A DNA stretch of 62,538 bases. It comes from Chloroflexota bacterium (GTDB lineage Bacteria > Chloroflexota > Dehalococcoidia > Lucifugimonadales > GCA-002723415). Below the pieces are notes generated by a model that saw nothing but the letters and a program-made list of their open reading frames with translations, ran no database searches and was not told the origin of the DNA. The DNA is taken from the NCBI GenBank assembly GCA_002721445.1, contig PBKN01000003.1, positions 1-62,538 of the forward strand. The letters run 5' to 3'. Made by a program: the position numbers and the translations under genes. Of this stretch, positions 1 through 62,538 are shown one piece after another (position 1 is the first letter of the stretch; every line of letters begins with the position of its first letter).

Positions 1-79
1 CTTGTTTGCAGCTAACCATGATGTTGACTGTATCACCAGGTTGTAAGCTTATTTGATCACTGTATCCAACTACTTGCAT
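1..79 (-). CDS. N,N-dimethylformamidase beta-subunit-like protein, N-terminus only
   Basis: Only the first 26 codons lie in the window and the rest runs off the left edge. The translation begins MQVVGYSDQISLQPGD and continues with a strand ending in MVSCK. This glycine-tyrosine-(S/A)-D ... PG(D/E) start followed by a beta strand is what I recognise from the large subunit of N,N-dimethylformamidase-type amidohydrolases. The ATG at 77-79 is preceded by a GGAG at 91-94 on the minus strand that overlaps the last codons of the MFS gene, so the two genes are translationally close and probably one operon. The identification rests on a short segment and could be wrong; another beta-sandwich protein is possible. 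Confidence 0.5.
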   Translation of the reverse strand, partial: MQVVGYSDQISLQPGDTVNIMVSCKQ

Positions 80-87
80 GATTAAAA

Positions 88-1533
88 TTACTCCTTATTT
101 ATTTTACTGTTTTTATTATTACCTTTAATAAAACATCCAAATGCCGCAATCAATACTATAATAGCAAATATTTTATATGATATGTTTACTCCATTTGTAA
201 ATGATTTTAGTATTTCAATTTCACTTTCTGAATTTAAAGCTGATAAATTGGGTTCGAATCCCATAATTGCCATAGTTGAAGTTACAATTATAGTACTTAT
301 AGCAACACTAGAAACATTCCCAGTATTTCTAATAAGATTTAAAAAACCAGATATTACCCCATAGTTTTGACTTTTAATTACACTGAGAACAGAACTATTA
401 TTTGCAGGCTGAAACATACCTATTCCTATTGTCTGAATAATCATTGCAGGAATTATAAGATATAAAGATGAATTAAGGCTTAAATTAGATAAAATAAATA
501 AGCCTATTGACGATAATAGTAATCCTCCTGATGTGAAATATCTGTAGCCTAATTTATCTGATAATCTACCACCAATTGGTCCAGCTATAGCCATACATAA
601 AGCACTAGGTACGAAGATCAAACCTATAATACTAGGCTTATATTCTAGTACTATTTGTAAATAAAATGGTAATAGAAACCGTAAAGAAGACATTCCTAAA
701 AAACAAATGTATCCTGATAGAATTCCTATAGCAAAAATGTTTATTTTAAATAAATTCAGATCTAAAAGGGGATATTTATATTTTGATTCCCAAATAATAA
801 AGATAATTAGACAGGATATGAAAAATAATATTTCAATTGTGGTTATTATTGATATACCATTGTTATTTGCTATAGAAGTCAGAAATATTATAAGAGAAGT
901 TAAAATAAATATAGATAGAATTGAACCTAACCAATCGAATCTTTTTACATTTTCTTGGTTTAGTGAGATATTTGTTGGATTAATAAATTTTATTGCACTA
1001 AATACTGCAAAAGTTGCTAGTAGAGTTGTTAGCCAAAATATAGATTGCCAACCCCAAATGCCAATTAATATACCTGCAATTACTGGACCTATTACTCCAC
1101 CTAATCCAACAATACTTAATTGTATTCCTAATATTTTACCGCGTTCTTTTTCTGGAAAAGTAGATATTACTATAGCCATTGATGTACTTTGACTCATTGC
1201 TGAACCAATTCCTTGAAGAGTTTTTGCTACAATTAATTGATTTAAGTTAGATGATAAAGCTGCAATAAAACCTCCTATTACAAATAGTATTAAACCTGTT
1301 ATATATATTTTTTTCTTACCAAGTAGGTCAGATAATTTTCCCATCGGAATTAAAAGTGCAGCAATTGTAACTCCATATGCAATTATAATTAACTGTACGT
1401 TTCGAAGGTCTGTTTGGAAATAATTTGATATAGAAGGAAGAGCAAGTGTTAGGCTGGAATAATCTACAACTGATGTGAATAACCCTATAGCTATAGAAGC
1501 AAATGCTAGCCATTTAGGATAATTATTATTCAA
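88..1533 (-). CDS. MFS transporter, DHA2 (EmrB/QacA-like) drug/metabolite exporter
   Basis: This 481-residue polytopic membrane protein has about 14 predicted hydrophobic segments, the usual count and length for DHA2-family proton antiporters. The N-terminal half shows the family pattern around VDYSSLTLALPSI (TM1) and GKLSDLLGKKK (loop 2-3 motif A), and LQGIGSAMSQ in TM4. The second half repeats motif A as GGRLSDKLGYR. The only plausible start is a TTG at 1533, because the next methionine is past TM2. It ends 8 bases before the dimethylformamidase-like start, which suggests it moves a substrate or product of that enzyme; this is inference from context. The specific substrate cannot be read from the sequence. 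Confidence 0.88.
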   Translation of the reverse strand: MNNNYPKWLAFASIAIGLFTSVVDYSSLTLALPSISNYFQTDLRNVQLIIIAYGVTIAALLIPMGKLSDLLGKKKIYITGLILFVIGGFIAALSSNLNQLIVAKTLQGIGSAMSQSTSMAIVISTFPEKERGKILGIQLSIVGLGGVIGPVIAGILIGIWGWQSIFWLTTLLATFAVFSAIKFINPTNISLNQENVKRFDWLGSILSIFILTSLIIFLTSIANNNGISIITTIEILFFISCLIIFIIWESKYKYPLLDLNLFKINIFAIGILSGYICFLGMSSLRFLLPFYLQIVLEYKPSIIGLIFVPSALCMAIAGPIGGRLSDKLGYRYFTSGGLLLSSIGLFILSNLSLNSSLYLIIPAMIIQTIGIGMFQPANNSSVLSVIKSQNYGVISGFLNLIRNTGNVSSVAISTIIVTSTMAIMGFEPNLSALNSESEIEILKSFTNGVNISYKIFAIIVLIAAFGCFIKGNNKNSKINKE

Positions 1534-1644
1534 AGATATTACCGATTATATTTAATGGATTTATATAGTTATATTTCATCTGTGTAGTATATGCTTAGGT
1601 ATAATAATTGTATAGAATATTATTAAATTTAAATCGAGATTTTT

Positions 1645-2673
1645 ATGAAGAAAATTAGAATTGCTATTATTGGTATGGGTTTAATGGGTACTCGTCATGC
1701 TCAATTATTATCTGATATGGATAAATTTGAATTAGTTGGTATGTGCGATGAAAACATTACATTAGAACATAAATTACATGAATTTGGAGTTCCTTTTTAT
1801 AATAATCTAGAAAAATTAATTTCCATTACAAAACCTCATGCAGTGATTATTGCTACTCCAAATCAAACACATCTAAAAGTTTTGGAAATTTGTACTGCTT
1901 ATAAAATTGATGTTTTGATTGAAAAACCTATATCAGATTCTATAGAGTCATCAAATAAAATTATTGAGTTGTCTAATTCTTCTGATTGTAATATTTTAAT
2001 AGGGCATCATCGAAGATATAATAATCTGATTCAAAAATTACGTTCAATTATTATATCTGGAGAAATTGGTAACTTAGTTGCTGTTTCAGCAGTATGGGGA
2101 ATCATGAAGCCAAAGGATTATTTTGTTCATGAATGGAGGAAGAATCGACCAGGAGGAGGACCAGTTTTAATCAATTTGATTCATGAATTAGATATTCTTA
2201 GGTATATTTGTGGTGAAGTTGAAAATATTTATTCTAATTTGAGTTCAAATATTAGAGAATATAACGTAGAAGATTCAGTAGCTATATCAATGAAATTTAT
2301 TAATGGAGCACTTGCTACTATTATTGGTTCAGATACTGTAGTATCTCCATGGTCATATGAAAGCAATACGTCTGAAAATCTTATGTATTATCATGTACCT
2401 GAAAATTGTTATTACTTTATGGGTGATTTAGGTTCAATTGGTTTTCCAAAAATGGAAGTTTGGAAATATATTGATAATAATATTGGTTGGCAACATCCTA
2501 TGAAAAAATTTATAAAAACTGTTGAAATAGAAAATCCATTAATTAAGCAATTAGAACATTTTTCTGATGTGATTAATGGGATATGCCCACCCATGGTTAC
2601 AGCTACTGATGCTGCTAGAAGTTTAAGTTTAGCTTTATCAGTATTAGGTTTTGATAAAGATAATAAAGTCTAA
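1645..2673 (+). CDS. Gfo/Idh/MocA-family NAD(P)-dependent oxidoreductase
   Basis: The 342-residue protein starts with a Rossmann fold (IGMGLMGTRHAQLL, residues about 8-22) and carries the family's EKP catalytic motif (VLIEKPISDS, around residue 95), followed by GHHRRY. The C-terminal half is the beta-sheet substrate domain typical of GFO_IDH_MocA members. Such enzymes oxidise or reduce sugars, inositols or related hydroxy compounds in the cytoplasm; the substrate is not predictable here. It is transcribed away from the MFS gene across a 110-bp divergent gap, so a shared control region is possible. Confidence 0.88.
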   Translation: MKKIRIAIIGMGLMGTRHAQLLSDMDKFELVGMCDENITLEHKLHEFGVPFYNNLEKLISITKPHAVIIATPNQTHLKVLEICTAYKIDVLIEKPISDSIESSNKIIELSNSSDCNILIGHHRRYNNLIQKLRSIIISGEIGNLVAVSAVWGIMKPKDYFVHEWRKNRPGGGPVLINLIHELDILRYICGEVENIYSNLSSNIREYNVEDSVAISMKFINGALATIIGSDTVVSPWSYESNTSENLMYYHVPENCYYFMGDLGSIGFPKMEVWKYIDNNIGWQHPMKKFIKTVEIENPLIKQLEHFSDVINGICPPMVTATDAARSLSLALSVLGFDKDNKV

Positions 2674-2747
2674 ACAAGTCAACAAATCATAATTTTTTGT
2701 TTAAGATTATTTCGATTTATAAGAATCTAGGCATTTGAATTAAGATT

Positions 2748-4337
2748 TTATATTCTTCTTATAATTACACCAGGTTTTTTATTAGTATGTTTCCCATTTG
2801 AAATAATTGGTGTCCCATTTACAAATAGATGAACAATTCCTTTAGAAAGTTTATGAGGTTTATTAAACGTAGATTTATCTATTATAGTTAAAGGATTAAA
2901 TATGGCTATATCTGCTAATTTATTTTCTATAATATATCCTCTATCTTTTAAATTGAGTCTTTTTGCAGGCATACCTGTCATTTTGTGGATTGCAGTTTCA
3001 AGAGATATTAAAGATTCATCTCTTACATATTTACCTAGTATACGAGGATATGTACCATAAAATCTTGGATGAGGTTTTTCTTTGGCATGAATGCCAGTTG
3101 GAGATATAGCATTTCCATCAGATCCTATCATTGCTAGAGGGTGAGAGAGAAAATAACGTACATCACTTTCAACTCTATTATGTACAACAACACCTACTTG
3201 ATTATCTTCTTCTTTAATTAATGACAAATAAGTCTTGTGTGGATCTTCATTTCTTTCAATAGCGATTTGCTCTATTGATTTTCCTACAATATTTTGGTTA
3301 GATTCATTTTTTACATAGCTTATAACAAAAGTATCAAATGCCCATGGTAAACCACCAAAATGCCCTTTCTTAATATCTTTTAATGCTTTATTAAATTCAG
3401 AAGGGTTTCTTAATCTCTTGAGCATGGTATGTTCTCCTCCTTCTTGCAACCATGATGGTACGCTTTGTGCAAGGTTAGTGCCTGCAGCTGTATATGGGTA
3501 TACATCATAAGTGGCATCTATGCCCAAAGAACGAGCTATTTCTATAGGTTTTACCATTTGCTCACCTGTTCCGTAATAACGTGAATCAATTATTGCCATG
3601 TGAGAATATTGAACAGGTATATTTGCTTGTTTTCCAATATCTATTGCTTCTTCTACTGCTTTGATATGGTTTCCTGCCCATAAACGTGCATGACTCACAT
3701 AAAAAGCTCCCTCAAATTCTGATAATGTTTTTGCTAGTTCGACTATTTCTTCAGTTTTTGCATACATAGAAGGAGCAACGGTCAGGCCTGTAGAGAAACT
3801 AAATGCGCCTTGTTCAATAGATTCAAATACAAGTTTACACATTTTATTTAATTGTTCTTTAGATGGAGGATGGTTATCTATAAGCCCAACAGCGTACCTT
3901 ATTGCAGAATGACCAACTTGAGGAGCAATATTTAAACTTATTCCGTTAGATTGAAGAGAACATGCCCATGAGTCTAAATTTTCCCAAGTTAATGGATACC
4001 TAGATGCCATAGGAGAAATATCTTCTTTTGAATTGTTTTTAATAATTGGATAAGGAGAAAATCCACAATTTCCTACAACTTCAGTTGTTACTCCTTGAAA
4101 TGCTTTACTTTCACCTCCAGGGTCATCTAATAGAGTAACATCAGAATGAGAATGCATATCTATAAATCCTGGGGCGATTATCAAATCAGTAGCATCAATA
4201 ATTGTATGTGCTTGAGATTGTACTAAATTTCCTATAGCAGCTATTTTCTTTTTAGATATTCCAACATCAGCATTGTATCTAATGTTACCAGTTCCATCGA
4301 TTATTGTTCCATTTTTAATTAAAATATCAAAATTCAT
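2748..4337 (-). CDS. N-acyl-D-amino-acid deacylase (D-aminoacylase), amidohydrolase superfamily
   Basis: The protein reads FDILIKNGTIIDGTG at its N-terminus, then IDMHSHSD (the HxH metal pair), VGNCGFS, SHARLW, QYSHMAI and GSDGNA, the order expected of D-aminoacylase/dihydroorotase-like metal hydrolases. It removes the acyl group from N-acyl-D-amino acids. I use the ATG at 4337, giving 529 residues. The open frame reaches an upstream ATG at 4382, but that would add 15 residues read from the end of the preceding oxidase gene in another frame, and family members start at FDL/FDI. It lies 7 bases downstream of the FMN oxidase stop, so the pair is an operon that could turn D-amino-acid or hydroxy-acid derivatives into central metabolites. 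Confidence 0.88.
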   Translation of the reverse strand: MNFDILIKNGTIIDGTGNIRYNADVGISKKKIAAIGNLVQSQAHTIIDATDLIIAPGFIDMHSHSDVTLLDDPGGESKAFQGVTTEVVGNCGFSPYPIIKNNSKEDISPMASRYPLTWENLDSWACSLQSNGISLNIAPQVGHSAIRYAVGLIDNHPPSKEQLNKMCKLVFESIEQGAFSFSTGLTVAPSMYAKTEEIVELAKTLSEFEGAFYVSHARLWAGNHIKAVEEAIDIGKQANIPVQYSHMAIIDSRYYGTGEQMVKPIEIARSLGIDATYDVYPYTAAGTNLAQSVPSWLQEGGEHTMLKRLRNPSEFNKALKDIKKGHFGGLPWAFDTFVISYVKNESNQNIVGKSIEQIAIERNEDPHKTYLSLIKEEDNQVGVVVHNRVESDVRYFLSHPLAMIGSDGNAISPTGIHAKEKPHPRFYGTYPRILGKYVRDESLISLETAIHKMTGMPAKRLNLKDRGYIIENKLADIAIFNPLTIIDKSTFNKPHKLSKGIVHLFVNGTPIISNGKHTNKKPGVIIRRI

Positions 4338-4344
4338 ATTTAAA

Positions 4345-5469
4345 TTAGAATATTCTTCCGCCTGGCATATTTGTCCATGCACTCATTTCATGAGGGTGAT
4401 TAACTTGATCTGCATAGCATATATGATTAGGTGATATGTCATTTATACTTGGAGTACCTAGTAGTCCCATTGCTATAATAATTTCTTCTTCTAAAATTTC
4501 TAATGATCTAGTTAATGCATTTGATCCTCCTGCTGCTAACCCCCATCCTTGCATTTTACCAATTGCTACAGCATTTGCTCCCATGGCTACAGCCTTTACC
4601 ACATCACTTCCTCTTAGAACACCTCCATCTATAATGATTTCAGATTTTCCATTAACTGCATCTACAATTTCAGGTAGCATTTCCATAGTGCCTTGACCAT
4701 GGTCTAATTGTCTGCCTCCGTGATTTGAAACCCAAATACACTCTATTTCATGTTCTAATGCAATTTTAGCATCTTCTTTAGTAGCAATACCTTTTAATAA
4801 TAATGGCTTACCCCATTCTTTTTTTATTTTATCAATAGTATCCCACGTCACTGATGCCATGCTAAATGCTTTTAGCTCTCCATCAATTTGTCCAAATTGA
4901 TTGACCTCTGATTTTGAAGCCTCAGATGTTTGTTGTGAAAATGGTATATAATCATTAAGCATTGGTCTTTCTCTACGGCTATAACTTGCAGTATCTACGG
5001 TTATGCATAAAGCTTTGTATCCAGCAGATTTAGCTCTTTGGATCATTTCTTTAGTCCAACCCCAATCACCATGAATATATAATTGGTAGATTTTTGGACT
5101 GTTGCTAACTGCAGCAATTTCTTCTAAGCTTGGTTCTGTAACAGAGCTTACAACATGAACTATTCCAAAGTCAGATGCGCTTTTAGTTGCTGCAGCTCCA
5201 CCTTTTTGAGTGAATGTCTGTAGAGATCCTATTGGAGCTAATAAAATTGGAATACGTAACTTTTCATTTAATATTGTAGTGTTGGTATCAATTTTAGATA
5301 CATTAATTAGTACTCTTGGACGAAATGCAATTTTATCAAAGGCAAGCCTGTTTCTCCGCATAGTTGTCTCTGATTCCGAGCCTCCTGCTAAGTAATCCCA
5401 GGCCCCCTGGACAAGGTTTTTTTTAGCTTCTTGTACTATTTCTTCATTACTAAGAAATTCTGAATGCAT
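4345..5469 (-). CDS. FMN-dependent alpha-hydroxy-acid oxidase/dehydrogenase
   Basis: This 374-residue TIM-barrel flavoprotein belongs to the lactate/glycolate oxidase family. Diagnostic stretches are RPRVLINVS, ILLAPIGSLQ, the catalytic histidine segment WVSNHGGRQLDHG, and the FMN-phosphate loop IIDGGVLRGSDVVKA ... VAIGK. It oxidises an L-2-hydroxy acid to the 2-oxo acid, passing electrons to O2 or another acceptor; which acid (lactate, glycolate, mandelate) is not decided by the sequence. The gene precedes the D-aminoacylase by 7 bases. Confidence 0.88.
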   Translation of the reverse strand: MHSEFLSNEEIVQEAKKNLVQGAWDYLAGGSESETTMRRNRLAFDKIAFRPRVLINVSKIDTNTTILNEKLRIPILLAPIGSLQTFTQKGGAAATKSASDFGIVHVVSSVTEPSLEEIAAVSNSPKIYQLYIHGDWGWTKEMIQRAKSAGYKALCITVDTASYSRRERPMLNDYIPFSQQTSEASKSEVNQFGQIDGELKAFSMASVTWDTIDKIKKEWGKPLLLKGIATKEDAKIALEHEIECIWVSNHGGRQLDHGQGTMEMLPEIVDAVNGKSEIIIDGGVLRGSDVVKAVAMGANAVAIGKMQGWGLAAGGSNALTRSLEILEEEIIIAMGLLGTPSINDISPNHICYADQVNHPHEMSAWTNMPGGRIF

Positions 5470-5500
5470 AAATTCTCCTATTAATTATTATAAATATATA

Positions 5501-5986
5501 TTATTCTCTAAAATTTATATACTGTAACGGGACTTTAACGTCCATTTTTTTTACTAACTCAATAACTGTTTGTAGGTCATCTCTTTTTTTACCAGTCACC
5601 CTAAGCTCGTCTCCTTGTATAGATATCTGAACTTTTAATTTTGCAGACTTAATATTTTTAGAAATATTTTTAGCAATAATTTGTTCTATTCCTTGTTTTA
5701 TATTTGCAATTTGTCTAATTGTACCCCCAGAAGCATTTTCAATTGTTTGATATTCTAATGCTCTTTTATCAATTTTTCTTTTAGATAAATTTTCTTCAAA
5801 TAATTGAATTAATTGTTTTATTTGCATTTCATCATTTGCTAAGAGAGTAATATTTTCGTCAGATCTTTCTATACTAGAGTTTGATCCTTTAAAGTCAAAC
5901 CTTGTTTGAATAGTTCTATTAACCATGTTTATGGAGTTGTCTACTTCATTTAAGTCAGTTTTTGATACTATATCGAATGATGGCAT
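5501..5986 (-). CDS. YajQ-family nucleotide-binding protein
   Basis: The 161-residue protein is the full length of the YajQ/DUF520 family and starts with the signature MPSFDIVSKTDLNEVDN. It also has TRFDFKGS and the C-terminal KKRDDLQTVIELVKK. Family members bind RNA, GTP or cyclic di-GMP; the Xanthomonas homologue is a c-di-GMP-responsive transcription co-regulator. No c-di-GMP enzymes are in this window, so the ligand here is open. It lies 31 bases upstream of the FMN oxidase gene on the same strand. Confidence 0.9.
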   Translation of the reverse strand: MPSFDIVSKTDLNEVDNSINMVNRTIQTRFDFKGSNSSIERSDENITLLANDEMQIKQLIQLFEENLSKRKIDKRALEYQTIENASGGTIRQIANIKQGIEQIIAKNISKNIKSAKLKVQISIQGDELRVTGKKRDDLQTVIELVKKMDVKVPLQYINFRE

Positions 5987-6103
5987 AATTTAATCCTGTA
6001 TTAAAAGAATTGTTATTTTAATTATTTGTATATTATCAAATAACACATTATTATGTGAAGTTATTAATTAATAATTTAGAAAGATTCAACTAATATATTT
6101 GAA

Positions 6104-7276
6104 ATGAAATTAGATTTACCAAAGAAAATATTAATTTATGCATCTGTAACTCATATATTGAATGACTTATATTTAGCCATATTTTATCCTTTACTTCCTT
6201 TTATAGCAGATGATTTAGATCTTAAATATTCTCAAATTGGTTTAATTAAAACAGTTATAATGGGAGCATCATCTATGTTGCAATTCCCTGCAGGTTTAAT
6301 CTCAGATTTTATGAGTGAATTTTGGATTTTATCTATTGGTAACATATGGGTTGGTTTAGGTGTTATAGGTATTAGCATTGCATCTAGTTATTATTTATTA
6401 TTGATTCTATCTCTTATAGCTGGTTTAGGGGGAGGTTTTCAGCATCCAGTAGCTTCAAGGTTAGTTTCTAGGACTTTTATTAAGGACAGGTTATATACAT
6501 CAATTGGAGTTTTAAATTTTTCTGGAGATATAGGAAAAATTACTGCACCAATTGTTGTAAGTGTTGTTACCCTTAAATGGGGATGGCAAACTTGTTTGTT
6601 AGCTGTAGGAATATTTGGAGTATCTTTAACTATTTTAACTTTATTACCTATAAATAGATGGGTTTTTAAGCATAATAATTTAAAAAACATTCATGAAAAC
6701 AATGATCAAATAGAGAATGTAAAAGTAAAAACTTCTTTATTTAATTTTACTAAACTAATGTTTGCAGGATCACTTGATTCTGTTGTTAGATATACTGTTT
6801 TAACTTTTCTTCCTTTTATATTTATTTCACAAGGTATGAGTATAAAAAATACGAGTTTAGTTTTTATTATTCTTTATATTGGAGGTGCATTAGGTAAGGT
6901 TTTTTCTGGCAAACTAAGTGATTATTTTCCGCCGATAAATATTATTGCGATTACAAAAATTTTAACTTCTTTTTCATTATTAGCGATATTATTTATAGAT
7001 TATAAAATTGCATTGTTAGTAGTGTTTTTTCTTGGGATTGGTCTAAATGGTACTTCATCTGTTTTTTACGGTTCTGTTGCTCGTGTAACTGATGTTAATA
7101 AAAGAGGTAAATATTTCGGAATATATTATACTGCTACAGAAGGCATGGGAGCTATATCTCCTTTAATATTCGGAATAATATCAGATGTATTTAACATTAA
7201 TGTTGCTATTTACGCAATTTTTGTTATATGTCTATCTGTAATTCCTATAAGTTACAGGGTTAATTTAAAAAATTAA
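6104..7276 (+). CDS. MFS transporter, 12-TM
   Basis: The 390-residue polytopic membrane protein has about 12 hydrophobic segments in two similar halves. Features include LNDLYLAIFYPLLPFIADDL in TM1, GLISDFMSEF as loop 2-3, and FSGKLSDYFPPI as the equivalent loop in the second half. TM4-5 contain LGGGFQHPVASRLVS, a pattern seen in FSR/NNP-like and fosmidomycin-resistance-like MFS members. Substrate unknown. The stop codon is only 5 bases from the stop of the convergent gamma-glutamyltransferase gene, leaving no room for a separate terminator. Confidence 0.85.
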   Translation: MKLDLPKKILIYASVTHILNDLYLAIFYPLLPFIADDLDLKYSQIGLIKTVIMGASSMLQFPAGLISDFMSEFWILSIGNIWVGLGVIGISIASSYYLLLILSLIAGLGGGFQHPVASRLVSRTFIKDRLYTSIGVLNFSGDIGKITAPIVVSVVTLKWGWQTCLLAVGIFGVSLTILTLLPINRWVFKHNNLKNIHENNDQIENVKVKTSLFNFTKLMFAGSLDSVVRYTVLTFLPFIFISQGMSIKNTSLVFIILYIGGALGKVFSGKLSDYFPPINIIAITKILTSFSLLAILFIDYKIALLVVFFLGIGLNGTSSVFYGSVARVTDVNKRGKYFGIYYTATEGMGAISPLIFGIISDVFNINVAIYAIFVICLSVIPISYRVNLKN

Positions 7277-7281
7277 ATTAG

Positions 7282-8916
7282 TTATAAAGCCGCAGCATAT
7301 CCATCACCTCTTGAATCAGATGCTCCTGCAAAAATGCCTGCTTTTTGATCTACACATATTAGCTGAACAATTCCATGACTTATTCCTTCTTGTCCCCATG
7401 TAATTGAATGTCCTTTTTTCGAGAGAATATCTGTTACGTATTTAGGCATATTAGGTTCTACTTGTATTAGATAAGGATTATTTATTTCTGGTGGATGAGT
7501 ACCTGGTATGCTATACCACCTAGGAGAATCAATTGCTTGCTGAGGGTCTAAATTATAATCTATAATTGAGGTAATAATTTGTAAATTCCCTTGAGGTTGA
7601 AAGTCTGCTCCAGGGGTACCGGAAATAATTATTGGTTTATTTTCTTTTAACACGATATAAGCATTCAGAGTATGCATAGGCCTTTTGCCTGGTTCAATAT
7701 TATTAGGGTGTTTTGGTTCGTTTAATCTAAACCCTTGTTGTCTATTATTAAATACTATACCTGTTCCTTCAGCAACAAATGCTGAACCAAACCCACTATA
7801 TAAACTATGAATAAATGATACAGCATTACCTTCTTTATCAATTATGCAAAAATAACTTGTATCTGTTCCTTCAGATATTATTGGTCCTGGGTGTATATCT
7901 AAACTTGCATTGTTAATATCTATAGTAGATTTTCTTACTTTAGCAAATTCTTTAGAAATTAAAATTTCTAAAGGGACATCTTTTATTTTTGTGTCAGCTA
8001 AATAATGATTTCTATCAGCAAATGCCCTTTTTTTTGCTTCTATCATTAGATGAATTGAATTTGGATCTAAATGTTCATAAGAAGACAGGTCAAAATTTTC
8101 AACTATGTTTAACATTTCCAAAAGTAACATACCTTGTGATGGAGGTCTGTTTTCCGCTACAGTATAACCTCTGTAGTTAGTAATTATTGGTTCATAAACT
8201 TCTACTTTTTGATTTAAAAAAGAATCTTTGTCTAAAATACCACCAGCAGATTTAAATTCTTTAATAATTTTTTCGGCTATTTCTCCTTTGTAAAATGAAT
8301 CTATTCCATTATCTCTAATGAATTTAAGTGTATTAGCTAAGTCATTGTTTTTGAATAAGTCACCTTCTTTATATACATTACCATCAGGTTTTAAGAAGAT
8401 TTTTGCTGAAGATGGAAATTGTTTCAGTCGGTTTTTTGAATCCTGGAATACTTTTCCAGCTCTTGGACTAATAGGATGGCCATTTTCTGCAAAATTTATG
8501 GCAGGTCCGATTAAATCAGCTAATTTTAAAGTCCCATAATTTTCATTTATATATTTGTAAGCAGCAAGTTCTCCTGGAGGTGATACAGATAATGGACCAG
8601 TATCAGGCATTGATGAAAAGCCTTTTGAAATGAAATATTCTGAAGTTGCTTGTTTAGGTGCAGCTCCTGTAGAAGTTAAGCCACGTGTGATGCCAGTTTT
8701 AGCATCGTAGAATATTGAAAAAACTTCTCCACCAAAGCCGCACATTCCAGGAATTGTTACACATTCTACTGCAGCTACAGCAATTGCAGCATCATATGCA
8801 TTACCTCCAGAAGATAATATATTTATTCCAGTTGATGCTGCTTGGGGAGATGTCGAACAGACAATTCCATTATTTGAATAAACTGTTGATCTAGATTTGA
8901 AGTTGTCTTTATTCAT
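7282..8916 (-). CDS. ggt: Gamma-glutamyltransferase (Ntn hydrolase family)
   Basis: The 544-residue protein has the GGT architecture: a large subunit starting STSPQAASTGINILSSGGNAYDAAIAVA, then ENRPPSQGMLLLEML, and the small-subunit start GTDTSYFCIIDKEGNAVSF. The threonine of DTSY in that segment is the expected autocleavage nucleophile. The oxyanion region is SGTPGADFQPQGNLQ. It cleaves gamma-glutamyl bonds of glutathione or related amides. No signal peptide is visible, which fits the cytoplasmic GGT-like acylases common in marine bacteria. The ATG at 8916 follows the stop of the 40-residue membrane ORF with no gap and no good Shine-Dalgarno of its own, so it is probably translationally coupled to it. 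Confidence 0.9.
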   Translation of the reverse strand: MNKDNFKSRSTVYSNNGIVCSTSPQAASTGINILSSGGNAYDAAIAVAAVECVTIPGMCGFGGEVFSIFYDAKTGITRGLTSTGAAPKQATSEYFISKGFSSMPDTGPLSVSPPGELAAYKYINENYGTLKLADLIGPAINFAENGHPISPRAGKVFQDSKNRLKQFPSSAKIFLKPDGNVYKEGDLFKNNDLANTLKFIRDNGIDSFYKGEIAEKIIKEFKSAGGILDKDSFLNQKVEVYEPIITNYRGYTVAENRPPSQGMLLLEMLNIVENFDLSSYEHLDPNSIHLMIEAKKRAFADRNHYLADTKIKDVPLEILISKEFAKVRKSTIDINNASLDIHPGPIISEGTDTSYFCIIDKEGNAVSFIHSLYSGFGSAFVAEGTGIVFNNRQQGFRLNEPKHPNNIEPGKRPMHTLNAYIVLKENKPIIISGTPGADFQPQGNLQIITSIIDYNLDPQQAIDSPRWYSIPGTHPPEINNPYLIQVEPNMPKYVTDILSKKGHSITWGQEGISHGIVQLICVDQKAGIFAGASDSRGDGYAAAL

Positions 8917-9039
8917 TTAGTTTTTCATTAAAAAAATTAAATTATTAATTAAAGCTACAACAATAATAATACCTGATAAAAATAATAGAATTAAAGTAGC
9001 TATTTCTGGTATGGTTGCACTAGTTAAAATATTTTCCAT
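8917..9039 (-). CDS. Small single-span membrane protein (40 aa) coupled to GGT
   Basis: The ATG at 9037-9039 has GGAG six bases upstream. The 40-codon frame encodes MENILTSATIPEIATL followed by one strongly hydrophobic segment (residues about 13-38) and a short KN tail. Its TAA abuts the ATG of the gamma-glutamyltransferase gene. The good ribosome binding site, the uninterrupted hydrophobic helix and the exact junction support a real gene. I do not recognise a family. It may anchor or regulate the neighbouring enzyme, or serve only to initiate translation of the downstream gene. Confidence 0.65.
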   Translation of the reverse strand: MENILTSATIPEIATLILLFLSGIIIVVALINNLIFLMKN

Positions 9040-9126
9040 TAATATCTCCAAAAGTAAAATTTAGATATAGTATAACTATACTCAACTATTATAAGTCAAC
9101 CTATTAAATTAATAATATTTTATTAT

Positions 9127-10860
9127 TTAATCTATAATTGGTAATAATATAAACGATGGGAATTTTTCATCATGATATATTGTTTGATTAGCTATATTCA
9201 TTTCAGAGTCCATGCCAAATATATTGCCAGTATTGGGGTTTCTATCAAATTGAGGAAAATTACTACTAGATATTTCTATTCTAATCTTGTGTCCTTTTTG
9301 AAAACAATTACTTGTTGACCATAAATCTATATCATATTTATATATTTTGTTTGGTTCTATTAAGGATGGGTTTTCCCAACTTTCTCTATACCTAGCCCTT
9401 TGTATACCTTGAGCAACATTCATAGCATATCCATCAGGATACACATCAACTAATTTAACTGTAAAATCAGTGTCTTTCACATCGGATGCTGCATAAATTG
9501 TTGCTTTAATTGGTCCTGTAACTTCTATATTTTCTTCTAATATCTCAGTTGAGTAAACTAATACATCTGGTCTAGCCTCATTTTGGCGTTGGTCTTTTGG
9601 CCCTAAACTTGTAGCAACTGTGTCTTCTGAACAGCATGTACTTCCACCTGTAGTAATAACTGGGTGTTCTGGATCATATATATATTTATCTGTTTTTTCT
9701 TTGCCAGGTTTTTCAGTATTTAATAATCCATCTCCAAATAATGAATTTGCATTTCCTTTGCTGTGTATATAGTAAGGTGTATATTTTGTATTGGGTAATG
9801 GCCATGTTTCAGCTTCTCTCCATTTATTTATACCCATTACAAAAATTTTGACTTTTGGTTCATCCATTATTCCATTGTCTATACCTTTTAACCAATAGTC
9901 ATACCATTTTTTTTCTTCTGACTTCAAATCTAAAAGTGAATTTATTCCAAAATCTGTTTTTATGGTAACCGTTTCGGAACCGTAATTACCATAATTATGT
10001 ATCCATGGCCCCACAATTAGTTTTTGAGACTCTCTGGTTTTTTTAGTTTTCCCATACTTTTGAACTCCCATAAAATTATTTAAATTTCCTTGTAAAAAAA
10101 CATCATACCAACCACCTATATTAAGTACAGGTGTATCTATTGATGAATAATTTTCATCTATTGGTTTAAGATTTTTCCAATAATTATCGTATGAGGGATG
10201 TGAAATCCAATCGTTCCAATGTTTACTTATTCTTCCAGCTTTCTTTGGTATATCTATCAGTGGTAAATGGTAGAACAAATCAGCTTGATTTATTCCAGGA
10301 GGTGAATACATAAATACTCTTTGGTGAGTACGGGCAGAAATTGCTAGACCCCAAGAAAGGTTAAATGCTAATTGGAAAGCTCCACCAGTATAAACCCAGT
10401 TATGGTATGTATTAGAGTATCCAACTTGAGTTAATAATGCTGAAAACTTATTACCAACTTGTTGAGCTGCTTGCCATTGGGTTAGTGCTACGTAAGAGCC
10501 TCCTACACCACCAATTTTACCATTGTACCAAGGTTGTTCTGTGATCCATTCAATACAATCTGTTCCGTCATTATATTCATTGATAAAGGCATATAGTTCG
10601 CCTGAAGATCCATAACGTCCTCTTACATCTTGAGTAACCACTGCATAACCTTGTTGAGCATATTTAATTAAATGAGCAACATTAAGTTCATAGTTAGCTT
10701 TATCATATGGCGTTCGGTTAAGAATTGTTGGATATTTGCCATCATTAAGTGGTAAGTAAACATCAGTTGCGAGTTCCGTTCCATCTCTCATTTTACATTT
10801 TTGGTTAATTAAAATCCTAATTGTCTGTTTGTTTACTAAGGAATCTTTTATTTTTGACAT
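9127..10860 (-). CDS. CocE/NonD family alpha/beta hydrolase (X-Pro dipeptidyl-peptidase S15 type)
   Basis: The 577-residue protein starts with a beta-rich region (MRDGTELATDVYLP) leading into an alpha/beta-hydrolase core (YAVVTQDVRGRYGSSGE). The nucleophile elbow is GGVGGSYVALTQWQ and the later catalytic-histidine region is VGPWIHNYG. It ends in the jelly-roll domain characteristic of S15/CocE enzymes (ATIYAASDVKDTDFTVKLVDVYPDG). Family members hydrolyse acyl esters, amides or X-Pro peptides. It is preceded by a clean AGGAG at a good distance and lies 24 bases downstream of the aldo/keto reductase gene. Confidence 0.88.
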   Translation of the reverse strand: MSKIKDSLVNKQTIRILINQKCKMRDGTELATDVYLPLNDGKYPTILNRTPYDKANYELNVAHLIKYAQQGYAVVTQDVRGRYGSSGELYAFINEYNDGTDCIEWITEQPWYNGKIGGVGGSYVALTQWQAAQQVGNKFSALLTQVGYSNTYHNWVYTGGAFQLAFNLSWGLAISARTHQRVFMYSPPGINQADLFYHLPLIDIPKKAGRISKHWNDWISHPSYDNYWKNLKPIDENYSSIDTPVLNIGGWYDVFLQGNLNNFMGVQKYGKTKKTRESQKLIVGPWIHNYGNYGSETVTIKTDFGINSLLDLKSEEKKWYDYWLKGIDNGIMDEPKVKIFVMGINKWREAETWPLPNTKYTPYYIHSKGNANSLFGDGLLNTEKPGKEKTDKYIYDPEHPVITTGGSTCCSEDTVATSLGPKDQRQNEARPDVLVYSTEILEENIEVTGPIKATIYAASDVKDTDFTVKLVDVYPDGYAMNVAQGIQRARYRESWENPSLIEPNKIYKYDIDLWSTSNCFQKGHKIRIEISSSNFPQFDRNPNTGNIFGMDSEMNIANQTIYHDEKFPSFILLPIID

Positions 10861-10883
10861 ATTTTACTCCTTAACTATTAAAA

Positions 10884-11846
10884 TTAAATATTTAGGTTAG
10901 ATATAATATCATCTAAACGTTTAATCATATATGATTGCATTTTTCCCAGTTTTTCTACTTCAATACATTCTCTTAATTCTTTTCTATTTTTTACACCAAG
11001 TACGATAGTTGAAGCATCACTCATGGATAATGAGTAATGATGAGCTAAAGCTGCAGTAGTTATTCCTAATTCTTTTGAAAGTTCTCTAATTTCAGAGACA
11101 TTTTGGTAGTCAATCATTTCTGGGTGATTTGCAGGTAATTTTCTATCTATTTTATCGGTTAATGCACCTGCTTGGACAGGCCTGATACCTAATACATGCA
11201 CACCAGATTTTACAGCTTTATTCATTATCTCTCTTGCGTAAGAAGGACCAGAATAATAATGTAGATTTCCTGCTGAATTTAACATATTTGCAACTACTTG
11301 AATATAATCTATAGGAGGATTGTCTTCTAACATTTTAATCAAGGCTTTAGGTTCACCAATACCAGTTATACCCCAAGTTTTAATACGTCCATCCTTAACA
11401 AGTTTTTCGAAAGCATCTACTATATAATTATCAAATATTGATCTAAAAGAATGACTATAATTGTTAACTTCATTGTCATCAACTATTCCGTTATGCATAA
11501 ATAATATATCTACATAATCTATTTTCATTCTTGATAAGCTATTGGTAATGCTTTTATCTAAAAGATCATATATTTTTAAAGGATTAGTATTTGATATTTT
11601 ACATTTTGTTGTAATTTTTATATTTTTAGGCTTTTTCCCTGATAAAGCTTCACCTAAAACTAATTCTGCTTCATTATTGCCATATGTTGGGGCCATATCA
11701 AGTAAGTTAATTCCATGATCTAAAGCTTGTAATAAAGTAGAAATACTTTCTTTACGTGTGGTGGATCCCCATACTTGACCAAGGCCTGCACCACCAAGGC
11801 TTAATTTACTTACTTTACTTAGTTTGCCAAAATTAACAAGTTTCAT
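10884..11846 (-). CDS. Aldo/keto reductase
   Basis: This 320-residue TIM-barrel oxidoreductase shows the AKR signature around LLDMAPTYGNNEAELVLGEAL (Asp and Tyr of the catalytic tetrad), followed by ITTKCK (Lys), the segment DILFMHNG at the His position, and the NADP loop TIVLGVKNRKEL near the C-terminus. It likely reduces an aldehyde or ketone with NADPH. It forms a two-gene unit with the CocE-type hydrolase downstream. Confidence 0.87.
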   Translation of the reverse strand: MKLVNFGKLSKVSKLSLGGAGLGQVWGSTTRKESISTLLQALDHGINLLDMAPTYGNNEAELVLGEALSGKKPKNIKITTKCKISNTNPLKIYDLLDKSITNSLSRMKIDYVDILFMHNGIVDDNEVNNYSHSFRSIFDNYIVDAFEKLVKDGRIKTWGITGIGEPKALIKMLEDNPPIDYIQVVANMLNSAGNLHYYSGPSYAREIMNKAVKSGVHVLGIRPVQAGALTDKIDRKLPANHPEMIDYQNVSEIRELSKELGITTAALAHHYSLSMSDASTIVLGVKNRKELRECIEVEKLGKMQSYMIKRLDDIISNLNI

Positions 11847-11936
11847 TGCAATTATAAATTTTCATAAATAATAATATATTAATTTCCTATAGTATAGAAT
11901 TTACTTTTATAAATATCAAATTTATATTTTTTGGCA

Positions 11937-12009
<73 letters not shown>

Positions 12010-12042
12010 TGGTTAAGTAAATTAAATTTATATCTTTAAGAA

Positions 12043-12120
12043 TGGGGTGAGTGAAGGGATTCGAACCCTTGATCTCCAGGGCCACAACCTGGCGCCTTAA
12101 CCTACTTGGCCACACTCACC
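12043..12120 (-). tRNA. tRNA-His (anticodon GTG)
   Basis: The minus-strand cloverleaf has anticodon stem CCAGG/CCTGG around loop TTGTGGC (anticodon GTG), a T loop TTCGAAT, and an acceptor GTGAGTG/CACTCAC. The extra G-1 at 12,120 faces discriminator C73, the identity element of histidine tRNAs. An encoded CCA follows. It lies 33 bases upstream of tRNA-Arg and is probably co-transcribed with it. Confidence 0.95.
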
Positions 12121-12129
12121 ATGAATAAA

Positions 12130-12426
12130 TTATTCTGTATGACTTGAATTTATAGCATGTAGTAAATCATCTACTATAATGTCTTGTTTTGAATGATGCC
12201 TTAAAGGGAGGTTAGTATTTATGGTGTATAAATTTTTTCTTCCCTGTTTTTGTTTAATTATATAACCAACTGACTCTAGATCAATAATTATATTATGAGT
12301 AGTTCTTTCAGTAATTCCAATTTCATTAGATATTTCTCTAGCAGTGTGACTAGGGTTTTTGAAAATATAACTTAAAACTAAGCCGTGATTTGTTATAAAA
12401 GTCCATGGTTTTTTAGTATTATTCAT
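12130..12426 (-). CDS. Winged-helix transcriptional regulator (small MarR/ArsR-like)
   Basis: The 98-residue protein is mostly one winged helix-turn-helix: HGLVLSYIF, TAREISNEIGITERTTHNIIIDLE (HTH), then a wing GYIIKQKQGRKNLYTIN. It has no ligand or metal motif of cysteines. The target is unknown. It is immediately upstream of the tRNA-His gene on the same strand, so tRNAs and regulator may share a transcript. Confidence 0.75.
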   Translation of the reverse strand: MNNTKKPWTFITNHGLVLSYIFKNPSHTAREISNEIGITERTTHNIIIDLESVGYIIKQKQGRKNLYTINTNLPLRHHSKQDIIVDDLLHAINSSHTE

Positions 12427-12471
12427 AAATTAGATATTATCATAGGTAAATATTATCAGCAATTATAAATA

Positions 12472-13974
12472 TTATTTTTTACTTTGTAGATTTTGCGCTA
12501 AATCAACAATTGTTCTAACTGGTATGCCCGTAGCTCCTTTTATATTATAGCCTTTGGTTATATTTGTAGTTGATGTTCCCGCTATATCTAAATGAATCCA
12601 AGATGAGTCGCCTACAAATTCACCAATTATCATTGCTCCTGTAGTTGCACCAGCATACATGCCACCAGTATTTTTTATATCTGCTATATCACTTTGATAC
12701 TGTTCTTTATATTCTTCGTATATAGGTAGCTCCCATATATTTTCACCTGTATTTATACTTGATTCTATTAATTGTGATGTGAATTTTTTATTATTTCCAA
12801 AAGCACCAGTGCATATATTTCCTAATGCAACTCTAATAGCTCCAGTGAGTGTTGCAATATCTATAATTTTTTTAATTCCAATTGAATTTGCATATGCTAC
12901 TGCATCAGCCAATACCAGTCTTCCTTCAGCATCAGTGTTATCAATTTCAATTGTCTTACCGTTAAAAGTTTTCACTACATCACCAGGTCTTTGAGCTTTG
13001 CCTCCTGGCATATTTTCTGTTGCAACAGCTATAGAAGTGACGTTTATTTTTAGTTTAAGTTTGCTTATTGCTTGAATCGAAGATATTACAGCAGCAGCTC
13101 CTGCCATGTCTCCCTTCATATCTCCCATATTTCTAGATGGTTTTATACTTATACCTCCACTATCAAATGTGATTCCTTTTCCTATTATGCCTAATTGATT
13201 AGATTTATTTTTTGGATCTCCTTCATAACGCATAATAATAAATTTTGGAGGCTCATTGCTTCCTTGTGCTACTCCTAATATTGCACCCATTCCAAGCTTT
13301 TTCATATCAGAAGTTTCGAGTATTTTTATAGATATATTGTTATTAATAGAAATTTCTGTTGCTTCTTCAGCTAATTGAGTTGGAGTCATATAATTTGCTG
13401 GTTCATTTACTAAATCTCTACATAAATTGACTGAATTTGAAATTATTTCTCCATTTGAGATTCCTTGATTTATTTCATCATAGTTTTTTTTGTTTTCTTC
13501 TATTATATAAAAGTATTGAATAGATATTTTTGTGGATTTTGTCTTATATTTATTAAATTGATATAAACCAAGAGTTGTTGACTCTGAAATTACTTGGCCA
13601 AAATCAATAATAGGGAAGTTTTTATATAATTGTTTATAAGATAGTAAATATAAGCTTTTCGTGTTTGATCGCTTTACCCTTCTTATACTTTCAGCTAAAT
13701 TAATTCTAAATTCATTAATAGATAATTTATTAGTATTTCCTAAGCCCAATATTAATATTTGGTTATAATTTTTATGATTTGTCACAGGTAAAATATTTAT
13801 TTTTCCGATACTTGTGCAATCTTTATTTTGTTTTATAGTTTTATTAATATAATTTTTTACTGTAGTATCTAAAATTTTTTCTGGTAATTTAGATATTGGT
13901 ATATCCTCGAATATAGGTATTATAAGTGAACCAGTTTTTTTAACTTCATTTGTAGGTATTAGTTTAATATTCAT
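12472..13974 (-). CDS. pepA: Leucyl aminopeptidase, M17 (PepA-like)
   Basis: The 500-residue protein has a poorly conserved N-terminal domain and a C-terminal M17 catalytic domain with VNEPANYMTPTQLA, GKGITFDSGGISIKPS (metal Lys/Asp), the signature NTDAEGRLVLADA, and IATLTGAIRVALG. It is a cytoplasmic di-metal aminopeptidase releasing N-terminal residues; PepA proteins can also bind DNA in Xer recombination, and a Xer recombinase lies 6 kb away. A GAGG precedes the ATG. Confidence 0.92.
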   Translation of the reverse strand: MNIKLIPTNEVKKTGSLIIPIFEDIPISKLPEKILDTTVKNYINKTIKQNKDCTSIGKINILPVTNHKNYNQILILGLGNTNKLSINEFRINLAESIRRVKRSNTKSLYLLSYKQLYKNFPIIDFGQVISESTTLGLYQFNKYKTKSTKISIQYFYIIEENKKNYDEINQGISNGEIISNSVNLCRDLVNEPANYMTPTQLAEEATEISINNNISIKILETSDMKKLGMGAILGVAQGSNEPPKFIIMRYEGDPKNKSNQLGIIGKGITFDSGGISIKPSRNMGDMKGDMAGAAAVISSIQAISKLKLKINVTSIAVATENMPGGKAQRPGDVVKTFNGKTIEIDNTDAEGRLVLADAVAYANSIGIKKIIDIATLTGAIRVALGNICTGAFGNNKKFTSQLIESSINTGENIWELPIYEEYKEQYQSDIADIKNTGGMYAGATTGAMIIGEFVGDSSWIHLDIAGTSTTNITKGYNIKGATGIPVRTIVDLAQNLQSKK

Positions 13975-14082
13975 TTGTACCTCAAATTTGATATAATAGT
14001 GTTTTAATTATTAAAATTAATTATATATTAACAGTCTATTTTTATCTATTAAATAAAATAGCAATTTTTTTTTGGAGTTTTA

Positions 14083-15378
14083 ATGACAAATAATCCTCAA
14101 GGTAAACTAAATAAAAGCGACTTAAAAAGAAAATATACTGAATTTCTTGCGGGAGGTTCTCTAGGTAATTTAAAGGATTATGAACCAATAATAAGCAGAG
14201 GTTTAGGCAGCAAAGTATGGGATCTGAAAGGTAATAAATATATAGATTATCTTTTAGGCTCTGGTCCAATGCTAATAGGGCATTCAAATTCTAATGTAAT
14301 ATCTGCAATAAAAAAACAGCTTGACTTAGGTTTTACTTTTTTTGCTGGCAATGAACAAGTTATATTACTAGCTGAGGAAATAGTAAATGCAGTTAAATGT
14401 GCTGAATCAGTAAGGTTTTGTTCTACTGGTACTGAAGCAACTTTATATGCTATGAGAATTGCAAGAGCTTTTAAAAATAAGGATAAGATTTTAAAATTTG
14501 AAGGTGGGTTTCATGGTATGAATGACTATGCTTTAATGAGTATGAACCCTCTAGATCCAAAACCTTTTCCTTTAGCTAGTTCTGATTCTGCTGGAATACC
14601 TAAATCTATTGAATCTGAGATTTTAATTGCTCCTTTTAATAATTTATCTGTAACTTCTGATATTGTTGAGAAGCATAAAGATGAATTAGCTGGTGTCATT
14701 GTTGAACCATTTCAAAGATCAATACCTCCTCTTCCTGGCTTTTTGGAAGGGCTTAGAAAAATCACAAAGTCTTATGATATACCTTTGATTTTTGATGAAA
14801 CAGTTACTGGTTTTAGATTTGCTTATGGTGGTGCCCAAGAGTATTACGATGTTACTCCAGACCTATGTACAGTAGGAAAAGCAGTTTCAGGAGGATTTCC
14901 TCTTACTGCAGTTTGTGGAAGACTAGATATGATGTCTCATTTTGACTATATAGAATCACCAGGTAATCGTTTTGTCCCTCAAATTGGGACTTTAAATGGT
15001 AACCCAATAGCCGCAGTAGCTGGATTAGCTACATTGAATGAGTTAAAAAAACCTGGTGTTTACAATAGGATATTTGAAACAGGTAACAAAATAATGAAAT
15101 CTTTGGTAGAGTTGTTTGAAGCTGCTAAAATACCTGCTAAAGTTACGGGAGTTGGTGCGTTATTTGATATTTATTTTACAGATGAGGAAATAATAGATTA
15201 TCGTTCTACTCTTACTGCTAATAAATCTAAAATGGTTGATTTTAATAAAAAATTACTTCAAAATGGGGTCTTAAAAGGAAATTCAAAATTTTATATTTCA
15301 TCAGCACATGAAAATGATGATATACGAGATACTATAAAAGCCTTGGAAGAAACTATAGAAAGTATAAAAAGTAATTAA
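14083..15378 (+). CDS. Class III aminotransferase, glutamate-1-semialdehyde 2,1-aminomutase-like
   Basis: This 431-residue PLP enzyme has GSGPMLIGHSN, RFCSTGTEATLYAMRIARA, FEGGFHGMNDYAL, LIFDETVTGFRFAYGG and the PLP-lysine segment CTVGKAVSGGFPLTAVCGR. This order matches the GSAM subfamily. Whether it is the haem-pathway HemL or one of the many GSAM-like aminotransferases is not settled: it has a 30-residue N-terminal extension and no haem genes lie nearby. The ATG at 14,083 has TGGAG at good spacing. It is divergent from pepA across about 110 bp. Confidence 0.8.
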   Translation: MTNNPQGKLNKSDLKRKYTEFLAGGSLGNLKDYEPIISRGLGSKVWDLKGNKYIDYLLGSGPMLIGHSNSNVISAIKKQLDLGFTFFAGNEQVILLAEEIVNAVKCAESVRFCSTGTEATLYAMRIARAFKNKDKILKFEGGFHGMNDYALMSMNPLDPKPFPLASSDSAGIPKSIESEILIAPFNNLSVTSDIVEKHKDELAGVIVEPFQRSIPPLPGFLEGLRKITKSYDIPLIFDETVTGFRFAYGGAQEYYDVTPDLCTVGKAVSGGFPLTAVCGRLDMMSHFDYIESPGNRFVPQIGTLNGNPIAAVAGLATLNELKKPGVYNRIFETGNKIMKSLVELFEAAKIPAKVTGVGALFDIYFTDEEIIDYRSTLTANKSKMVDFNKKLLQNGVLKGNSKFYISSAHENDDIRDTIKALEETIESIKSN

Positions 15379-15382
15379 TTAC

Positions 15383-15411
15383 TTGACAAAAATTTCTATT
15401 TTTAATATCGT
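15383..15411 (+). promoter_or_regulatory. Sigma-70-like promoter for the MBL-fold gene
   Basis: TTGACA at 15,383-15,388 is followed after exactly 17 bases by TATCGT at 15,406-15,411. The -35 is perfect and the -10 matches four of six positions. It would give a leader of about 60 bases before the ATG at 15,481. Confidence 0.5.
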
Positions 15412-15480
15412 GAAAAAATGTATTTTTCTTAATAATTCTTATTTTGTTCTTGTAATTTTTTTTATAAAGAGGTGAAAAAC

Positions 15481-16320
15481 ATGAATCTTGGCACGTCAAC
15501 CATTAATATCATATCAGATGGTATTTATCATGTTGATGGAGGTAGTGTGTTCGGTCAGATCCCTAAAACTAAATGGGAACAATGGATCAAACCTGACCGT
15601 AGAAATCGGGTCAAACTAGCATTAAATTCTTTAGTTATTAAAACTCCTCAAAGCAATATTTTAATTGATACAGGAGCAGGGACTAAGCGTACTGACCTTT
15701 TAAAAGAACAATATGGTTTAAATGGTAATAAATTATTAAGAGGAATTAGGTCTCTAGGTCTTACTGCTAGAGATATAGATATAATAATATTAACTTCTTT
15801 ACAATTTGATCATGCAGGTGGAGCTACTAAATTAGACAGGACTGGGGTAGCAGTTCCTTCTTTTCCAAAAGCAAAATACATTGTTCAAAAATCTGCTTGG
15901 GAGAAAGCTAATAACCCCGGACAAAGATTTAGTGGTAATTATTTTGAAGATGACTTTTTACCTTTATATGAAAAAGACCAGTTGCAAATTATAGATGGCA
16001 ATTCAATGATAATACCTGGTGTATCAGTTGAAGTTAATGATGGGCCAGCAGATGGTCATCAAATAGTACTTATTCAAAAAGGTAGTGAGAAAATTGCTTA
16101 TGTTGCAGACCTTATTCCTACTCCATATCATTTAGATCCTTCTGTTATATCAGCTAAAGATGAAAAACCAAATGCTACATTGGAACAAAAACTTAAAATT
16201 CTAGAAACATCTCTAGGTAATGGTTGGTTACTTATATTTGGGCATAGTTTAGAAAATAAATCGGGCTATATAAGTGGACAAAATGGTACTATGAGATTTG
16301 AGCCTATTGATTTAACTTAA
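15481..16320 (+). CDS. MBL-fold metallo-hydrolase with a degenerate first metal site
   Basis: This 279-residue metallo-beta-lactamase-fold protein resembles the quorum-quenching lactonase/SAR202-type MBL group (NSLVIKTPQSNILIDTGAG). The usual HxHxDH metal motif reads S106-L-Q108-F-D110-H111, so two of the three site-1 ligands are gone, while D110, H111, H193 (DGHQ), D210 (VADL) and H255 (FGHS) remain. It may use one metal, or be non-hydrolytic. I start at the ATG 15,481, spaced six bases from GAGGTG; a GTG at 15,472 is in frame but overlaps that site. Its stop overlaps the convergent mtaB stop by 4 bases. Confidence 0.82.
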   Translation: MNLGTSTINIISDGIYHVDGGSVFGQIPKTKWEQWIKPDRRNRVKLALNSLVIKTPQSNILIDTGAGTKRTDLLKEQYGLNGNKLLRGIRSLGLTARDIDIIILTSLQFDHAGGATKLDRTGVAVPSFPKAKYIVQKSAWEKANNPGQRFSGNYFEDDFLPLYEKDQLQIIDGNSMIIPGVSVEVNDGPADGHQIVLIQKGSEKIAYVADLIPTPYHLDPSVISAKDEKPNATLEQKLKILETSLGNGWLLIFGHSLENKSGYISGQNGTMRFEPIDLT

Positions 16321-17609
16321 TTGATTAGCTTACCAGTCAATTCCAAATTTTCATAATTTAATTTAACATTTGTGATGGTATTTCTAATATTATTATTATT
16401 TTGGGTAGAGACTTTAATATAGTTGTCAGTTAATCCCGACCAATAGTTTTTATTTTCTTTTATATATGATTCTTCCCATAAAACTGTTCTAATTGAATTA
16501 TTGAAACTTTGTTCAAACATAGTTTTATGCTTTTTACTAAGTTCAATCAATTTTCTTACTCTTTGTGATTTAACTTCTGATTTAATATGGTCCTTGAAAT
16601 ATGCAGCACTAGTCTTAGGTCTTTTTGAATATGGAAAAATGTGCATATTTGAAAATTTAATATTTCTACAAATATTATAAGTATCTTCGAAACTTTCTTC
16701 ATTTTCTCCAGGGAAGCCAACAATAACATCAGTTGTAATTGAAACATCTTTAATTGAATTTCTTACAAATTCTACAGTTTTTTCAAAAATATCGCGTGAA
16801 TATCTTCTACGCATTTTTTTTAAAATATTATTATTGCCACTTTGTAGAGGTATATGAAGATGAGGAGAAAGCCTAGGGTTTTTCCACATTTCTAATAGTT
16901 CGGGGTTTAGGTCTTGTGGTTGAAGTGAAGAGATTCTTAATCTAGATATATTAGTATTATCAATTATGTTTTTTAATAGTTGAGTAAGATTAATCTCTTT
17001 AAATTCAAATCCATATGAGCCTAATTGAGTTCCAGTTAAAACAATTTCTTTGTAACCTATTAATGAAAGTTTGTTTATATTATCAACTATTTTATTTATT
17101 GGAATGCTTTTCTCTCTACCTCTAACTATAGGTACAATACAATAAGAACATACTTGGTCACAACCTTCTTGTATTTTAACCATAGCTCTAGTTTTTAATT
17201 TTGGACTTTTAATTAGAGTATTAGGAAAAGGTTTTATAAATTCTTGATTTATACTCAAATGTCTTGTAATTTCGTCAGTAATTTTTTCTTTACCTTTATT
17301 AGATATAACTAAGTCTACTTCTTCCATAGATTTTATAAATTCTGGTGAACGTTCTGCATAACAGCCTGTAGCTACAATAGTAGATTCAGGATTAGATCTT
17401 TTGAAATTCCTTATTCTATTTCGTGCTTTTCTATCAGCAATGTGAGTTACAGTACATGTGTTTAGTACAAAAATATCAGCATATTTATTTGTATCAGATA
17501 TAGAATAACCAGATTCTATAAGGGTATTAGCAATTTCTAAAGAATCAGATTGATTTAATTTACAGCCTTGTGTTTCTACTATAAATGTAGGAGAAAAATT
17601 ATTTGTCAA
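16317..17609 (-). CDS. mtaB: tRNA t6A37 methylthiotransferase MtaB (radical SAM)
   Basis: The 430-residue protein begins with the UPF0004 domain (ETQGCKLNQSDS, VLNTCTVT, VATGCYAE, supplying cysteines for one 4Fe-4S cluster). The radical-SAM domain follows with CDQVCSYCIVPIVRGRE and TGTQLGSYG, IPLQSGNNNILKKMRRRYS and TDVIVGFPGE. The order and the CK(L/V)NQ start place it in the MtaB (t6A37 to ms2t6A37) branch rather than MiaB or RimO. The C-terminus is short and has only a weak TRAM domain. Confidence 0.9.
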   Translation of the reverse strand: MTNNFSPTFIVETQGCKLNQSDSLEIANTLIESGYSISDTNKYADIFVLNTCTVTHIADRKARNRIRNFKRSNPESTIVATGCYAERSPEFIKSMEEVDLVISNKGKEKITDEITRHLSINQEFIKPFPNTLIKSPKLKTRAMVKIQEGCDQVCSYCIVPIVRGREKSIPINKIVDNINKLSLIGYKEIVLTGTQLGSYGFEFKEINLTQLLKNIIDNTNISRLRISSLQPQDLNPELLEMWKNPRLSPHLHIPLQSGNNNILKKMRRRYSRDIFEKTVEFVRNSIKDVSITTDVIVGFPGENEESFEDTYNICRNIKFSNMHIFPYSKRPKTSAAYFKDHIKSEVKSQRVRKLIELSKKHKTMFEQSFNNSIRTVLWEESYIKENKNYWSGLTDNYIKVSTQNNNNIRNTITNVKLNYENLELTGKLIN

Positions 17610-17702
17610 ATTATATCCTTAAATATGTTTATTTATTTATGATACTATAATAATTTATATTATATAGATTTGTATAATTAAATAAACACATTGGAGAAAT
17701 AT

Positions 17703-18941
17703 ATGCTTAATAGAGTAGTTGTTACATCAGTTGGAATTATTAGTCCAATTGGATTAACAGCTAAAACTACATGGGACAATTTATTAAAAGGAAACTCTGG
17801 AATTGATCAAATATCTACTTTTGATACAAATAATTTTGAAACTACAATAGCTGCAGAAGTTAAAAATTTTGATCCTATAGAATATTTTGGGAAAAAAGAA
17901 TCAAGAAGAATGGATAGATTTGTTCAACTTGCTGGAGTATCTACGTTAGAAGCTATGGAAGATTCACAAGTTAATATTAACTCAGATAATGCTACTAGAA
18001 TATCAGTTATGATTGCTAGCGGTATAGGAGGTATAATTACTTTATCAGAACAAAATGAAGTTTTATTTGATAAAGGGCCATCAAGAATCAGTCCATTTTT
18101 AGTTCCTATGATGTTACCTGATATGGCTTCAGGACAGATATCTATGATGATTGGAGCTAAAGGTCCAAACTATAGTGTTGTATCAGCTTGTGCTAGTTCT
18201 GGCGATACTATCGGTTTAGCTTATGAAGCTATTAAAAGAGATGATGTTGATATTGTTTTTGCTGGAGGTTCAGAAGCTGCAATTTGTCCGATTGGAGTAG
18301 CAGGATTTAGTGCATGCAAAGCATTGTCAAAATGTAATCATGATCCTAAATCAGCATCAAAGCCTTTTGATATTAAGAGAGATGGTTTTGTTCTTGGGGA
18401 AGGTTCTGCTGTTTTAGTATTAGAAAAATTAGATCATGCTATAAATAGAGGAGCAAAACCTATTGCAGAGATAGTTGGATATGGAGCATCAGCTGATGCT
18501 CATCATATTACACAACCTGCTCCTGGAGGTGAAGGTGGAGCCAGAGCAATGAAAAAAGCATTAGATCAAGCTTCGATTTCTCAAAATGATATTAATTATA
18601 TTAATGCGCATGGCACTTCAACACCATTAAATGATAAATTTGAGACAATGGCAATGAAATCTGTATTTGGAAATCAAGCATATAAAATTCCAATTAATTC
18701 AACTAAATCTATGATTGGGCATTTACTTGGAGCAAGTGGAGCCATAGAAGCGGCTGTTACTGCTTTATCTATAAAAAATTCTATGATACACCCTACTGCT
18801 AATTTAGAAAGTCCTGATCCTGAATGCGACTTAGATTATACTTCTGGGCATTCAAAAGAATTAGATATAAATTATGCTATGAGTAATTCATTTGGTTTTG
18901 GAGGACATAATACATCTTTAATATTTAAAAAATATGAATAG
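17703..18941 (+). CDS. fabF: Beta-ketoacyl-ACP synthase II
   Basis: From the ATG at 17,703 the protein is 412 residues, the standard FabF length. The Cys-His-His triad is visible in SACASSGD, INAHGTSTPLND and KSMIGHLLGASG. It condenses malonyl-ACP with acyl-ACP in fatty-acid elongation. The open frame extends to a TTG at 17,691, but GGAG at 17,693-17,696 is the ribosome binding site for the ATG. No other fab genes are adjacent. Confidence 0.93.
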   Translation: MLNRVVVTSVGIISPIGLTAKTTWDNLLKGNSGIDQISTFDTNNFETTIAAEVKNFDPIEYFGKKESRRMDRFVQLAGVSTLEAMEDSQVNINSDNATRISVMIASGIGGIITLSEQNEVLFDKGPSRISPFLVPMMLPDMASGQISMMIGAKGPNYSVVSACASSGDTIGLAYEAIKRDDVDIVFAGGSEAAICPIGVAGFSACKALSKCNHDPKSASKPFDIKRDGFVLGEGSAVLVLEKLDHAINRGAKPIAEIVGYGASADAHHITQPAPGGEGGARAMKKALDQASISQNDINYINAHGTSTPLNDKFETMAMKSVFGNQAYKIPINSTKSMIGHLLGASGAIEAAVTALSIKNSMIHPTANLESPDPECDLDYTSGHSKELDINYAMSNSFGFGGHNTSLIFKKYE

Positions 18942-18975
18942 TTGATTTTATAAAAATAGGTTGATTTTATATTTG

Positions 18976-19845
18976 TTATTTTTTTCTTCGTCTCTCTGCG
19001 CGAGTACCTGAAACTTTTTTATCAAAAATTTGTTCTTCAATATTAATATTATTTTGTTCTTCTTTGGGGATTAGTTTGAATTTCATTATTATTAAAGTTG
19101 TTGTAATTATTCCAACAATTATTGAAATAAAATGTGCTTCCTGTAATCCTAAATACCAAACTCTATCGTCTCTAAAGAATGTTATGATAAATCTGCCAAC
19201 AGCATATAGGAATAAATAAATTGTAAATATAATACCTGGAGGACTTACTTTATTCCTTAATTGCCAAATTAAGAATAAAACTGATAGATTCCACAATATT
19301 TCATATCCTATTACTGGATGTACTGCAATTCCAATAGGATTATCACAGTATTTAGCATTACTTAAAGGAGATGTCCATATAAAACCAAATAATAATTCTG
19401 TAGCTTTTGCACAATGTTCCCCGTTTACTATATCCCCTAACCTACCTATAGTCTGAGCTAATAACAATGCAGGGGCTGTAAGATCAGCTATAATTCCAAC
19501 TGGTTTATTCTTTATTTTTGCATATAGTGCTGCTCCAATAAATCCTCCTAGTATTGCACCCCAAATACCTATTCCGCCTTGCCATAATGCAATAATTTCA
19601 TATGGATTTTGGTTATAGTATGACCATTGGTCTATAACATGAACAATTCTTGCACCAATTATTCCGCCAATTATTCCCCACGCTCCAATAGAATAAATAT
19701 CATCTGGGTCAATATTTTTTGTTGGTGCCCAACGTGCAACAAGTATTAATGCAGTTATAACTGCTAGTAAGCTAAAGAATCCATGCCAGCTAATTATTAA
19801 TGATCCCGAAACTATAAGGTTAGGATCTATTTCAATTGGTATCAT
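18976..19845 (-). CDS. lgt: Prolipoprotein diacylglyceryl transferase
   Basis: This 289-residue membrane protein has about seven hydrophobic segments and the Lgt signatures ISWHGFFSLLA (N-terminal His), GIIGARIVHVI, GGIGIWGAILGGFIGA and GRLGDIVNGEHCA. It transfers diacylglycerol to the lipobox cysteine of prolipoproteins in the cytoplasmic membrane. The window encodes lipoproteins that would need it (26,035, 60,370). The C-terminal tail is basic (KKVSGTRAERRRKK) and faces the cytosol. Confidence 0.93.
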   Translation of the reverse strand: MIPIEIDPNLIVSGSLIISWHGFFSLLAVITALILVARWAPTKNIDPDDIYSIGAWGIIGGIIGARIVHVIDQWSYYNQNPYEIIALWQGGIGIWGAILGGFIGAALYAKIKNKPVGIIADLTAPALLLAQTIGRLGDIVNGEHCAKATELLFGFIWTSPLSNAKYCDNPIGIAVHPVIGYEILWNLSVLFLIWQLRNKVSPPGIIFTIYLFLYAVGRFIITFFRDDRVWYLGLQEAHFISIIVGIITTTLIIMKFKLIPKEEQNNINIEEQIFDKKVSGTRAERRRKK

Positions 19846-20050
19846 ATGTTTTTAAACCTTGTAATGGATATTTGTAATAGATATTATTTAAGTTCATCTA
19901 TAAAAAATTTTCAATAGTAATATTAATCATTTTATAAAATTTATAATAATAGAACAATAAATATTTATTTTATAATTCTAATTTATATTTAAATATTTGA
20001 TTATTTATGATATTTATTTAAATAATAGATATAATTAAGGTATAAGAAAC

Positions 20051-20947
20051 TTGAATAATGAATTAGAAGATTTTTTAGAGCACTTAAGAGTAGAACGTGG
20101 TTTATCCCATAATACGATAACTGCATATAAACATGATATACATTGTTTTGTTTTATTTTTAAATAAGAAATCATTTAAAGTTAATTGGGATAAAATTAAA
20201 CATGATTATATAAGTAAATATTTATTTCAAATTATGAAAGATGGTCTATCTGATTCTACTAGGGCACGAAGGTTAGCTTCTTTAAAAACATTTTTTAGTT
20301 TTTTATTAGAAGCTAATATTATTAATATTGATCCAACAGAAGATATTAAGTCTCCACGTAATATATCAAAATTACCTGAAGTAATGTCGGAAGATGATAT
20401 AAATAAATTGTTTGATTTTGTTTTTTCGAATAAAACTAAAGAAGGTTATAGAGATTTTGCTATGTTAGAGTTATTGTATGCTACAGGAATGAGAGTTAGT
20501 GAATTAGTTGATTTAAAACTTAATGATATTGATTTGAATAGCCAACGAATAAGATGCATGGGTAAAGGATCTAAAGAGCGTATTTTACCAATACATGAAA
20601 ATTCAAAGATTGTTCTAGATAATTATATACATAAATATAGGCCAGAATTTACAAAACTTAGAAATGAAAAAAATCTTTTTTTAAACAGGTTAGGTAAAAA
20701 ATTATCAAGACAAGGGTTTTGGTTTATTTTAAAGACCTATGCAGTTAAATTGAATTTAAAAAACAAGTTGTATCCTCATGTTTTTAGGCATAGCTTTGCT
20801 ACCCATTTGTTGCATGGAGGAGCCTCATTAAGACATGTACAGGTTCTTTTAGGACATGCAAGTATTACAACTACTCAAATTTATACTCATTTAACAGATG
20901 ACCATTTAAGAGATGAATTTCATAGAGCGCATCCTAGGTCTAGTTAA
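20051..20947 (+). CDS. Tyrosine recombinase XerC/XerD
   Basis: The 298-residue protein has an N-terminal SAM-like core-binding domain (LEDFLEHLRVERGLSHNTITAYKHDI) and a catalytic domain with the R-H-R-H-Y residues: ATGMRVSEL, HVFRHSFATHLL, LGHASITTTQIYTH. Length and gap-free motifs match chromosomal Xer recombinases rather than phage integrases. It begins with TTG at 20,051 because no ATG or GTG lies before the conserved N-terminus. It forms a run with the small membrane protein and uvrC downstream. Confidence 0.9.
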   Translation: MNNELEDFLEHLRVERGLSHNTITAYKHDIHCFVLFLNKKSFKVNWDKIKHDYISKYLFQIMKDGLSDSTRARRLASLKTFFSFLLEANIINIDPTEDIKSPRNISKLPEVMSEDDINKLFDFVFSNKTKEGYRDFAMLELLYATGMRVSELVDLKLNDIDLNSQRIRCMGKGSKERILPIHENSKIVLDNYIHKYRPEFTKLRNEKNLFLNRLGKKLSRQGFWFILKTYAVKLNLKNKLYPHVFRHSFATHLLHGGASLRHVQVLLGHASITTTQIYTHLTDDHLRDEFHRAHPRSS

Positions 20948-21006
20948 GTAATATGGACTATATATATAAATTCATGTAAGCTATATAATATTGATAGGAG
21001 TAGTAA

Positions 21007-21318
21007 ATGCCAAGCAAATCTCGTAAAGCTGCGATAAGACAAAGTAACACTAGAAAAAGAAAAAAAGTAACAAAGCCTAACATAAAAAATTTTGATTTAG
21101 AAAAACCTCAAGATATAAATGAAATTACCGAAATAAACAAAGATAATTCTGATTATAATAATATAGCCCAACATACTAGAGATATTTCTAAAAAAATTGT
21201 TTCAAATGAAGCTACAGTTAATATTGATAATAATTTATTTTTTGAATTAAAAAGAATTTTATTAGTTTCAGGCATAATTGCTATTTTATTAGGTATTCTA
21301 ACTGTATCTATTCCATAA
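21007..21318 (+). CDS. Small basic protein with a C-terminal membrane anchor
   Basis: The 103-residue protein has a very basic N-terminus (MPSKSRKAAIRQSNTRKRKK), an acidic polar middle and one hydrophobic C-terminal helix (RILLVSGIIAILLGILTVSIP). The ATG has AGGAG eight bases upstream. This is a tail-anchored topology with a possibly nucleic-acid-binding head. I do not recognise a family. Its position between xerC and uvrC suggests only co-transcription. Confidence 0.7.
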   Translation: MPSKSRKAAIRQSNTRKRKKVTKPNIKNFDLEKPQDINEITEINKDNSDYNNIAQHTRDISKKIVSNEATVNIDNNLFFELKRILLVSGIIAILLGILTVSIP

Positions 21319-21382
21319 CTTCATTAATAATATAATTTGTATTTGAAAAATTCTTTTTACTATTCATATGGAAGATTACATT

Positions 21383-23239
21383 ATGATCAAAGAAAGGTTT
21401 TTAGAGCAAATTAATACACTTCCTGATAAATCAGGTGTTTATTTAATGCGCGATTCATCCAAAAATGTAATTTATGTTGGAAAAGCAAAAAACCTAAAAA
21501 ATAGAGTTAGTTCATATTTTAGTAATATACAAAAGCTTGACATTAAGACTGAAATATTAGTAAAAAATATTTTTAATTTTGATGTAATTATTACTAATTC
21601 TGAACAAGAAGCCTTAATATTAGAAAATAACCTTATTAAGCAATACAAGCCTAAGTTTAATATAAGATTAAAAGATGATAAAACCTATCCATTTATTAAA
21701 GTAGATTTGACTGAAAAATTTCCTAAAGTATATATAACTAGAGAAGTGAAACACGATAACAGTAAATATTTTGGGCCATTTGCTAGTGCAAAGAGTGTAA
21801 GAAGTACTTTGAATCTATTAAAAAAACTTTTTCCATATAGATCTTGTAATAAAGTAATAACTGGTACTGACAAAAAGCCTTGCTTAGATTTTCATATTAA
21901 TAGGTGTGTGGGGCCATGCATAGGTGCAGTAAACCAAAAAGAATATATAGAAATTATTAATCAGGTAGTATTATTTTTAGAGGGTAAGACTGATAATCTT
22001 GTTAAAGTTATACGTCAACAAATGCTTAATGCATCTGACAGTTTGAATTTTGAAAAAGCTGCTATTTTAAGGGATCAGCTAAAGTCAATAGAAAATATTA
22101 ATCAAAAACAGAGAGTTTTATTTTTCGAAAATCAAGATGCAGATATACTAGCAATATCTTCAGATAAATCATTAAATAATTCTTGGATAGAAGTGTTTTT
22201 TGTACGTTCAGGAAAATTAATTGGTAAAGATAATTTTATTATGAGTGATATAAAGCATGAAATAGATAAAGATATATTAAATGCTTTTATAAAACAGTTT
22301 TATAATAAGAATCCTTATATTCCACCTGAGGTTATTATTCAATATCCAATTAAGGAGATTTCTTTATTGGAAATTTGGTTAAGTAACAAGCGTAATGCTA
22401 AAGTAAAAATAATTGTACCTAAAAGAGGTGCGAAAAGAAAATTATTGAATATGGTTTCTGAAAATGCTCTATTTGGATTGTCTAAATATAAAAATGAAAA
22501 AATTAATAGGAAATCCAGATTAAATAAAGCTATTTATCAGTTAAAAGAAGAACTAAGTTTAGTCAGAGATCCAATACGAATAGAATGTTATGATATTTCA
22601 AATATTTCTGGTACTAACCCAGTTGGGAGCATGGTTGTTTTTGAAGAAGGATTACCTAAAAAGTCTGATTATAGAAAATTTAGGATTAAAAATATTAATG
22701 GAATAGATGACTACGCTATGATGAGAGAGATGTTGATTAGAAGATTTAAAAGATTAGTAAATGATAATAATAAATTAGATAGTTTTACTAATAAGGTAGA
22801 ATCTGATTGGCATATAATTCCTGATTTGGTTTTAATAGATGGAGGAAAAGGTCATTTAGGGGTTGCTGCAAGTGTATTCTTAGAATTAGGTATAAACTCT
22901 ATAGGATTAGCAAGTATAGCTAAAGAAAATGAAGAACTATTTATACCTGAGATGTTAGAGCCAATTTTATTAGATTCACAGTCACCTGCTTTGCATTTGA
23001 TACAAAATATTAGAGATGAAGCGCATAGATTTGCTATAACCTTTCATAGAAATTTAAGGTCTAAAAAAAGTAATATTTCAGTATTAGATAATATAGTAGG
23101 AGTTGGTCCTATTATTAGAAACAGACTTTTGAAAGAATTTGGTTCTCTTAAGGAAATTCAAAAAGCTAATATTAATTCTATAAGTTTAGTTAAAGGAATT
23201 AGTAAGGCTCTAGCAAAAGATATCAAATCTAAAATTTAA
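21383..23239 (+). CDS. uvrC: Excinuclease ABC subunit C
   Basis: The protein has the UvrC domain order: GIY-YIG nuclease (SGVYLMRD ... VIYVGKAKNLKNRVSSYF), UvrBC interaction helix (FEKAAILRDQLKSIE), RNase H-like 5' nuclease (IECYDISNISGTNPVGSMVVFEEG, VLIDGGKGH), and C-terminal helix-hairpin-helix pair (NIVGVGPIIRNRLLKEFGS). It makes the dual incisions of nucleotide excision repair with UvrAB. I prefer ATG 21,383, with GGAAG eight bases upstream; an in-frame ATG at 21,368 would add five residues. The last bases overlap the convergent PIN-domain gene by 4. Confidence 0.95.
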   Translation: MIKERFLEQINTLPDKSGVYLMRDSSKNVIYVGKAKNLKNRVSSYFSNIQKLDIKTEILVKNIFNFDVIITNSEQEALILENNLIKQYKPKFNIRLKDDKTYPFIKVDLTEKFPKVYITREVKHDNSKYFGPFASAKSVRSTLNLLKKLFPYRSCNKVITGTDKKPCLDFHINRCVGPCIGAVNQKEYIEIINQVVLFLEGKTDNLVKVIRQQMLNASDSLNFEKAAILRDQLKSIENINQKQRVLFFENQDADILAISSDKSLNNSWIEVFFVRSGKLIGKDNFIMSDIKHEIDKDILNAFIKQFYNKNPYIPPEVIIQYPIKEISLLEIWLSNKRNAKVKIIVPKRGAKRKLLNMVSENALFGLSKYKNEKINRKSRLNKAIYQLKEELSLVRDPIRIECYDISNISGTNPVGSMVVFEEGLPKKSDYRKFRIKNINGIDDYAMMREMLIRRFKRLVNDNNKLDSFTNKVESDWHIIPDLVLIDGGKGHLGVAASVFLELGINSIGLASIAKENEELFIPEMLEPILLDSQSPALHLIQNIRDEAHRFAITFHRNLRSKKSNISVLDNIVGVGPIIRNRLLKEFGSLKEIQKANINSISLVKGISKALAKDIKSKI

Positions 23240-23628
23240 TAATCAAAAATTTCAATATCAAATTTGTTATAAGTGTCAATATTTCTAGTACAGATTGACT
23301 CATTTCTCTCTTTAGCTGTTGCAGCTATTAAAGAAGATAGATAAATATCTTTATCAGCATCAACTAAATTTAATTTTGATATTAAATTTGCTGCAGATTT
23401 AGCGGCTGAAATTGATAAAGTAGCTACTTCTATAAATTTTAATATAGCTGTAGTACTTATTTCATATTTTCTATCAAAACTTTCCATTTTCCATAAATCA
23501 TATAATGTGATAGGTGATACTGATGCTTTAAGTTCTTTATCAATGATTTTCTTGATAATACTTCGTGCTGAAGAATCTGAATTAAAAAAATCTATAAAAA
23601 TTGTTTTATCTAATAATATTTTTGACAT
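23236..23628 (-). CDS. PIN-domain ribonuclease toxin (VapC-like)
   Basis: The 130-residue protein has the PIN arrangement: ILLDKTIFIDFF at the N-terminus with the first acidic residues, an acidic/helical middle, and VDADKDIYLSSLIAATAKE...ICTRNIDTYNKF at the end, comparable with the TRN-x-x-x-F strand of VapC. It should be a Mg-dependent RNase. The gene follows the putative antitoxin by 8 bases, the usual antitoxin-first order. Target RNA unknown. Confidence 0.75.
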   Translation of the reverse strand: MSKILLDKTIFIDFFNSDSSARSIIKKIIDKELKASVSPITLYDLWKMESFDRKYEISTTAILKFIEVATLSISAAKSAANLISKLNLVDADKDIYLSSLIAATAKERNESICTRNIDTYNKFDIEIFDY

Positions 23629-23636
23629 CGTTTTGG

Positions 23637-23951
23637 TTATTTAGGATCATCATTAAATAGTATTTTATTTGCTTCTTCTTCTGTTAATTCAATTGGTGAT
23701 CCTATAGGTTGTTGTAATTGTATTTTAAGGTATTCATCTTGCCATATAGATTTATTTTCAGTATCACTTGAATCAACTTCCTGATTTAAAGTTTCATTAG
23801 CATTAAAATTTAAAGCTTTTTCGAGAGCTAATTCAATAAATTTTCTTAATGGCAATCTAAGTTCAGTTGCTTTAGCTTTAGAAGCAAGGTATATATCTTC
23901 ACTAACTATAGCAAAAATTTGCCTTGTTTTATTTGTGTTATCATTTTCCAT
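23637..23951 (-). CDS. Antitoxin-like ribbon-helix-helix protein (VapB-type partner)
   Basis: Starting at the ATG 23,951, the protein is 104 residues: a short polar N-terminus, RQIFAIVSEDIYLASKAKATELRLPLRKFIELALEKAL resembling a ribbon-helix-helix with its helix pair, then an acidic tail suited to neutralising a PIN toxin. The open frame extends to a TTG at 23,987, but that would add an implausible hydrophobic stretch. Pairing with the PIN gene 8 bases downstream is the main evidence for its role. Confidence 0.6.
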   Translation of the reverse strand: MENDNTNKTRQIFAIVSEDIYLASKAKATELRLPLRKFIELALEKALNFNANETLNQEVDSSDTENKSIWQDEYLKIQLQQPIGSPIELTEEEANKILFNDDPK

Positions 23952-24055
23952 ATAATAGAGAATAAAAGCAGTTATAAATATTGTCAACGTGATTTTTAAT
24001 AAATTGTATTATTTAAAATCGTTTTTGATTAATTAATTGTTATATAATAAATAGT

Positions 24056-25204
24056 ATGAATATTTTAATTTCTCCACAATCATATAAAGGTAGTATTTCT
24101 GCTTTAAATACAGCTAAAGCTATTAGTATAGGCGTGAAAAATGTTTTACCTGAAGCAAATACAATAATCTTACCTGTAGCTGATGGAGGAGATGGTACAT
24201 TAGAAACTTTAGTTGATGTTTCTAATGGGCAAATTAAACCATGTAAAGTTTTAGATCCATTAGGAGTGTTAATAGATTCGAATTGGGGTGGTATGGGTGA
24301 TAATAATACAGCTGTTATAGAAATGGCAAAAATGAGTGGCTTAGCATTAGTTGAACCTGAAAAAAGAAATCCTATGTTTACTACAACATATGGTTTAGGT
24401 GAAACAATTAAACATGCTTTGGACGAAGGATATCGAGATTTTATTATTGGCATTGGTGGTAGTGCAACAAATGACGGTGGTGTTGGAATGGCTCAAGCAT
24501 TGGGAGGGTTGTTTTTAGATTCTTCGGGAGAACAAATTAAATATGGTGCTGAAGGCTTATCTAAATTAGTTAAAATTGATTTAAGTAATATGGATGATAG
24601 ATTGCAAGAGACTAAATTTTTAGTTGCAAGTGATGTGACTAATCCTTTATTAGGTGAATTAGGAGCATCAGCAGTATATGGCCCTCAGAAAGGCGCTAGT
24701 AAAGAGATGATACCTATATTGGAAAAGGCAATGATTAATTATGTAGATGTTGCAAAAAAGAGTCTTGAATTAGACGTCTCAGAGGTTCCAGGTTCAGGAG
24801 CAGCAGGAGGGCTAGGTGCTGGCTTAATGATGTTTGTAAATGCTGAATTAAAACCTGGTGTTGATATTGTTTTAGATAAAATTAATTTTAATAAATATTT
24901 AAATAATATTGATTTAGTAATTACTGGTGAAGGGCAAATGGATTATCAAACTGTATATAACAAAGCTCCTTATGGAGTTGCATTAAGGGCCAAGAAATTT
25001 GATATTCCTGTTATAGGTATTTCTGGTTCTCTTGGTGATAGTTTTCAAGATGTAAATGACAATGGAATTGATGCAGTTACATCTATATCACAAGGTGCAA
25101 TGAATTTAGATCAACTAACAGCTTCTGTAAGTGAATTGATAATTGAATCTACAGAACAAGTAATGCGCTTTATAAAAGTTGGATCTAAATTAGATTTTAA
25201 TTAA
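24056..25204 (+). CDS. Glycerate kinase (GlxK/GarK type)
   Basis: This 382-residue protein belongs to the GlxK/GarK glycerate kinase fold, with ILISPQSYKGSISALNTAKAI at the start, LPVADGGDGTLETLVD, GIGGSATNDGGVGMAQALGG (phosphate-binding) and VPGSGAAGGLGAGL. It phosphorylates D-glycerate, feeding glycolysis or serine/glyoxylate assimilation; whether the product is 2- or 3-phosphoglycerate cannot be read here. It is divergent from the antitoxin gene. Confidence 0.9.
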   Translation: MNILISPQSYKGSISALNTAKAISIGVKNVLPEANTIILPVADGGDGTLETLVDVSNGQIKPCKVLDPLGVLIDSNWGGMGDNNTAVIEMAKMSGLALVEPEKRNPMFTTTYGLGETIKHALDEGYRDFIIGIGGSATNDGGVGMAQALGGLFLDSSGEQIKYGAEGLSKLVKIDLSNMDDRLQETKFLVASDVTNPLLGELGASAVYGPQKGASKEMIPILEKAMINYVDVAKKSLELDVSEVPGSGAAGGLGAGLMMFVNAELKPGVDIVLDKINFNKYLNNIDLVITGEGQMDYQTVYNKAPYGVALRAKKFDIPVIGISGSLGDSFQDVNDNGIDAVTSISQGAMNLDQLTASVSELIIESTEQVMRFIKVGSKLDFN

Positions 25205-25282
25205 TCTATCAATAATGCATGTTGTAAAAATATAAGCATCAAGATTGTTTTTTGGTTCGTTCAATATAGTGCCTGTTAAATA

Positions 25283-25531
25283 TTAAAAAATAATTCCTTT
25301 TAGTATGAAACCTATTAACCATGTAAATATAACAATTCCTGCAGGAGCGAATATTCTTCCTTCGCGCGAATTAGTTGCAGGTTTTTGAAATATTATATAT
25401 ATAACAAATCCAACTAATAGAATTGTTAATAACCATACAGATAATTGAGTTACACCTAATATAAATCCTATTAGGAATGCAGGCAATCCCCAAGATAAAG
25501 GCGAGTTTATGATATTTAAAATGTTTTTCAT
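25283..25531 (-). CDS. Small integral membrane protein, unknown function
   Basis: This 82-residue protein has three hydrophobic stretches (residues about 13-30, 31-48 and 62-82) separated by a short basic loop, KPATNSREGR. No recognised motif. It lies between the glycerate kinase stop and tRNA-Sec, on the same strand as the tRNA. Confidence 0.6.
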   Translation of the reverse strand: MKNILNIINSPLSWGLPAFLIGFILGVTQLSVWLLTILLVGFVIYIIFQKPATNSREGRIFAPAGIVIFTWLIGFILKGIIF

Positions 25532-25581
25532 AATTGATAAAAACTAACTTTCACTAATTTATATTTTCTATTTAATATTAT

Positions 25582-25679
25582 TGGCGGGAGTGAGAGGGAG
25601 TCGAACCCACCGTAGGTACTGCGAAGTACCTGCCATCAGATTTGAAGTCTGTGAGGTCCACCGGGGCCTATTCACACCC
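25582..25679 (-). tRNA. selC: tRNA-Sec (anticodon TCA)
   Basis: This 98-nt minus-strand tRNA has the selenocysteine architecture: an 8-position acceptor stem, a 6-position D stem with 4-base loop (AGGCCC/GGACCT), anticodon loop CTTCAAA with TCA, a long variable arm (AGGTAC/GTACCT), T loop TTCGACT, discriminator G and an encoded CCA. There is one T-T mismatch in the acceptor (position 4), one C-A in the D stem and one T-T in the T stem. It would be charged with serine and converted by SelA (37,889), using selenophosphate from SelD (45,109). Confidence 0.92.
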
Positions 25680-25693
25680 AATTAAAGTGATTT

Positions 25694-26017
25694 TTAAATT
25701 ATTTGATCAATTCGACTTTTAATTACTGATTTTGGAACTGCGCCTACTATTTGGTCCACAGGTTTACCATCTTTAAAAATTAAAAGAGCTGGTATTCCTC
25801 TAATTCCATAACTAGAAGCTGTTTGAGGATTGTTATCTACATCTAATTTAGCTATCACTAAGGATTCGCTATATTCTTCTGCAAGTTCTTCCAGAGTAGG
25901 AGCAATCATTTTACATGGGCCACACCATTCAGCCCAGAAATCTACAAGTACTGGCAGTTTAGATTTTATTACATCATTATCAAATGAGCTATCGGTAATT
26001 GCTATCGGTGAAGCCAT
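25694..26017 (-). CDS. trxA: Thioredoxin
   Basis: The 107-residue protein is a single thioredoxin domain with the [10 protein letters not shown] active site, [25 protein letters not shown] (cis-Pro after GI), and the C-terminal [14 protein letters not shown]. It is a cytoplasmic disulfide reductase. A good GGAGG precedes the ATG. It sits 17 bases downstream of the lipoprotein gene. Confidence 0.95.
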
Positions 26018-26034
26018 TATTCCTCCTGTGTTGT

Positions 26035-26547
26035 TTATTCTATTAATCCTGTTATTATATAGTCTACTTCATCCCATGTGAATGAATTTAATCTTAAACC
26101 CCTTGGTACATCAAAAATCATCCAACCTGAAACTTGAGTATTTCGAGCTAATTCAATATCTCCCCAAAGTAATGGTGAATAAATATCTTTTATTGGCTCA
26201 TTTAGTATTATGAGTTGTTCATTTTTAAAAGGATTTAGAGGTTCAATTGTCTCTCCCCTACTGTCACCTAGAAGAGATGCATTTTCATCAATTTTTATTG
26301 GTACTACAGTACTAGTTCTGTTAATTACTGTTACTTCTACTAAAGCTAGTATCCTATTTGATGCTTTAGGGAACAATCTATTATATTGGCCGTTTAGATG
26401 CACATAATCTAAGTTCTCTAACTTTAATGGTTTATCTACTAATATTTCTAAACTTCTTCCTGATTTTCCAACTAGAGTAATTTCTTGTTTACAGGATATC
26501 AAAGTTAAAATAGTTAGTGTTAATATTAATAATGTTATAGTTTTCAT
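26035..26547 (-). CDS. Predicted lipoprotein with a DUF4352-like beta-sandwich
   Basis: The 170-residue protein begins with a short type II signal peptide ending in the lipobox LISC (Cys19). The mature part is beta-rich: [29 protein letters not shown] and a later [12 protein letters not shown], which resembles DUF4352/TRAF-like extracellular immunoglobulin-type domains. It would be anchored at the outer face of the membrane. Function unknown; it lies between a cysteine desulfurase and thioredoxin on one strand. Confidence 0.75.
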
Positions 26548-26551
26548 AATT

Positions 26552-27742
26552 TTAATTATAAGCTTCTATTGTGTTCATAGAGCGTAGTTTTTTCACAAGA
26601 TTTGGTAAAATTGATAATAAATAGTCAATTTCTTCTTCTGTATTTTCTTTTCCTAAAGATATTCTCAAGCTACTTCTTGCTAATTCATCAGATAAGCCAA
26701 TTGCAGTTAAGACATGTGAGGGTTCCAAAGAAGCTGAAGAACATGCACTGCCACTTGATGCACATATACCTGCCAAATCTAATCCGAGTAAAATTGGTTC
26801 ACCTTCTACTGATTTAAAAGATATATTTATGTTATTTGGTAATCTATAATTTATATCTCCATTTAGATAACTATTTTCAACATTATTAAGTAAATTATTG
26901 ATTATCTTATTTCTTAATTTAACAAGTTTTAAATTTGATTCTTCTCTTCCTTCTGAAGCTAATTTAAGTGCTGCTCCCATAGCAACAATTCCTGGCACAT
27001 TTTCTGTACCAGATCTTCGTTCACGTTCTTGACCTCCACCAGTTATTTGTGTTTTGAAAGGTGTTCTTCTTTTAATGTATAAAGAACCAGTGCCTTTCAT
27101 TCCATTAAATTTATGAGCAGAAAGGGACATTAAATCTACTCCAAGTTTGTCAACGGATATATCTAAAGCTGAGGGGCATTGAACTGCGTCAGTATGAAAT
27201 ATTATAGGGTGCCCAATTTTCTTGCTATGGCTTTTAATTACTTTAGATATTTCTGAAATAGGTTGTATAGTACCTATTTCATTATTAGCAAGCATAACAC
27301 TTACTAGTACAGTGTTATTATTAATTGACTTTGAAATGTCATCTGGGTCAATTAACCCGTATTTATTTACAGGTATATATGATATTTTATATCCTGAATT
27401 TTCTAATTCTTGGCAAGTATTTAAAACTGCATGGTGTTCGATATTTGTTGTAATTATATGATTTCCGAAATTTTGCATTGCTGAAGCTACGCCTCTAATA
27501 GCTGAATTGTCAGCTTCAGTTCCTCCGCTAGTAAAAACAATTTCTGAAGGTCTACAATTTAAAACTTCAGATATATTTCTTCTTGAATCGTCAATTGCTT
27601 TTCTAGCAAATTGAGATAATGAATAAATACCTGAAGGATTACCATATTCATTACTAAAATATGGTAACGCTTCTTCTAAGACTTGGCCGCTAACAGGAGT
27701 TGTAGCTGCATGGTCTAAATATATTATTTTATTTAAATCCAT
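26552..27742 (-). CDS. Cysteine desulfurase (NifS/IscS family)
   Basis: From the ATG at 27,742 the protein is 396 residues, the normal length. It has [24 protein letters not shown], the PLP-lysine segment [17 protein letters not shown], and the active-site cysteine loop [13 protein letters not shown]. It mobilises sulfur from cysteine for Fe-S clusters and tRNA thiolation, and family members can also release selenium from selenocysteine. The frame extends 17 codons upstream through a hydrophobic stretch that does not belong to the family. MtaB and the selenium genes in this window are potential consumers. Confidence 0.92.
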
Positions 27743-27866
27743 ATTAAATTCACCTATATATTTAGTATATTTTAACACGTAATTTATTATCAAACATTTT
27801 AATATATACTATGTATTATAATTTTACTAAAAATATAGTAAATATAAATGTATAAATTCTGCTTGA

Positions 27867-28913
27867 TTGAGTGGAGATACTGTAATAAAATTTCTTAATG
27901 AAATTATATTATTCAGTATATTTAATTTTAGGAAGGTTTTAGTAATTAATAAAAATTCTAGTGCAATTCAATTAAATGGGGTAACTAAATATTATGGAAA
28001 TTACCCTGCTATAACAGATATTAGTTTTGATGTGTCTTTAGGTGAAAGTGTAGGTTTCTTAGGGCCGAATGGTGCAGGTAAATCTACAACAATGAAAATT
28101 ATTACGGGTTTCATGCCTCCAACATCTGGATCAGTTTCTATAGCTGGCTATGATGTTGTGTCTGAGTCATTGCAGGCTAGGCGAATGATTGGATATTTAC
28201 CTGAAACTGTTCCTTTATACACTGATATGGTCGTAAGAGAATATTTATACTTTATGGGTAAAATAAGAGGTATGTCTAATTCGAAAATAAATAAAAGAAT
28301 TGATGATGTAATTGAAATGTGTGGTTTAGAGATATATAGAAATTCTATTATTGGCAAGTTGTCAAAAGGTTTTCGGCAAAGATTAGGAATTTCACAGGCA
28401 ATTTTACATGAACCAGAAATATTAGTATTAGATGAACCTACTATTGGGATAGATCCTATACAAGTAGTTGAAACCAGGGATTTAATTAAAAATTTAAAAG
28501 GCAACCACACTTTAATTGTTAGTACTCACATATTACCGGAAGCTAGTGCTATATGTGATAGAGTTATTATTATTCATGAAGGAGAGATAGTTGCTATTGA
28601 TTCTCCTGATCAATTAGGTAACAGGCTTAGGGGTGGAGTATTGATAGAGTTAGATATTAAAGGTCCAAGAAAACAAGTTGTTAAAGCGTTGCAGAATTTG
28701 GATGGAGTAAGAAATGTTATGAGGGTTACAGGGGAAGATGATGGAACAGCAACATATTCTGTTGATACTGATCAAAGTATAGATGTTTCTCCAAAGTTAG
28801 CTAGCTTAATAGTTAATTCTGGGTGGGAATTAAAAAAATTAGAGACGTTAGGTATGACATTGGAAGAGATATTTTTAAAATTAACAACAACAGAAGAATC
28901 GATTAAGGAATGA
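27867..28913 (+). CDS. ABC transporter ATP-binding protein (gliding-motility/ABC-2 type)
   Basis: The protein has Walker A (GPNGAGKSTTMK), signature (LSKGFRQRLGISQA), Walker B (ILVLDEPTIGIDP) and the H-loop (IVSTHIL), then a C-terminal regulatory extension. It is the ATPase of the following permease. The start is odd: the only canonical in-frame start is a TTG at 27,867 with no ribosome binding site, while a strong AGGAAGG at 27,930-27,936 is followed eight bases later by an in-frame ATT at 27,945. The true start may be that AUU, giving a typical short N-terminus. Confidence 0.9.
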   Translation: MSGDTVIKFLNEIILFSIFNFRKVLVINKNSSAIQLNGVTKYYGNYPAITDISFDVSLGESVGFLGPNGAGKSTTMKIITGFMPPTSGSVSIAGYDVVSESLQARRMIGYLPETVPLYTDMVVREYLYFMGKIRGMSNSKINKRIDDVIEMCGLEIYRNSIIGKLSKGFRQRLGISQAILHEPEILVLDEPTIGIDPIQVVETRDLIKNLKGNHTLIVSTHILPEASAICDRVIIIHEGEIVAIDSPDQLGNRLRGGVLIELDIKGPRKQVVKALQNLDGVRNVMRVTGEDDGTATYSVDTDQSIDVSPKLASLIVNSGWELKKLETLGMTLEEIFLKLTTTEESIKE

Positions 28914-29623
28914 GAAATACATTTTATATAGCTTGGCGTGAAACAAGAGCATATTTTTTGACCCCAACTGCTTATATTGTTGGAGCAATGTTTTTAGTTT
29001 TAACTGGAATATTTTTTGTATTTCAGGTTACCAGTACAAGACCTGAAGCATCTGTAAGAAGTATTATTGAATGGGCAACTTTTTTTATGGTATTTTTTGC
29101 TCCATTAATAACAATGAGGCTTTTAGCTGAAGAGCAAAAATTAGGAACACTGGAATTGCTATTGACTTCTCCTGTAAGTGATTGGCAAGTTGCCTTGGGT
29201 AAGTATTTAGCTAGTATTATAATATTATATGTTACAGTGTCTCTTACTTTATATTACGTTTTATTATTATATATATTTGGTAGTCCAGATATAGGGCCTG
29301 TTTTAACTGGTTATCTTGGTTTGTTATTATATTCAGCAGCTTGTGGTGCTATTGGTCTAGCTGCTTCATCTTTAACTAGTAATCAATTGATAGCTGCAGT
29401 AGTTGGAGTAGCAATTTTATTAACTTTATCTTTTGCTGATAGTGTGGGTTATACATTATCAGGAGTTATTAAAACAATATTAATGTGGGTTTGTATGGAC
29501 GCTCATTTGAATGATTTCACAAAAGGTGTTTTTGATTTTAGCCATATAATCTATTATTTTAGCGTTATAGGGATATTTTTATTTTTCACTATTATGTCTT
29601 TACAAAGTAGAAGGTGGAGATAG
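28910..29623 (+). CDS. ABC-2 type permease (GldF-like)
   Basis: The 237-residue membrane protein has six hydrophobic segments and begins YIAWRETRAYFLTPTAYIVGAMF, the usual GldF/ABC-2 start, followed by LITMRLLAEEQKLGTLELLLTSPVSDWQVALGKYLAS. It overlaps the ATPase gene by 4 bases and its TAG overlaps the GTG of the next gene by one base, so the four genes are a translationally coupled unit. Confidence 0.88.
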   Translation: MRNTFYIAWRETRAYFLTPTAYIVGAMFLVLTGIFFVFQVTSTRPEASVRSIIEWATFFMVFFAPLITMRLLAEEQKLGTLELLLTSPVSDWQVALGKYLASIIILYVTVSLTLYYVLLLYIFGSPDIGPVLTGYLGLLLYSAACGAIGLAASSLTSNQLIAAVVGVAILLTLSFADSVGYTLSGVIKTILMWVCMDAHLNDFTKGVFDFSHIIYYFSVIGIFLFFTIMSLQSRRWR

Positions 29624-31320
29624 TGGAACCAGACCCTATAGAAAATCAAAAACAAGAAAATAATTTTTATTCAATAATTAATGCAGCAGGTTTATGGAGT
29701 AATATTGCTACAATTCTTGGAGTAATAATATTATTTGTTTCATCAATATTATTTTTTGGTGTTTCTGGTTTAAAAAATTTATCTTTAGGATTAATAATAT
29801 TTTCTATAATATTATTAATATTAGCAGTTGTTTTATCTCCAAAATCAGTGATTTCTTTCTTAATAGGAAGACAAGGAAGATACGGTACTAACGCATTAAT
29901 TATCACTTTTGTATTCTTTTTTATTATAATTTTGGTTAATGTTTTGTTCTATCGTTTGAGTCAAGATGGATTTTTGAGGCAAGATGTTACTGCAACCCGT
30001 GTATTTACTTTGTCTCCTCAATCAATTCAAATTTTAGAAAATATTAATACTACAATAAATGCTACTGTTTTTATGGTACCTGATCCTTCGGGAACAGATG
30101 CAAGACGTAAACAGGTTGTAGATTTATTAGATGAGTTCACTAGGATTTCACCTAATTTAAGTTATAATTTTGTTGACCCAGAATTGAAGCCAGGTGAAGC
30201 TAAAAAATATGAAATCTCACAATACCCCGCAATAGTTTTTGAGAATATTTCTAATGGTGTTAAACAGCCAATTAATTGTTCAGCTACTCCGGGTTCTCAG
30301 TTATGTCTTAATTTTTCAGAACAAGATTTTATATCAGCTTTGCTTATTTCTACAGGACAAGAGAAAAAAGTAGTATATGTATTAACTGGTCATGGTGAAC
30401 CTTCTATTACAACTTCAGTAAATAATTTACAACCTAGCCAAGATGGTTTTGATTATGCAATTGAAGGATTAGAAAAAGATAATTATACAGTGACTCCAAT
30501 TAATTTAATTCAAGACAATATAATACCAGATGATGCAGCTGCATTAATTATTTCTGGGCCAGAAAATGATCTTTCGCAATCTGAATATGAGATTATTAAT
30601 AAATATATTAAATCTGGTGGCAGGATTCTTGCTATGCTAGATCCTGAAAGCCCTCAGCTTTTTAAGAAACTGTTTGAAGATTGGGGGATCATATTATCTT
30701 CTGATAGTGTGGCTGATTCAGTTAGTCACGTAGGTGATGAGTTGCTTACTCCATTAATTCAAAAAGCAAATGGACAATTTTATGCTGATGAATCTATTCC
30801 TATAGCTAAAGATTTAGATACTGTATATTTTCCCGGAGTTTCAGCTATTAATACAATGCTCCCTAATTTTGATCTTCCTAATAGTCTGAAACCTACTACA
30901 ATAATTAAAACTACACCTGCAAGTTGGATAGAGACAGATGTAAGTAATATTGCTCTAGACGATAAAGACTTTTTTCCTGGACCTTTTCCAGTTGGTGTTT
31001 TAATGAGGACTAATATAACTCTTGATGAGAGCGTTATGTCTTTAGAAAGAAATCCGGAAGCTAAAATGATAATTTTAGGGGATTCTGATTTCATTAAGAA
31101 TTATCATTTTAATTTTAACGACAATCAGGATTTGTTTTTAAATTCAGTAAATTGGTTAACAGAAGATTACGATTTAATTTCTATCAGAGCGAAGGTAATG
31201 GTTTCTCGTGAATTAAATCTTAACAAAAGAGAAAAAGACTTTGTAAAATGGTCTAGTTGGTTTTTCCCTCCATTTATAATGTTGTTTATTGGAATTATAG
31301 TATGGTGGCGAAGGCGTTAG
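29623..31320 (+). CDS. GldG-family ABC-associated membrane protein
   Basis: This protein of about 565 residues has three or so N-terminal membrane segments, then a large extracytoplasmic GldG/IFT52-like domain (FLRQDVTATRVFTLSPQSIQILENI, FVDPELKPGEAKKYEI, VYVLTGHGEPS, RILAMLDPESPQ, ILGDSDFIKNYHF) and a C-terminal membrane helix followed by WWRRR. I start at GTG 29,623, spaced five bases from AAGGTGG; a GTG at 29,614 is in frame but inside that site. In gliding bacteria GldG partners GldAF. In non-gliders such clusters are of unknown role. Confidence 0.85.
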   Translation: MEPDPIENQKQENNFYSIINAAGLWSNIATILGVIILFVSSILFFGVSGLKNLSLGLIIFSIILLILAVVLSPKSVISFLIGRQGRYGTNALIITFVFFFIIILVNVLFYRLSQDGFLRQDVTATRVFTLSPQSIQILENINTTINATVFMVPDPSGTDARRKQVVDLLDEFTRISPNLSYNFVDPELKPGEAKKYEISQYPAIVFENISNGVKQPINCSATPGSQLCLNFSEQDFISALLISTGQEKKVVYVLTGHGEPSITTSVNNLQPSQDGFDYAIEGLEKDNYTVTPINLIQDNIIPDDAAALIISGPENDLSQSEYEIINKYIKSGGRILAMLDPESPQLFKKLFEDWGIILSSDSVADSVSHVGDELLTPLIQKANGQFYADESIPIAKDLDTVYFPGVSAINTMLPNFDLPNSLKPTTIIKTTPASWIETDVSNIALDDKDFFPGPFPVGVLMRTNITLDESVMSLERNPEAKMIILGDSDFIKNYHFNFNDNQDLFLNSVNWLTEDYDLISIRAKVMVSRELNLNKREKDFVKWSSWFFPPFIMLFIGIIVWWRRR

Positions 31321-31344
31321 GAAGTAAGAAGGTATAATTTTCGA

Positions 31345-32370
31345 ATGAATATAAAAATTACTATATCTTTAATATTAATTGCATTAGTTGTTGGTGTGGT
31401 TGTATATATAAACCCTTTTAAGTCTGAAGATATAATTGTAGAACAATCTCCATGGTTTTACCAAGTAGCTAAAGAAGATATTATTGGAGTTAATATAACA
31501 AATAAAGATAATGTTATTAAATTTTTTAAAGAAGATAAAACATGGTTTATTAAAGAGCCTAATGAATATAATGGTATTCCAGCAGCTTGGGAAGTTTTTC
31601 AAGGTGTAGACTTATTATTAAGCGGACCTAGGACTCAAAGAGATTTGACCATTTCATCATATACTATAGAAGATCCTGTTCAATATGGCTTAGATGCACC
31701 TGAAATAATTGTTGACGTTGAATTAACTTCAAATAGATTTATTACTTTTAAACTTGGAAATAAGACTCCAAATGAAGATTATTTTTATGGTGAGGTAGTA
31801 GGCTTTCCTCAATTATATATGGTAGCAGAAATTTGGGGCAGAGTTGTAGGTAAATTGGCTTTAAATCCTCCTCTTCCTCAATGGTATTTGCCTAGAGATA
31901 TTAGTCAACTTGTGTCAACAAGTTTAAAAAAGCATAATTCAGATTCTGATCAAACTAATGCAGATATAATTGAATTTGTTAAAGAAAATGATGAATGGTT
32001 TGTAAAAGATTACAGATTAGCTATAAGTCCTGATAAAGTAAAAATTAATGCAGATATTAATGACAATATCATACCTCTATTTTCAGGATCACCTAATATT
32101 AAAGTTGAAAATCCTAGAGTAGAAGATCAAGATTATAGCCCTTGGGGTATTAATGAACAAACCTCAGATGTTATTGCAGTTAGATTTCCGGCGATGTCTG
32201 ATATGGGTACAGAATATGTAGAAGAAATGGCATTACTTATTGGAAATAAAACTCCAGATAATAAAGGTTATTATGCACTCTGGGTTGCACAGCAATTTTT
32301 CAGACCTGTAATTATTCTAGATAGTAATTGGGTAGAAACTTTATTAGATGTATTTAATAGGCAATTATAA
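31345..32370 (+). CDS. DUF4340 domain-containing protein
   Basis: The 341-residue protein has an N-terminal signal anchor (ISLILIALVVGVVVYI) and an extracytoplasmic DUF4340 region. Two similar beta-repeats begin around ITNKDNVIKFFKEDKTWFIKEP and IEFVKENDEWFVKDYRLA. DUF4340 proteins characteristically follow GldG-type genes, as here. It is probably an accessory subunit of the exporter; function unproven. Confidence 0.82.
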   Translation: MNIKITISLILIALVVGVVVYINPFKSEDIIVEQSPWFYQVAKEDIIGVNITNKDNVIKFFKEDKTWFIKEPNEYNGIPAAWEVFQGVDLLLSGPRTQRDLTISSYTIEDPVQYGLDAPEIIVDVELTSNRFITFKLGNKTPNEDYFYGEVVGFPQLYMVAEIWGRVVGKLALNPPLPQWYLPRDISQLVSTSLKKHNSDSDQTNADIIEFVKENDEWFVKDYRLAISPDKVKINADINDNIIPLFSGSPNIKVENPRVEDQDYSPWGINEQTSDVIAVRFPAMSDMGTEYVEEMALLIGNKTPDNKGYYALWVAQQFFRPVIILDSNWVETLLDVFNRQL

Positions 32371-32377
32371 GATTTAA

Positions 32378-35300
32378 TTACATAGTTAGTCGTCTATATA
32401 AATATAATAACCTTTCAGGTAAAGCATGAATATCATCTAATACTTCATATCCAATATCCTCACACATAGTTTTCAAATAATCATGTCCTGATTTATCTAC
32501 GGTAAGGCAAAATGCATTAATGTCTTCTTTTTTTGCTTCATCTAGTGCCATTTTAGTGTCATGCACAGCATATTCTTTTTCTACACCTTCCCTACTGTAA
32601 CCTCTGTCCTGTGGTCGTCCATCACTAATCAGGAAAAGCAATTTTGTTCTTGCTTCAGCTTTTTGTAGTTTAGTAATCGTATGTCTAATTGCAGGTCCCA
32701 TTCTAGTTGCATGAAGTGGAGATATTCTATCTATTCGTTGTTTGATGTTTTCAGAAAAATTTTCATGTAGGTCTTTAATATTATAGAATTCAACATTTTC
32801 TCTTCCATATCCAGAAAAGCCGTAAATTCCATACATATCTCCAATAGATTCTAATGCATTAATTAATAGAACTATGGATTCTTTTTCTACATCTATTATT
32901 CTTTTGTATGACCTTCTTGCTCCTTCTGATTTACGCTTTTTCAACCATTCCATATATTTTACTGGGTCATCTGGTGCATCCCAATCGTCCCCAGGTTTTT
33001 TTGAGTCATCTATAGCTTCAGCTGTAGATGCGCTCGTATCTAACAAGAGTGCAACAGCTACGTCTCTTTGTACTTTATTTCGTCTCCAATAAAATTTTTC
33101 ATTTGGACTATTACCAGTTTTAATATCTATCATCGCTTCTATTACATCATCAATATCAAAGTCTTCACCGTCATCTAATTTTCTAACTTTTCTAAATGTT
33201 TCAGGTACCATCATTTCAAATTGTCTTTGTATTCGTTGAACTAAAGGTCTATAGCTATGTAAAGTAGTTGTATAAAAATTAGGATCACCTTCAGGCATCT
33301 CCTTCTGGTGTACTATACACCATCTTGGTTTATAATCACCTGCACGGAAATCCCATTCATCATATACAAAAGTTTGTGGTTCATTTGGATCTAAAGCACC
33401 TCCATCTTCATCAACATGGCTAGGTGCCCCATCGCCATAATCTTGCTGATTTATATTAACACCAGTTTCTTTAAGTATATTATTAGCAAATTTACCACTA
33501 GCATTTTGCATTTCAGATACATTAGAATCTACATCTATTTCTGCACTGCTTTGAAACATTTCTTCTAACATTTGTTGAGTTAAATTACTATCTTTATTAC
33601 TGTCCTCGGACATTTCTCCTTGGTTCCTAAGTTCGTTTAATAATTGTGATAATTCAGGCTTAAAGTCACCTCTGTAATCAACTTGTTCTGATGGAGTATA
33701 TTCTTGTTCATCTTTATTTGATTCTGTATCTGGTATTTGAGATATGTTTTCAATTAATTGATCCATGTCATCTGAGTCGTTATATTCTTGGTTTATATCA
33801 TCTATATCAATATTATCCCAGTTATCTTGATCTATATTATCATTTGAAATTTGAGATATTATTGCATAAATTCTTAGTGTAGCTTCAGCTACGTCTTCAA
33901 CGGATGCTGAGTGATTAAATACTTGATTCGCAATTAAAACAATTTCTTTTGCTGCGTTTTTATGCTCTTTTGGCACAGGAATAGATTTTAATTCTTGTAA
34001 TCCAATTCTTACTATTAGCTCTACTAGAGCTTCTCGAGCTGGTAGTTCTTGTATTGGTTTACGTTGTTTAAAAGAATCTGTCTGAATTTTGATGTAAGCG
34101 TTTTTTACTCCAGGATATTCATATTTTATTCTTTCGTCTAATCTGCCATCTTCTACTACAGTAAATATATCCAACGATAATTGCCTGTCTGTAAACATAT
34201 TGAAAAATCTTTGGATATCAGTTATCCATGTTTGTGATTTATAATTTTCATCATTATGTATTTTTTTTTCTTCTAGTTTGTAACGTAAATCTTTAAAAGC
34301 TATAGAAGGTTTTGTAAAATTAAATCTAAAACTTCCAAATTCAACGTGAGCTACTTGATGAGTTGATACTACTTTATACCAATTAAAATTATCAGTTTTA
34401 GAGGTGTATTTATCTGTAACTGCTGGAAGATATACTGTCGATCCTTCGGTAGAAGGTGCTTCATTTGAAACCCATCCTATATTTTTTTCGACTAAATCTC
34501 CAGTATTTTCTAAATTTATTTCAGATCCAGCAAGTCCTCTACAGTACAATTCCATTATTTCTTTAATTCTAGATAATTCTATGCTTGAAGATAGGTTTTC
34601 TATAACTTCTTCTGAATAAGATGATTCAATTTTAAAAAAAGCTAATGCACCTTCTACATTAGTTTTATATATATTTTTACCTGTATCTACCCATTTGATT
34701 AATTGGTTATCTGTGAGTTTTTCTAAGACTTTAGGTACTGAATTTATAAAATATATTGAATTGGAACCTTCAAGGCTGGTAGCAAGATTTAATATAGAGG
34801 AATGGTTTTCTTTGTCAATTTCATTTAAACTTTTAGACATCTCAGTTATATGCATTGGTATATTCATTTCACCATTTTGCATTAATTTAATAACAATTTT
34901 TATAAAATTAATTCTTTCATTCGAGTCGATTTTATTCAATGATTTCGAACATGCTTCCAAAAATCCTTTGAGTTCTCTGAAATTTGATTCCATTATATTA
35001 GGCAGTAATTCTAAAAATTCTTCGTTATTTTTACCGAGGATTCCAAATATGTTTGTTGAAATAGTAAGAGAATCTGATGCTAAATCAAATGAATTGTTAG
35101 AAATAATTTTTAGTATGGATATAAATTTTTCTATTTGAGGAAATGTCAATGACTTTACTATAGAGGGTGAATGTTCGAAGAATTGACAAGCTAAAGTACT
35201 AGATTTCCATGTTCCATTATATAAACTTTTACCACTTAGTGCCCAACTATCAATATGCCTTGAGCGTAATTTTTTTATAGTGTCTTTACTAGCTTTGAAA

Positions 35301-35617
35301 TATGATGAAGCTAAAGTAGGAGATTCAGTTGACAAGTCTAATCCACTTTCCCCCCATTGGATTATATAATTAAATGGTAAATATTTAATTATATTAGGTG
35401 TTGCTCTATAAAACTCTAAACTTGGCTCCCATGATCTAGTTGTTACTTGAGCAATCTTAAGGCCTACTAATGCCCACAATATAGTTTCTTCTTTAGTAAA
35501 GATTTCTGATACCAATTTAAGACTAATTTCAAAATTATCTTTTAAGGAATCCGGATAATTATTTAACTTTGCTCTTATATCCTTTAGCGTATTATTTGGT
35601 ATTTTTTTATTATTCAA
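32378..35617 (-). CDS. Giant NorD/CbbO-type VWA-domain protein
   Basis: The 1,079-residue protein has an alpha-helical repeat N-terminus (residues about 1-380), a metallopeptidase-like middle region (STHQVAHVEFGSF; FTDRQLSLDIFTVVEDGRLD), an acidic low-complexity linker (about 600-720), and a C-terminal VWA domain with a MIDAS motif DTSAS near residue 860 and ISDGRPQDRGY. This is the NorD/CbbO plan, the partner of CbbQ/NorQ AAA+ ATPases that inserts metal into, or remodels, a client enzyme. The ATPase is two genes upstream. The start is a TTG with AGGAG at good spacing. No RubisCO or nitric oxide reductase lies in the window, so the client is unknown. Confidence 0.85.
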   Translation of the reverse strand: MNNKKIPNNTLKDIRAKLNNYPDSLKDNFEISLKLVSEIFTKEETILWALVGLKIAQVTTRSWEPSLEFYRATPNIIKYLPFNYIIQWGESGLDLSTESPTLASSYFKASKDTIKKLRSRHIDSWALSGKSLYNGTWKSSTLACQFFEHSPSIVKSLTFPQIEKFISILKIISNNSFDLASDSLTISTNIFGILGKNNEEFLELLPNIMESNFRELKGFLEACSKSLNKIDSNERINFIKIVIKLMQNGEMNIPMHITEMSKSLNEIDKENHSSILNLATSLEGSNSIYFINSVPKVLEKLTDNQLIKWVDTGKNIYKTNVEGALAFFKIESSYSEEVIENLSSSIELSRIKEIMELYCRGLAGSEINLENTGDLVEKNIGWVSNEAPSTEGSTVYLPAVTDKYTSKTDNFNWYKVVSTHQVAHVEFGSFRFNFTKPSIAFKDLRYKLEEKKIHNDENYKSQTWITDIQRFFNMFTDRQLSLDIFTVVEDGRLDERIKYEYPGVKNAYIKIQTDSFKQRKPIQELPAREALVELIVRIGLQELKSIPVPKEHKNAAKEIVLIANQVFNHSASVEDVAEATLRIYAIISQISNDNIDQDNWDNIDIDDINQEYNDSDDMDQLIENISQIPDTESNKDEQEYTPSEQVDYRGDFKPELSQLLNELRNQGEMSEDSNKDSNLTQQMLEEMFQSSAEIDVDSNVSEMQNASGKFANNILKETGVNINQQDYGDGAPSHVDEDGGALDPNEPQTFVYDEWDFRAGDYKPRWCIVHQKEMPEGDPNFYTTTLHSYRPLVQRIQRQFEMMVPETFRKVRKLDDGEDFDIDDVIEAMIDIKTGNSPNEKFYWRRNKVQRDVAVALLLDTSASTAEAIDDSKKPGDDWDAPDDPVKYMEWLKKRKSEGARRSYKRIIDVEKESIVLLINALESIGDMYGIYGFSGYGRENVEFYNIKDLHENFSENIKQRIDRISPLHATRMGPAIRHTITKLQKAEARTKLLFLISDGRPQDRGYSREGVEKEYAVHDTKMALDEAKKEDINAFCLTVDKSGHDYLKTMCEDIGYEVLDDIHALPERLLYLYRRLTM

Positions 35618-35625
35618 AAATACTC

Positions 35626-36186
35626 CTAATTTAAATTTATTAAACTAATTACTTTTTCGAGTATACGAGCAGTTGCCCCATATATATTATGATTTAAGTA
35701 TTGGTAACTTATAAGACTCCCATATTTTTTATGATTAGAATAATTTATATTATTTGGGTTAGTTAAAGTAGATAAAGGAACTTCCAATACTTCTGCAACC
35801 TCAATTTCACTAACTTTATAATCGTATGGGTATGATATAGATCCAACAAATGGTGTAATTATAAAGTCACTATTTGTTTCTACATCATCTATTTCTCCAA
35901 TTACATAAATATTATCAGGATGTATTCCCATTTCTTCGTGGGTTTCTCTTAATGCAGTAGCTAACAAATTTACATCTTCAGGGTCTTTACTTCCTCCAGG
36001 AAATGATATCTCACCTTTATGATGTTCAACTAAATCAGTTCTTTTATTTAAAATAAAATAAAAATCTTTATCTTTTTCAAAGATTAGTACCATTACACCA
36101 GCAGGAACCATACTTTTATTTAATATCGGTACTTTAGGTTCGTTTTCAATAGCTAATTTAATAGTATTTATTATAGTAGTACTCAT
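35626..36186 (-). CDS. Nudix hydrolase, CoA pyrophosphatase type
   Basis: The 186-residue protein carries a complete Nudix box (GGSKDPEDVNLLATALRETHEEMG) preceded by HHKGEISFPGG, the UPF0035/CoA-diphosphatase hallmark. It would cleave CoA to 4'-phosphopantetheine and 3',5'-ADP. Located between the CbbQ-type ATPase and its VWA partner, 12 and 8 bases away, within one transcription unit. Confidence 0.88.
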   Translation of the reverse strand: MSTTIINTIKLAIENEPKVPILNKSMVPAGVMVLIFEKDKDFYFILNKRTDLVEHHKGEISFPGGSKDPEDVNLLATALRETHEEMGIHPDNIYVIGEIDDVETNSDFIITPFVGSISYPYDYKVSEIEVAEVLEVPLSTLTNPNNINYSNHKKYGSLISYQYLNHNIYGATARILEKVISLINLN

Positions 36187-36198
36187 ATTATAATTTGT

Positions 36199-37080
36199 TT
36201 ATTCAAAAATTGAAGAAATTAATTCAGATATACTCTGTTGAATTGACATATCGTCAGTAACAGCCCAATTTATTGCTACCTGGCATGCACGTCTAGGTTT
36301 AATTCCTTGAGAAATGAGTTTACCTGCATAAATAAGAAGCCTAGTACTGGAACCTTCCTGTAGTCCATGTTCTTTTAAGTTTCTAACCTTTTCGCCTAAT
36401 TTAGCTAATTGAGTAGAAGTTTGAATATCAACGCCTGATTCATGTTTAATGATTTCTGCTTCTGCATCACGAGAAGGATAATCAAACTCTACAGATATAA
36501 ATCTTTGTCTCGTGCTCTGTTTTAAATCTTTAAGAGCACTCTGATACCCTGGGTTATATGATAAAACTAATAAGAAACCTTCAGCGGCTTCTAATAATTC
36601 ACCTTTCTTTTCTACTGGTAATATTCTTCTATGGTCAGTTAGTGGGTGAATAATTACTGTTGTATCTTTTCTAGCTTCAACTATTTCGTCAAGATAGCAT
36701 ATCCCTCCAGCTTTTACTGCACGAGTTAATGGCCCATCAATCCAAACAGTTTTATCACCTTCTAATAAATATCTTCCTACTAGGTCACTGGCAGTTAGAT
36801 CCTCATGACAAGCAATTGTAACTAATGGAATATTGTTTTGTTTTTGTGTATCTTGTTTTTTTACTTTTGTTAATGGGACTCCGATTTTGTATGACATATA
36901 TTCTATAAATCTAGTTTTGCCACAACCTGTAGGGCCTTTAAAAATCACAGGAATTCTTTGTTTATATGCAGCTTCAAATAATTCTACTTCGTCATTTACT
37001 GGTAGATAGTAAGGTTCTTCTGTCAGGTTATATTCTTCAATAATATAGCTTCGGTATAAGGTTTTTGTGGATTTAGCCAT
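36199..37080 (-). CDS. CbbQ/NirQ/NorQ-type AAA+ ATPase
   Basis: The 293-residue MoxR-related ATPase has Walker A GPTGCGKT (residues 49-56), Walker [11 protein letters not shown], a sensor-1 [12 protein letters not shown] and the C-terminal CbbQ helix ([16 protein letters not shown]). The sequence [28 protein letters not shown] is close to classic CbbQ/NorQ. It acts as a ring-shaped chaperone with the VWA protein encoded downstream. AAGGAGG precedes the ATG. Confidence 0.92.
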
Positions 37081-37103
37081 TTGGGTAATTTACCCTCCTT
37101 ATT

Positions 37104-37694
37104 TCATTTAATTTTTTTCCAATAATATTGTACTTCTTTTTCTAGGTCTTTAATACTTGAGTCATTTTTTATAATTACATCAGCAAATTTTAATTTTTCT
37201 TTAGTAGACATTTGACTAGAAATTCTAGCTTTAATAGCTTCAATATTTAATCCATCGCGTTTTTCTAATCTTTTATAAATAATATTTTCGTTTGAAACGG
37301 TAACCCAAACTTGATCTGCTAAAGAAGTCCATTTTGCTTCAATTAATAATGCAGCTTCAACAACACTTACAGTAACGTTGTTATTAGAGAGGGTTTGTAA
37401 TTCAGATTCTATTTCTGAATATATTCTAGGATGAGTTATTGAATTAAGTTGGTCTAAATATTTTTTATCTTTAAATACGATTGAGCCTAATTTTTTCCTA
37501 TCAATTTCTTGGTTTTCATTAAGGATTTCTTTACCAAAAGCGTTTACTACTTCCATCCATCCTTCTGAATTAGGTTCGTATATTTTATGTCCAATTTTAT
37601 CTGCATTAATCATTGATGCACCTAAAGAACTTAAAATATTAGATACTGATGTTTTTCCAGTACCTATCCCTCCTGTCAAACCAATTACAAACAT
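37104..37694 (-). CDS. coaE: Dephospho-CoA kinase
   Basis: The 196-residue P-loop kinase has GLTGGIGTGKTSVSNIL, NADKIGHKIYEP, LNSITHPRI, VVEAALLIEA and RLEKRDGLN, all CoaE hallmarks. It performs the last step of CoA synthesis. It is first in a four-gene run that also contains a CoA-degrading Nudix enzyme, so CoA turnover genes bracket the CbbQ-type ATPase. Confidence 0.93.
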   Translation of the reverse strand: MFVIGLTGGIGTGKTSVSNILSSLGASMINADKIGHKIYEPNSEGWMEVVNAFGKEILNENQEIDRKKLGSIVFKDKKYLDQLNSITHPRIYSEIESELQTLSNNNVTVSVVEAALLIEAKWTSLADQVWVTVSNENIIYKRLEKRDGLNIEAIKARISSQMSTKEKLKFADVIIKNDSSIKDLEKEVQYYWKKIK

Positions 37695-37888
37695 ATTACT
37701 TCTTTCATATTATTTATAATCTTATTATTCTATATTATGAAAATATTAATTTCCAGTTAATTTATTATTATTCAGTATATTTAATGAAAGTAAAGATGCA
37801 ATGTTATAAACTGTATTTACAGTTTATAAATTATATTTAAAATTTTTTTATAATAAATTGTAAATATTAGTAGGTTTAAATTAGTAAT

Positions 37889-39253
37889 ATGTTGTCACAC
37901 ATACCTAGTGTAGAAAAAATACTTAATGATAATAGAATTATTGATCTATTAGAAAAATATTCTAGAGATTCAATAATTAAATTGATACGTATTGAATTAG
38001 AAGTTATTAGGCAAAGAATAGTTGATTCGAATTTAGAATTTAATTATGAAGTATTGATAGATAATTTAATAAATAAAGCTAATAATTTATGGTTAAATGA
38101 AATTAAAAATGTAATTAATGCAACTGGAGTGATATTACATACTAATTTAGGTAGAGCCCCTTTAAGTTCAGATGCTGCTGACTCAGTTAGAGACATTTCC
38201 TTAAGTTATTCTGATTTAGAGTTTAGCATTAAATCTGCGAAAAGAGGTTCTAGGCAAGAAATAGTAAGTGATATTTTATGTAATTTAACTGGTGCAGAGT
38301 CTGCATTTGTAGTTAATAATAATGCATCAGCTGTATTTCTAACTATATTAGCATTATGTGAAAATAAAGATGTAATTGTATCTAGAGGAGAAGCAGTTGA
38401 AATTGGTGGAGGCTTTCGTATTCCTGACATAATAAGTAATAGCTCTGCTAATTTAGTAGAGATTGGGACTACTAATAAAACTTATGTACATGATTATGAA
38501 ACTGCTATAAATGATAAATCTGGTTGTATACTTATGGTACATACTAGTAATTTTAAAATAACTGGATTTACTCACTCTGCTGATATTTCAGATTTAGTAA
38601 AATTATCAAGCTCAAAAGGTTTACCGATAATTCAAGATTTAGGTAGTGGTACATTAATTGATACTAGGGATTTTAATCTTGATTATGAACCAACTATTCA
38701 AGATAGTATAAAGTCAGGAATTGATTTAGTATTATTTTCTGGGGATAAATTACTAGGTGGACCTCAGTCAGGGATAATTGTAGGTAAGAAGAAATATTTA
38801 GATTTAATAAAAAAACACCCTATAGCGCGAGCAATTAGAATAGATAAGTTAAATTTAACAGCATTATCATCTACATTATTACATTATATTAAAGATGAAG
38901 CTATAGATAAGATTCCTGTTTGGAAAATGATATCTGCAGACATAGAGAGTTTAAAGGCACGCGTAATAGATTGGCAGAATAAAATAACAATCGAATCAAA
39001 TATTATTGAAGGACAGTCAACAATAGGTGGAGGAAGTTTACCTGGCCAAATATTACCTACTTATCTACTGTCAATTTCTGGTTTAAAGATAGACTGTGGA
39101 GTAAATGAATTTTTTAATAAACTATTGAATAATAAATTTCCAATAGTTGCTCGAATAGAGAAAAACAACATTATATTTGATCCAAGAACTGTTTTAGGTG
39201 ATGAAGATAGTAAATTAATTGATGGGATAAATTCTGTTTATGCGAATATATAA
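37889..39253 (+). CDS. selA: L-seryl-tRNA(Sec) selenium transferase
   Basis: The 454-residue PLP enzyme has IPSVEKIL at the start, INATGVILHTNLGRAPLS, ESAFVVNNNASAVFL, EIGGGFRIPDI, and the lysine segment VLFSGDKLLGGPQSGIIVG, all diagnostic of SelA. It converts seryl-tRNA(Sec) to selenocysteyl-tRNA(Sec) using selenophosphate. tRNA-Sec and SelD are in the same window but in separate transcription units. SelB is not seen here and must be elsewhere. Confidence 0.96.
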   Translation: MLSHIPSVEKILNDNRIIDLLEKYSRDSIIKLIRIELEVIRQRIVDSNLEFNYEVLIDNLINKANNLWLNEIKNVINATGVILHTNLGRAPLSSDAADSVRDISLSYSDLEFSIKSAKRGSRQEIVSDILCNLTGAESAFVVNNNASAVFLTILALCENKDVIVSRGEAVEIGGGFRIPDIISNSSANLVEIGTTNKTYVHDYETAINDKSGCILMVHTSNFKITGFTHSADISDLVKLSSSKGLPIIQDLGSGTLIDTRDFNLDYEPTIQDSIKSGIDLVLFSGDKLLGGPQSGIIVGKKKYLDLIKKHPIARAIRIDKLNLTALSSTLLHYIKDEAIDKIPVWKMISADIESLKARVIDWQNKITIESNIIEGQSTIGGGSLPGQILPTYLLSISGLKIDCGVNEFFNKLLNNKFPIVARIEKNNIIFDPRTVLGDEDSKLIDGINSVYANI

Positions 39254-39295
39254 TAATTATAATTTGTATATTATTTTTTACTAGGATTATAAATT

Positions 39296-40630
39296 ATGAC
39301 TTTATTTGATTTTAATGCTTCTAGTCAATTACTTAGCCATGGTCCTTTAGCACATAGAATGAGACCAATGAATCTAAATGATTTTATTGGACATTCAGAC
39401 ATAATAGGTGACAATTCAATTATAAAAAACGCTTTAGAGAATAATCAGTTATTTTCTATGATATTTTGGGGTCCTCCTGGTTGCGGTAAAACAACATTAG
39501 CAAAGTTAATTGGAAATACAGATAATTATATTTTTTCTGAAATGAGTGCAGTTGTATCAGGAGTGGCAGATATAAAAAAACAATTATCTAATGCTCAAAA
39601 ATCTTTGAGTATGTATTCTAAAAGATCAGTTCTTTTTATTGATGAAATACATAGATTTAACAAATCTCAACAGGATGTCATATTACCTTATGTTGAAAAC
39701 GGAACAATAATATTATTGGGAGCTACTACTGAAAATCCTTCTTTTGAAATAATATCTCCTTTATTATCTAGATGTAAGCTGTTTGTATTTAATCAATTAA
39801 AAGTTGAAGATTTGAAATTGATTGTTGAAAATGCACTTAATAATACTGATAAGGGTATTGGTTCATTAAAAGCTGAAATTGATGCAGACGCATTAGATTT
39901 GTTAATTAATATATCTGGTGGAGATGCTAGGATATTATTAAACACTTTGGAAATTGCAGCTCTTTATTCTAAACCAAATAAAGATTCACAAAGACTAATA
40001 ACAAAGCCTATAATTCAAAACGCAAATCAATATCCATCGTACAACTATGATAAATCTGGAGATTACCACTATAATTATATTTCTGCATTAATAAAGTCTA
40101 TCAGGGGATCTGATCCAAATGCATCATTATATTGGCTAGCTAGGATATTAGATTCTGGAGAAGATCCTGTATTTGTTAGTAGAAGATTGGTTATTCTTGC
40201 TTCTGAAGATATAGGTATGGCAGATCCTAATGCTTTATTACTAGCAATTGCAGGTCAGCAGGCAGTATCTCTAATTGGAATGCCAGAATGTAGAATTAAC
40301 TTATCTCAAGTAGTTGTTTATCTATCTACTGCACCCAAGAGTAACAGTGTTTATACAGCTATAAACGAAGCTATGTCTGATGCTAAATATACCTTTAAAG
40401 AAGAAGTTCCTTTACACCTACGAAACCCAGTTACTGAAACTATGAAAGATCTTGGATATGGAAAAGGATATAAATATGCTCATGATTATCCAGACAACTT
40501 TGCTCAAATGGATAATTTACCTGATAAGGTAAAAGATAAAAAATATTATTTTCCTAGTAATCAGGGTTTTGAGTTAAAGATAATTGAAAGGTTGAAAAAA
40601 CTTTGGGGTGATAAGTATTTTAATAAATAA
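39296..40630 (+). CDS. rarA: Replication-associated recombination protein A (MgsA/RarA AAA+)
   Basis: The 444-residue clamp-loader-like ATPase begins PLAHRMRPMNLNDFIGH and has Walker A WGPPGCGKTTLAKLI, Walker B VLFIDEIHRFNKSQQD, sensor GATTENPSFEI and the C-terminal tetramerisation domain (RRLVILASEDIGMADP; YGKGYKYAHDYP). It acts at stalled replication forks. It starts about 40 bases after selA on the same strand. Confidence 0.94.
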   Translation: MTLFDFNASSQLLSHGPLAHRMRPMNLNDFIGHSDIIGDNSIIKNALENNQLFSMIFWGPPGCGKTTLAKLIGNTDNYIFSEMSAVVSGVADIKKQLSNAQKSLSMYSKRSVLFIDEIHRFNKSQQDVILPYVENGTIILLGATTENPSFEIISPLLSRCKLFVFNQLKVEDLKLIVENALNNTDKGIGSLKAEIDADALDLLINISGGDARILLNTLEIAALYSKPNKDSQRLITKPIIQNANQYPSYNYDKSGDYHYNYISALIKSIRGSDPNASLYWLARILDSGEDPVFVSRRLVILASEDIGMADPNALLLAIAGQQAVSLIGMPECRINLSQVVVYLSTAPKSNSVYTAINEAMSDAKYTFKEEVPLHLRNPVTETMKDLGYGKGYKYAHDYPDNFAQMDNLPDKVKDKKYYFPSNQGFELKIIERLKKLWGDKYFNK

Positions 40631-40631
40631 A

Positions 40632-41678
40632 TTAATTTGATTTATAATTCTTTTTCATAATACCTGATAATGAATTAAGGGCAAAATAAATATCTTCTGA
40701 TGATATATCTGAGTGAGTTACAAATCTCCATCTTTTATCTGGTTTTCCACCTTTAATACCAATTTTATTTAATTCATCAGATATTAATTGTGGATTAGGT
40801 ACCAATAAGTCAAAAAATACTAAATTTGTTGGTAGTTTTTCTGGGCTTATTTCAATTCCGGGTATTTCTTTTAAACCTTTAGCTAATATTTGTGCATTCG
40901 TGTGATCATCTTTTAATCTATCAATCATGCTGTTTAATGCAACTATTCCTGAAGCAGCGACTATTCCTAGTTGCCTCATAGCTCCACCTAATGTTTTTCT
41001 CCAGTATTTAGCTCTAGAAATAAATTCTTTATCTCCACATATAATTGATCCTATAGGGCAACTCAGTCCTTTAGATAAACAAAAAGTTATACTATCAGCT
41101 GAAGAAGTTAATTTTGAAACAGGTATCCCCAAATATACAGATGCATTAAATATTCTAGCTCCATCTAAATGTAGCTTAATATTATTATCTTTCGCTAATT
41201 TACCTATGTTATCCGAATATTCTGTACTTAACACTGCCCCACCGCATGCATTTTGGGTATTTTCAATCGATACCATAGAAGTACTTGGATAATTAATACT
41301 TTGAGGAGTTTTAATCGCACTAATTATATCATCAGGCTTTAATTCTCCATTTTCTTGATTTGGTATTACATGTATAGATATTCCGCCTAAAGTAGATGCT
41401 CCACTATTTTCTCCTCTAAATATATGCGATTTGTTACCAATTATTATTTCATCTCCTCTTTGAGAATGACTCAATATAGAAACTAAATTCCCCATTGTTC
41501 CACTGCTGACTAAAAGAGCATCTTCTTTACCAAGTAATTTTGCAGCTAAATCTTCTAATTCATTTACCGTTGGATCTTCACTCAACATATCGTCCCCAAG
41601 CTTAGCTGAGTAAATGGCTTCTCTCATTGCTTTGGTTGGATGTGTAGATGTATCACTTCTAAAATCTATTTTTTGCAT
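40632..41678 (-). CDS. ltaE: Low-specificity L-threonine aldolase
   Basis: This 348-residue PLP fold-type I enzyme starts DFRSDTSTHPTKAMREAI, with GDDMLSEDPTVNELE, the segment LHLDGARIFNASV (cofactor Asp) and the lysine region SITFCLSKGLSCPIGS. It cleaves L-threonine/allo-threonine to glycine and acetaldehyde. Its stop is adjacent to the convergent rarA stop. Confidence 0.93.
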   Translation of the reverse strand: MQKIDFRSDTSTHPTKAMREAIYSAKLGDDMLSEDPTVNELEDLAAKLLGKEDALLVSSGTMGNLVSILSHSQRGDEIIIGNKSHIFRGENSGASTLGGISIHVIPNQENGELKPDDIISAIKTPQSINYPSTSMVSIENTQNACGGAVLSTEYSDNIGKLAKDNNIKLHLDGARIFNASVYLGIPVSKLTSSADSITFCLSKGLSCPIGSIICGDKEFISRAKYWRKTLGGAMRQLGIVAASGIVALNSMIDRLKDDHTNAQILAKGLKEIPGIEISPEKLPTNLVFFDLLVPNPQLISDELNKIGIKGGKPDKRWRFVTHSDISSEDIYFALNSLSGIMKKNYKSN

Positions 41679-41819
41679 TTTATTCCTTAATGGTATTAAC
41701 TTTTTAATAAAAATATTATAAATTATTTATTTGATAATATATTAGCAGATAAATTTGTAAAATAACTAATTATTAGGTTATATTAAAAATAAGTAGAAAT
41801 AAAAAAATAGGAGAATTTT

Positions 41820-43229
41820 TTGGAAAATAAAGAAGATAATTATCGGATTGAAAGAGATTCAATAGGTGAATTTAAAGTTCCTAGTGAAGCTTTATATGGT
41901 GCACAAACTATGAGAGCTATTTTAAATTTCCCAATAAGTGATTTAAAATTTCCAAGAAATTTTATTAGAGGACTTGCTGAAATTAAATTAGCAGCAGCTG
42001 AAGTTAATGTTGATTTAGGTTTGTTAGAGCCTGAAATTGGAGATATTATTGTTCAAGTATGTAGAGAAGTAATAAATGGAGATTTTGATGACCAGTTCTT
42101 AGTAGATATTTTTCAAACAGGATCTGGAACGTCTACAAATATGAATTTTAATGAAGTTATTTCAAATAGAGCTATTCAAAAACTTGGAGGAGAAATAGGG
42201 TCAAAAACTCCAGTGCATCCAAATGATCATGTTAATCTAGGTCAATCTTCAAATGATGTTATTCCTTCTGCAATACATATTTCTGCATTAATTGGTATTC
42301 AAAATGAGTTAATTGGTGTATTGGAAAATTTTCGTGATGAATTAAACAATAAAGCACAAGATTTTATGCCAATTGTAAAAACTGGTAGGACTCATTTACA
42401 AGATGCTACACCAATTAGATTAGGTCAAGAATTTGAAGGTTATTCTGGGCAAATAGAGAGAAGGATAGATAAATTATTTGAAGTAGTTAACCAATTATCT
42501 GAGTTAGCAATTGGGGGTACTGCAGTTGGTACTGGTGTGAACACTCACCCTGATTTTGCTATGAAAGTATGTAATAAATTGTCTGAATCATTAGGTTTTC
42601 CGGTCAATGAAACTACTAACCATTTTCAAGCTCAAAGTACTTTAGATACCATAGTAGAATGTAGCGGAGCACTTAAAACTTTAGCTGTTAGCTTAATGAA
42701 GATAGCAAATGATATAAGATGGTTAGGATCTGGACCTAGAGCAGGGTTTGGAGAAGTTGAATTACCTGCTGTACAACCTGGAAGTTCTATAATGCCTGGT
42801 AAAGTTAATCCGGTTATTCCTGAATCAGTATGTCAAGTTTGTGCACAAGTTATTGGTAATGATTCTACAATTGTTATAGCTGGACAGTCGGGAAATTTTG
42901 AAATAAACGTTATGATGCCTGTTGCTGCATATAATTTATTACAATCTATAGATATATTGTCAAAAGCTGTAGAGAATTTTAATGAACAATGTATTAAAGG
43001 ATTAAAATCAACATCAAAAGGGCCTTCTATGGTCGAACAAGGTTTATCAATAGTAACAACTCTCGTACCTCATATAGGATATGATGCTTCAGCAAGTCTA
43101 GCTAAAGAAGCTCAAGCTTTAGGTAAAACTGTTAAAGAAGTTGCATTAGAAAAGACTGATTTTTCTGCAGATGAATTAGATGTTATACTTGATCCGGAAA
43201 AAATGACTAAACCTTCAGATAAACTATAA
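41820..43229 (+). CDS. fumC: Fumarate hydratase class II
   Basis: The 469-residue fumarase/aspartase-superfamily enzyme has YRIERDSIGEFKVPSEALYGAQT, GSGTSTNMNFNEVI, GRTHLQDATPIRLGQEF and the signature GSSIMPGKVNPVIPE. The class II fumarase branch is favoured over aspartase by the QSSNDVIPSAIHI and the substrate-loop context. It starts with TTG at 41,820, with AGGAG seven or so bases upstream. It is a TCA-cycle enzyme in the cytoplasm. Confidence 0.9.
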   Translation: MENKEDNYRIERDSIGEFKVPSEALYGAQTMRAILNFPISDLKFPRNFIRGLAEIKLAAAEVNVDLGLLEPEIGDIIVQVCREVINGDFDDQFLVDIFQTGSGTSTNMNFNEVISNRAIQKLGGEIGSKTPVHPNDHVNLGQSSNDVIPSAIHISALIGIQNELIGVLENFRDELNNKAQDFMPIVKTGRTHLQDATPIRLGQEFEGYSGQIERRIDKLFEVVNQLSELAIGGTAVGTGVNTHPDFAMKVCNKLSESLGFPVNETTNHFQAQSTLDTIVECSGALKTLAVSLMKIANDIRWLGSGPRAGFGEVELPAVQPGSSIMPGKVNPVIPESVCQVCAQVIGNDSTIVIAGQSGNFEINVMMPVAAYNLLQSIDILSKAVENFNEQCIKGLKSTSKGPSMVEQGLSIVTTLVPHIGYDASASLAKEAQALGKTVKEVALEKTDFSADELDVILDPEKMTKPSDKL

Positions 43230-43235
43230 ATATTT

Positions 43236-44486
43236 TTATTTGTTTAATATTTGAGTTGCTTTTATCTTTGCTTGATCTTTATTTTTGATATTTCCGTCTA
43301 ACTTTTCATGTAAAAGGTAATCCATAATTTCCTTGATTATTGGTCCTGGTTTAGCTCCAAGTGCGATTATTTCTTTCCCATTTAGAGGAGGAATAGTATC
43401 CTTTAATTTATTTAAATATAGATCAATCTTTTGACAAACATTTTCATTGGAAAAATAACGGTTTATTATTATTGCTTCATATTTATATTTATATAGCTGT
43501 TTATATATAGAACTATTTTTTAATTTATCTAATTTAACGTTTTGTAATAATTGTTTAATTTCATTTGTATCTCTTAAAGTTTTTATAAATATAGAATCTA
43601 AATATAATTTTTCAGCAAAATAAATAATATTTTGTATATTTAAGTTATATATTAATATGCCAATCAAAATTAAATCATCTATATATTCATCTTTAAATTG
43701 AAAATTATCAAATATTTCGTTAATTTTTGTATTTAAATTAATATTAGGTTGAATAATATCTAATATTTTTAAAGTATCTAAATACAGTAAAATTTTTGAC
43801 CTAGAATCTTCTCTTAGAATTTTTATTAATTCATTCTTTATACGGAATCCGGTAATAGAATTAATATTAGATTTAAATTCATTGATTTTAGACAACGTTT
43901 GGTTATCTATATTAAAGTTTAATCTAATTGAATATCTAATGGCCCTTAAAATCCTTGTTGGATCATCAGAAAAACTATTGTCATGAATAATTCTAATATT
44001 TTTATTATTAATATCATTTATCCCATTGAATGGATCTATAATGTTACCTAAACTTGCTGGATTAAGAGATAATGCCATTGAATTTATAGTAAAATCTCTT
44101 CTGTAAAGGTCATCATCTATAGAACATTTACTTGTAATTTTAGGTAGAGATCCAGGTGAAGAATAAACTTCTTTTCTAGCTTCGGTGATATCTATAATAT
44201 TATTATTTACTTTTAGTTTATAAGTGAAAAATTGGGATTTGAATATTATTTTACCACCTAAATATTCTGAAAGATTTTGTACTAAATTTGAATCTCCATT
44301 CACTAAGGTTAGGTCTATATCTTTTGGTCGTTTATTTAATAATATGTCTCTTAAACATCCACCAACAAGAAATAAGCTTGCTGAGTTACGTTCAGTAAAC
44401 TCTCCACATTTGATCAGTAAATCAAATATTTGAGTTGATAAGCATTCATTTAATCTTTTAGAAATATTTATTTTTGAGTTATTCAT
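43236..44486 (-). CDS. CCA tRNA nucleotidyltransferase / poly(A) polymerase family
   Basis: From the ATG at 44,486 the protein has about 416 residues. It carries a class II nucleotidyltransferase head (LVGGCLRDILLNKRPKDIDLTL), DITEARKEVY, RRDFTINSMAL and DDPTRILRAIRYSIRLNF, then a helical body ending in GAKPGPIIKEIMDYLL. This is the CCA-adding family. At least tRNA-Arg here lacks an encoded CCA and needs it. A GTG at 44,501 is an alternative start. Confidence 0.88.
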   Translation of the reverse strand: MNNSKINISKRLNECLSTQIFDLLIKCGEFTERNSASLFLVGGCLRDILLNKRPKDIDLTLVNGDSNLVQNLSEYLGGKIIFKSQFFTYKLKVNNNIIDITEARKEVYSSPGSLPKITSKCSIDDDLYRRDFTINSMALSLNPASLGNIIDPFNGINDINNKNIRIIHDNSFSDDPTRILRAIRYSIRLNFNIDNQTLSKINEFKSNINSITGFRIKNELIKILREDSRSKILLYLDTLKILDIIQPNINLNTKINEIFDNFQFKDEYIDDLILIGILIYNLNIQNIIYFAEKLYLDSIFIKTLRDTNEIKQLLQNVKLDKLKNSSIYKQLYKYKYEAIIINRYFSNENVCQKIDLYLNKLKDTIPPLNGKEIIALGAKPGPIIKEIMDYLLHEKLDGNIKNKDQAKIKATQILNK

Positions 44487-44599
44487 ATTTATTTTTAACA
44501 CTTTTAATAATTACAAATTTATGTAATTTGATTATAATTAAATTAAATTATTTGGGTCAATTCAAATAAATTATAAAATACTGAACTAAGAGTTATATA

Positions 44600-45100
44600 A
44601 TGTTAGATATTTTTAAATATTGCTATCAATGTGGTAAATCACTATCTTACAAGAATATAGACAATAACAATATCCCTTATTGTGATAAATGTGAAAGGTT
44701 TTTTTATTCTGACCCAAAACTAGTTGTAGTTGTTTTAGTGGAACATAATTCTAAATTAGTGTTAATTAAACGTTCTTTTGAACCTGCTATGGGTAAATGG
44801 TGCTTTCCTTCTGGTTATGTTAATAAAGGTGAAAAAGTTGAAAAAGCTGCAATTAGAGAAGTTAAAGAAGAAACAGGTTTAGATATAAAAATAAATCAAT
44901 TTATAGGATTATATTCATCAGATAATAATCCTGTAATAATTGCAGCGTTTTCAGCAAAATCAATTGGAGGTAAACTATATTCAGGATATGAGACCGATGC
45001 TGTTGATTTAATAGAAATAGATAGTTTATCTGAGTTCCCTTTTGAATTTGATGAAAAGATTTATAACGATTATTTAAATATTATAAGATTAAATAATTGA
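44600..45100 (+). CDS. Nudix hydrolase with N-terminal zinc ribbon
   Basis: The 166-residue protein has a four-cysteine zinc ribbon (C8, C11, C28, C31), then YSDPKLVVVVLVEHN and a full Nudix box in GYVNKGEKVEKAAIREVKEETGL. This arrangement is typical of the NudC-like/ADP-ribose-type Nudix proteins found widely in bacteria. The substrate is probably a nucleoside diphosphate derivative. It is first in a tight run with selD (8 bases) and argS. Confidence 0.87.
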   Translation: MLDIFKYCYQCGKSLSYKNIDNNNIPYCDKCERFFYSDPKLVVVVLVEHNSKLVLIKRSFEPAMGKWCFPSGYVNKGEKVEKAAIREVKEETGLDIKINQFIGLYSSDNNPVIIAAFSAKSIGGKLYSGYETDAVDLIEIDSLSEFPFEFDEKIYNDYLNIIRLNN

Positions 45101-45108
45101 GGAGTTAT

Positions 45109-46158
45109 ATGACACAAGATATACATTTGACTCAATTAGCTAATTCTGGAGGTTGAGCCTCTAAATATAGTCAAAAAGACTTAGCGCAGGTTCTGCGTCA
45201 GATTAGCAATGAATTTGATGAAAATTTAATAGTAAGTAATTCTTCATTTGATGATGCTTCAGTTTATAAATTAAATGAAGATATTGCTCTAGTAACTTCT
45301 GTTGATTTTTTTCCTCCTATTGTAGATGATCCGTATGATTATGGACAAATATCTGCAGCTAATGCTTTTAGTGATATATATGCAATGGGAGCTATTCCTA
45401 TAAGTGCATTAAATATTGTAGGGTTTCCAAATGACCTTACAGAAGATATTCTTGTAGAAATATTGCGTGGAGGCAACGATAAAGCTAAGGAAGCTGGTAT
45501 TGTGATTTCGGGTGGCCATACTATAAAAGATAAAGAGCCTAAATATGGATTAAGTGTTACAGGTATTATTAAGCCAGGAGAAGAAATAACAAATTCTAAT
45601 TCAAAAGTAAAAGACGATATTATTTTAACTAAACCTATAGGCACTGGTATTATTACAGCAGCTCATATAAATAAGACGGTGAGTGAATCAACTTTACATT
45701 CAGCTATAGATTCAATGAAAAAGTTAAATAAAGATGCTTCGTTAATTATGAAAGATATTGGTGTTAACGGATGTACAGATATTACTGGCTTTGGTTTATT
45801 AGGTCACTTATATAATTTGTGTAAATCGAGCAATGTTACTGCAAATATAGATTTTAAATCTGTACCTTTTTTTGATGGTGTTTTTGATTTACTTAAGAAA
45901 AATGATTTTCCTGGAGGTAGTAAAAGTAATTTTGATTTTTTAAATGATTTTGTAAAATGGAATAATATTATAGATAATAAAAACAAATTGCTTTTATGTG
46001 ATGCTCAAACTTCTGGAGGCTTATTGATTACTTTACCTAAGTCAAAATCTAAAGATTTAATTGATAGACTAAATAGTTCGGGGATAAATAATGCTGCAAT
46101 TATTGGTGAGGTTTCTAAATTGAGTAATGATAGTAAATATATATCAGTTGAAGGCTAA
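45109..46158 (+). CDS. selD: Selenide, water dikinase, itself a selenoprotein (UGA at codon 16)
   Basis: The ATG at 45,109 has GGAG four bases upstream. The frame reads MTQDIHLTQLANSGG, then TGA at 45,154-45,156, then ASKYSQKDLAQVL and on without interruption to 46,158, 349 residues in all. The UGA falls on the catalytic Cys/Sec of SelD, in the context GG-U-x-x-K. Later motifs are [33 protein letters not shown]-like (here [14 protein letters not shown]), GGHTIKD and CDAQTSGGLLI. It makes selenophosphate from selenide and ATP. A hairpin follows the UGA. Conventional gene callers would start this gene late, near 45,385. Confidence 0.95.
45183..45199 (+). promoter_or_regulatory. Bacterial SECIS-like hairpin in selD
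   Basis: CGCAG (45,185-45,189) pairs with CTGCG (45,193-45,197) around a GTT loop, extended by a G-U pair at 45,184/45,198. The apical part GCAGGTTCTGC closely resembles the fdhF SECIS tip of E. coli. The loop starts 33 bases after the UGA, inside the range where SelB-bound elements occur. Confidence 0.75.
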
Positions 46159-46165
46159 TATATAA

Positions 46166-47821
46166 ATGTTTGTAGAACACATAATAAATATTTTAAATAA
46201 TTGTTTGTTAGATTTAAAAAAAGAAGGTTTATCTATTGAATTTGAAATAGATAAATCTTTATTGGAAAAACCTCAAAAATCTATTCATGGTGATTATGCT
46301 TGTACAATTGCTATGAAATTTGCTCATAAATTAAATTTAAAACCTATAGATTTTGCTAATAGTATTGTTGAGAAAATAAATAGCGATCATATTATTGATA
46401 AAGCTTGGGTACAGCAACCAGGTTTTATTAATTTTTCAATTAAGAATTCTGCATTAGTTGACCAGGTAAAGAAAGTTATTAAAGAGGGGGAAAAGTTTGG
46501 GGATATTATTAGAGATACAGCAGAAAAAATTCAAATAGAATTTGTAAGTGTTAACCCTACTGGTCCTTTACATGTTGGACATGCGAGAGGGGCAGTTATA
46601 GGAAGTACTTTGGCTAATGTATTAGAATCAGCTGGTTATATAGTTGAAAGAGAATATTATATCAATGACGCTGGCAAGCAAATTAAATTATTTAATGATA
46701 GTTTATTTGCTCGTCTTCTTGAGATACTAGGAAAAGAAAATAAATTTCCAGAAGATGGTTACGTAGGAGCATATGTAATAGATATTGCAAAACAATTTAT
46801 AGAAAAAAATAATGAGAATTTTGAAATATTTGATGAAAAGGATATTTATAATAAATTATCTAAATTCGGTATGAACTTTATATTAGATTCAATCAAGGAA
46901 GATATGAAGGAATTAAAAGTAAATTATGATGTTTGGTTTAGTGAAAATGATCTTTATAAAAATGGTGATTTTAATGCATCTATAGATCTTTTAAGACAAA
47001 ATGGTTCTCTAATAGATTCTGAAGGCGCAGTTTGGTTCAAAACTGAGAATGATGATAATAATAAAGTTGTAATAAGAAGTAATGGTGATCCAACTTATTT
47101 TGCTTCAGATATTGCATATCATTACAATAAATTTATTAAACGTAAATTTAATAAAGTAATAGATATATGGGGTGCAGACCATCAAGGTCAAATTCCTTTT
47201 ATGAAATCTATGATAGAAAAAATTGGTATAGATAAAAACAATCTAAATTTATTGATTTATCAGTTAGTTACCTTAAAAAGAGGTGGAGAAGTAGTTAGAA
47301 TCTCTAAGCGTACGGGAGATTTAATTACTTTTAAAGAATTACTTGAAGACGTTGGCCCAGATGTTTGTAGATTCTTTTTCTTATCGAGATCTTCTGAAAG
47401 CCAGATGGAATTTGATATAGATTTAGCTAAAAAAGAGTCTGAAGATAATCCTGTATATTATATTCAATATGCTTATGCAAGGATTTGTGGGATTTTAAGG
47501 TTAGCAGATGAAAAAGGAATTGATTATTCTAATCCAGATTTGAATTTAATATCAGATAATTCTGAATTAGATATGATTAGAAAAATGATTGCATTGCCAG
47601 AGGTTATTTTAAAAATATCTGATACTCTTGGACCTCATCAATTAACACATTATGCTATGGAATTTGCAAATAGTTTCCATTTATTCTATCAAAATTGCAG
47701 AGTAATTTCTGATGAAGATTTAGAGATAAGTAAATCTAGGTTAAGTTTAGTTTTATCAGCTAAAATAATATTGGCAAAATATTTAACATTAATGGGATTA
47801 AATAAACCTGAGAGAATGTAG
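46166..47821 (+). CDS. argS: Arginyl-tRNA synthetase
   Basis: The 551-residue class I synthetase has the N-terminal Add-1 domain, the HIGH-type motif VNPTGPLHVGHARGAVIGS, YINDAGKQ, a KMSKS equivalent in VVRISKRTGDLITF, and the DALR anticodon-binding domain at the end (LTHYAMEFANSFHLFYQNCRV). It starts 7 bases after selD and is probably co-transcribed with it. Confidence 0.96.
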   Translation: MFVEHIINILNNCLLDLKKEGLSIEFEIDKSLLEKPQKSIHGDYACTIAMKFAHKLNLKPIDFANSIVEKINSDHIIDKAWVQQPGFINFSIKNSALVDQVKKVIKEGEKFGDIIRDTAEKIQIEFVSVNPTGPLHVGHARGAVIGSTLANVLESAGYIVEREYYINDAGKQIKLFNDSLFARLLEILGKENKFPEDGYVGAYVIDIAKQFIEKNNENFEIFDEKDIYNKLSKFGMNFILDSIKEDMKELKVNYDVWFSENDLYKNGDFNASIDLLRQNGSLIDSEGAVWFKTENDDNNKVVIRSNGDPTYFASDIAYHYNKFIKRKFNKVIDIWGADHQGQIPFMKSMIEKIGIDKNNLNLLIYQLVTLKRGGEVVRISKRTGDLITFKELLEDVGPDVCRFFFLSRSSESQMEFDIDLAKKESEDNPVYYIQYAYARICGILRLADEKGIDYSNPDLNLISDNSELDMIRKMIALPEVILKISDTLGPHQLTHYAMEFANSFHLFYQNCRVISDEDLEISKSRLSLVLSAKIILAKYLTLMGLNKPERM

Positions 47822-47828
47822 AATAATA

Positions 47829-48344
47829 TTAAGACTCTAAGTTACCTTCTTTTTTATATCTAATTGCTCTTTTAGCATATGCCTCTGAAGTATTTTTAAT
47901 TAAATCAATAAACTTTTGGTTGATTTCACTTCTAATTTTACCAGGTACTCCCATTACTATTGATTTTGCTGCGATAGATTGTTTATCGGGTAATACTGTT
48001 CCTGAAGCTATTAAAGAATCACTTCCAATAACAACTCCATCATTAACAGTTGAACCATTTCCAAGTAAAACCCTATCCCCTATTTTTGCTGCATGACATA
48101 AAACTTTGTGCCCAATTACAACATTGTTACCTATTTCTACATCAGCATCTCCATGTAGTACAGAATTGTCCTGTATACATGTGTTTTTACCAATAGCTAT
48201 TTTACCTGCATCTGCTCTAATTACTGCTCCAGGCCAAACGCTAGAACCTGCACCAATTTCTACATCCCCAATAATGTATGCGAACTCACTAATAAAAGCT
48301 GTGGGGTCTATTTTTGGTGTTTTGCCGTCTAAAGATCTAATCAT
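47829..48344 (-). CDS. Gamma-type carbonic anhydrase family protein
   Basis: The 171-residue left-handed beta-helix protein consists of hexapeptide repeats and retains the three zinc histidines in SVLHGDADV and VIGHKVLCHAA. It matches the YrdA/PaaY/Cam-like family in length. Carbonic anhydrase activity is plausible but not certain, as many family members are inactive. It overlaps nothing and is 18 bases downstream of the SDR gene. Confidence 0.88.
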   Translation of the reverse strand: MIRSLDGKTPKIDPTAFISEFAYIIGDVEIGAGSSVWPGAVIRADAGKIAIGKNTCIQDNSVLHGDADVEIGNNVVIGHKVLCHAAKIGDRVLLGNGSTVNDGVVIGSDSLIASGTVLPDKQSIAAKSIVMGVPGKIRSEINQKFIDLIKNTSEAYAKRAIRYKKEGNLES

Positions 48345-48362
48345 GTTTACTCCATTTATTTT

Positions 48363-49127
48363 TTATTTTGCTGTCCAGCCTAAATCTATTGTGTAGGAGG
48401 AGCCAGTTATTTTTGATGCTTTATCCGATGCTAGAAAAAGTGCTAAATTTGCAATTTCATCTGGTTCAATTAATGATTTAATTGCAGCTGGACCTAGGGC
48501 GATTTTTTCAATAAATTCAGATTCTTTAATATTTAAAATCTTTGCTTGATCTGCAATTTGTTTTTCAGTCATATTTGTTTTTACATAAGCAGGACATATC
48601 GCATTAGATGTTATTCCATATTCACCTACTTCTAATGCTATTGTTTTTGTTAAACCAATTAAACCATGCTTGGCAGATATATATGCTGATTTAAAAGGAC
48701 TAGCAACTAATCCATGTATAGATGAAATATTTATTACTCTACCCCACTTATTAATTTTCATATTGGGTAAAAGGTGTTTTATAAGTTGAAAAGGAGTAGT
48801 AAGCATAATTTGTATCATTGAGTTCCATACTTCGTTATCATAATTTTCAATTTTTTCAACTTTTTGGAAACCAGCATTATTTATTAATATATCAATTTTT
48901 TTATGATCTTTTTTTATTTGATTGATTATATTTTCTGTTTCAACTTGTTTAGATAAATCTGCATGATAGAAGTCACCATTTAAAGATTTGGCCACTTTTT
49001 CTCCATCAGTATCTATATCTAATATAATAATTTTGGAATTATTTTGGGCAAAATGCTCTGCTAGTGATTTTCCTATACCTGATGTACCACCAGTAATTAG
49101 AGTAGTTTTATTATTTAATTCATACAT
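48363..49127 (-). CDS. 3-hydroxybutyrate dehydrogenase-like SDR
   Basis: The 254-residue short-chain dehydrogenase has TGGTSGIGKSLA, ILINNAGFQ, ISSIHGLVASPFKSAYISAKHG (Ser/Tyr/Lys catalytic set) and NAICPAYVKTNMTEKQI. The last segment, with the helix following it, is characteristic of bacterial D-3-hydroxybutyrate dehydrogenases. The gene lies 9 bases downstream of the amidohydrolase. Confidence 0.85.
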   Translation of the reverse strand: MYELNNKTTLITGGTSGIGKSLAEHFAQNNSKIIILDIDTDGEKVAKSLNGDFYHADLSKQVETENIINQIKKDHKKIDILINNAGFQKVEKIENYDNEVWNSMIQIMLTTPFQLIKHLLPNMKINKWGRVINISSIHGLVASPFKSAYISAKHGLIGLTKTIALEVGEYGITSNAICPAYVKTNMTEKQIADQAKILNIKESEFIEKIALGPAAIKSLIEPDEIANLALFLASDKASKITGSSYTIDLGWTAK

Positions 49128-49135
49128 ATATTTTC

Positions 49136-50791
49136 CTATTTATAGTTATTTTTTGGTAGTTTGACTCTGGATATTATTTTTTGAAAGTTGTTACCTAAAA
49201 TATTTTCTCTAGATTTTATGCTTAAATCTTCCCAAATTACCCAACCTAATTGTTGCCTTGGGTCTCTCATAGGTTGATCAGTTCCGAATATAATCTTTTC
49301 ATCCCCGATTAAATCATTCAAATATTTTATAGACCTGCTTGGTACATTTGTAAAAGTTATTTCAGCGAATACATTCTTTGTTGAATTTATACACTCTGCT
49401 ACTTCATCTATATATTTGTAGGAAGCGGCTGAGTGAGCTATTAACCAACTTACATTTGGATATTTATTTGCTAGTCGTTTAATGGCATCTAATCCTCCTG
49501 TGTGTGGGGATTCAAAAGTATGCATTAAAGCATAGAGGTTATGATTATTTCCAAATTCCCACCATTGATCAAATGCAGGATCTTCATATGATAGATCCAT
49601 TTGTACATATGGTTTCATACCTATGAAACCTTGTTTTAAATATCTTAATTCAATTTCACTCGAAATTTCTTCTTCTGACATATGTGTAGGATCAATTACC
49701 GCTACGCCAAAGACTTCTTCTTTAAAATTTAGCATAGCTCTACTAACTATTTTATTTCCATCTATTGCATCAGTACAAACTGGACCATTCCAAGTCATCA
49801 TTGCTATTTGGTCTATACCACACCATCTATTTAATTCAATTACACCTTTTGCATCTCCATCTAACATAATTGGGCCAAGTGGAGATCCACTCTGCCCACC
49901 TTCATGTAGTATATGAGAATGCGCATCAATAACATGAGATGAAATAGGTATACCTTCTCTAGCTAATTCAATAATTTTATCGTCTCTAAGTTCATTTGGA
50001 TTTATATCTATAGGTTCTAAGCCTTTTAATAGACGACTTAGGTTCTTATTAGCTATTTGTTCTTTAGATTTATCTGATATTTGAGCATAATCTATATATG
50101 CTCTTGCAGCTCCAGGCGACCTAGAAGTCATTCCTGATCCAAATAACAGTCTTTGGTCTCCAAAGTCTTCGACATATTTTTCTATACCTCTATTAATTTG
50201 ATAATCAGAGAATTCTAAATGTAGATTTTCATGTAAACTCATTAGTTTATGTATGTGTTGTTGCTGAAACCAATAGTGATTTGTAAATAAAACAGGTAAT
50301 GATTTATACCTATTTAGAAATTCGTGAAAGAATGAGAATACATCATTAGCACCCCATGCTTGCATATTTCTAATGCTTCCAACTTCCATTAAGGTAAGTA
50401 TTTTATTGTTCTCTAAAGAATCCAGTGTTTCACCCATTAAATCTTTATGTAAAGAATAACTTCCAGGTACTAACCTTACTGCTCTAATTTTATTTTCATT
50501 CATAGATTTAATCATATCTTCAGATTTAGAAAAAAATCCTGGGTCTCCTATTGGATCTACGCACCATGATCCGAATAGTATATCTGAGTATTCTTCAATT
50601 TCTTTCAATAATCTAAGATTTCCATACATAGATTCGTAATGAATAGCAGATGAATGAGTTACTAACGCTCCTGAAATCTCAGCTAGTTTCATATCCTCCA
50701 ATAAATGTGTAGTTGACCATCTCTCTTTAGGATGTTTATGAGGCCTCGGCCCTACTATAGAGTTACAATCAAAATATTTTAAATTTTTCAT
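49136..50791 (-). CDS. Two-domain amidohydrolase (inactive-looking N-domain fused to an active-looking C-domain)
   Basis: From ATG 50,791 the protein has 551 residues made of two amidohydrolase-2-like TIM barrels. The first (about 1-270) begins YFDCNSIVGP, without the HxH metal pair, but keeps LLFGSGMTSRSPG in place of the usual final-strand loop. The second (about 285-551) has VIDAHSHIL (HxH), WLIAHSAA (His) and IIFGTDQPMRDPRQQ (Asp), a complete metal set. The open frame continues upstream to 50,866 but runs antisense-free through tRNA-Gly, so that extension is not coding. Family members hydrolyse or decarboxylate ring carboxylates; the substrate is unknown. Confidence 0.82.
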   Translation of the reverse strand: MKNLKYFDCNSIVGPRPHKHPKERWSTTHLLEDMKLAEISGALVTHSSAIHYESMYGNLRLLKEIEEYSDILFGSWCVDPIGDPGFFSKSEDMIKSMNENKIRAVRLVPGSYSLHKDLMGETLDSLENNKILTLMEVGSIRNMQAWGANDVFSFFHEFLNRYKSLPVLFTNHYWFQQQHIHKLMSLHENLHLEFSDYQINRGIEKYVEDFGDQRLLFGSGMTSRSPGAARAYIDYAQISDKSKEQIANKNLSRLLKGLEPIDINPNELRDDKIIELAREGIPISSHVIDAHSHILHEGGQSGSPLGPIMLDGDAKGVIELNRWCGIDQIAMMTWNGPVCTDAIDGNKIVSRAMLNFKEEVFGVAVIDPTHMSEEEISSEIELRYLKQGFIGMKPYVQMDLSYEDPAFDQWWEFGNNHNLYALMHTFESPHTGGLDAIKRLANKYPNVSWLIAHSAASYKYIDEVAECINSTKNVFAEITFTNVPSRSIKYLNDLIGDEKIIFGTDQPMRDPRQQLGWVIWEDLSIKSRENILGNNFQKIISRVKLPKNNYK

Positions 50792-50805
50792 ATTTACCAC
50801 CACAT

Positions 50806-50880
50806 TGGAGCGGGTGATGGGGATCGAACCCACGACATCCTGCTTGGGAAGCAGACACTCTACCACTGAGTTACACCCGC
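50806..50880 (-). tRNA. tRNA-Gly (anticodon CCC)
   Basis: The minus-strand cloverleaf has acceptor GCGGGTG/CACCCGC, D arm CTC/GAG, anticodon loop TTCCCAA (anticodon CCC), T loop TTCGATC, discriminator T and an encoded CCA. Its first 40 bases are repeated exactly, in opposite orientation, at 58,577-58,616. Confidence 0.95.
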
Positions 50881-50957
50881 GTGCTTTTTATTGTTTAATA
50901 AATGAAAGATTATAGTATTATATACTTTTAGCTTATTCAAATTTAGATGAGGAATAT

Positions 50958-51938
50958 ATGAATGTAAATAATAAATCTATTAAATTAGGATTGATTGGTC
51001 TTGGTAATTGGGCTAAAGAAGCGTATTTGCCTATATTACTTGGCAGAGATGATGTAGAAATTTTGGCTGTTTCAGCTAGAACTGATAAAACTTTAGATAT
51101 TGCAAAAAATATTATTAATAAAGATATTAAATTATTTAATAATTATAAAGATTTGATTGAGCAATCAGATATAGAAGCTGTATTTATAGGAATACCACAT
51201 ACAGATAGTGCACAGGTAGTAATTGATTCTATTGAAAATGATAAACATGTTTTTGTTGAACCACCATTATATTTTGGAGATAAATATGATTATATAAATA
51301 ATTTAGTTACATCAAAAAATAAAGCGATTCATATTGATGTAGAGCTAAACTTTTTACCCGTTATCTTGAAATGTAAAGAAATAGTAGATTCAGGAGATTT
51401 GGGTAAAACTTTAAGTTCTAAAATAGAACTTAAAGTTGATTGGAGTTCTGAATTAGATTTTAACATTGAGCAAATGAAAAATTATGTAATTGAACTTTCA
51501 ACTTGGTATGTACCTGTAACAGATATGTTTACTTCTGCAGATATAGAATATGCAAAATATATAAATTCTAAAAATAATTTTGATATTGGTTCAATTGAAG
51601 TTAAATATGAAAATGGATATATAGGTGAATGGAAATTTAATTTAAAAGAGCATCCAGGAATGAATTTAACTTTTGAAATTTTATTTGAAAATGGTTTTAT
51701 TAAATGTGATTTATCTACGGGTGATTTAACTATAATAGATGAAAATAAAAACGAAACAACTCAATCTATACCAGCAAAGTTACCTGTTTTTGCTTTTGCA
51801 GGTATGCAAGAAAGTGTAGATATGTTTTTAAATTCAATAAAAACAAAATCTAATACATTTGACTTAAATAAATATAAGAATATTAAAGATATACACTCTA
51901 AATTGTATTCATACTGCGAGTTAAATGAACCTATATAA
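50958..51938 (+). CDS. Gfo/Idh/MocA-like protein lacking the catalytic lysine
   Basis: The 326-residue protein starts with a Rossmann motif (GLIGLGNWAKEAYLPILLGR) and follows the Gfo/Idh/MocA layout, but the EKP motif reads VEPPLYF, so the catalytic lysine is a proline. The second half is weakly conserved. It may bind NAD(P) or a sugar without classical dehydrogenase chemistry. The final 8 bases overlap the convergent thioesterase gene. Confidence 0.75.
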   Translation: MNVNNKSIKLGLIGLGNWAKEAYLPILLGRDDVEILAVSARTDKTLDIAKNIINKDIKLFNNYKDLIEQSDIEAVFIGIPHTDSAQVVIDSIENDKHVFVEPPLYFGDKYDYINNLVTSKNKAIHIDVELNFLPVILKCKEIVDSGDLGKTLSSKIELKVDWSSELDFNIEQMKNYVIELSTWYVPVTDMFTSADIEYAKYINSKNNFDIGSIEVKYENGYIGEWKFNLKEHPGMNLTFEILFENGFIKCDLSTGDLTIIDENKNETTQSIPAKLPVFAFAGMQESVDMFLNSIKTKSNTFDLNKYKNIKDIHSKLYSYCELNEPI

Positions 51939-52389
51939 TCTGGCTAAAGCATTCTGAAGATCCTGATTTTTCAAAATCTTCAATTAAATTTCTCATTTTA
52001 TCAGGGACTAATTTAGATTTACCTATTGATGAATCATAATCAACATATATTAGTTCTATCGAAGTTAAATGTTCTTCTGTATCAGCATTATATATCTCTA
52101 TTTCTTGAGTAATACTAGTTTTACCTATTTTGGTTATTCTAGAGAAAATGTGTAAAATATCTTCAACTTTTGCAGATTGTTTGAATTCAATAGTCGCTTT
52201 AACAAGTGCTGTATCAAAATATTCTCGACTAGTTTTATTGTATAGCTTTATACCTAAATTCCTATAATATTCTGATACAGTTATTTCACCGTATTCAAGG
52301 TATTTAGCGTTAAATACTATTTCTTGTGGATCTACTTCTGCCCACCTAACTCTGACTTTAAAATTAAAATTGAATCCATTTAGCTTCAA
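51931..52389 (-). CDS. YbgC-like acyl-CoA thioesterase (hot-dog fold)
   Basis: The 152-residue 4HBT protein has VRVRWAEVDPQEIVFNAKYLEYGEITVSEYYRNLG, with the catalytic aspartate in VDPQEIVFN, then VKATIEFKQSAKVEDILHIFSRI. It hydrolyses short or aromatic acyl-CoA thioesters. It starts with TTG at 52,389, since the nearby ATG is out of frame. Confidence 0.85.
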   Translation of the reverse strand: MKLNGFNFNFKVRVRWAEVDPQEIVFNAKYLEYGEITVSEYYRNLGIKLYNKTSREYFDTALVKATIEFKQSAKVEDILHIFSRITKIGKTSITQEIEIYNADTEEHLTSIELIYVDYDSSIGKSKLVPDKMRNLIEDFEKSGSSECFSQII

Positions 52390-52441
52390 AATTTCATTAC
52401 CTACCTTGCATTATTTTTCACCTAAAGATATACTCTCTGAC

Positions 52442-52840
52442 GTGAGTTTGCAACCGAATAAAAAATGTAAAATAATCCATAATTCTCAGATGGAAGTAGA
52501 AGTTTCATCTGGTAGTATGACACGTAAAGCTGGTATTTCTGAATCACTTGTTGGTGCAAAGAATATACACTTAGCTATTTCTACGCTACCCCCTGGGGCT
52601 AGTGCCACTCCCCATTATCATGTTAATTGTGAGACTGGTATTTATATTATGAATGGAAATGGTAGGTTTTTAACTGGACCTAACCTAGATGAAGATAATA
52701 GAATAAAGGAAGGTGATTTTATTCATGTACCTTCTGGGGCAGTTCATCAACCTATTAATGATAGTGATACAGAAGATTTAGTTATGGTAGTTGCTAGAAA
52801 TACACCTACTGAAATAGTGATAGAATACGAAAAAGAATAA
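52442..52840 (+). CDS. Cupin-domain protein
   Basis: The core is a single cupin barrel: STLPPGASATPHYHVNCETGIYIMNGNGRF (motif 1 with HxH and E) and GDFIHVPSGAVHQPIND (motif 2 His). Metal-dependent isomerase, dioxygenase or binding roles are all possible. The frame is open from 52,370, but that would overlap the divergent thioesterase start; the family pattern (KCKIIHNSQMEVE before the barrel) fits a start at GTG 52,442 or TTG 52,448. The stop is 7 bases before tRNA-Ile. Confidence 0.78.
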   Translation: MSLQPNKKCKIIHNSQMEVEVSSGSMTRKAGISESLVGAKNIHLAISTLPPGASATPHYHVNCETGIYIMNGNGRFLTGPNLDEDNRIKEGDFIHVPSGAVHQPINDSDTEDLVMVVARNTPTEIVIEYEKE

Positions 52841-52847
52841 TGTATGT

Positions 52848-52924
52848 GGGCCAGTAGCTCAGCTGGTTAGAGTGCAGTCCTGATAAGACTGAGGTCCCTG
52901 GTTCGAGTCCAGGCTGGCCCACCA
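52848..52924 (+). tRNA. tRNA-Ile (anticodon GAT)
   Basis: The plus-strand cloverleaf has acceptor GGGCCAG/CTGGCCC, D arm, anticodon loop CTGATAA (GAT), T loop TTCGAGT, discriminator A and encoded CCA at 52,922-52,924. The accessory island starts directly after the CCA. Confidence 0.96.
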
Positions 52925-52949
52925 CTTCTTTAGGAACTTCAATTACTAC

Positions 52950-53144
52950 TTATTTTTCTACAATAACTTCTTTAATAACTTCTACTTCTTGGGTAATTAT
53001 TTGTGGTGTAGGTGTAGGGATAATTGCTAATCTAGCTTCAACGGTAGCATCAATATCAGCAGTAGACGCACCTGTAGCTTGTCCAGTGGCACAAGCGGGG
53101 ATAAGGAAGAGTAAACCAATTGCTAATAGATATTTAACTTTCAT
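52950..53144 (-). pseudogene. Truncated lipoprotein (64-codon remnant)
   Basis: The frame encodes a lipoprotein signal peptide (MKVKYLLAIGLLFLIPACA, lipobox IPAC) and a linker ending EVEVIKEVIVEK before a TAA. The same frame continues after the stop as VVIEVPKEV, the natural continuation of such valine-glutamate repeats, until it runs into the 3' end of tRNA-Ile. The N-terminal region is nearly the same as in the 718-residue lipoprotein at 60,370-62,526. It therefore looks like the broken end of a longer gene, cut at the tRNA. The 64-residue lipoprotein could still be made: GAGAGG lies upstream. Confidence 0.75.
53122..53141. repeat. 20-bp direct repeat, left copy (cassette boundary)
   Basis: GCTAATAGATATTTAACTTT is identical to 54,179-54,198. 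It covers codons 2-8 of the truncated lipoprotein (minus strand AAAGTTAAATATCTATTAGC). The two copies flank the nuclease gene with a 1,057-bp period. Confidence 0.9.
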
Positions 53145-53148
53145 CCCC

Positions 53149-54165
53149 TTAAACCTCTCTAGGAGTTGTTTTTATTGTTCCAGAAAGTGTGTCGTACACA
53201 CTTTGAGGGATAGGAGTTAATACTCCACCATTATTAGTGGATTTAACTACTGAATCATTTAATGAACCTTCTATTACTGTATTCAATAAAATCGGTTTAT
53301 TCGTTGTTCCAAACTCCTCATCTAAAATATTAAAGTCTATAAAATGTACCCATTGCCTATCTGATACATTACTAATCTGTGTTTCAAAAAAGTCAGCTTG
53401 TTCACCTTCTAAACAGATATAATAGGGGTCTGTTATTTGTACTTCTGCCCATCCTAAAATATCAATATTACGATTCCCAATATCTTTTTTTAATGCCATA
53501 CTATCTTTACGACTCTTAAAAAAAAGAAAAATCAGTTTATCGTTTTTTTGTAAGTTAAATATTTGCCTAGTCACGAAGGATTTGTTGGCAAATGCCCAAA
53601 AATATTGTTTCGTAGAATCTCTCATTCTTTGAAAATTATCTAAAGCTGGTTCTCCACGCAAAGCTACTAACCATTTATTAGAACTTTCGGCTGAAATCCC
53701 TTTACTTGCTAACGAATCACCAGTAAGCGTAAAAATTCTTCGTGCCATCCATTCTTGGAAATATACAGGTTCGATTTCAACACATGGAACTTCAACTTCA
53801 ACATCTTTATATAACACTACCAAAAAGCCATTATTATTTTTTATATACTCAACTTGATGTTTAGCTTTAAAATCACTGGATTTCCATTTTATTTCTACAG
53901 GGATGTAAGGCTTATAACCTTCAAAATATAGAGAGAAGTCTTGTCTATACCCTGATTGATTAGTTTTACTAGAATCTTCTGGTACTACAAGTTTTAGTTT
54001 GGATGTTTTTATTTCATCCCCTAATCCATCTGGTATTAATTTCTTTTTTTGAAGACCAGCAGAATAAAAATACAAAGCTTCTAAGTAAAATCGATGAAGT
54101 AATTTTTCATTAAATGGATTTCTATTTAATGATTTTTTTTGGCTTCGTATTGTTTTGCTATTCAT
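53149..54165 (-). CDS. PD-(D/E)XK nuclease with an EVE/PUA-like C-domain, candidate modification-dependent restriction enzyme
   Basis: The 338-residue protein has an N-terminal region with RQDFSLYF (D76) and PVEIKWK (E91, K93), the D...ExK spacing of PD-(D/E)XK nucleases. The second half (about 185-295) reads YFWAFANK ... NDKLIFLFFK ... ILGWAEV ... RQWVHFIDF, a pattern resembling EVE/YTH/PUA modified-base-binding barrels. I infer a nuclease that reads a modified base; I do not recognise a named family. It forms the single gene of an insert between 20-bp repeats. Its ATG follows three bases after the stop of a 12-codon remnant of the lipoprotein start (MFAKVKYLLALR), so it borrows that gene's expression signals. 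Confidence 0.6.
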   Translation of the reverse strand: MNSKTIRSQKKSLNRNPFNEKLLHRFYLEALYFYSAGLQKKKLIPDGLGDEIKTSKLKLVVPEDSSKTNQSGYRQDFSLYFEGYKPYIPVEIKWKSSDFKAKHQVEYIKNNNGFLVVLYKDVEVEVPCVEIEPVYFQEWMARRIFTLTGDSLASKGISAESSNKWLVALRGEPALDNFQRMRDSTKQYFWAFANKSFVTRQIFNLQKNDKLIFLFFKSRKDSMALKKDIGNRNIDILGWAEVQITDPYYICLEGEQADFFETQISNVSDRQWVHFIDFNILDEEFGTTNKPILLNTVIEGSLNDSVVKSTNNGGVLTPIPQSVYDTLSGTIKTTPREV

Positions 54166-54168
54166 ACT

Positions 54169-54207
54169 TCACCTTAACGCTAATAGATATTTAACTTTAG
54201 CAAACAT
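54169..54207 (-). pseudogene. 12-codon leader left from the lipoprotein start
   Basis: ATG at 54,207 starts MFAKVKYLLA, exactly as in the lipoprotein at 62,526, then reads LR and stops with TGA at 54,169-54,171. The identity breaks off right after GCTAATAG... codon 9. The AGGTGA made by the last codons also serves as ribosome binding site for the nuclease ATG at 54,165, so the remnant acts as a coupled leader peptide. Confidence 0.7.
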
Positions 54208-54219
54208 TTAGTTATTACT
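54179..54219. repeat. 41-bp repeat, identical to the last 41 bases of the window; includes the right 20-bp cassette repeat
   Basis: Positions 54,179-54,219 equal 62,498-62,538 base for base. The segment holds the lipoprotein start codon and its upstream region. The left limit is real (the next base differs); the right limit is the window end. Confidence 0.92.
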
Positions 54220-54681
54220 TTCGATTAGATATCACATAATATTTATATTAAAAATATAATGTATTTTCAAGAGTAAAACTACCTAACTAATTAAATCTAA
54301 TTAGATAAATATAATCTATTTACGTTTATATTATAAATTACAAATAAACACTTTTATAAAAAGAATAGAGCATTAAATTGCAAATACCATCCCCTTAGGG
54401 GATGAAGTCAGTTTAGGTTGACGACTACCCTCGACTGTTATTATAAATTACCCTCACAATGATACCTGCCTTAATATAATCTAAGAGGCTCTAGGGTGCC
54501 TATATAGCGAAGGTAATATACATACAATTAATACCCTAGTTATACTGAAAAAAGATGGGACTCCTAACCATAAAGTAGGGTCTTCTCTACAGAGTAAAAT
54601 TTTCAATAATTGGACTTATGCTATCTAAATTGACAACATTAGTTATACTAAGCATAAATAAAAAATGCAGGAGAGTAAATT
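54220..54681. other. Non-coding island region with hairpins, function unknown
   Basis: No gene is visible in these 460 bases. Structure is: a perfect 7-bp hairpin CATCCCC-TTA-GGGGATG at 54,388-54,404; CTAGGGT (54,491-54,497) complementary to ACCCTAG (54,533-54,539); and two TACCCTC copies near 54,430 and 54,455. It is locally less A+T-rich than its flanks. It could hold a regulatory RNA, an element origin or long upstream regions of the nuclease and small-protein genes. I cannot choose between these. Confidence 0.45.
54630..54658 (+). promoter_or_regulatory. Sigma-70-like promoter for the 34-aa membrane protein
   Basis: TTGACA at 54,630-54,635, a 17-base spacer, then CATAAA at 54,653-54,658. 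Transcription would start about 54,665, just before AGGAG at 54,669-54,673 and the ATG at 54,682. Confidence 0.5.
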
Positions 54682-54786
54682 ATGTGGGAGAAAATTGGTG
54701 GCATAATTGGATTCTTGGTGGTTCTAGTCGTATTAGGTGTTGGATTGTACATATTTTACCAAGTGATGATGGGTTGGGAGGCGTGA
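54682..54786 (+). CDS. Small membrane protein (34 aa)
   Basis: The frame encodes MWEKIGGIIGF, a single hydrophobic helix through residue about 26 and a tail QVMMGWEA, with AGGAG nine bases upstream and a promoter-like pair before it. Size, one helix and good signals resemble small toxins, holins or regulatory membrane peptides of mobile elements, but no family is recognised. It is the only plus-strand gene in this part of the island. Confidence 0.6.
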   Translation: MWEKIGGIIGFLVVLVVLGVGLYIFYQVMMGWEA

Positions 54787-54815
54787 CCCAAGTAGAGTAA
54801 AAATCCTATTCTTTC

Positions 54816-55094
54816 TTATACTGTAATAGTTTCTCTAGGTACTATAACCTCTTCATCATCAATATCATTAGTAATAACATTTTCCAAGTAAGATTTAAAG
54901 TTTGGTCGAGAATCTATCATTTCCATTAGTCTATCCATAAATCCTGTTTCTTGCTTTAATATCTTTTCCATTGTTCTTCTAGTAAATTTACTCTGCATAT
55001 ATTCTTCCTCCTCATTGAAATAATTACGATATACCAATAATAATTCATTTAGCGTAGTATCTTGTGGTTTATAAATTGATTTAGTTTTAAGCAT
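54816..55094 (-). CDS. Unknown island protein (92 aa)
   Basis: The protein is helical and charged: SIYKPQDTTLNELLLVYRNYFNEEEEYMQSKF, FMDRLMEMIDSRPNFKSYLENVI, acidic C-terminus. No recognised motif. A strong AGGAGG lies just 3 bases before the ATG. A palindrome and two direct repeats lie upstream, suggesting control. It follows the primase-like gene on the same strand. Confidence 0.6.
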   Translation of the reverse strand: MLKTKSIYKPQDTTLNELLLVYRNYFNEEEEYMQSKFTRRTMEKILKQETGFMDRLMEMIDSRPNFKSYLENVITNDIDDEEVIVPRETITV

Positions 55095-55170
55095 ATTCCT
55101 CCTAAAGTATTTGTATAAATATAGTTAAGTATTAATAGACAACTATTCATAGAATAGAGTATATACATAC

Positions 55171-55197
55171 TAAGTGTTTAGGTAGAGTAAGTGTTTA
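55171..55197. repeat. Two 10-bp direct repeats, candidate operator
   Basis: TAAGTGTTTA occurs at 55,171-55,180 and again at 55,188-55,197, 17 bases apart start to start, about 80-100 bases upstream of the 92-residue gene's start. Spacing is slightly under two helical turns. Confidence 0.45.
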
Positions 55198-55201
55198 ATA
55201 G

Positions 55202-55217
55202 GTTCAACAAGTTGAAC
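55202..55217. promoter_or_regulatory. Palindrome GTTCAAC-AA-GTTGAAC
   Basis: Perfect 7-bp inverted repeat with a 2-base spacer in the 225-bp gap between the primase-like gene and the 92-residue gene. There is no T-tract beside it, so an operator is more likely than a terminator. Confidence 0.45.
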
Positions 55218-55319
55218 AAGAACTAGAGAGGGATTAACCTCTTATAATCTATTATACTCAAGTAATGAATATTTTCTTAAGGATTTATGTTAAGGCTTTG
55301 TTAAGGTTTTAGGGTACGT

Positions 55320-56774
55320 CTAAATAGATGTTCTGGACGTAACATATTTATCAATAATATCTTTATCTTTTATATCCCCAAAATCATTATGTTCGTCCTT
55401 AAATTCAATAACAGAAATATTTAAATTGGCTTCTTGTAATTTCCCAATAGCTGAATTTAATCCCCTATTACCAGTTTCATCATTATCGTATGCTAAACAT
55501 ACTTCTTGAGGATTAAGTTTTAGTAATTCGTATAACTGTGATTGAGACATTCCTGAAGCTACAGTAGCAACAACAGCAACTGAATTATAGCCAAAGTAAT
55601 TTAACCTAATAGTATCTAATGGCCCCTCAACAATTATTAAAGGGTTAGTATCTACTACTTTGTTAATACCAAATAAGTGATTACCATTACTGAATTTATT
55701 TTTAACCATATACTTCCCAGCTTCTGGATTGCTTTCCAAATATTCAGGGGTATTGCGAATCATATGTCCAACTTCCACACTATCTCTATTTAAATAAGGT
55801 AGGTAAACAGCACCTTCTTTAGATGTTTCTTTACAGTCAAAAGAGATAAGATGATTCCAGTCAAATCCTCTTTCAGTAATTATCCAATGGTCTTTTGATA
55901 ATTGTTTTAATTCTATAGCCGAATCAATCTTTCCTTGTTTAACAGGGACAATATTTTCTTGTGGGATTACATCTGTTTGTTTAGCTTCATCTTTAGTTAA
56001 GTATTTATTTTTTAATTCAAACCAATCTTTACCAGTTCGTTTCATAATTAGAGTAGGAAATTGACCGATTTTTCCACAGGCTAAACAATGCCACATATTC
56101 TTTAACCAACTATATCTATCTAGTTCAATGTTTGGTCTATTAACATCATCATGAAAAGGGCAAAATATTTTATTACCACTAGCAATCTCAGGTATGCAAT
56201 CACTTAATGCAGATTTCCAATCTATCTGTCCAATTTCTTTTTCAATATCATAATCACCCTCATTCTTGAATGCCTGAATATCAGATTGAAAGAAAGCATA
56301 TATATCATTAAATCGTTCATTAGTAACATGGGTAGGTATATTGCATAGGTAGCCATTCCCAAGCATTTTTATGTTGTTATTCAAATATTTAAGATTAGCT
56401 TCATCTAGCTTATTCCATTTGTTCTTATTAGTTACATAGGAAATCATGAAGTTAACTATTCCATACGCAAGCTGGCAAGAACAATAATTATCCATATGAG
56501 GTTTAATATGTTTTAGCTGTCCCTCTCTTGTTGCTTCTTTCTTTTGGTGAGGTTCTTCGTAACTTGCTCTATACTTAGACTCATTTTTATTACGATATTC
56601 ATATATATTTATTAGATGAGTTATTAAATCATCAGGTGCATACTTTTGATTCCAGCAAGCTTCAAATATTTTAAATAGTTCCCTAGCATTCAACTGGCAT
56701 AAATTTCCTCTTTCTCTAAAAGTACCAATTAACCAATCTACTTCATAGTCATAACTTCTTTTATTTTTAAGCAT
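55320..56774 (-). CDS. CHC2 zinc-finger / Toprim primase-like protein
   Basis: The 484-residue protein has an unrecognised helical N-domain (1-190), a CHC2-type zinc finger (C205-x2-H208 ... C230-x2-C233), a linker, and a Toprim domain (IIVEGPLDTIR with E383; LAYDNDETGNRG with D430 and D432). This is the DnaG-type primase plan without a helicase, common in phages and integrative elements for replicating the excised form. It lies 31 bases downstream of the integrase gene. Confidence 0.82.
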   Translation of the reverse strand: MLKNKRSYDYEVDWLIGTFRERGNLCQLNARELFKIFEACWNQKYAPDDLITHLINIYEYRNKNESKYRASYEEPHQKKEATREGQLKHIKPHMDNYCSCQLAYGIVNFMISYVTNKNKWNKLDEANLKYLNNNIKMLGNGYLCNIPTHVTNERFNDIYAFFQSDIQAFKNEGDYDIEKEIGQIDWKSALSDCIPEIASGNKIFCPFHDDVNRPNIELDRYSWLKNMWHCLACGKIGQFPTLIMKRTGKDWFELKNKYLTKDEAKQTDVIPQENIVPVKQGKIDSAIELKQLSKDHWIITERGFDWNHLISFDCKETSKEGAVYLPYLNRDSVEVGHMIRNTPEYLESNPEAGKYMVKNKFSNGNHLFGINKVVDTNPLIIVEGPLDTIRLNYFGYNSVAVVATVASGMSQSQLYELLKLNPQEVCLAYDNDETGNRGLNSAIGKLQEANLNISVIEFKDEHNDFGDIKDKDIIDKYVTSRTSI

Positions 56775-56805
56775 AATATTTACCCTCTACTTTCCTTAAC
56801 CCTAT

Positions 56806-58008
56806 CTATTTATATATTGCGACTTTAGGGCGAGATGAATATTTATCAAACCTATTATTACTCTCTATAGATAGATGAGGTCTATTGGGTTGACTGCCTC
56901 CCATTACTTCACTCATCAAGTCTTTATTTTTGTTTCTTGTTTCATTGATAGGCTTTGCATATATCTTCTGGGTAATGGTGCTATCAGTATGCCCAGCCCA
57001 CTGCCTAACTACTTCAAGGTTCGTTCCATTATCAAGGTTATAAGAAATAAAGAACTTTCTAAATTGATGTGGTGTTTTGATATCGAAGTCAGGGTATTGT
57101 TCAAGCAAATGCTTTCTTGCCCTATGGAAATGCTTCTCTCTAAGGTTGTTAGGGCGAATAGGATTATTTTGTGTATTTAATGTAACGTATCCAGTTTCTT
57201 TACGGATTTTTAAAAGAAATGGTTTTAATAATGTTGGATAAGGTACATATCTTATGCTAGCTTTAGTTTTAGGTTTAGTTAATTTCCCCTTATCAGTTAT
57301 TTGCTGGTGGACATAAATGACGTTTTCGTCAAAATCTATATCCTCCCAATTCAGAGCTAATGCTTCCGCTATTCTGAGACCACATAGAGCCATAAAGCTA
57401 AAGACCAGAAATAAATGAGAATCTATAAAGTAATCTAAAAACCTTTGAACTGAGACAAGACTAATAACTGGCTCTGTATCAAACTCTTTATCTTTCGCTA
57501 TTTCTCTACTAAGGTCTTTTTGAACTAATTTTGAAATAGGATTTACTTGCAACCCTCTTTCTCTCTCAACATGCCAATTCATTATTGAGTAGAGTCTTTT
57601 ATTGACTCTTTGAGCCATTTTTACACTATTATTTTTAGATTGTTCTTTAACTTTATCTGCTAATTTAAAAGCAAAGGCTGTTGTAACTTCTTTCATTTTG
57701 GTTTTACCTATATAAGGTAGTAAATATTTATTAACTAACCATGTATATTCATCAAATGTCTTTTCAGTACATGTTGCTTTTATAAAATATAACCATTCAG
57801 AAATTTCATCTTTTAAAAGCATTTCATCTAAAAGGTTTTCTTCTGGTTTATCATTGTGAAAATTATCATATTGGATATTTGATTTTCTTTCCCAATCCAG
57901 CTTATTTTTCCCATAAACCATTTTCCAGCTACGGTCAGGCATAAGAGCTCTCTTCGTAAAATAACGTTGCCCATTTATAATCTGTATATTTTTTTTCTTA
58001 CTGCTCAT
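56806..58008 (-). CDS. int: Phage-type tyrosine integrase
   Basis: The 400-residue protein has an N-terminal arm/SAM-like region (LKDEISEWLYFIKATCTEKTFDEYTWLVNKYLLPYIG) and a catalytic domain with R (ALCGLRIAEALALNW), H-x-x-R (TPHQFRKFFISYNL), the H/W position (VRQWAGHTDSTITQKIYAK) and Tyr. It is longer and more divergent than the chromosomal Xer protein at 20,051. It would integrate and, with a directionality factor, excise the island. Upstream lie repeated AAGACGTTT-like motifs and a tRNA-Gly fragment, plausible arm and core sites. Confidence 0.9.
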   Translation of the reverse strand: MSSKKKNIQIINGQRYFTKRALMPDRSWKMVYGKNKLDWERKSNIQYDNFHNDKPEENLLDEMLLKDEISEWLYFIKATCTEKTFDEYTWLVNKYLLPYIGKTKMKEVTTAFAFKLADKVKEQSKNNSVKMAQRVNKRLYSIMNWHVERERGLQVNPISKLVQKDLSREIAKDKEFDTEPVISLVSVQRFLDYFIDSHLFLVFSFMALCGLRIAEALALNWEDIDFDENVIYVHQQITDKGKLTKPKTKASIRYVPYPTLLKPFLLKIRKETGYVTLNTQNNPIRPNNLREKHFHRARKHLLEQYPDFDIKTPHQFRKFFISYNLDNGTNLEVVRQWAGHTDSTITQKIYAKPINETRNKNKDLMSEVMGGSQPNRPHLSIESNNRFDKYSSRPKVAIYK

Positions 58009-58075
58009 CTAAAATCTACCCCCTTACTTCTTTTTTGCCACAATTAAATTCTACCACAAAATTATGTAACATGTC

Positions 58076-58258
58076 AAGATGTTTACCTCTTTAAAAACAT
58101 TAATGTATTAAGTATGTTTTGATGATATTTTATATTAAGATAAAAGATTTTAAGACGTTTACATTACTTTTATAGTTTTTATAATTCACATAAATTTAAG
58201 ACGTTTTTTTATGTTGTCTATGGAGCAAGACCAATCTAAATTTTAAAAGCGTTTAAAG
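58076..58258. repeat. Imperfect AAGAYGTTTAC repeats upstream of the integrase
   Basis: AAGATGTTTACC (58,076), AAGACGTTTACA (58,152), AAGACGTTTTTT (58,198) and AAAAGCGTTTAA (58,246) recur in the same orientation 46-76 bases apart. A reversed ACGTTTTAAGG follows near 58,270. They could be integrase arm-type sites, excisionase sites or iterons. The rest of 58,009-58,576 shows no gene. Confidence 0.45.
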
Positions 58259-58419
58259 GCGATTCTAATACGTTTTAAGGCATATATTATTCAAGAGGTA
58301 TTAGTTGTTTCAAAAGAATAGTAAGTGAAATTAATTATAAAAAAGATGCTGAGAGAGAAATTAGAATAAGAAAAGCGAATTATATTTAAGATGCCTATAA
58401 ATGAATACAATCAGATAGA

Positions 58420-58443
58420 ATTGTCATAAAAATTGTCATAAAA
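58420..58443. repeat. Tandem ATTGTCATAAA repeat
   Basis: ATTGTCATAAA occurs at 58,420-58,430 and 58,432-58,442 in tandem, and AATTGTCATA again at 58,680-58,689 shortly before the RHH gene. The repeated motif suggests a binding site for one protein at both ends of the tRNA-Gly fragment. Confidence 0.45.
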
Positions 58444-58576
58444 GGTGTTTTGACTCATCTGTGACAGTTGGAAAGTTTAATAAAAACACTTATAAATTCA
58501 TGTAAAAACAGTACCTAATTGGGGAGAATTAGAAGCAATTTAGATTAATCACTGATATAGTAATTATAAAAAAATA

Positions 58577-58616
58577 GCGGGTGTAACTCAGTGGTAGAGT
58601 GTCTGCTTCCCAAGCA
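58577..58616 (+). other. tRNA-Gly 5' fragment (40 bp), candidate attachment core
   Basis: The 40 bases are identical to the 5' end through anticodon loop and start of the 3' anticodon stem of tRNA-Gly(CCC) at 50,806-50,880, and then diverge abruptly. The repeat starts exactly at the tRNA's first base. Tyrosine integrases often cross over in the anticodon loop, so this is probably an att remnant. The copy is inverted relative to the intact tRNA-Gly. Confidence 0.7.
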
Positions 58617-58694
58617 TACTGTTTATGTAAGATGTTCATAATTGTTACATATTTAACCTTTTAAAGCTACTGTTATAACAATTGTCATAGATAA

Positions 58695-58706
58695 ATTGTG
58701 TACAAT
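58695..58706. promoter_or_regulatory. Operator-like inverted repeat before the RHH gene
   Basis: ATTGT-GT-ACAAT is a 5-bp inverted repeat 20 bases upstream of the ATG at 58,727, a place where autoregulating ribbon-helix-helix proteins bind. Confidence 0.4.
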
Positions 58707-58726
58707 ATGTGATATCCTAAGATATT

Positions 58727-59359
58727 ATGACTCAGAAAAAATATGATGCAGTTAGAATAAGCCCAGAAGCTAAAGCAAAGCTAAAGCAATTGTGTGAGGA
58801 CAAAAATATCACAATGGCTAAAGGTCTTGACCAACTATTGAATATTGAAGGAGCCTTTACCAATAAAGAAATATACCAAGATGAAATAGATAAAATTACT
58901 AAAGACCCACAATTCCAAGAATCAATTGCCAAAGATAGACAAACAGTAATTGATATAGTTCGTAATCAGATTCCAACTAAACCTACTAAACCTCCTAGTG
59001 CCATAATTGATGCTTCTATTCTTTATTCATTCAAGCAACTAGGTAAAAAGACATTAACTCGTAAAGAGATTAAAGAATCTGTCATTACAATGATGCAAGA
59101 AAGCAAATATCCCACTACATGGGCTGAGGTATATTCCAACTGGTGGGAAAACTACCAAAGAAATAAAAGTAAGTTTGAATTGGACTTTGATAATAGACTA
59201 AGAAGACTTGTTAAAGATAAATTGATATCTAATGAAGCAAAGTCAGGTGAATATTCTCATAACTTAACTACAAAGCATTGGGATTATGTGGAGCAACTAG
59301 CAACAGGTTTTTACCCCCAAATAGTCATAGACAAGATTGCTAGTATTACCTTTAAGTAA
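58727..59359 (+). CDS. Ribbon-helix-helix regulator with a C-terminal helical domain
   Basis: Residues 5-45 (KYDAVRISPEAKAKLKQLCEDKNITMAKGLDQLL) form a strand and two helices like MetJ/Arc-type DNA-binding proteins. A charged linker follows, then a C-terminal helical region (about 90-190) including KTLTRKEIKESV and FDNRLRRLVKDKLISNEAKSGEYSH, which could be a second winged helix. It may regulate the element or act in partition or excision. Family not recognised. Confidence 0.65.
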   Translation: MTQKKYDAVRISPEAKAKLKQLCEDKNITMAKGLDQLLNIEGAFTNKEIYQDEIDKITKDPQFQESIAKDRQTVIDIVRNQIPTKPTKPPSAIIDASILYSFKQLGKKTLTRKEIKESVITMMQESKYPTTWAEVYSNWWENYQRNKSKFELDFDNRLRRLVKDKLISNEAKSGEYSHNLTTKHWDYVEQLATGFYPQIVIDKIASITFK

Positions 59360-59467
59360 TTGCTTAACCATATATTCATAATACGATTTGTTAACACTTA
59401 AATAAAATTCAAATCAATTTTACTCCATTAGTTATATAGCTATATCTTAACCGATAACAATTATTTT

Positions 59468-60343
59468 TCATATCACATGATAATTTTTAATATTAACATT
59501 TGTATTTTTTCTAAAATAAATATGTTTGTTATTATTTGAATGTTCAAAAGATATACAAAACTCACCTAAAAACTTGTAAACTGTTTGCCCTAATTGATTT
59601 TGAGAATGTGCAAACACTATATTGTTTTTTTGATGCTCTTTAATCACTCCAATATCAGAGTTATCCGCTTTTTTCATTTCTATAACTTTTAAGTCATCAC
59701 TCAGTGAATTATTCCAATCTCTATTTTTATATAATTTAGGAAACCATAAATACTGCGATGTGCCTTTAATATTCCAAATTCCCTTTTGGAAATGTCCGCC
59801 TTTGTAACCAAAACATCTTAAGGCATCCCTTATATACAAAAAACTTATGTTATCTTTTATATCTAAATAACCTGTTTTTATATGAATGTCTGGGTCATAT
59901 TTGTGATAATAATTCCAAGCAACAAACTTTTTTTCTGAAATATATTTTTGTTTTCTTTCAATAATAAATTTCACTAACTTATCAATCTCCAAGTTGATAT
60001 CTTCAAGTTTTTTATAATTATATTTTTCGTCATACATTTTGATTCTTTTCTCAACAAAATCAGTGGCATCAACAATTTCTTCCATCCTTTTATCATCTAA
60101 AATTGAGTGCTCCTTTGAACTGTGTTGCAACTCATCTATTTCACAATATAAATTTAATTCTGGAAAACATAAGTCAGTTAAATATCTTTTATTATCTGAA
60201 GTTTTAACAAGTTGCTGACAAACAAATTCTAATTCAGGGTCATTTAATAAGTGAATAATCCTAGTAATCACATACAATTCCCATTTTTTATGCTGTATTT
60301 TGGAAAAGTTTCTTAATATGTACTCATCTTTAGATATTTTCAT
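59468..60343 (-). CDS. Vsr-like (AbaSI/PvuRts1I-type) restriction endonuclease candidate
   Basis: The 291-residue protein starts DEYILRNFSKIQHKKWELYVITRIIHLLNDPELEFVCQQ, followed by LTDLCFPELNLYCEIDELQH with D57, E68 and D70 spaced like a PD-(D/E)XK or Vsr nuclease. I know this start from the AbaSI/PvuRts1I family, which cuts DNA containing (glucosyl-)5-hydroxymethylcytosine and has a C-terminal SRA-like reader. The C-terminal half here (about 140-291: WNYYHKYDPDIHIKTGYLDI, FGYKGGHFQKGIWNI) is not clearly SRA. It would attack modified phage DNA; this is inference. Confidence 0.6.
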   Translation of the reverse strand: MKISKDEYILRNFSKIQHKKWELYVITRIIHLLNDPELEFVCQQLVKTSDNKRYLTDLCFPELNLYCEIDELQHSSKEHSILDDKRMEEIVDATDFVEKRIKMYDEKYNYKKLEDINLEIDKLVKFIIERKQKYISEKKFVAWNYYHKYDPDIHIKTGYLDIKDNISFLYIRDALRCFGYKGGHFQKGIWNIKGTSQYLWFPKLYKNRDWNNSLSDDLKVIEMKKADNSDIGVIKEHQKNNIVFAHSQNQLGQTVYKFLGEFCISFEHSNNNKHIYFRKNTNVNIKNYHVI

Positions 60344-60369
60344 ATTTACCTCAGCTAGTGAAGTGGTTA

Positions 60370-62526
60370 TTATTTCAATTTTTTAGCAGCATTGAGAGTT
60401 TCATCATCTAAAGCAATAGTAATACAATCCGTTTTTACTCCATTAGTCATTGTTCTTCCATCTAAGAAAATTGAGCCTCTATATTTTTGTTCATTACCTG
60501 TTTTATTTTCATCATAACCTGAGTCGAATTCATTTTTTGTAATTATAGATTTACTTTCTATATTAACGAAACTATCAGGTAGAGGGTTATTATCAATAAA
60601 GGCATTTTCTATATAAGCATTAGTTAGGGAAACATTAAATCTATTAAACTTAAAAAATGTATTCTCATAAAAACCTTGAATATTTGCAGAATTAGTTATA
60701 CCTGTACTTACTCCACATATACCTCCCAGATTAATACTTACATCAGTGTTATTAACTACCTTTGTCTTAAAATCACTAACTAAGCTTCTTGTAACACCTG
60801 AATCATCTACTAGACTTAATAGACCAATATTAAAAGGATTTTGAATTATATTATTTGGATATAGAGCGTTTAGTCTCCAACGGGAAGTATCAGTATTTTT
60901 CAATTTAATATCTATTTTTTCAGCACCTTGTTTCATCTCTATGAAATGCAAAAATACATTATTAGAGTTTGGCAATATAACATAATTTCCAGAAGGTTTT
61001 AATTCATCAGAAATAGTAGATATAGACTGAGAACCAATTTTAAAATTTTGATTATCTATATAAGCTGCTTCAAATTCCATTGAATAGGTTACAGGAAAAT
61101 TATTAGGGTTTTTTACTACAATCAAAATAGGTAAATACGGTATTTCAAATTTTTTAGCAATATTAGCTGTTTCCCAATCAATGTCTACTGGAAGAAGTTC
61201 AGCAATAGGTGTTGGCGTGGGGGTAGGGGTAGATATTAGCTTTAACGATTCAGACAACTTGAGAGTTTCCTCATCATACGTAAAAAAATTGCATTCAGTT
61301 TTCAATCCAGATTCATTAGTTGTACCATCAAGCAATATTGAGCCTGTGTACTTATCTTCATCTAATATTTTTAGATTCTGTATGCCGTTATTGGTGAGTT
61401 CATCAAAATCAATATTGAATCTAGAAAAAACATCATATTCAGATATTTTGATTTTCGTATTTGCTTTAATTCGTGGGATAAAAGTATTATTTTTATAAAA
61501 TTTTACTTCAGTAGAACTAAGATGAGTAATATCTGGGAATTTTGTGGATACTATCTCCAAAGGCCTTTTTACTTCACAATAACCATGGACCGATATATCT
61601 ATATCAAAATCATTCTTTACCCATTCTCCATCTAGTTTTAGTAAGCCACTAAAAAAAGGATTCGGAATCGGATTATAGTTAGCGTAGTCAATGAGAGCAT
61701 CTTCGCCACCAACATAATAATTGAGATAACCTCTGTCAAACTCTAGACCATACTGTCCTGGAATTAAAAATACTGACTTGCTAAAAGGCTCCGTCAAGAT
61801 AAGAGGATAGTGGCCCCATGGGCCAGGTACAATTTCCCAACTATCCAACTCTGTCTTACCGTACTTTAAGCCTTCCTCATCGATTAAGTCTTTTTCCAAT
61901 CCAAAATCAATAAATATATATTTATCCATTGGATTATCGATAACAATTAATTTGTCATCAAAATTGATTGTAGGCGTAGCTGTGGGTATTGGAGTAGCTG
62001 TAGGCGTAGCAGTAGGGGTTGCTGTTGGATATCTATCTATACCATCATCATGTATTGCTACACATTTTTCACCATCTGTAAAAGTATAGTCATCTATTTT
62101 TATCATCTCCAAGCCTCGTTTTTTACATTCTGCTATGTGCCATTCTGTTAAAGTCTTTACTGTAAGTGGAAGTGGTGTTGGAGTTGGTGTTGCAGTCGGT
62201 GGTATTGGCACAGGAGTTGGAGTAGGAGTAACAGTTGGGGGTATAGCTGTAGGAGGCATAGGTGTAGGAGTAACAGTTGGGGGTATAGCTGTAGGAGTAA
62301 CAGTTGGTGGTAACGGTGTAGGTATAACAGTTGGAGAGATAGGTGTAGGTGTTGAGGTTACTTCTTGAATTACTATCTGTGGTGTAGGTGTAAGAATGCT
62401 AGCTACCCTCGCTTCAACGGTTGCATCAATATCAACAGCAGATGAACCTGTAGTTTGTCCAGTGGCACAAGCGGGGATAAGGAAAAGAAATCCAATTGCT
62501 AATAGATATTTAACTTTAGCAAACAT
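60370..62526 (-). CDS. Large Thr-Pro-rich lipoprotein with two repeated domains
   Basis: The 718-residue protein has a type II signal peptide (KVKYLLAIGFLFLIPACA), a spacer, a Thr-Pro repeat stalk (about 45-125 and again near 165-190), then two similar domains. The first ends KYTGSILLDGTTNESGLKTECNFFTYDEETLKL, the second ends KYRGSIFLDGRTMTNGVKTDCITIALDDETLNA. A third T-P tract separates them. It would be anchored outside the membrane and reach through the envelope. Function unknown. Its first codons and upstream region equal 54,179-54,219. Confidence 0.82.
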   Translation of the reverse strand: MFAKVKYLLAIGFLFLIPACATGQTTGSSAVDIDATVEARVASILTPTPQIVIQEVTSTPTPISPTVIPTPLPPTVTPTAIPPTVTPTPMPPTAIPPTVTPTPTPVPIPPTATPTPTPLPLTVKTLTEWHIAECKKRGLEMIKIDDYTFTDGEKCVAIHDDGIDRYPTATPTATPTATPIPTATPTINFDDKLIVIDNPMDKYIFIDFGLEKDLIDEEGLKYGKTELDSWEIVPGPWGHYPLILTEPFSKSVFLIPGQYGLEFDRGYLNYYVGGEDALIDYANYNPIPNPFFSGLLKLDGEWVKNDFDIDISVHGYCEVKRPLEIVSTKFPDITHLSSTEVKFYKNNTFIPRIKANTKIKISEYDVFSRFNIDFDELTNNGIQNLKILDEDKYTGSILLDGTTNESGLKTECNFFTYDEETLKLSESLKLISTPTPTPTPIAELLPVDIDWETANIAKKFEIPYLPILIVVKNPNNFPVTYSMEFEAAYIDNQNFKIGSQSISTISDELKPSGNYVILPNSNNVFLHFIEMKQGAEKIDIKLKNTDTSRWRLNALYPNNIIQNPFNIGLLSLVDDSGVTRSLVSDFKTKVVNNTDVSINLGGICGVSTGITNSANIQGFYENTFFKFNRFNVSLTNAYIENAFIDNNPLPDSFVNIESKSIITKNEFDSGYDENKTGNEQKYRGSIFLDGRTMTNGVKTDCITIALDDETLNAAKKLK
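62160..62370. repeat. Thr-Pro-coding tandem repeat DNA
   Basis: This part of the lipoprotein gene is built of short units coding for T-P-T, P-P-T-V and A-I-P-P. A 33-bp unit at 62,222-62,254 is repeated exactly at 62,264-62,296 (42-bp period). Such DNA is prone to slippage and length change. Confidence 0.8.
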
Positions 62527-62538
62527 TTAGTTATTACT

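Follow-up and report, generated by a model that had tools for sequence, protein, structure and literature searches.

A putative nuclease gene between two parts of a repeated lipoprotein leader at the tRNA-Ile end of a probable integrative island in a Chloroflexota bacterium

How did a gene for a putative nuclease come to stand inside the start of a lipoprotein gene, with the same 20 nt at both joints? The layout that raises this question was described in a first-pass annotation of the window (the whole stretch of 62,538 nt analysed here), and the description is exact: the lipoprotein start is split, 20-bp direct repeats lie at both joints, and the nuclease gene is between them (Table 1). Sequence search of the window located the 20-mer AAAGTTAAATATCTATTAGC as exact minus-strand copies at the two joints, 1,057 nt apart, and the insert between these repeats is 1,037 nt long, holds one gene, and is nearly all coding. 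The number of such 20-mers expected by chance in the window is 0.12 even with three mismatches allowed, so the repeat is not a chance one. Read on the minus strand, the lipoprotein upstream region leads into ATG-MFAKVKYLLALR-TGA, then agt and the nuclease ATG; the nuclease TAA is followed by GGGG and ATG-KVKYLLAIGLLFLIPACATG.... Both joint copies of the 20-mer reported earlier are present, but the count of two was incomplete: a third copy lies in the window at 62498–62517 (minus strand) and a fourth on contig C11 (448–467, minus strand), and these make four exact copies in the genome.

Table 1. Annotated features of the locus and of the neighbouring DNA, with positions in the window
Feature	Position	Strand	Basis
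tRNA-Ile(GAT), 3' end with CCA; island edge	52848..52924	+	ARAGORN
Lipoprotein remnant (copy 2): downstream half, ending in TAA after 64 codons	52950..53144	-	
20-nt direct repeat, copy 2	53122..53141	-	sequence search
Orphan 338-aa putative PD-(D/E)XK-type nuclease	53149..54165	-	ORF; motif only
12-codon leader peptide MFAKVKYLLALR-TGA	54169..54207	-	sequence and frame check
20-nt direct repeat, copy 1	54179..54198	-	sequence search
Leader module, upstream half (copy 1): 5' region and start codon (54207-54205), MFAKVKYLLA, followed by LR-stop	54179..54300	-	
92-aa small ORF of unknown function	54816..55094	-	ORF list, profile searches
Phage/satellite-type DNA primase (zinc ribbon and Toprim)	55320..56774	-	Toprim_2 E 1.3e-11; phrog_47 DNA primase E 1.5e-23
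Tyrosine integrase	56806..58008	-	PF00589 E 7e-17; phrog_1 E 2.5e-49
210-aa protein, family also on C11 and C15	58727..59359	+	tblastn E 5e-11 and 4e-11
PvuRts1I-like modification-dependent restriction endonuclease with SRA domain	59468..60343	-	PF18491 E 1.4e-23; PF21598 E 4.8e-20; PADLOC mREase_II E 1.1e-83
Copy 3: intact 718-aa lipoprotein, same leader	60370..62526	-	
41-nt leader core, identical in copies 1 and 4; contig end	62498..62538	-	

Copies 3 and 4 each start an intact lipoprotein, MFAKVKYLLAIGFLFLIPACATG..., and share 79 identical nt in front of unrelated bodies. The body behind copy 3 is Pro/Thr-rich, and that behind copy 4 is PD40-repeat-like, a name given from the repeat pattern by eye and not from a profile match. 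Identity among copies 1, 3, and 4 covers 41 nt (AGTAATAACTAA-ATG-TTTGCT-20-mer). Copy 1 is 89% identical over 122 nt to C11:448–569, where the module starts an intact lipoprotein, and over 159 nt copy 2 has 86% identity to the beginning of the copy 3 gene. Because copy 1 matches upstream of the joint only and copy 2 downstream of it only, the two complement each other as partial copies of a single gene type. When the flanks of the insert are joined, an intact lipoprotein start is read (158/180 identical to copy 3), which agrees with an insertion, although two fragments of the same family overlapping by 20 nt would look alike. The TAA of copy 2 (52950–52952) stands 25 nt from the tRNA, and the frame continues to the tRNA-Ile 3' end (52924). 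As a remnant, copy 2 is probably not a working gene.

The leader peptide and the nuclease ATG are in one frame with one TGA between them; the ATG comes 3 nt after the leader, and AAGGTG is found 4 nt upstream of it. It is plausible that translation of the nuclease is coupled to the leader, with expression driven by the sequence upstream of the lipoprotein start. Matches to promoter-like sequences in this region were not above chance. The copy 2 ATG after the nuclease stop has GAGAGG about 9 nt upstream; the earlier statement that both genes stay expressible after insertion applies to this second gene formally only, and its expression is doubtful in a truncated copy. Decoding of the leader's TGA as selenocysteine, with continuation into the nuclease, was considered and set aside, as the same frame arises by chance in one case out of three. 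A tRNA-SeC gene was predicted by ARAGORN at 25582–25679 (minus strand), which suggests selenoprotein synthesis in this organism.

The 338-aa product is designated as a putative nuclease according to its D...ExK motif (QDFSLYF...PVEIKWK), a PD-(D/E)XK signature. No Pfam, NCBIfam, or PADLOC family matched it at E 1 or better, and it had one meaningless match in PHROGs (E 0.28) and one among PDB sequences (E 1). Viral contigs, 50,697 phages, 72,556 plasmids, and 250 same-order and 400 same-phylum genomes contained no homologue, and the single-sequence structure model was unusable (pLDDT 31). The putative nuclease probably acts in defence or against mobile elements. The neighbouring PvuRts1I-like gene is likewise a restriction-type cargo gene, placed directly downstream of the copy 3 lipoprotein with its leader of the same family, but the putative nuclease has no detected sequence relationship to PvuRts1I-family enzymes. 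The sequence AATAACCACTTCACTA shared ahead of the PvuRts1I-like gene (60356–60371) was rejected as being at chance level (E 0.43).

The tRNA-Ile end, the tyrosine integrase, the Toprim primase, and the PvuRts1I-like enzyme together lead to an island reading, and the locus is probably the tRNA-Ile-side end of a tRNA-anchored integrative island. The integrase matches phage-type families and is the only clear tyrosine integrase found when the own genome was searched. The 24-nt 3' end of the tRNA-Ile occurs once in the assembly with up to three mismatches allowed, with no second attachment site found, and the contig ends inside the island (62538). Islands anchored at tRNA genes and equipped with a tyrosine recombinase and cargo have been described from streamlined aquatic bacteria as tycheposons (PMC10872708). 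As far as it is visible on the contig, the island fits this general kind: it shares with tycheposons and with the PICMI/PICI-like satellites of marine bacteria a tyrosine integrase, a primase-type gene, a tRNA edge, and defence-type cargo. It differs from them in that no second attachment site was recovered from the incomplete contig and in that the cargo boundaries lie inside a lipoprotein leader. A parallel layout occurs in a same-order relative (L126, 3723–8669), where a tRNA-Pro island carries a gene of HNH-like type together with a related integrase and small lipoproteins; this genome is therefore not alone in having tRNA islands loaded with nuclease and lipoprotein genes.

Two other elements of the island were recorded. 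The 5' half of a tRNA-Gly(CCC) gene is present at 58577–58616 (plus strand), with about 40 nt identical to the complete tRNA-Gly at 50806–50880 (minus strand); it breaks off after the anticodon stem and may be what remains of a past attachment event. The 210-aa protein belongs to paralogous proteins of 210–270 aa and unknown function, coded in three genome regions: 58727–59359 (plus strand), L008 6035–6730, and L055 8599–9417.

Beyond the island, the leader precedes different genes elsewhere in this genome, in partial support of the first-pass annotation: besides the 718-aa lipoprotein gene at 62526 and the PD40-repeat lipoprotein gene on C11, these are a membrane gene on C15 and a gene on C2. 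On C15, it is the upstream part of the module that stands before the membrane gene. The module on C15 (L055, 737–2817) is split by a 1,967-bp insert precisely between the C11-contiguous bases 551|550, and this insert carries two genes, a molybdopterin-type oxidase and a CxxC protein (both named by eye). This is a second example of gene insertion into the leader module. C2 has the coding part of a related leader only, after a foreign upstream sequence, and C13 has only a distal upstream piece of the module. The leader is an ordinary 5' module that recurs in a family of paralogous lipoproteins. Matches to the 20-mer with three mismatches on C4 and C10 were discarded, being no lipoprotein leaders. 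A short intergenic repeat, AATAATTGGRCTTATGCTATCT, was also observed at 54606–54800 (plus strand) and on C11, C13, and C15; it precedes a possible 34-aa membrane peptide, and its 3' portion aligns at 87% with the 3' end of the C2 lipoprotein locus. At the right end of contig C7 (L111), the last bases are G+C-rich, as against the low G+C content of the genome, and this contig end is possibly chimeric.

The explanation that we tentatively place first, short of being confident in it, is that the nuclease gene was inserted into a lipoprotein gene of the tRNA-Ile island by ordinary short-homology or illegitimate recombination at the repeated leader. Breaks in the module fall at many positions, as general mosaic recombination at short repeats would produce them. 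The course of events would be as follows. The host is a low-G+C Chloroflexota bacterium, probably of the class Dehalococcoidia and of a SAR202-like order, as its lipoprotein style suggests, and the locus would be the tRNA-Ile-side end of its island. The island and several other loci carry paralogous lipoprotein genes that have one 5' module in common, made up of the upstream region, the start, and the signal peptide, and the nuclease cargo gene would have been placed at codon 10 of the last of them. The 20-nt repeat would be either the homologous stretch that was used or a short duplication produced by the event, after which the lipoprotein's distal half would have decayed to a remnant against the tRNA. 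For RecA-dependent exchange, 20 bp is short, which counts against recombination at the leader. A recognised route of this sort is homology-facilitated illegitimate recombination (PMC3240628), with the likeness that foreign DNA is joined to the chromosome with homology on one side and the difference that the event is here read from anatomy only. A natural empty allele of this locus was not found, and copies 3 and 4 are paralogs, not alleles. The repeats, the four leader copies with their shuffled contexts, the island genes, and the truncation of copy 2 are seen in the sequence; insertion rather than deletion, expression and activity of the nuclease, and current mobility are inferred.

A smaller but real possibility is that no insertion took place. 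The nuclease gene would originally have stood between two lipoprotein paralogs, and a deletion would have removed the body of the first one, from codon 10 to just before the nuclease. Copy 2 would then be a separate truncated paralog starting with M-KVKYLLA, and the 20-nt repeat would be the overlap of family members. An intact lipoprotein-then-nuclease order does exist in the same island (60370–62526, then 59468–60343), and copy 2 lacks MFA at its start and, as in the C2 paralog, is preceded by an upstream sequence of its own. Moreover, whereas copy 1 agrees with copies 3 and 4 at all 41 nt, copy 2 already departs from both of them less than 30 nt away from the repeat; a common origin of the two halves in a single gene is hence not required. 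Against this, a deletion calls for two junctions to have arisen independently, each within the opening codons of a gene, and no sequence of any deleted lipoprotein body remains.

It is improbable that the leader is a dedicated recombination site, at which circular cassettes of one gene are integrated into the 20-mer by a recombinase, or the genes that follow the leader are exchanged by it. This possibility was compared to the leader-based switching of the Mycoplasma vsa/vpma lipoproteins, and some features of the locus speak for it: a common upstream region and leader stand ahead of different bodies, a tyrosine recombinase is coded in the same island, the insert is compact and almost without non-coding DNA, and strong identity is restricted to the leader core. 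The end of contig C3 within the 79-nt stretch identical to C11 is compatible with alternative continuations, but is no proof of them. Nothing in the data, nevertheless, speaks positively for the special leader-based capture mechanism suggested by the first-pass annotation. Terminal inverted repeats are missing from the insert, the 20-mer has no palindromic core (a Xer/dif-like site in it was ruled out on this ground), and the junctions of the other leader copies are at different positions of the module, which argues against one fixed docking codon. All three copies in the window have one orientation, with no cassette array, and the integrase matches phage-type families and sits in a tRNA-bounded island. 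The proposal that in this free-living bacterium the leader is a reusable docking sequence, with unrelated genes (lipoproteins, restriction nucleases) swapped or inserted behind one upstream region and leader by recombination at the conserved start and moved by the tyrosine recombinase of the island, is also rated as improbable.

In the Mycoplasma vsa/vpma systems, different lipoprotein bodies are brought by recombination behind a single upstream region and amino terminus (PMC4534519, PMC2824730). The likeness is one 5' leader module before different lipoprotein bodies, seen here in copies 3 and 4 with their identical 79 nt, and the existence of some copies without the upstream part. The differences are that the module breaks on C15, C2, C13, and in copy 1 are not the same, in place of a constant junction; that a putative cytosolic nuclease stands behind one leader; and that the locus has no inversion, silent array, or demonstrated recombination site. 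The expectation that other genomes would have inserts at this leader was also not borne out: 58 same-order relatives, GTDB contigs, and IMG/VR gave chance matches only. Exact or degenerate matches to the 20-mer in GTDB contigs and IMG/VR were all in unrelated contexts, and the upstream motif and the longer leader are absent from IMG/VR. This absence of the leader elsewhere counts against a dedicated site, but weakly, because there is no close relative among the genomes searched.

A transposon-like element with a 20-bp target duplication would account for the direct repeats on both sides, but it is very improbable, since the insert ends have no terminal inverted repeats (best inverted match 8/15, as compared with a shuffle average of 7.6), the only ORF of the insert has no transposase-family match, 20 bp is atypically long for a target duplication, and DNA search of the own genome revealed no copies with the same ends. 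An IS insertion was rejected on the missing inverted ends and transposase. An integron cassette is probably also not what stands here: there was no Rfam match, the insert ends are not inverted repeats, and the integrase matches phage-type families. An assembly chimera at the repeated leader is just as improbable: the contig ends within another leader copy and contig ends overlap other contigs by 47–119 nt, but this assembly broke only at overlaps longer than the joint repeats of 20 and 41 nt, so the assembler could presumably separate them, and the flanks of copy 1 differ from the other copies (89%).

If the leader were a true recombination site, it would represent a new route of gene capture; the present evidence favours ordinary recombination. 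On that explanation, the locus is a snapshot of accessory-gene assembly in a streamlined, uncultured marine-type bacterium, in which short repeated 5' modules of surface-protein genes would be the seams joining restriction-type nuclease cargo at the edge of a tRNA island.
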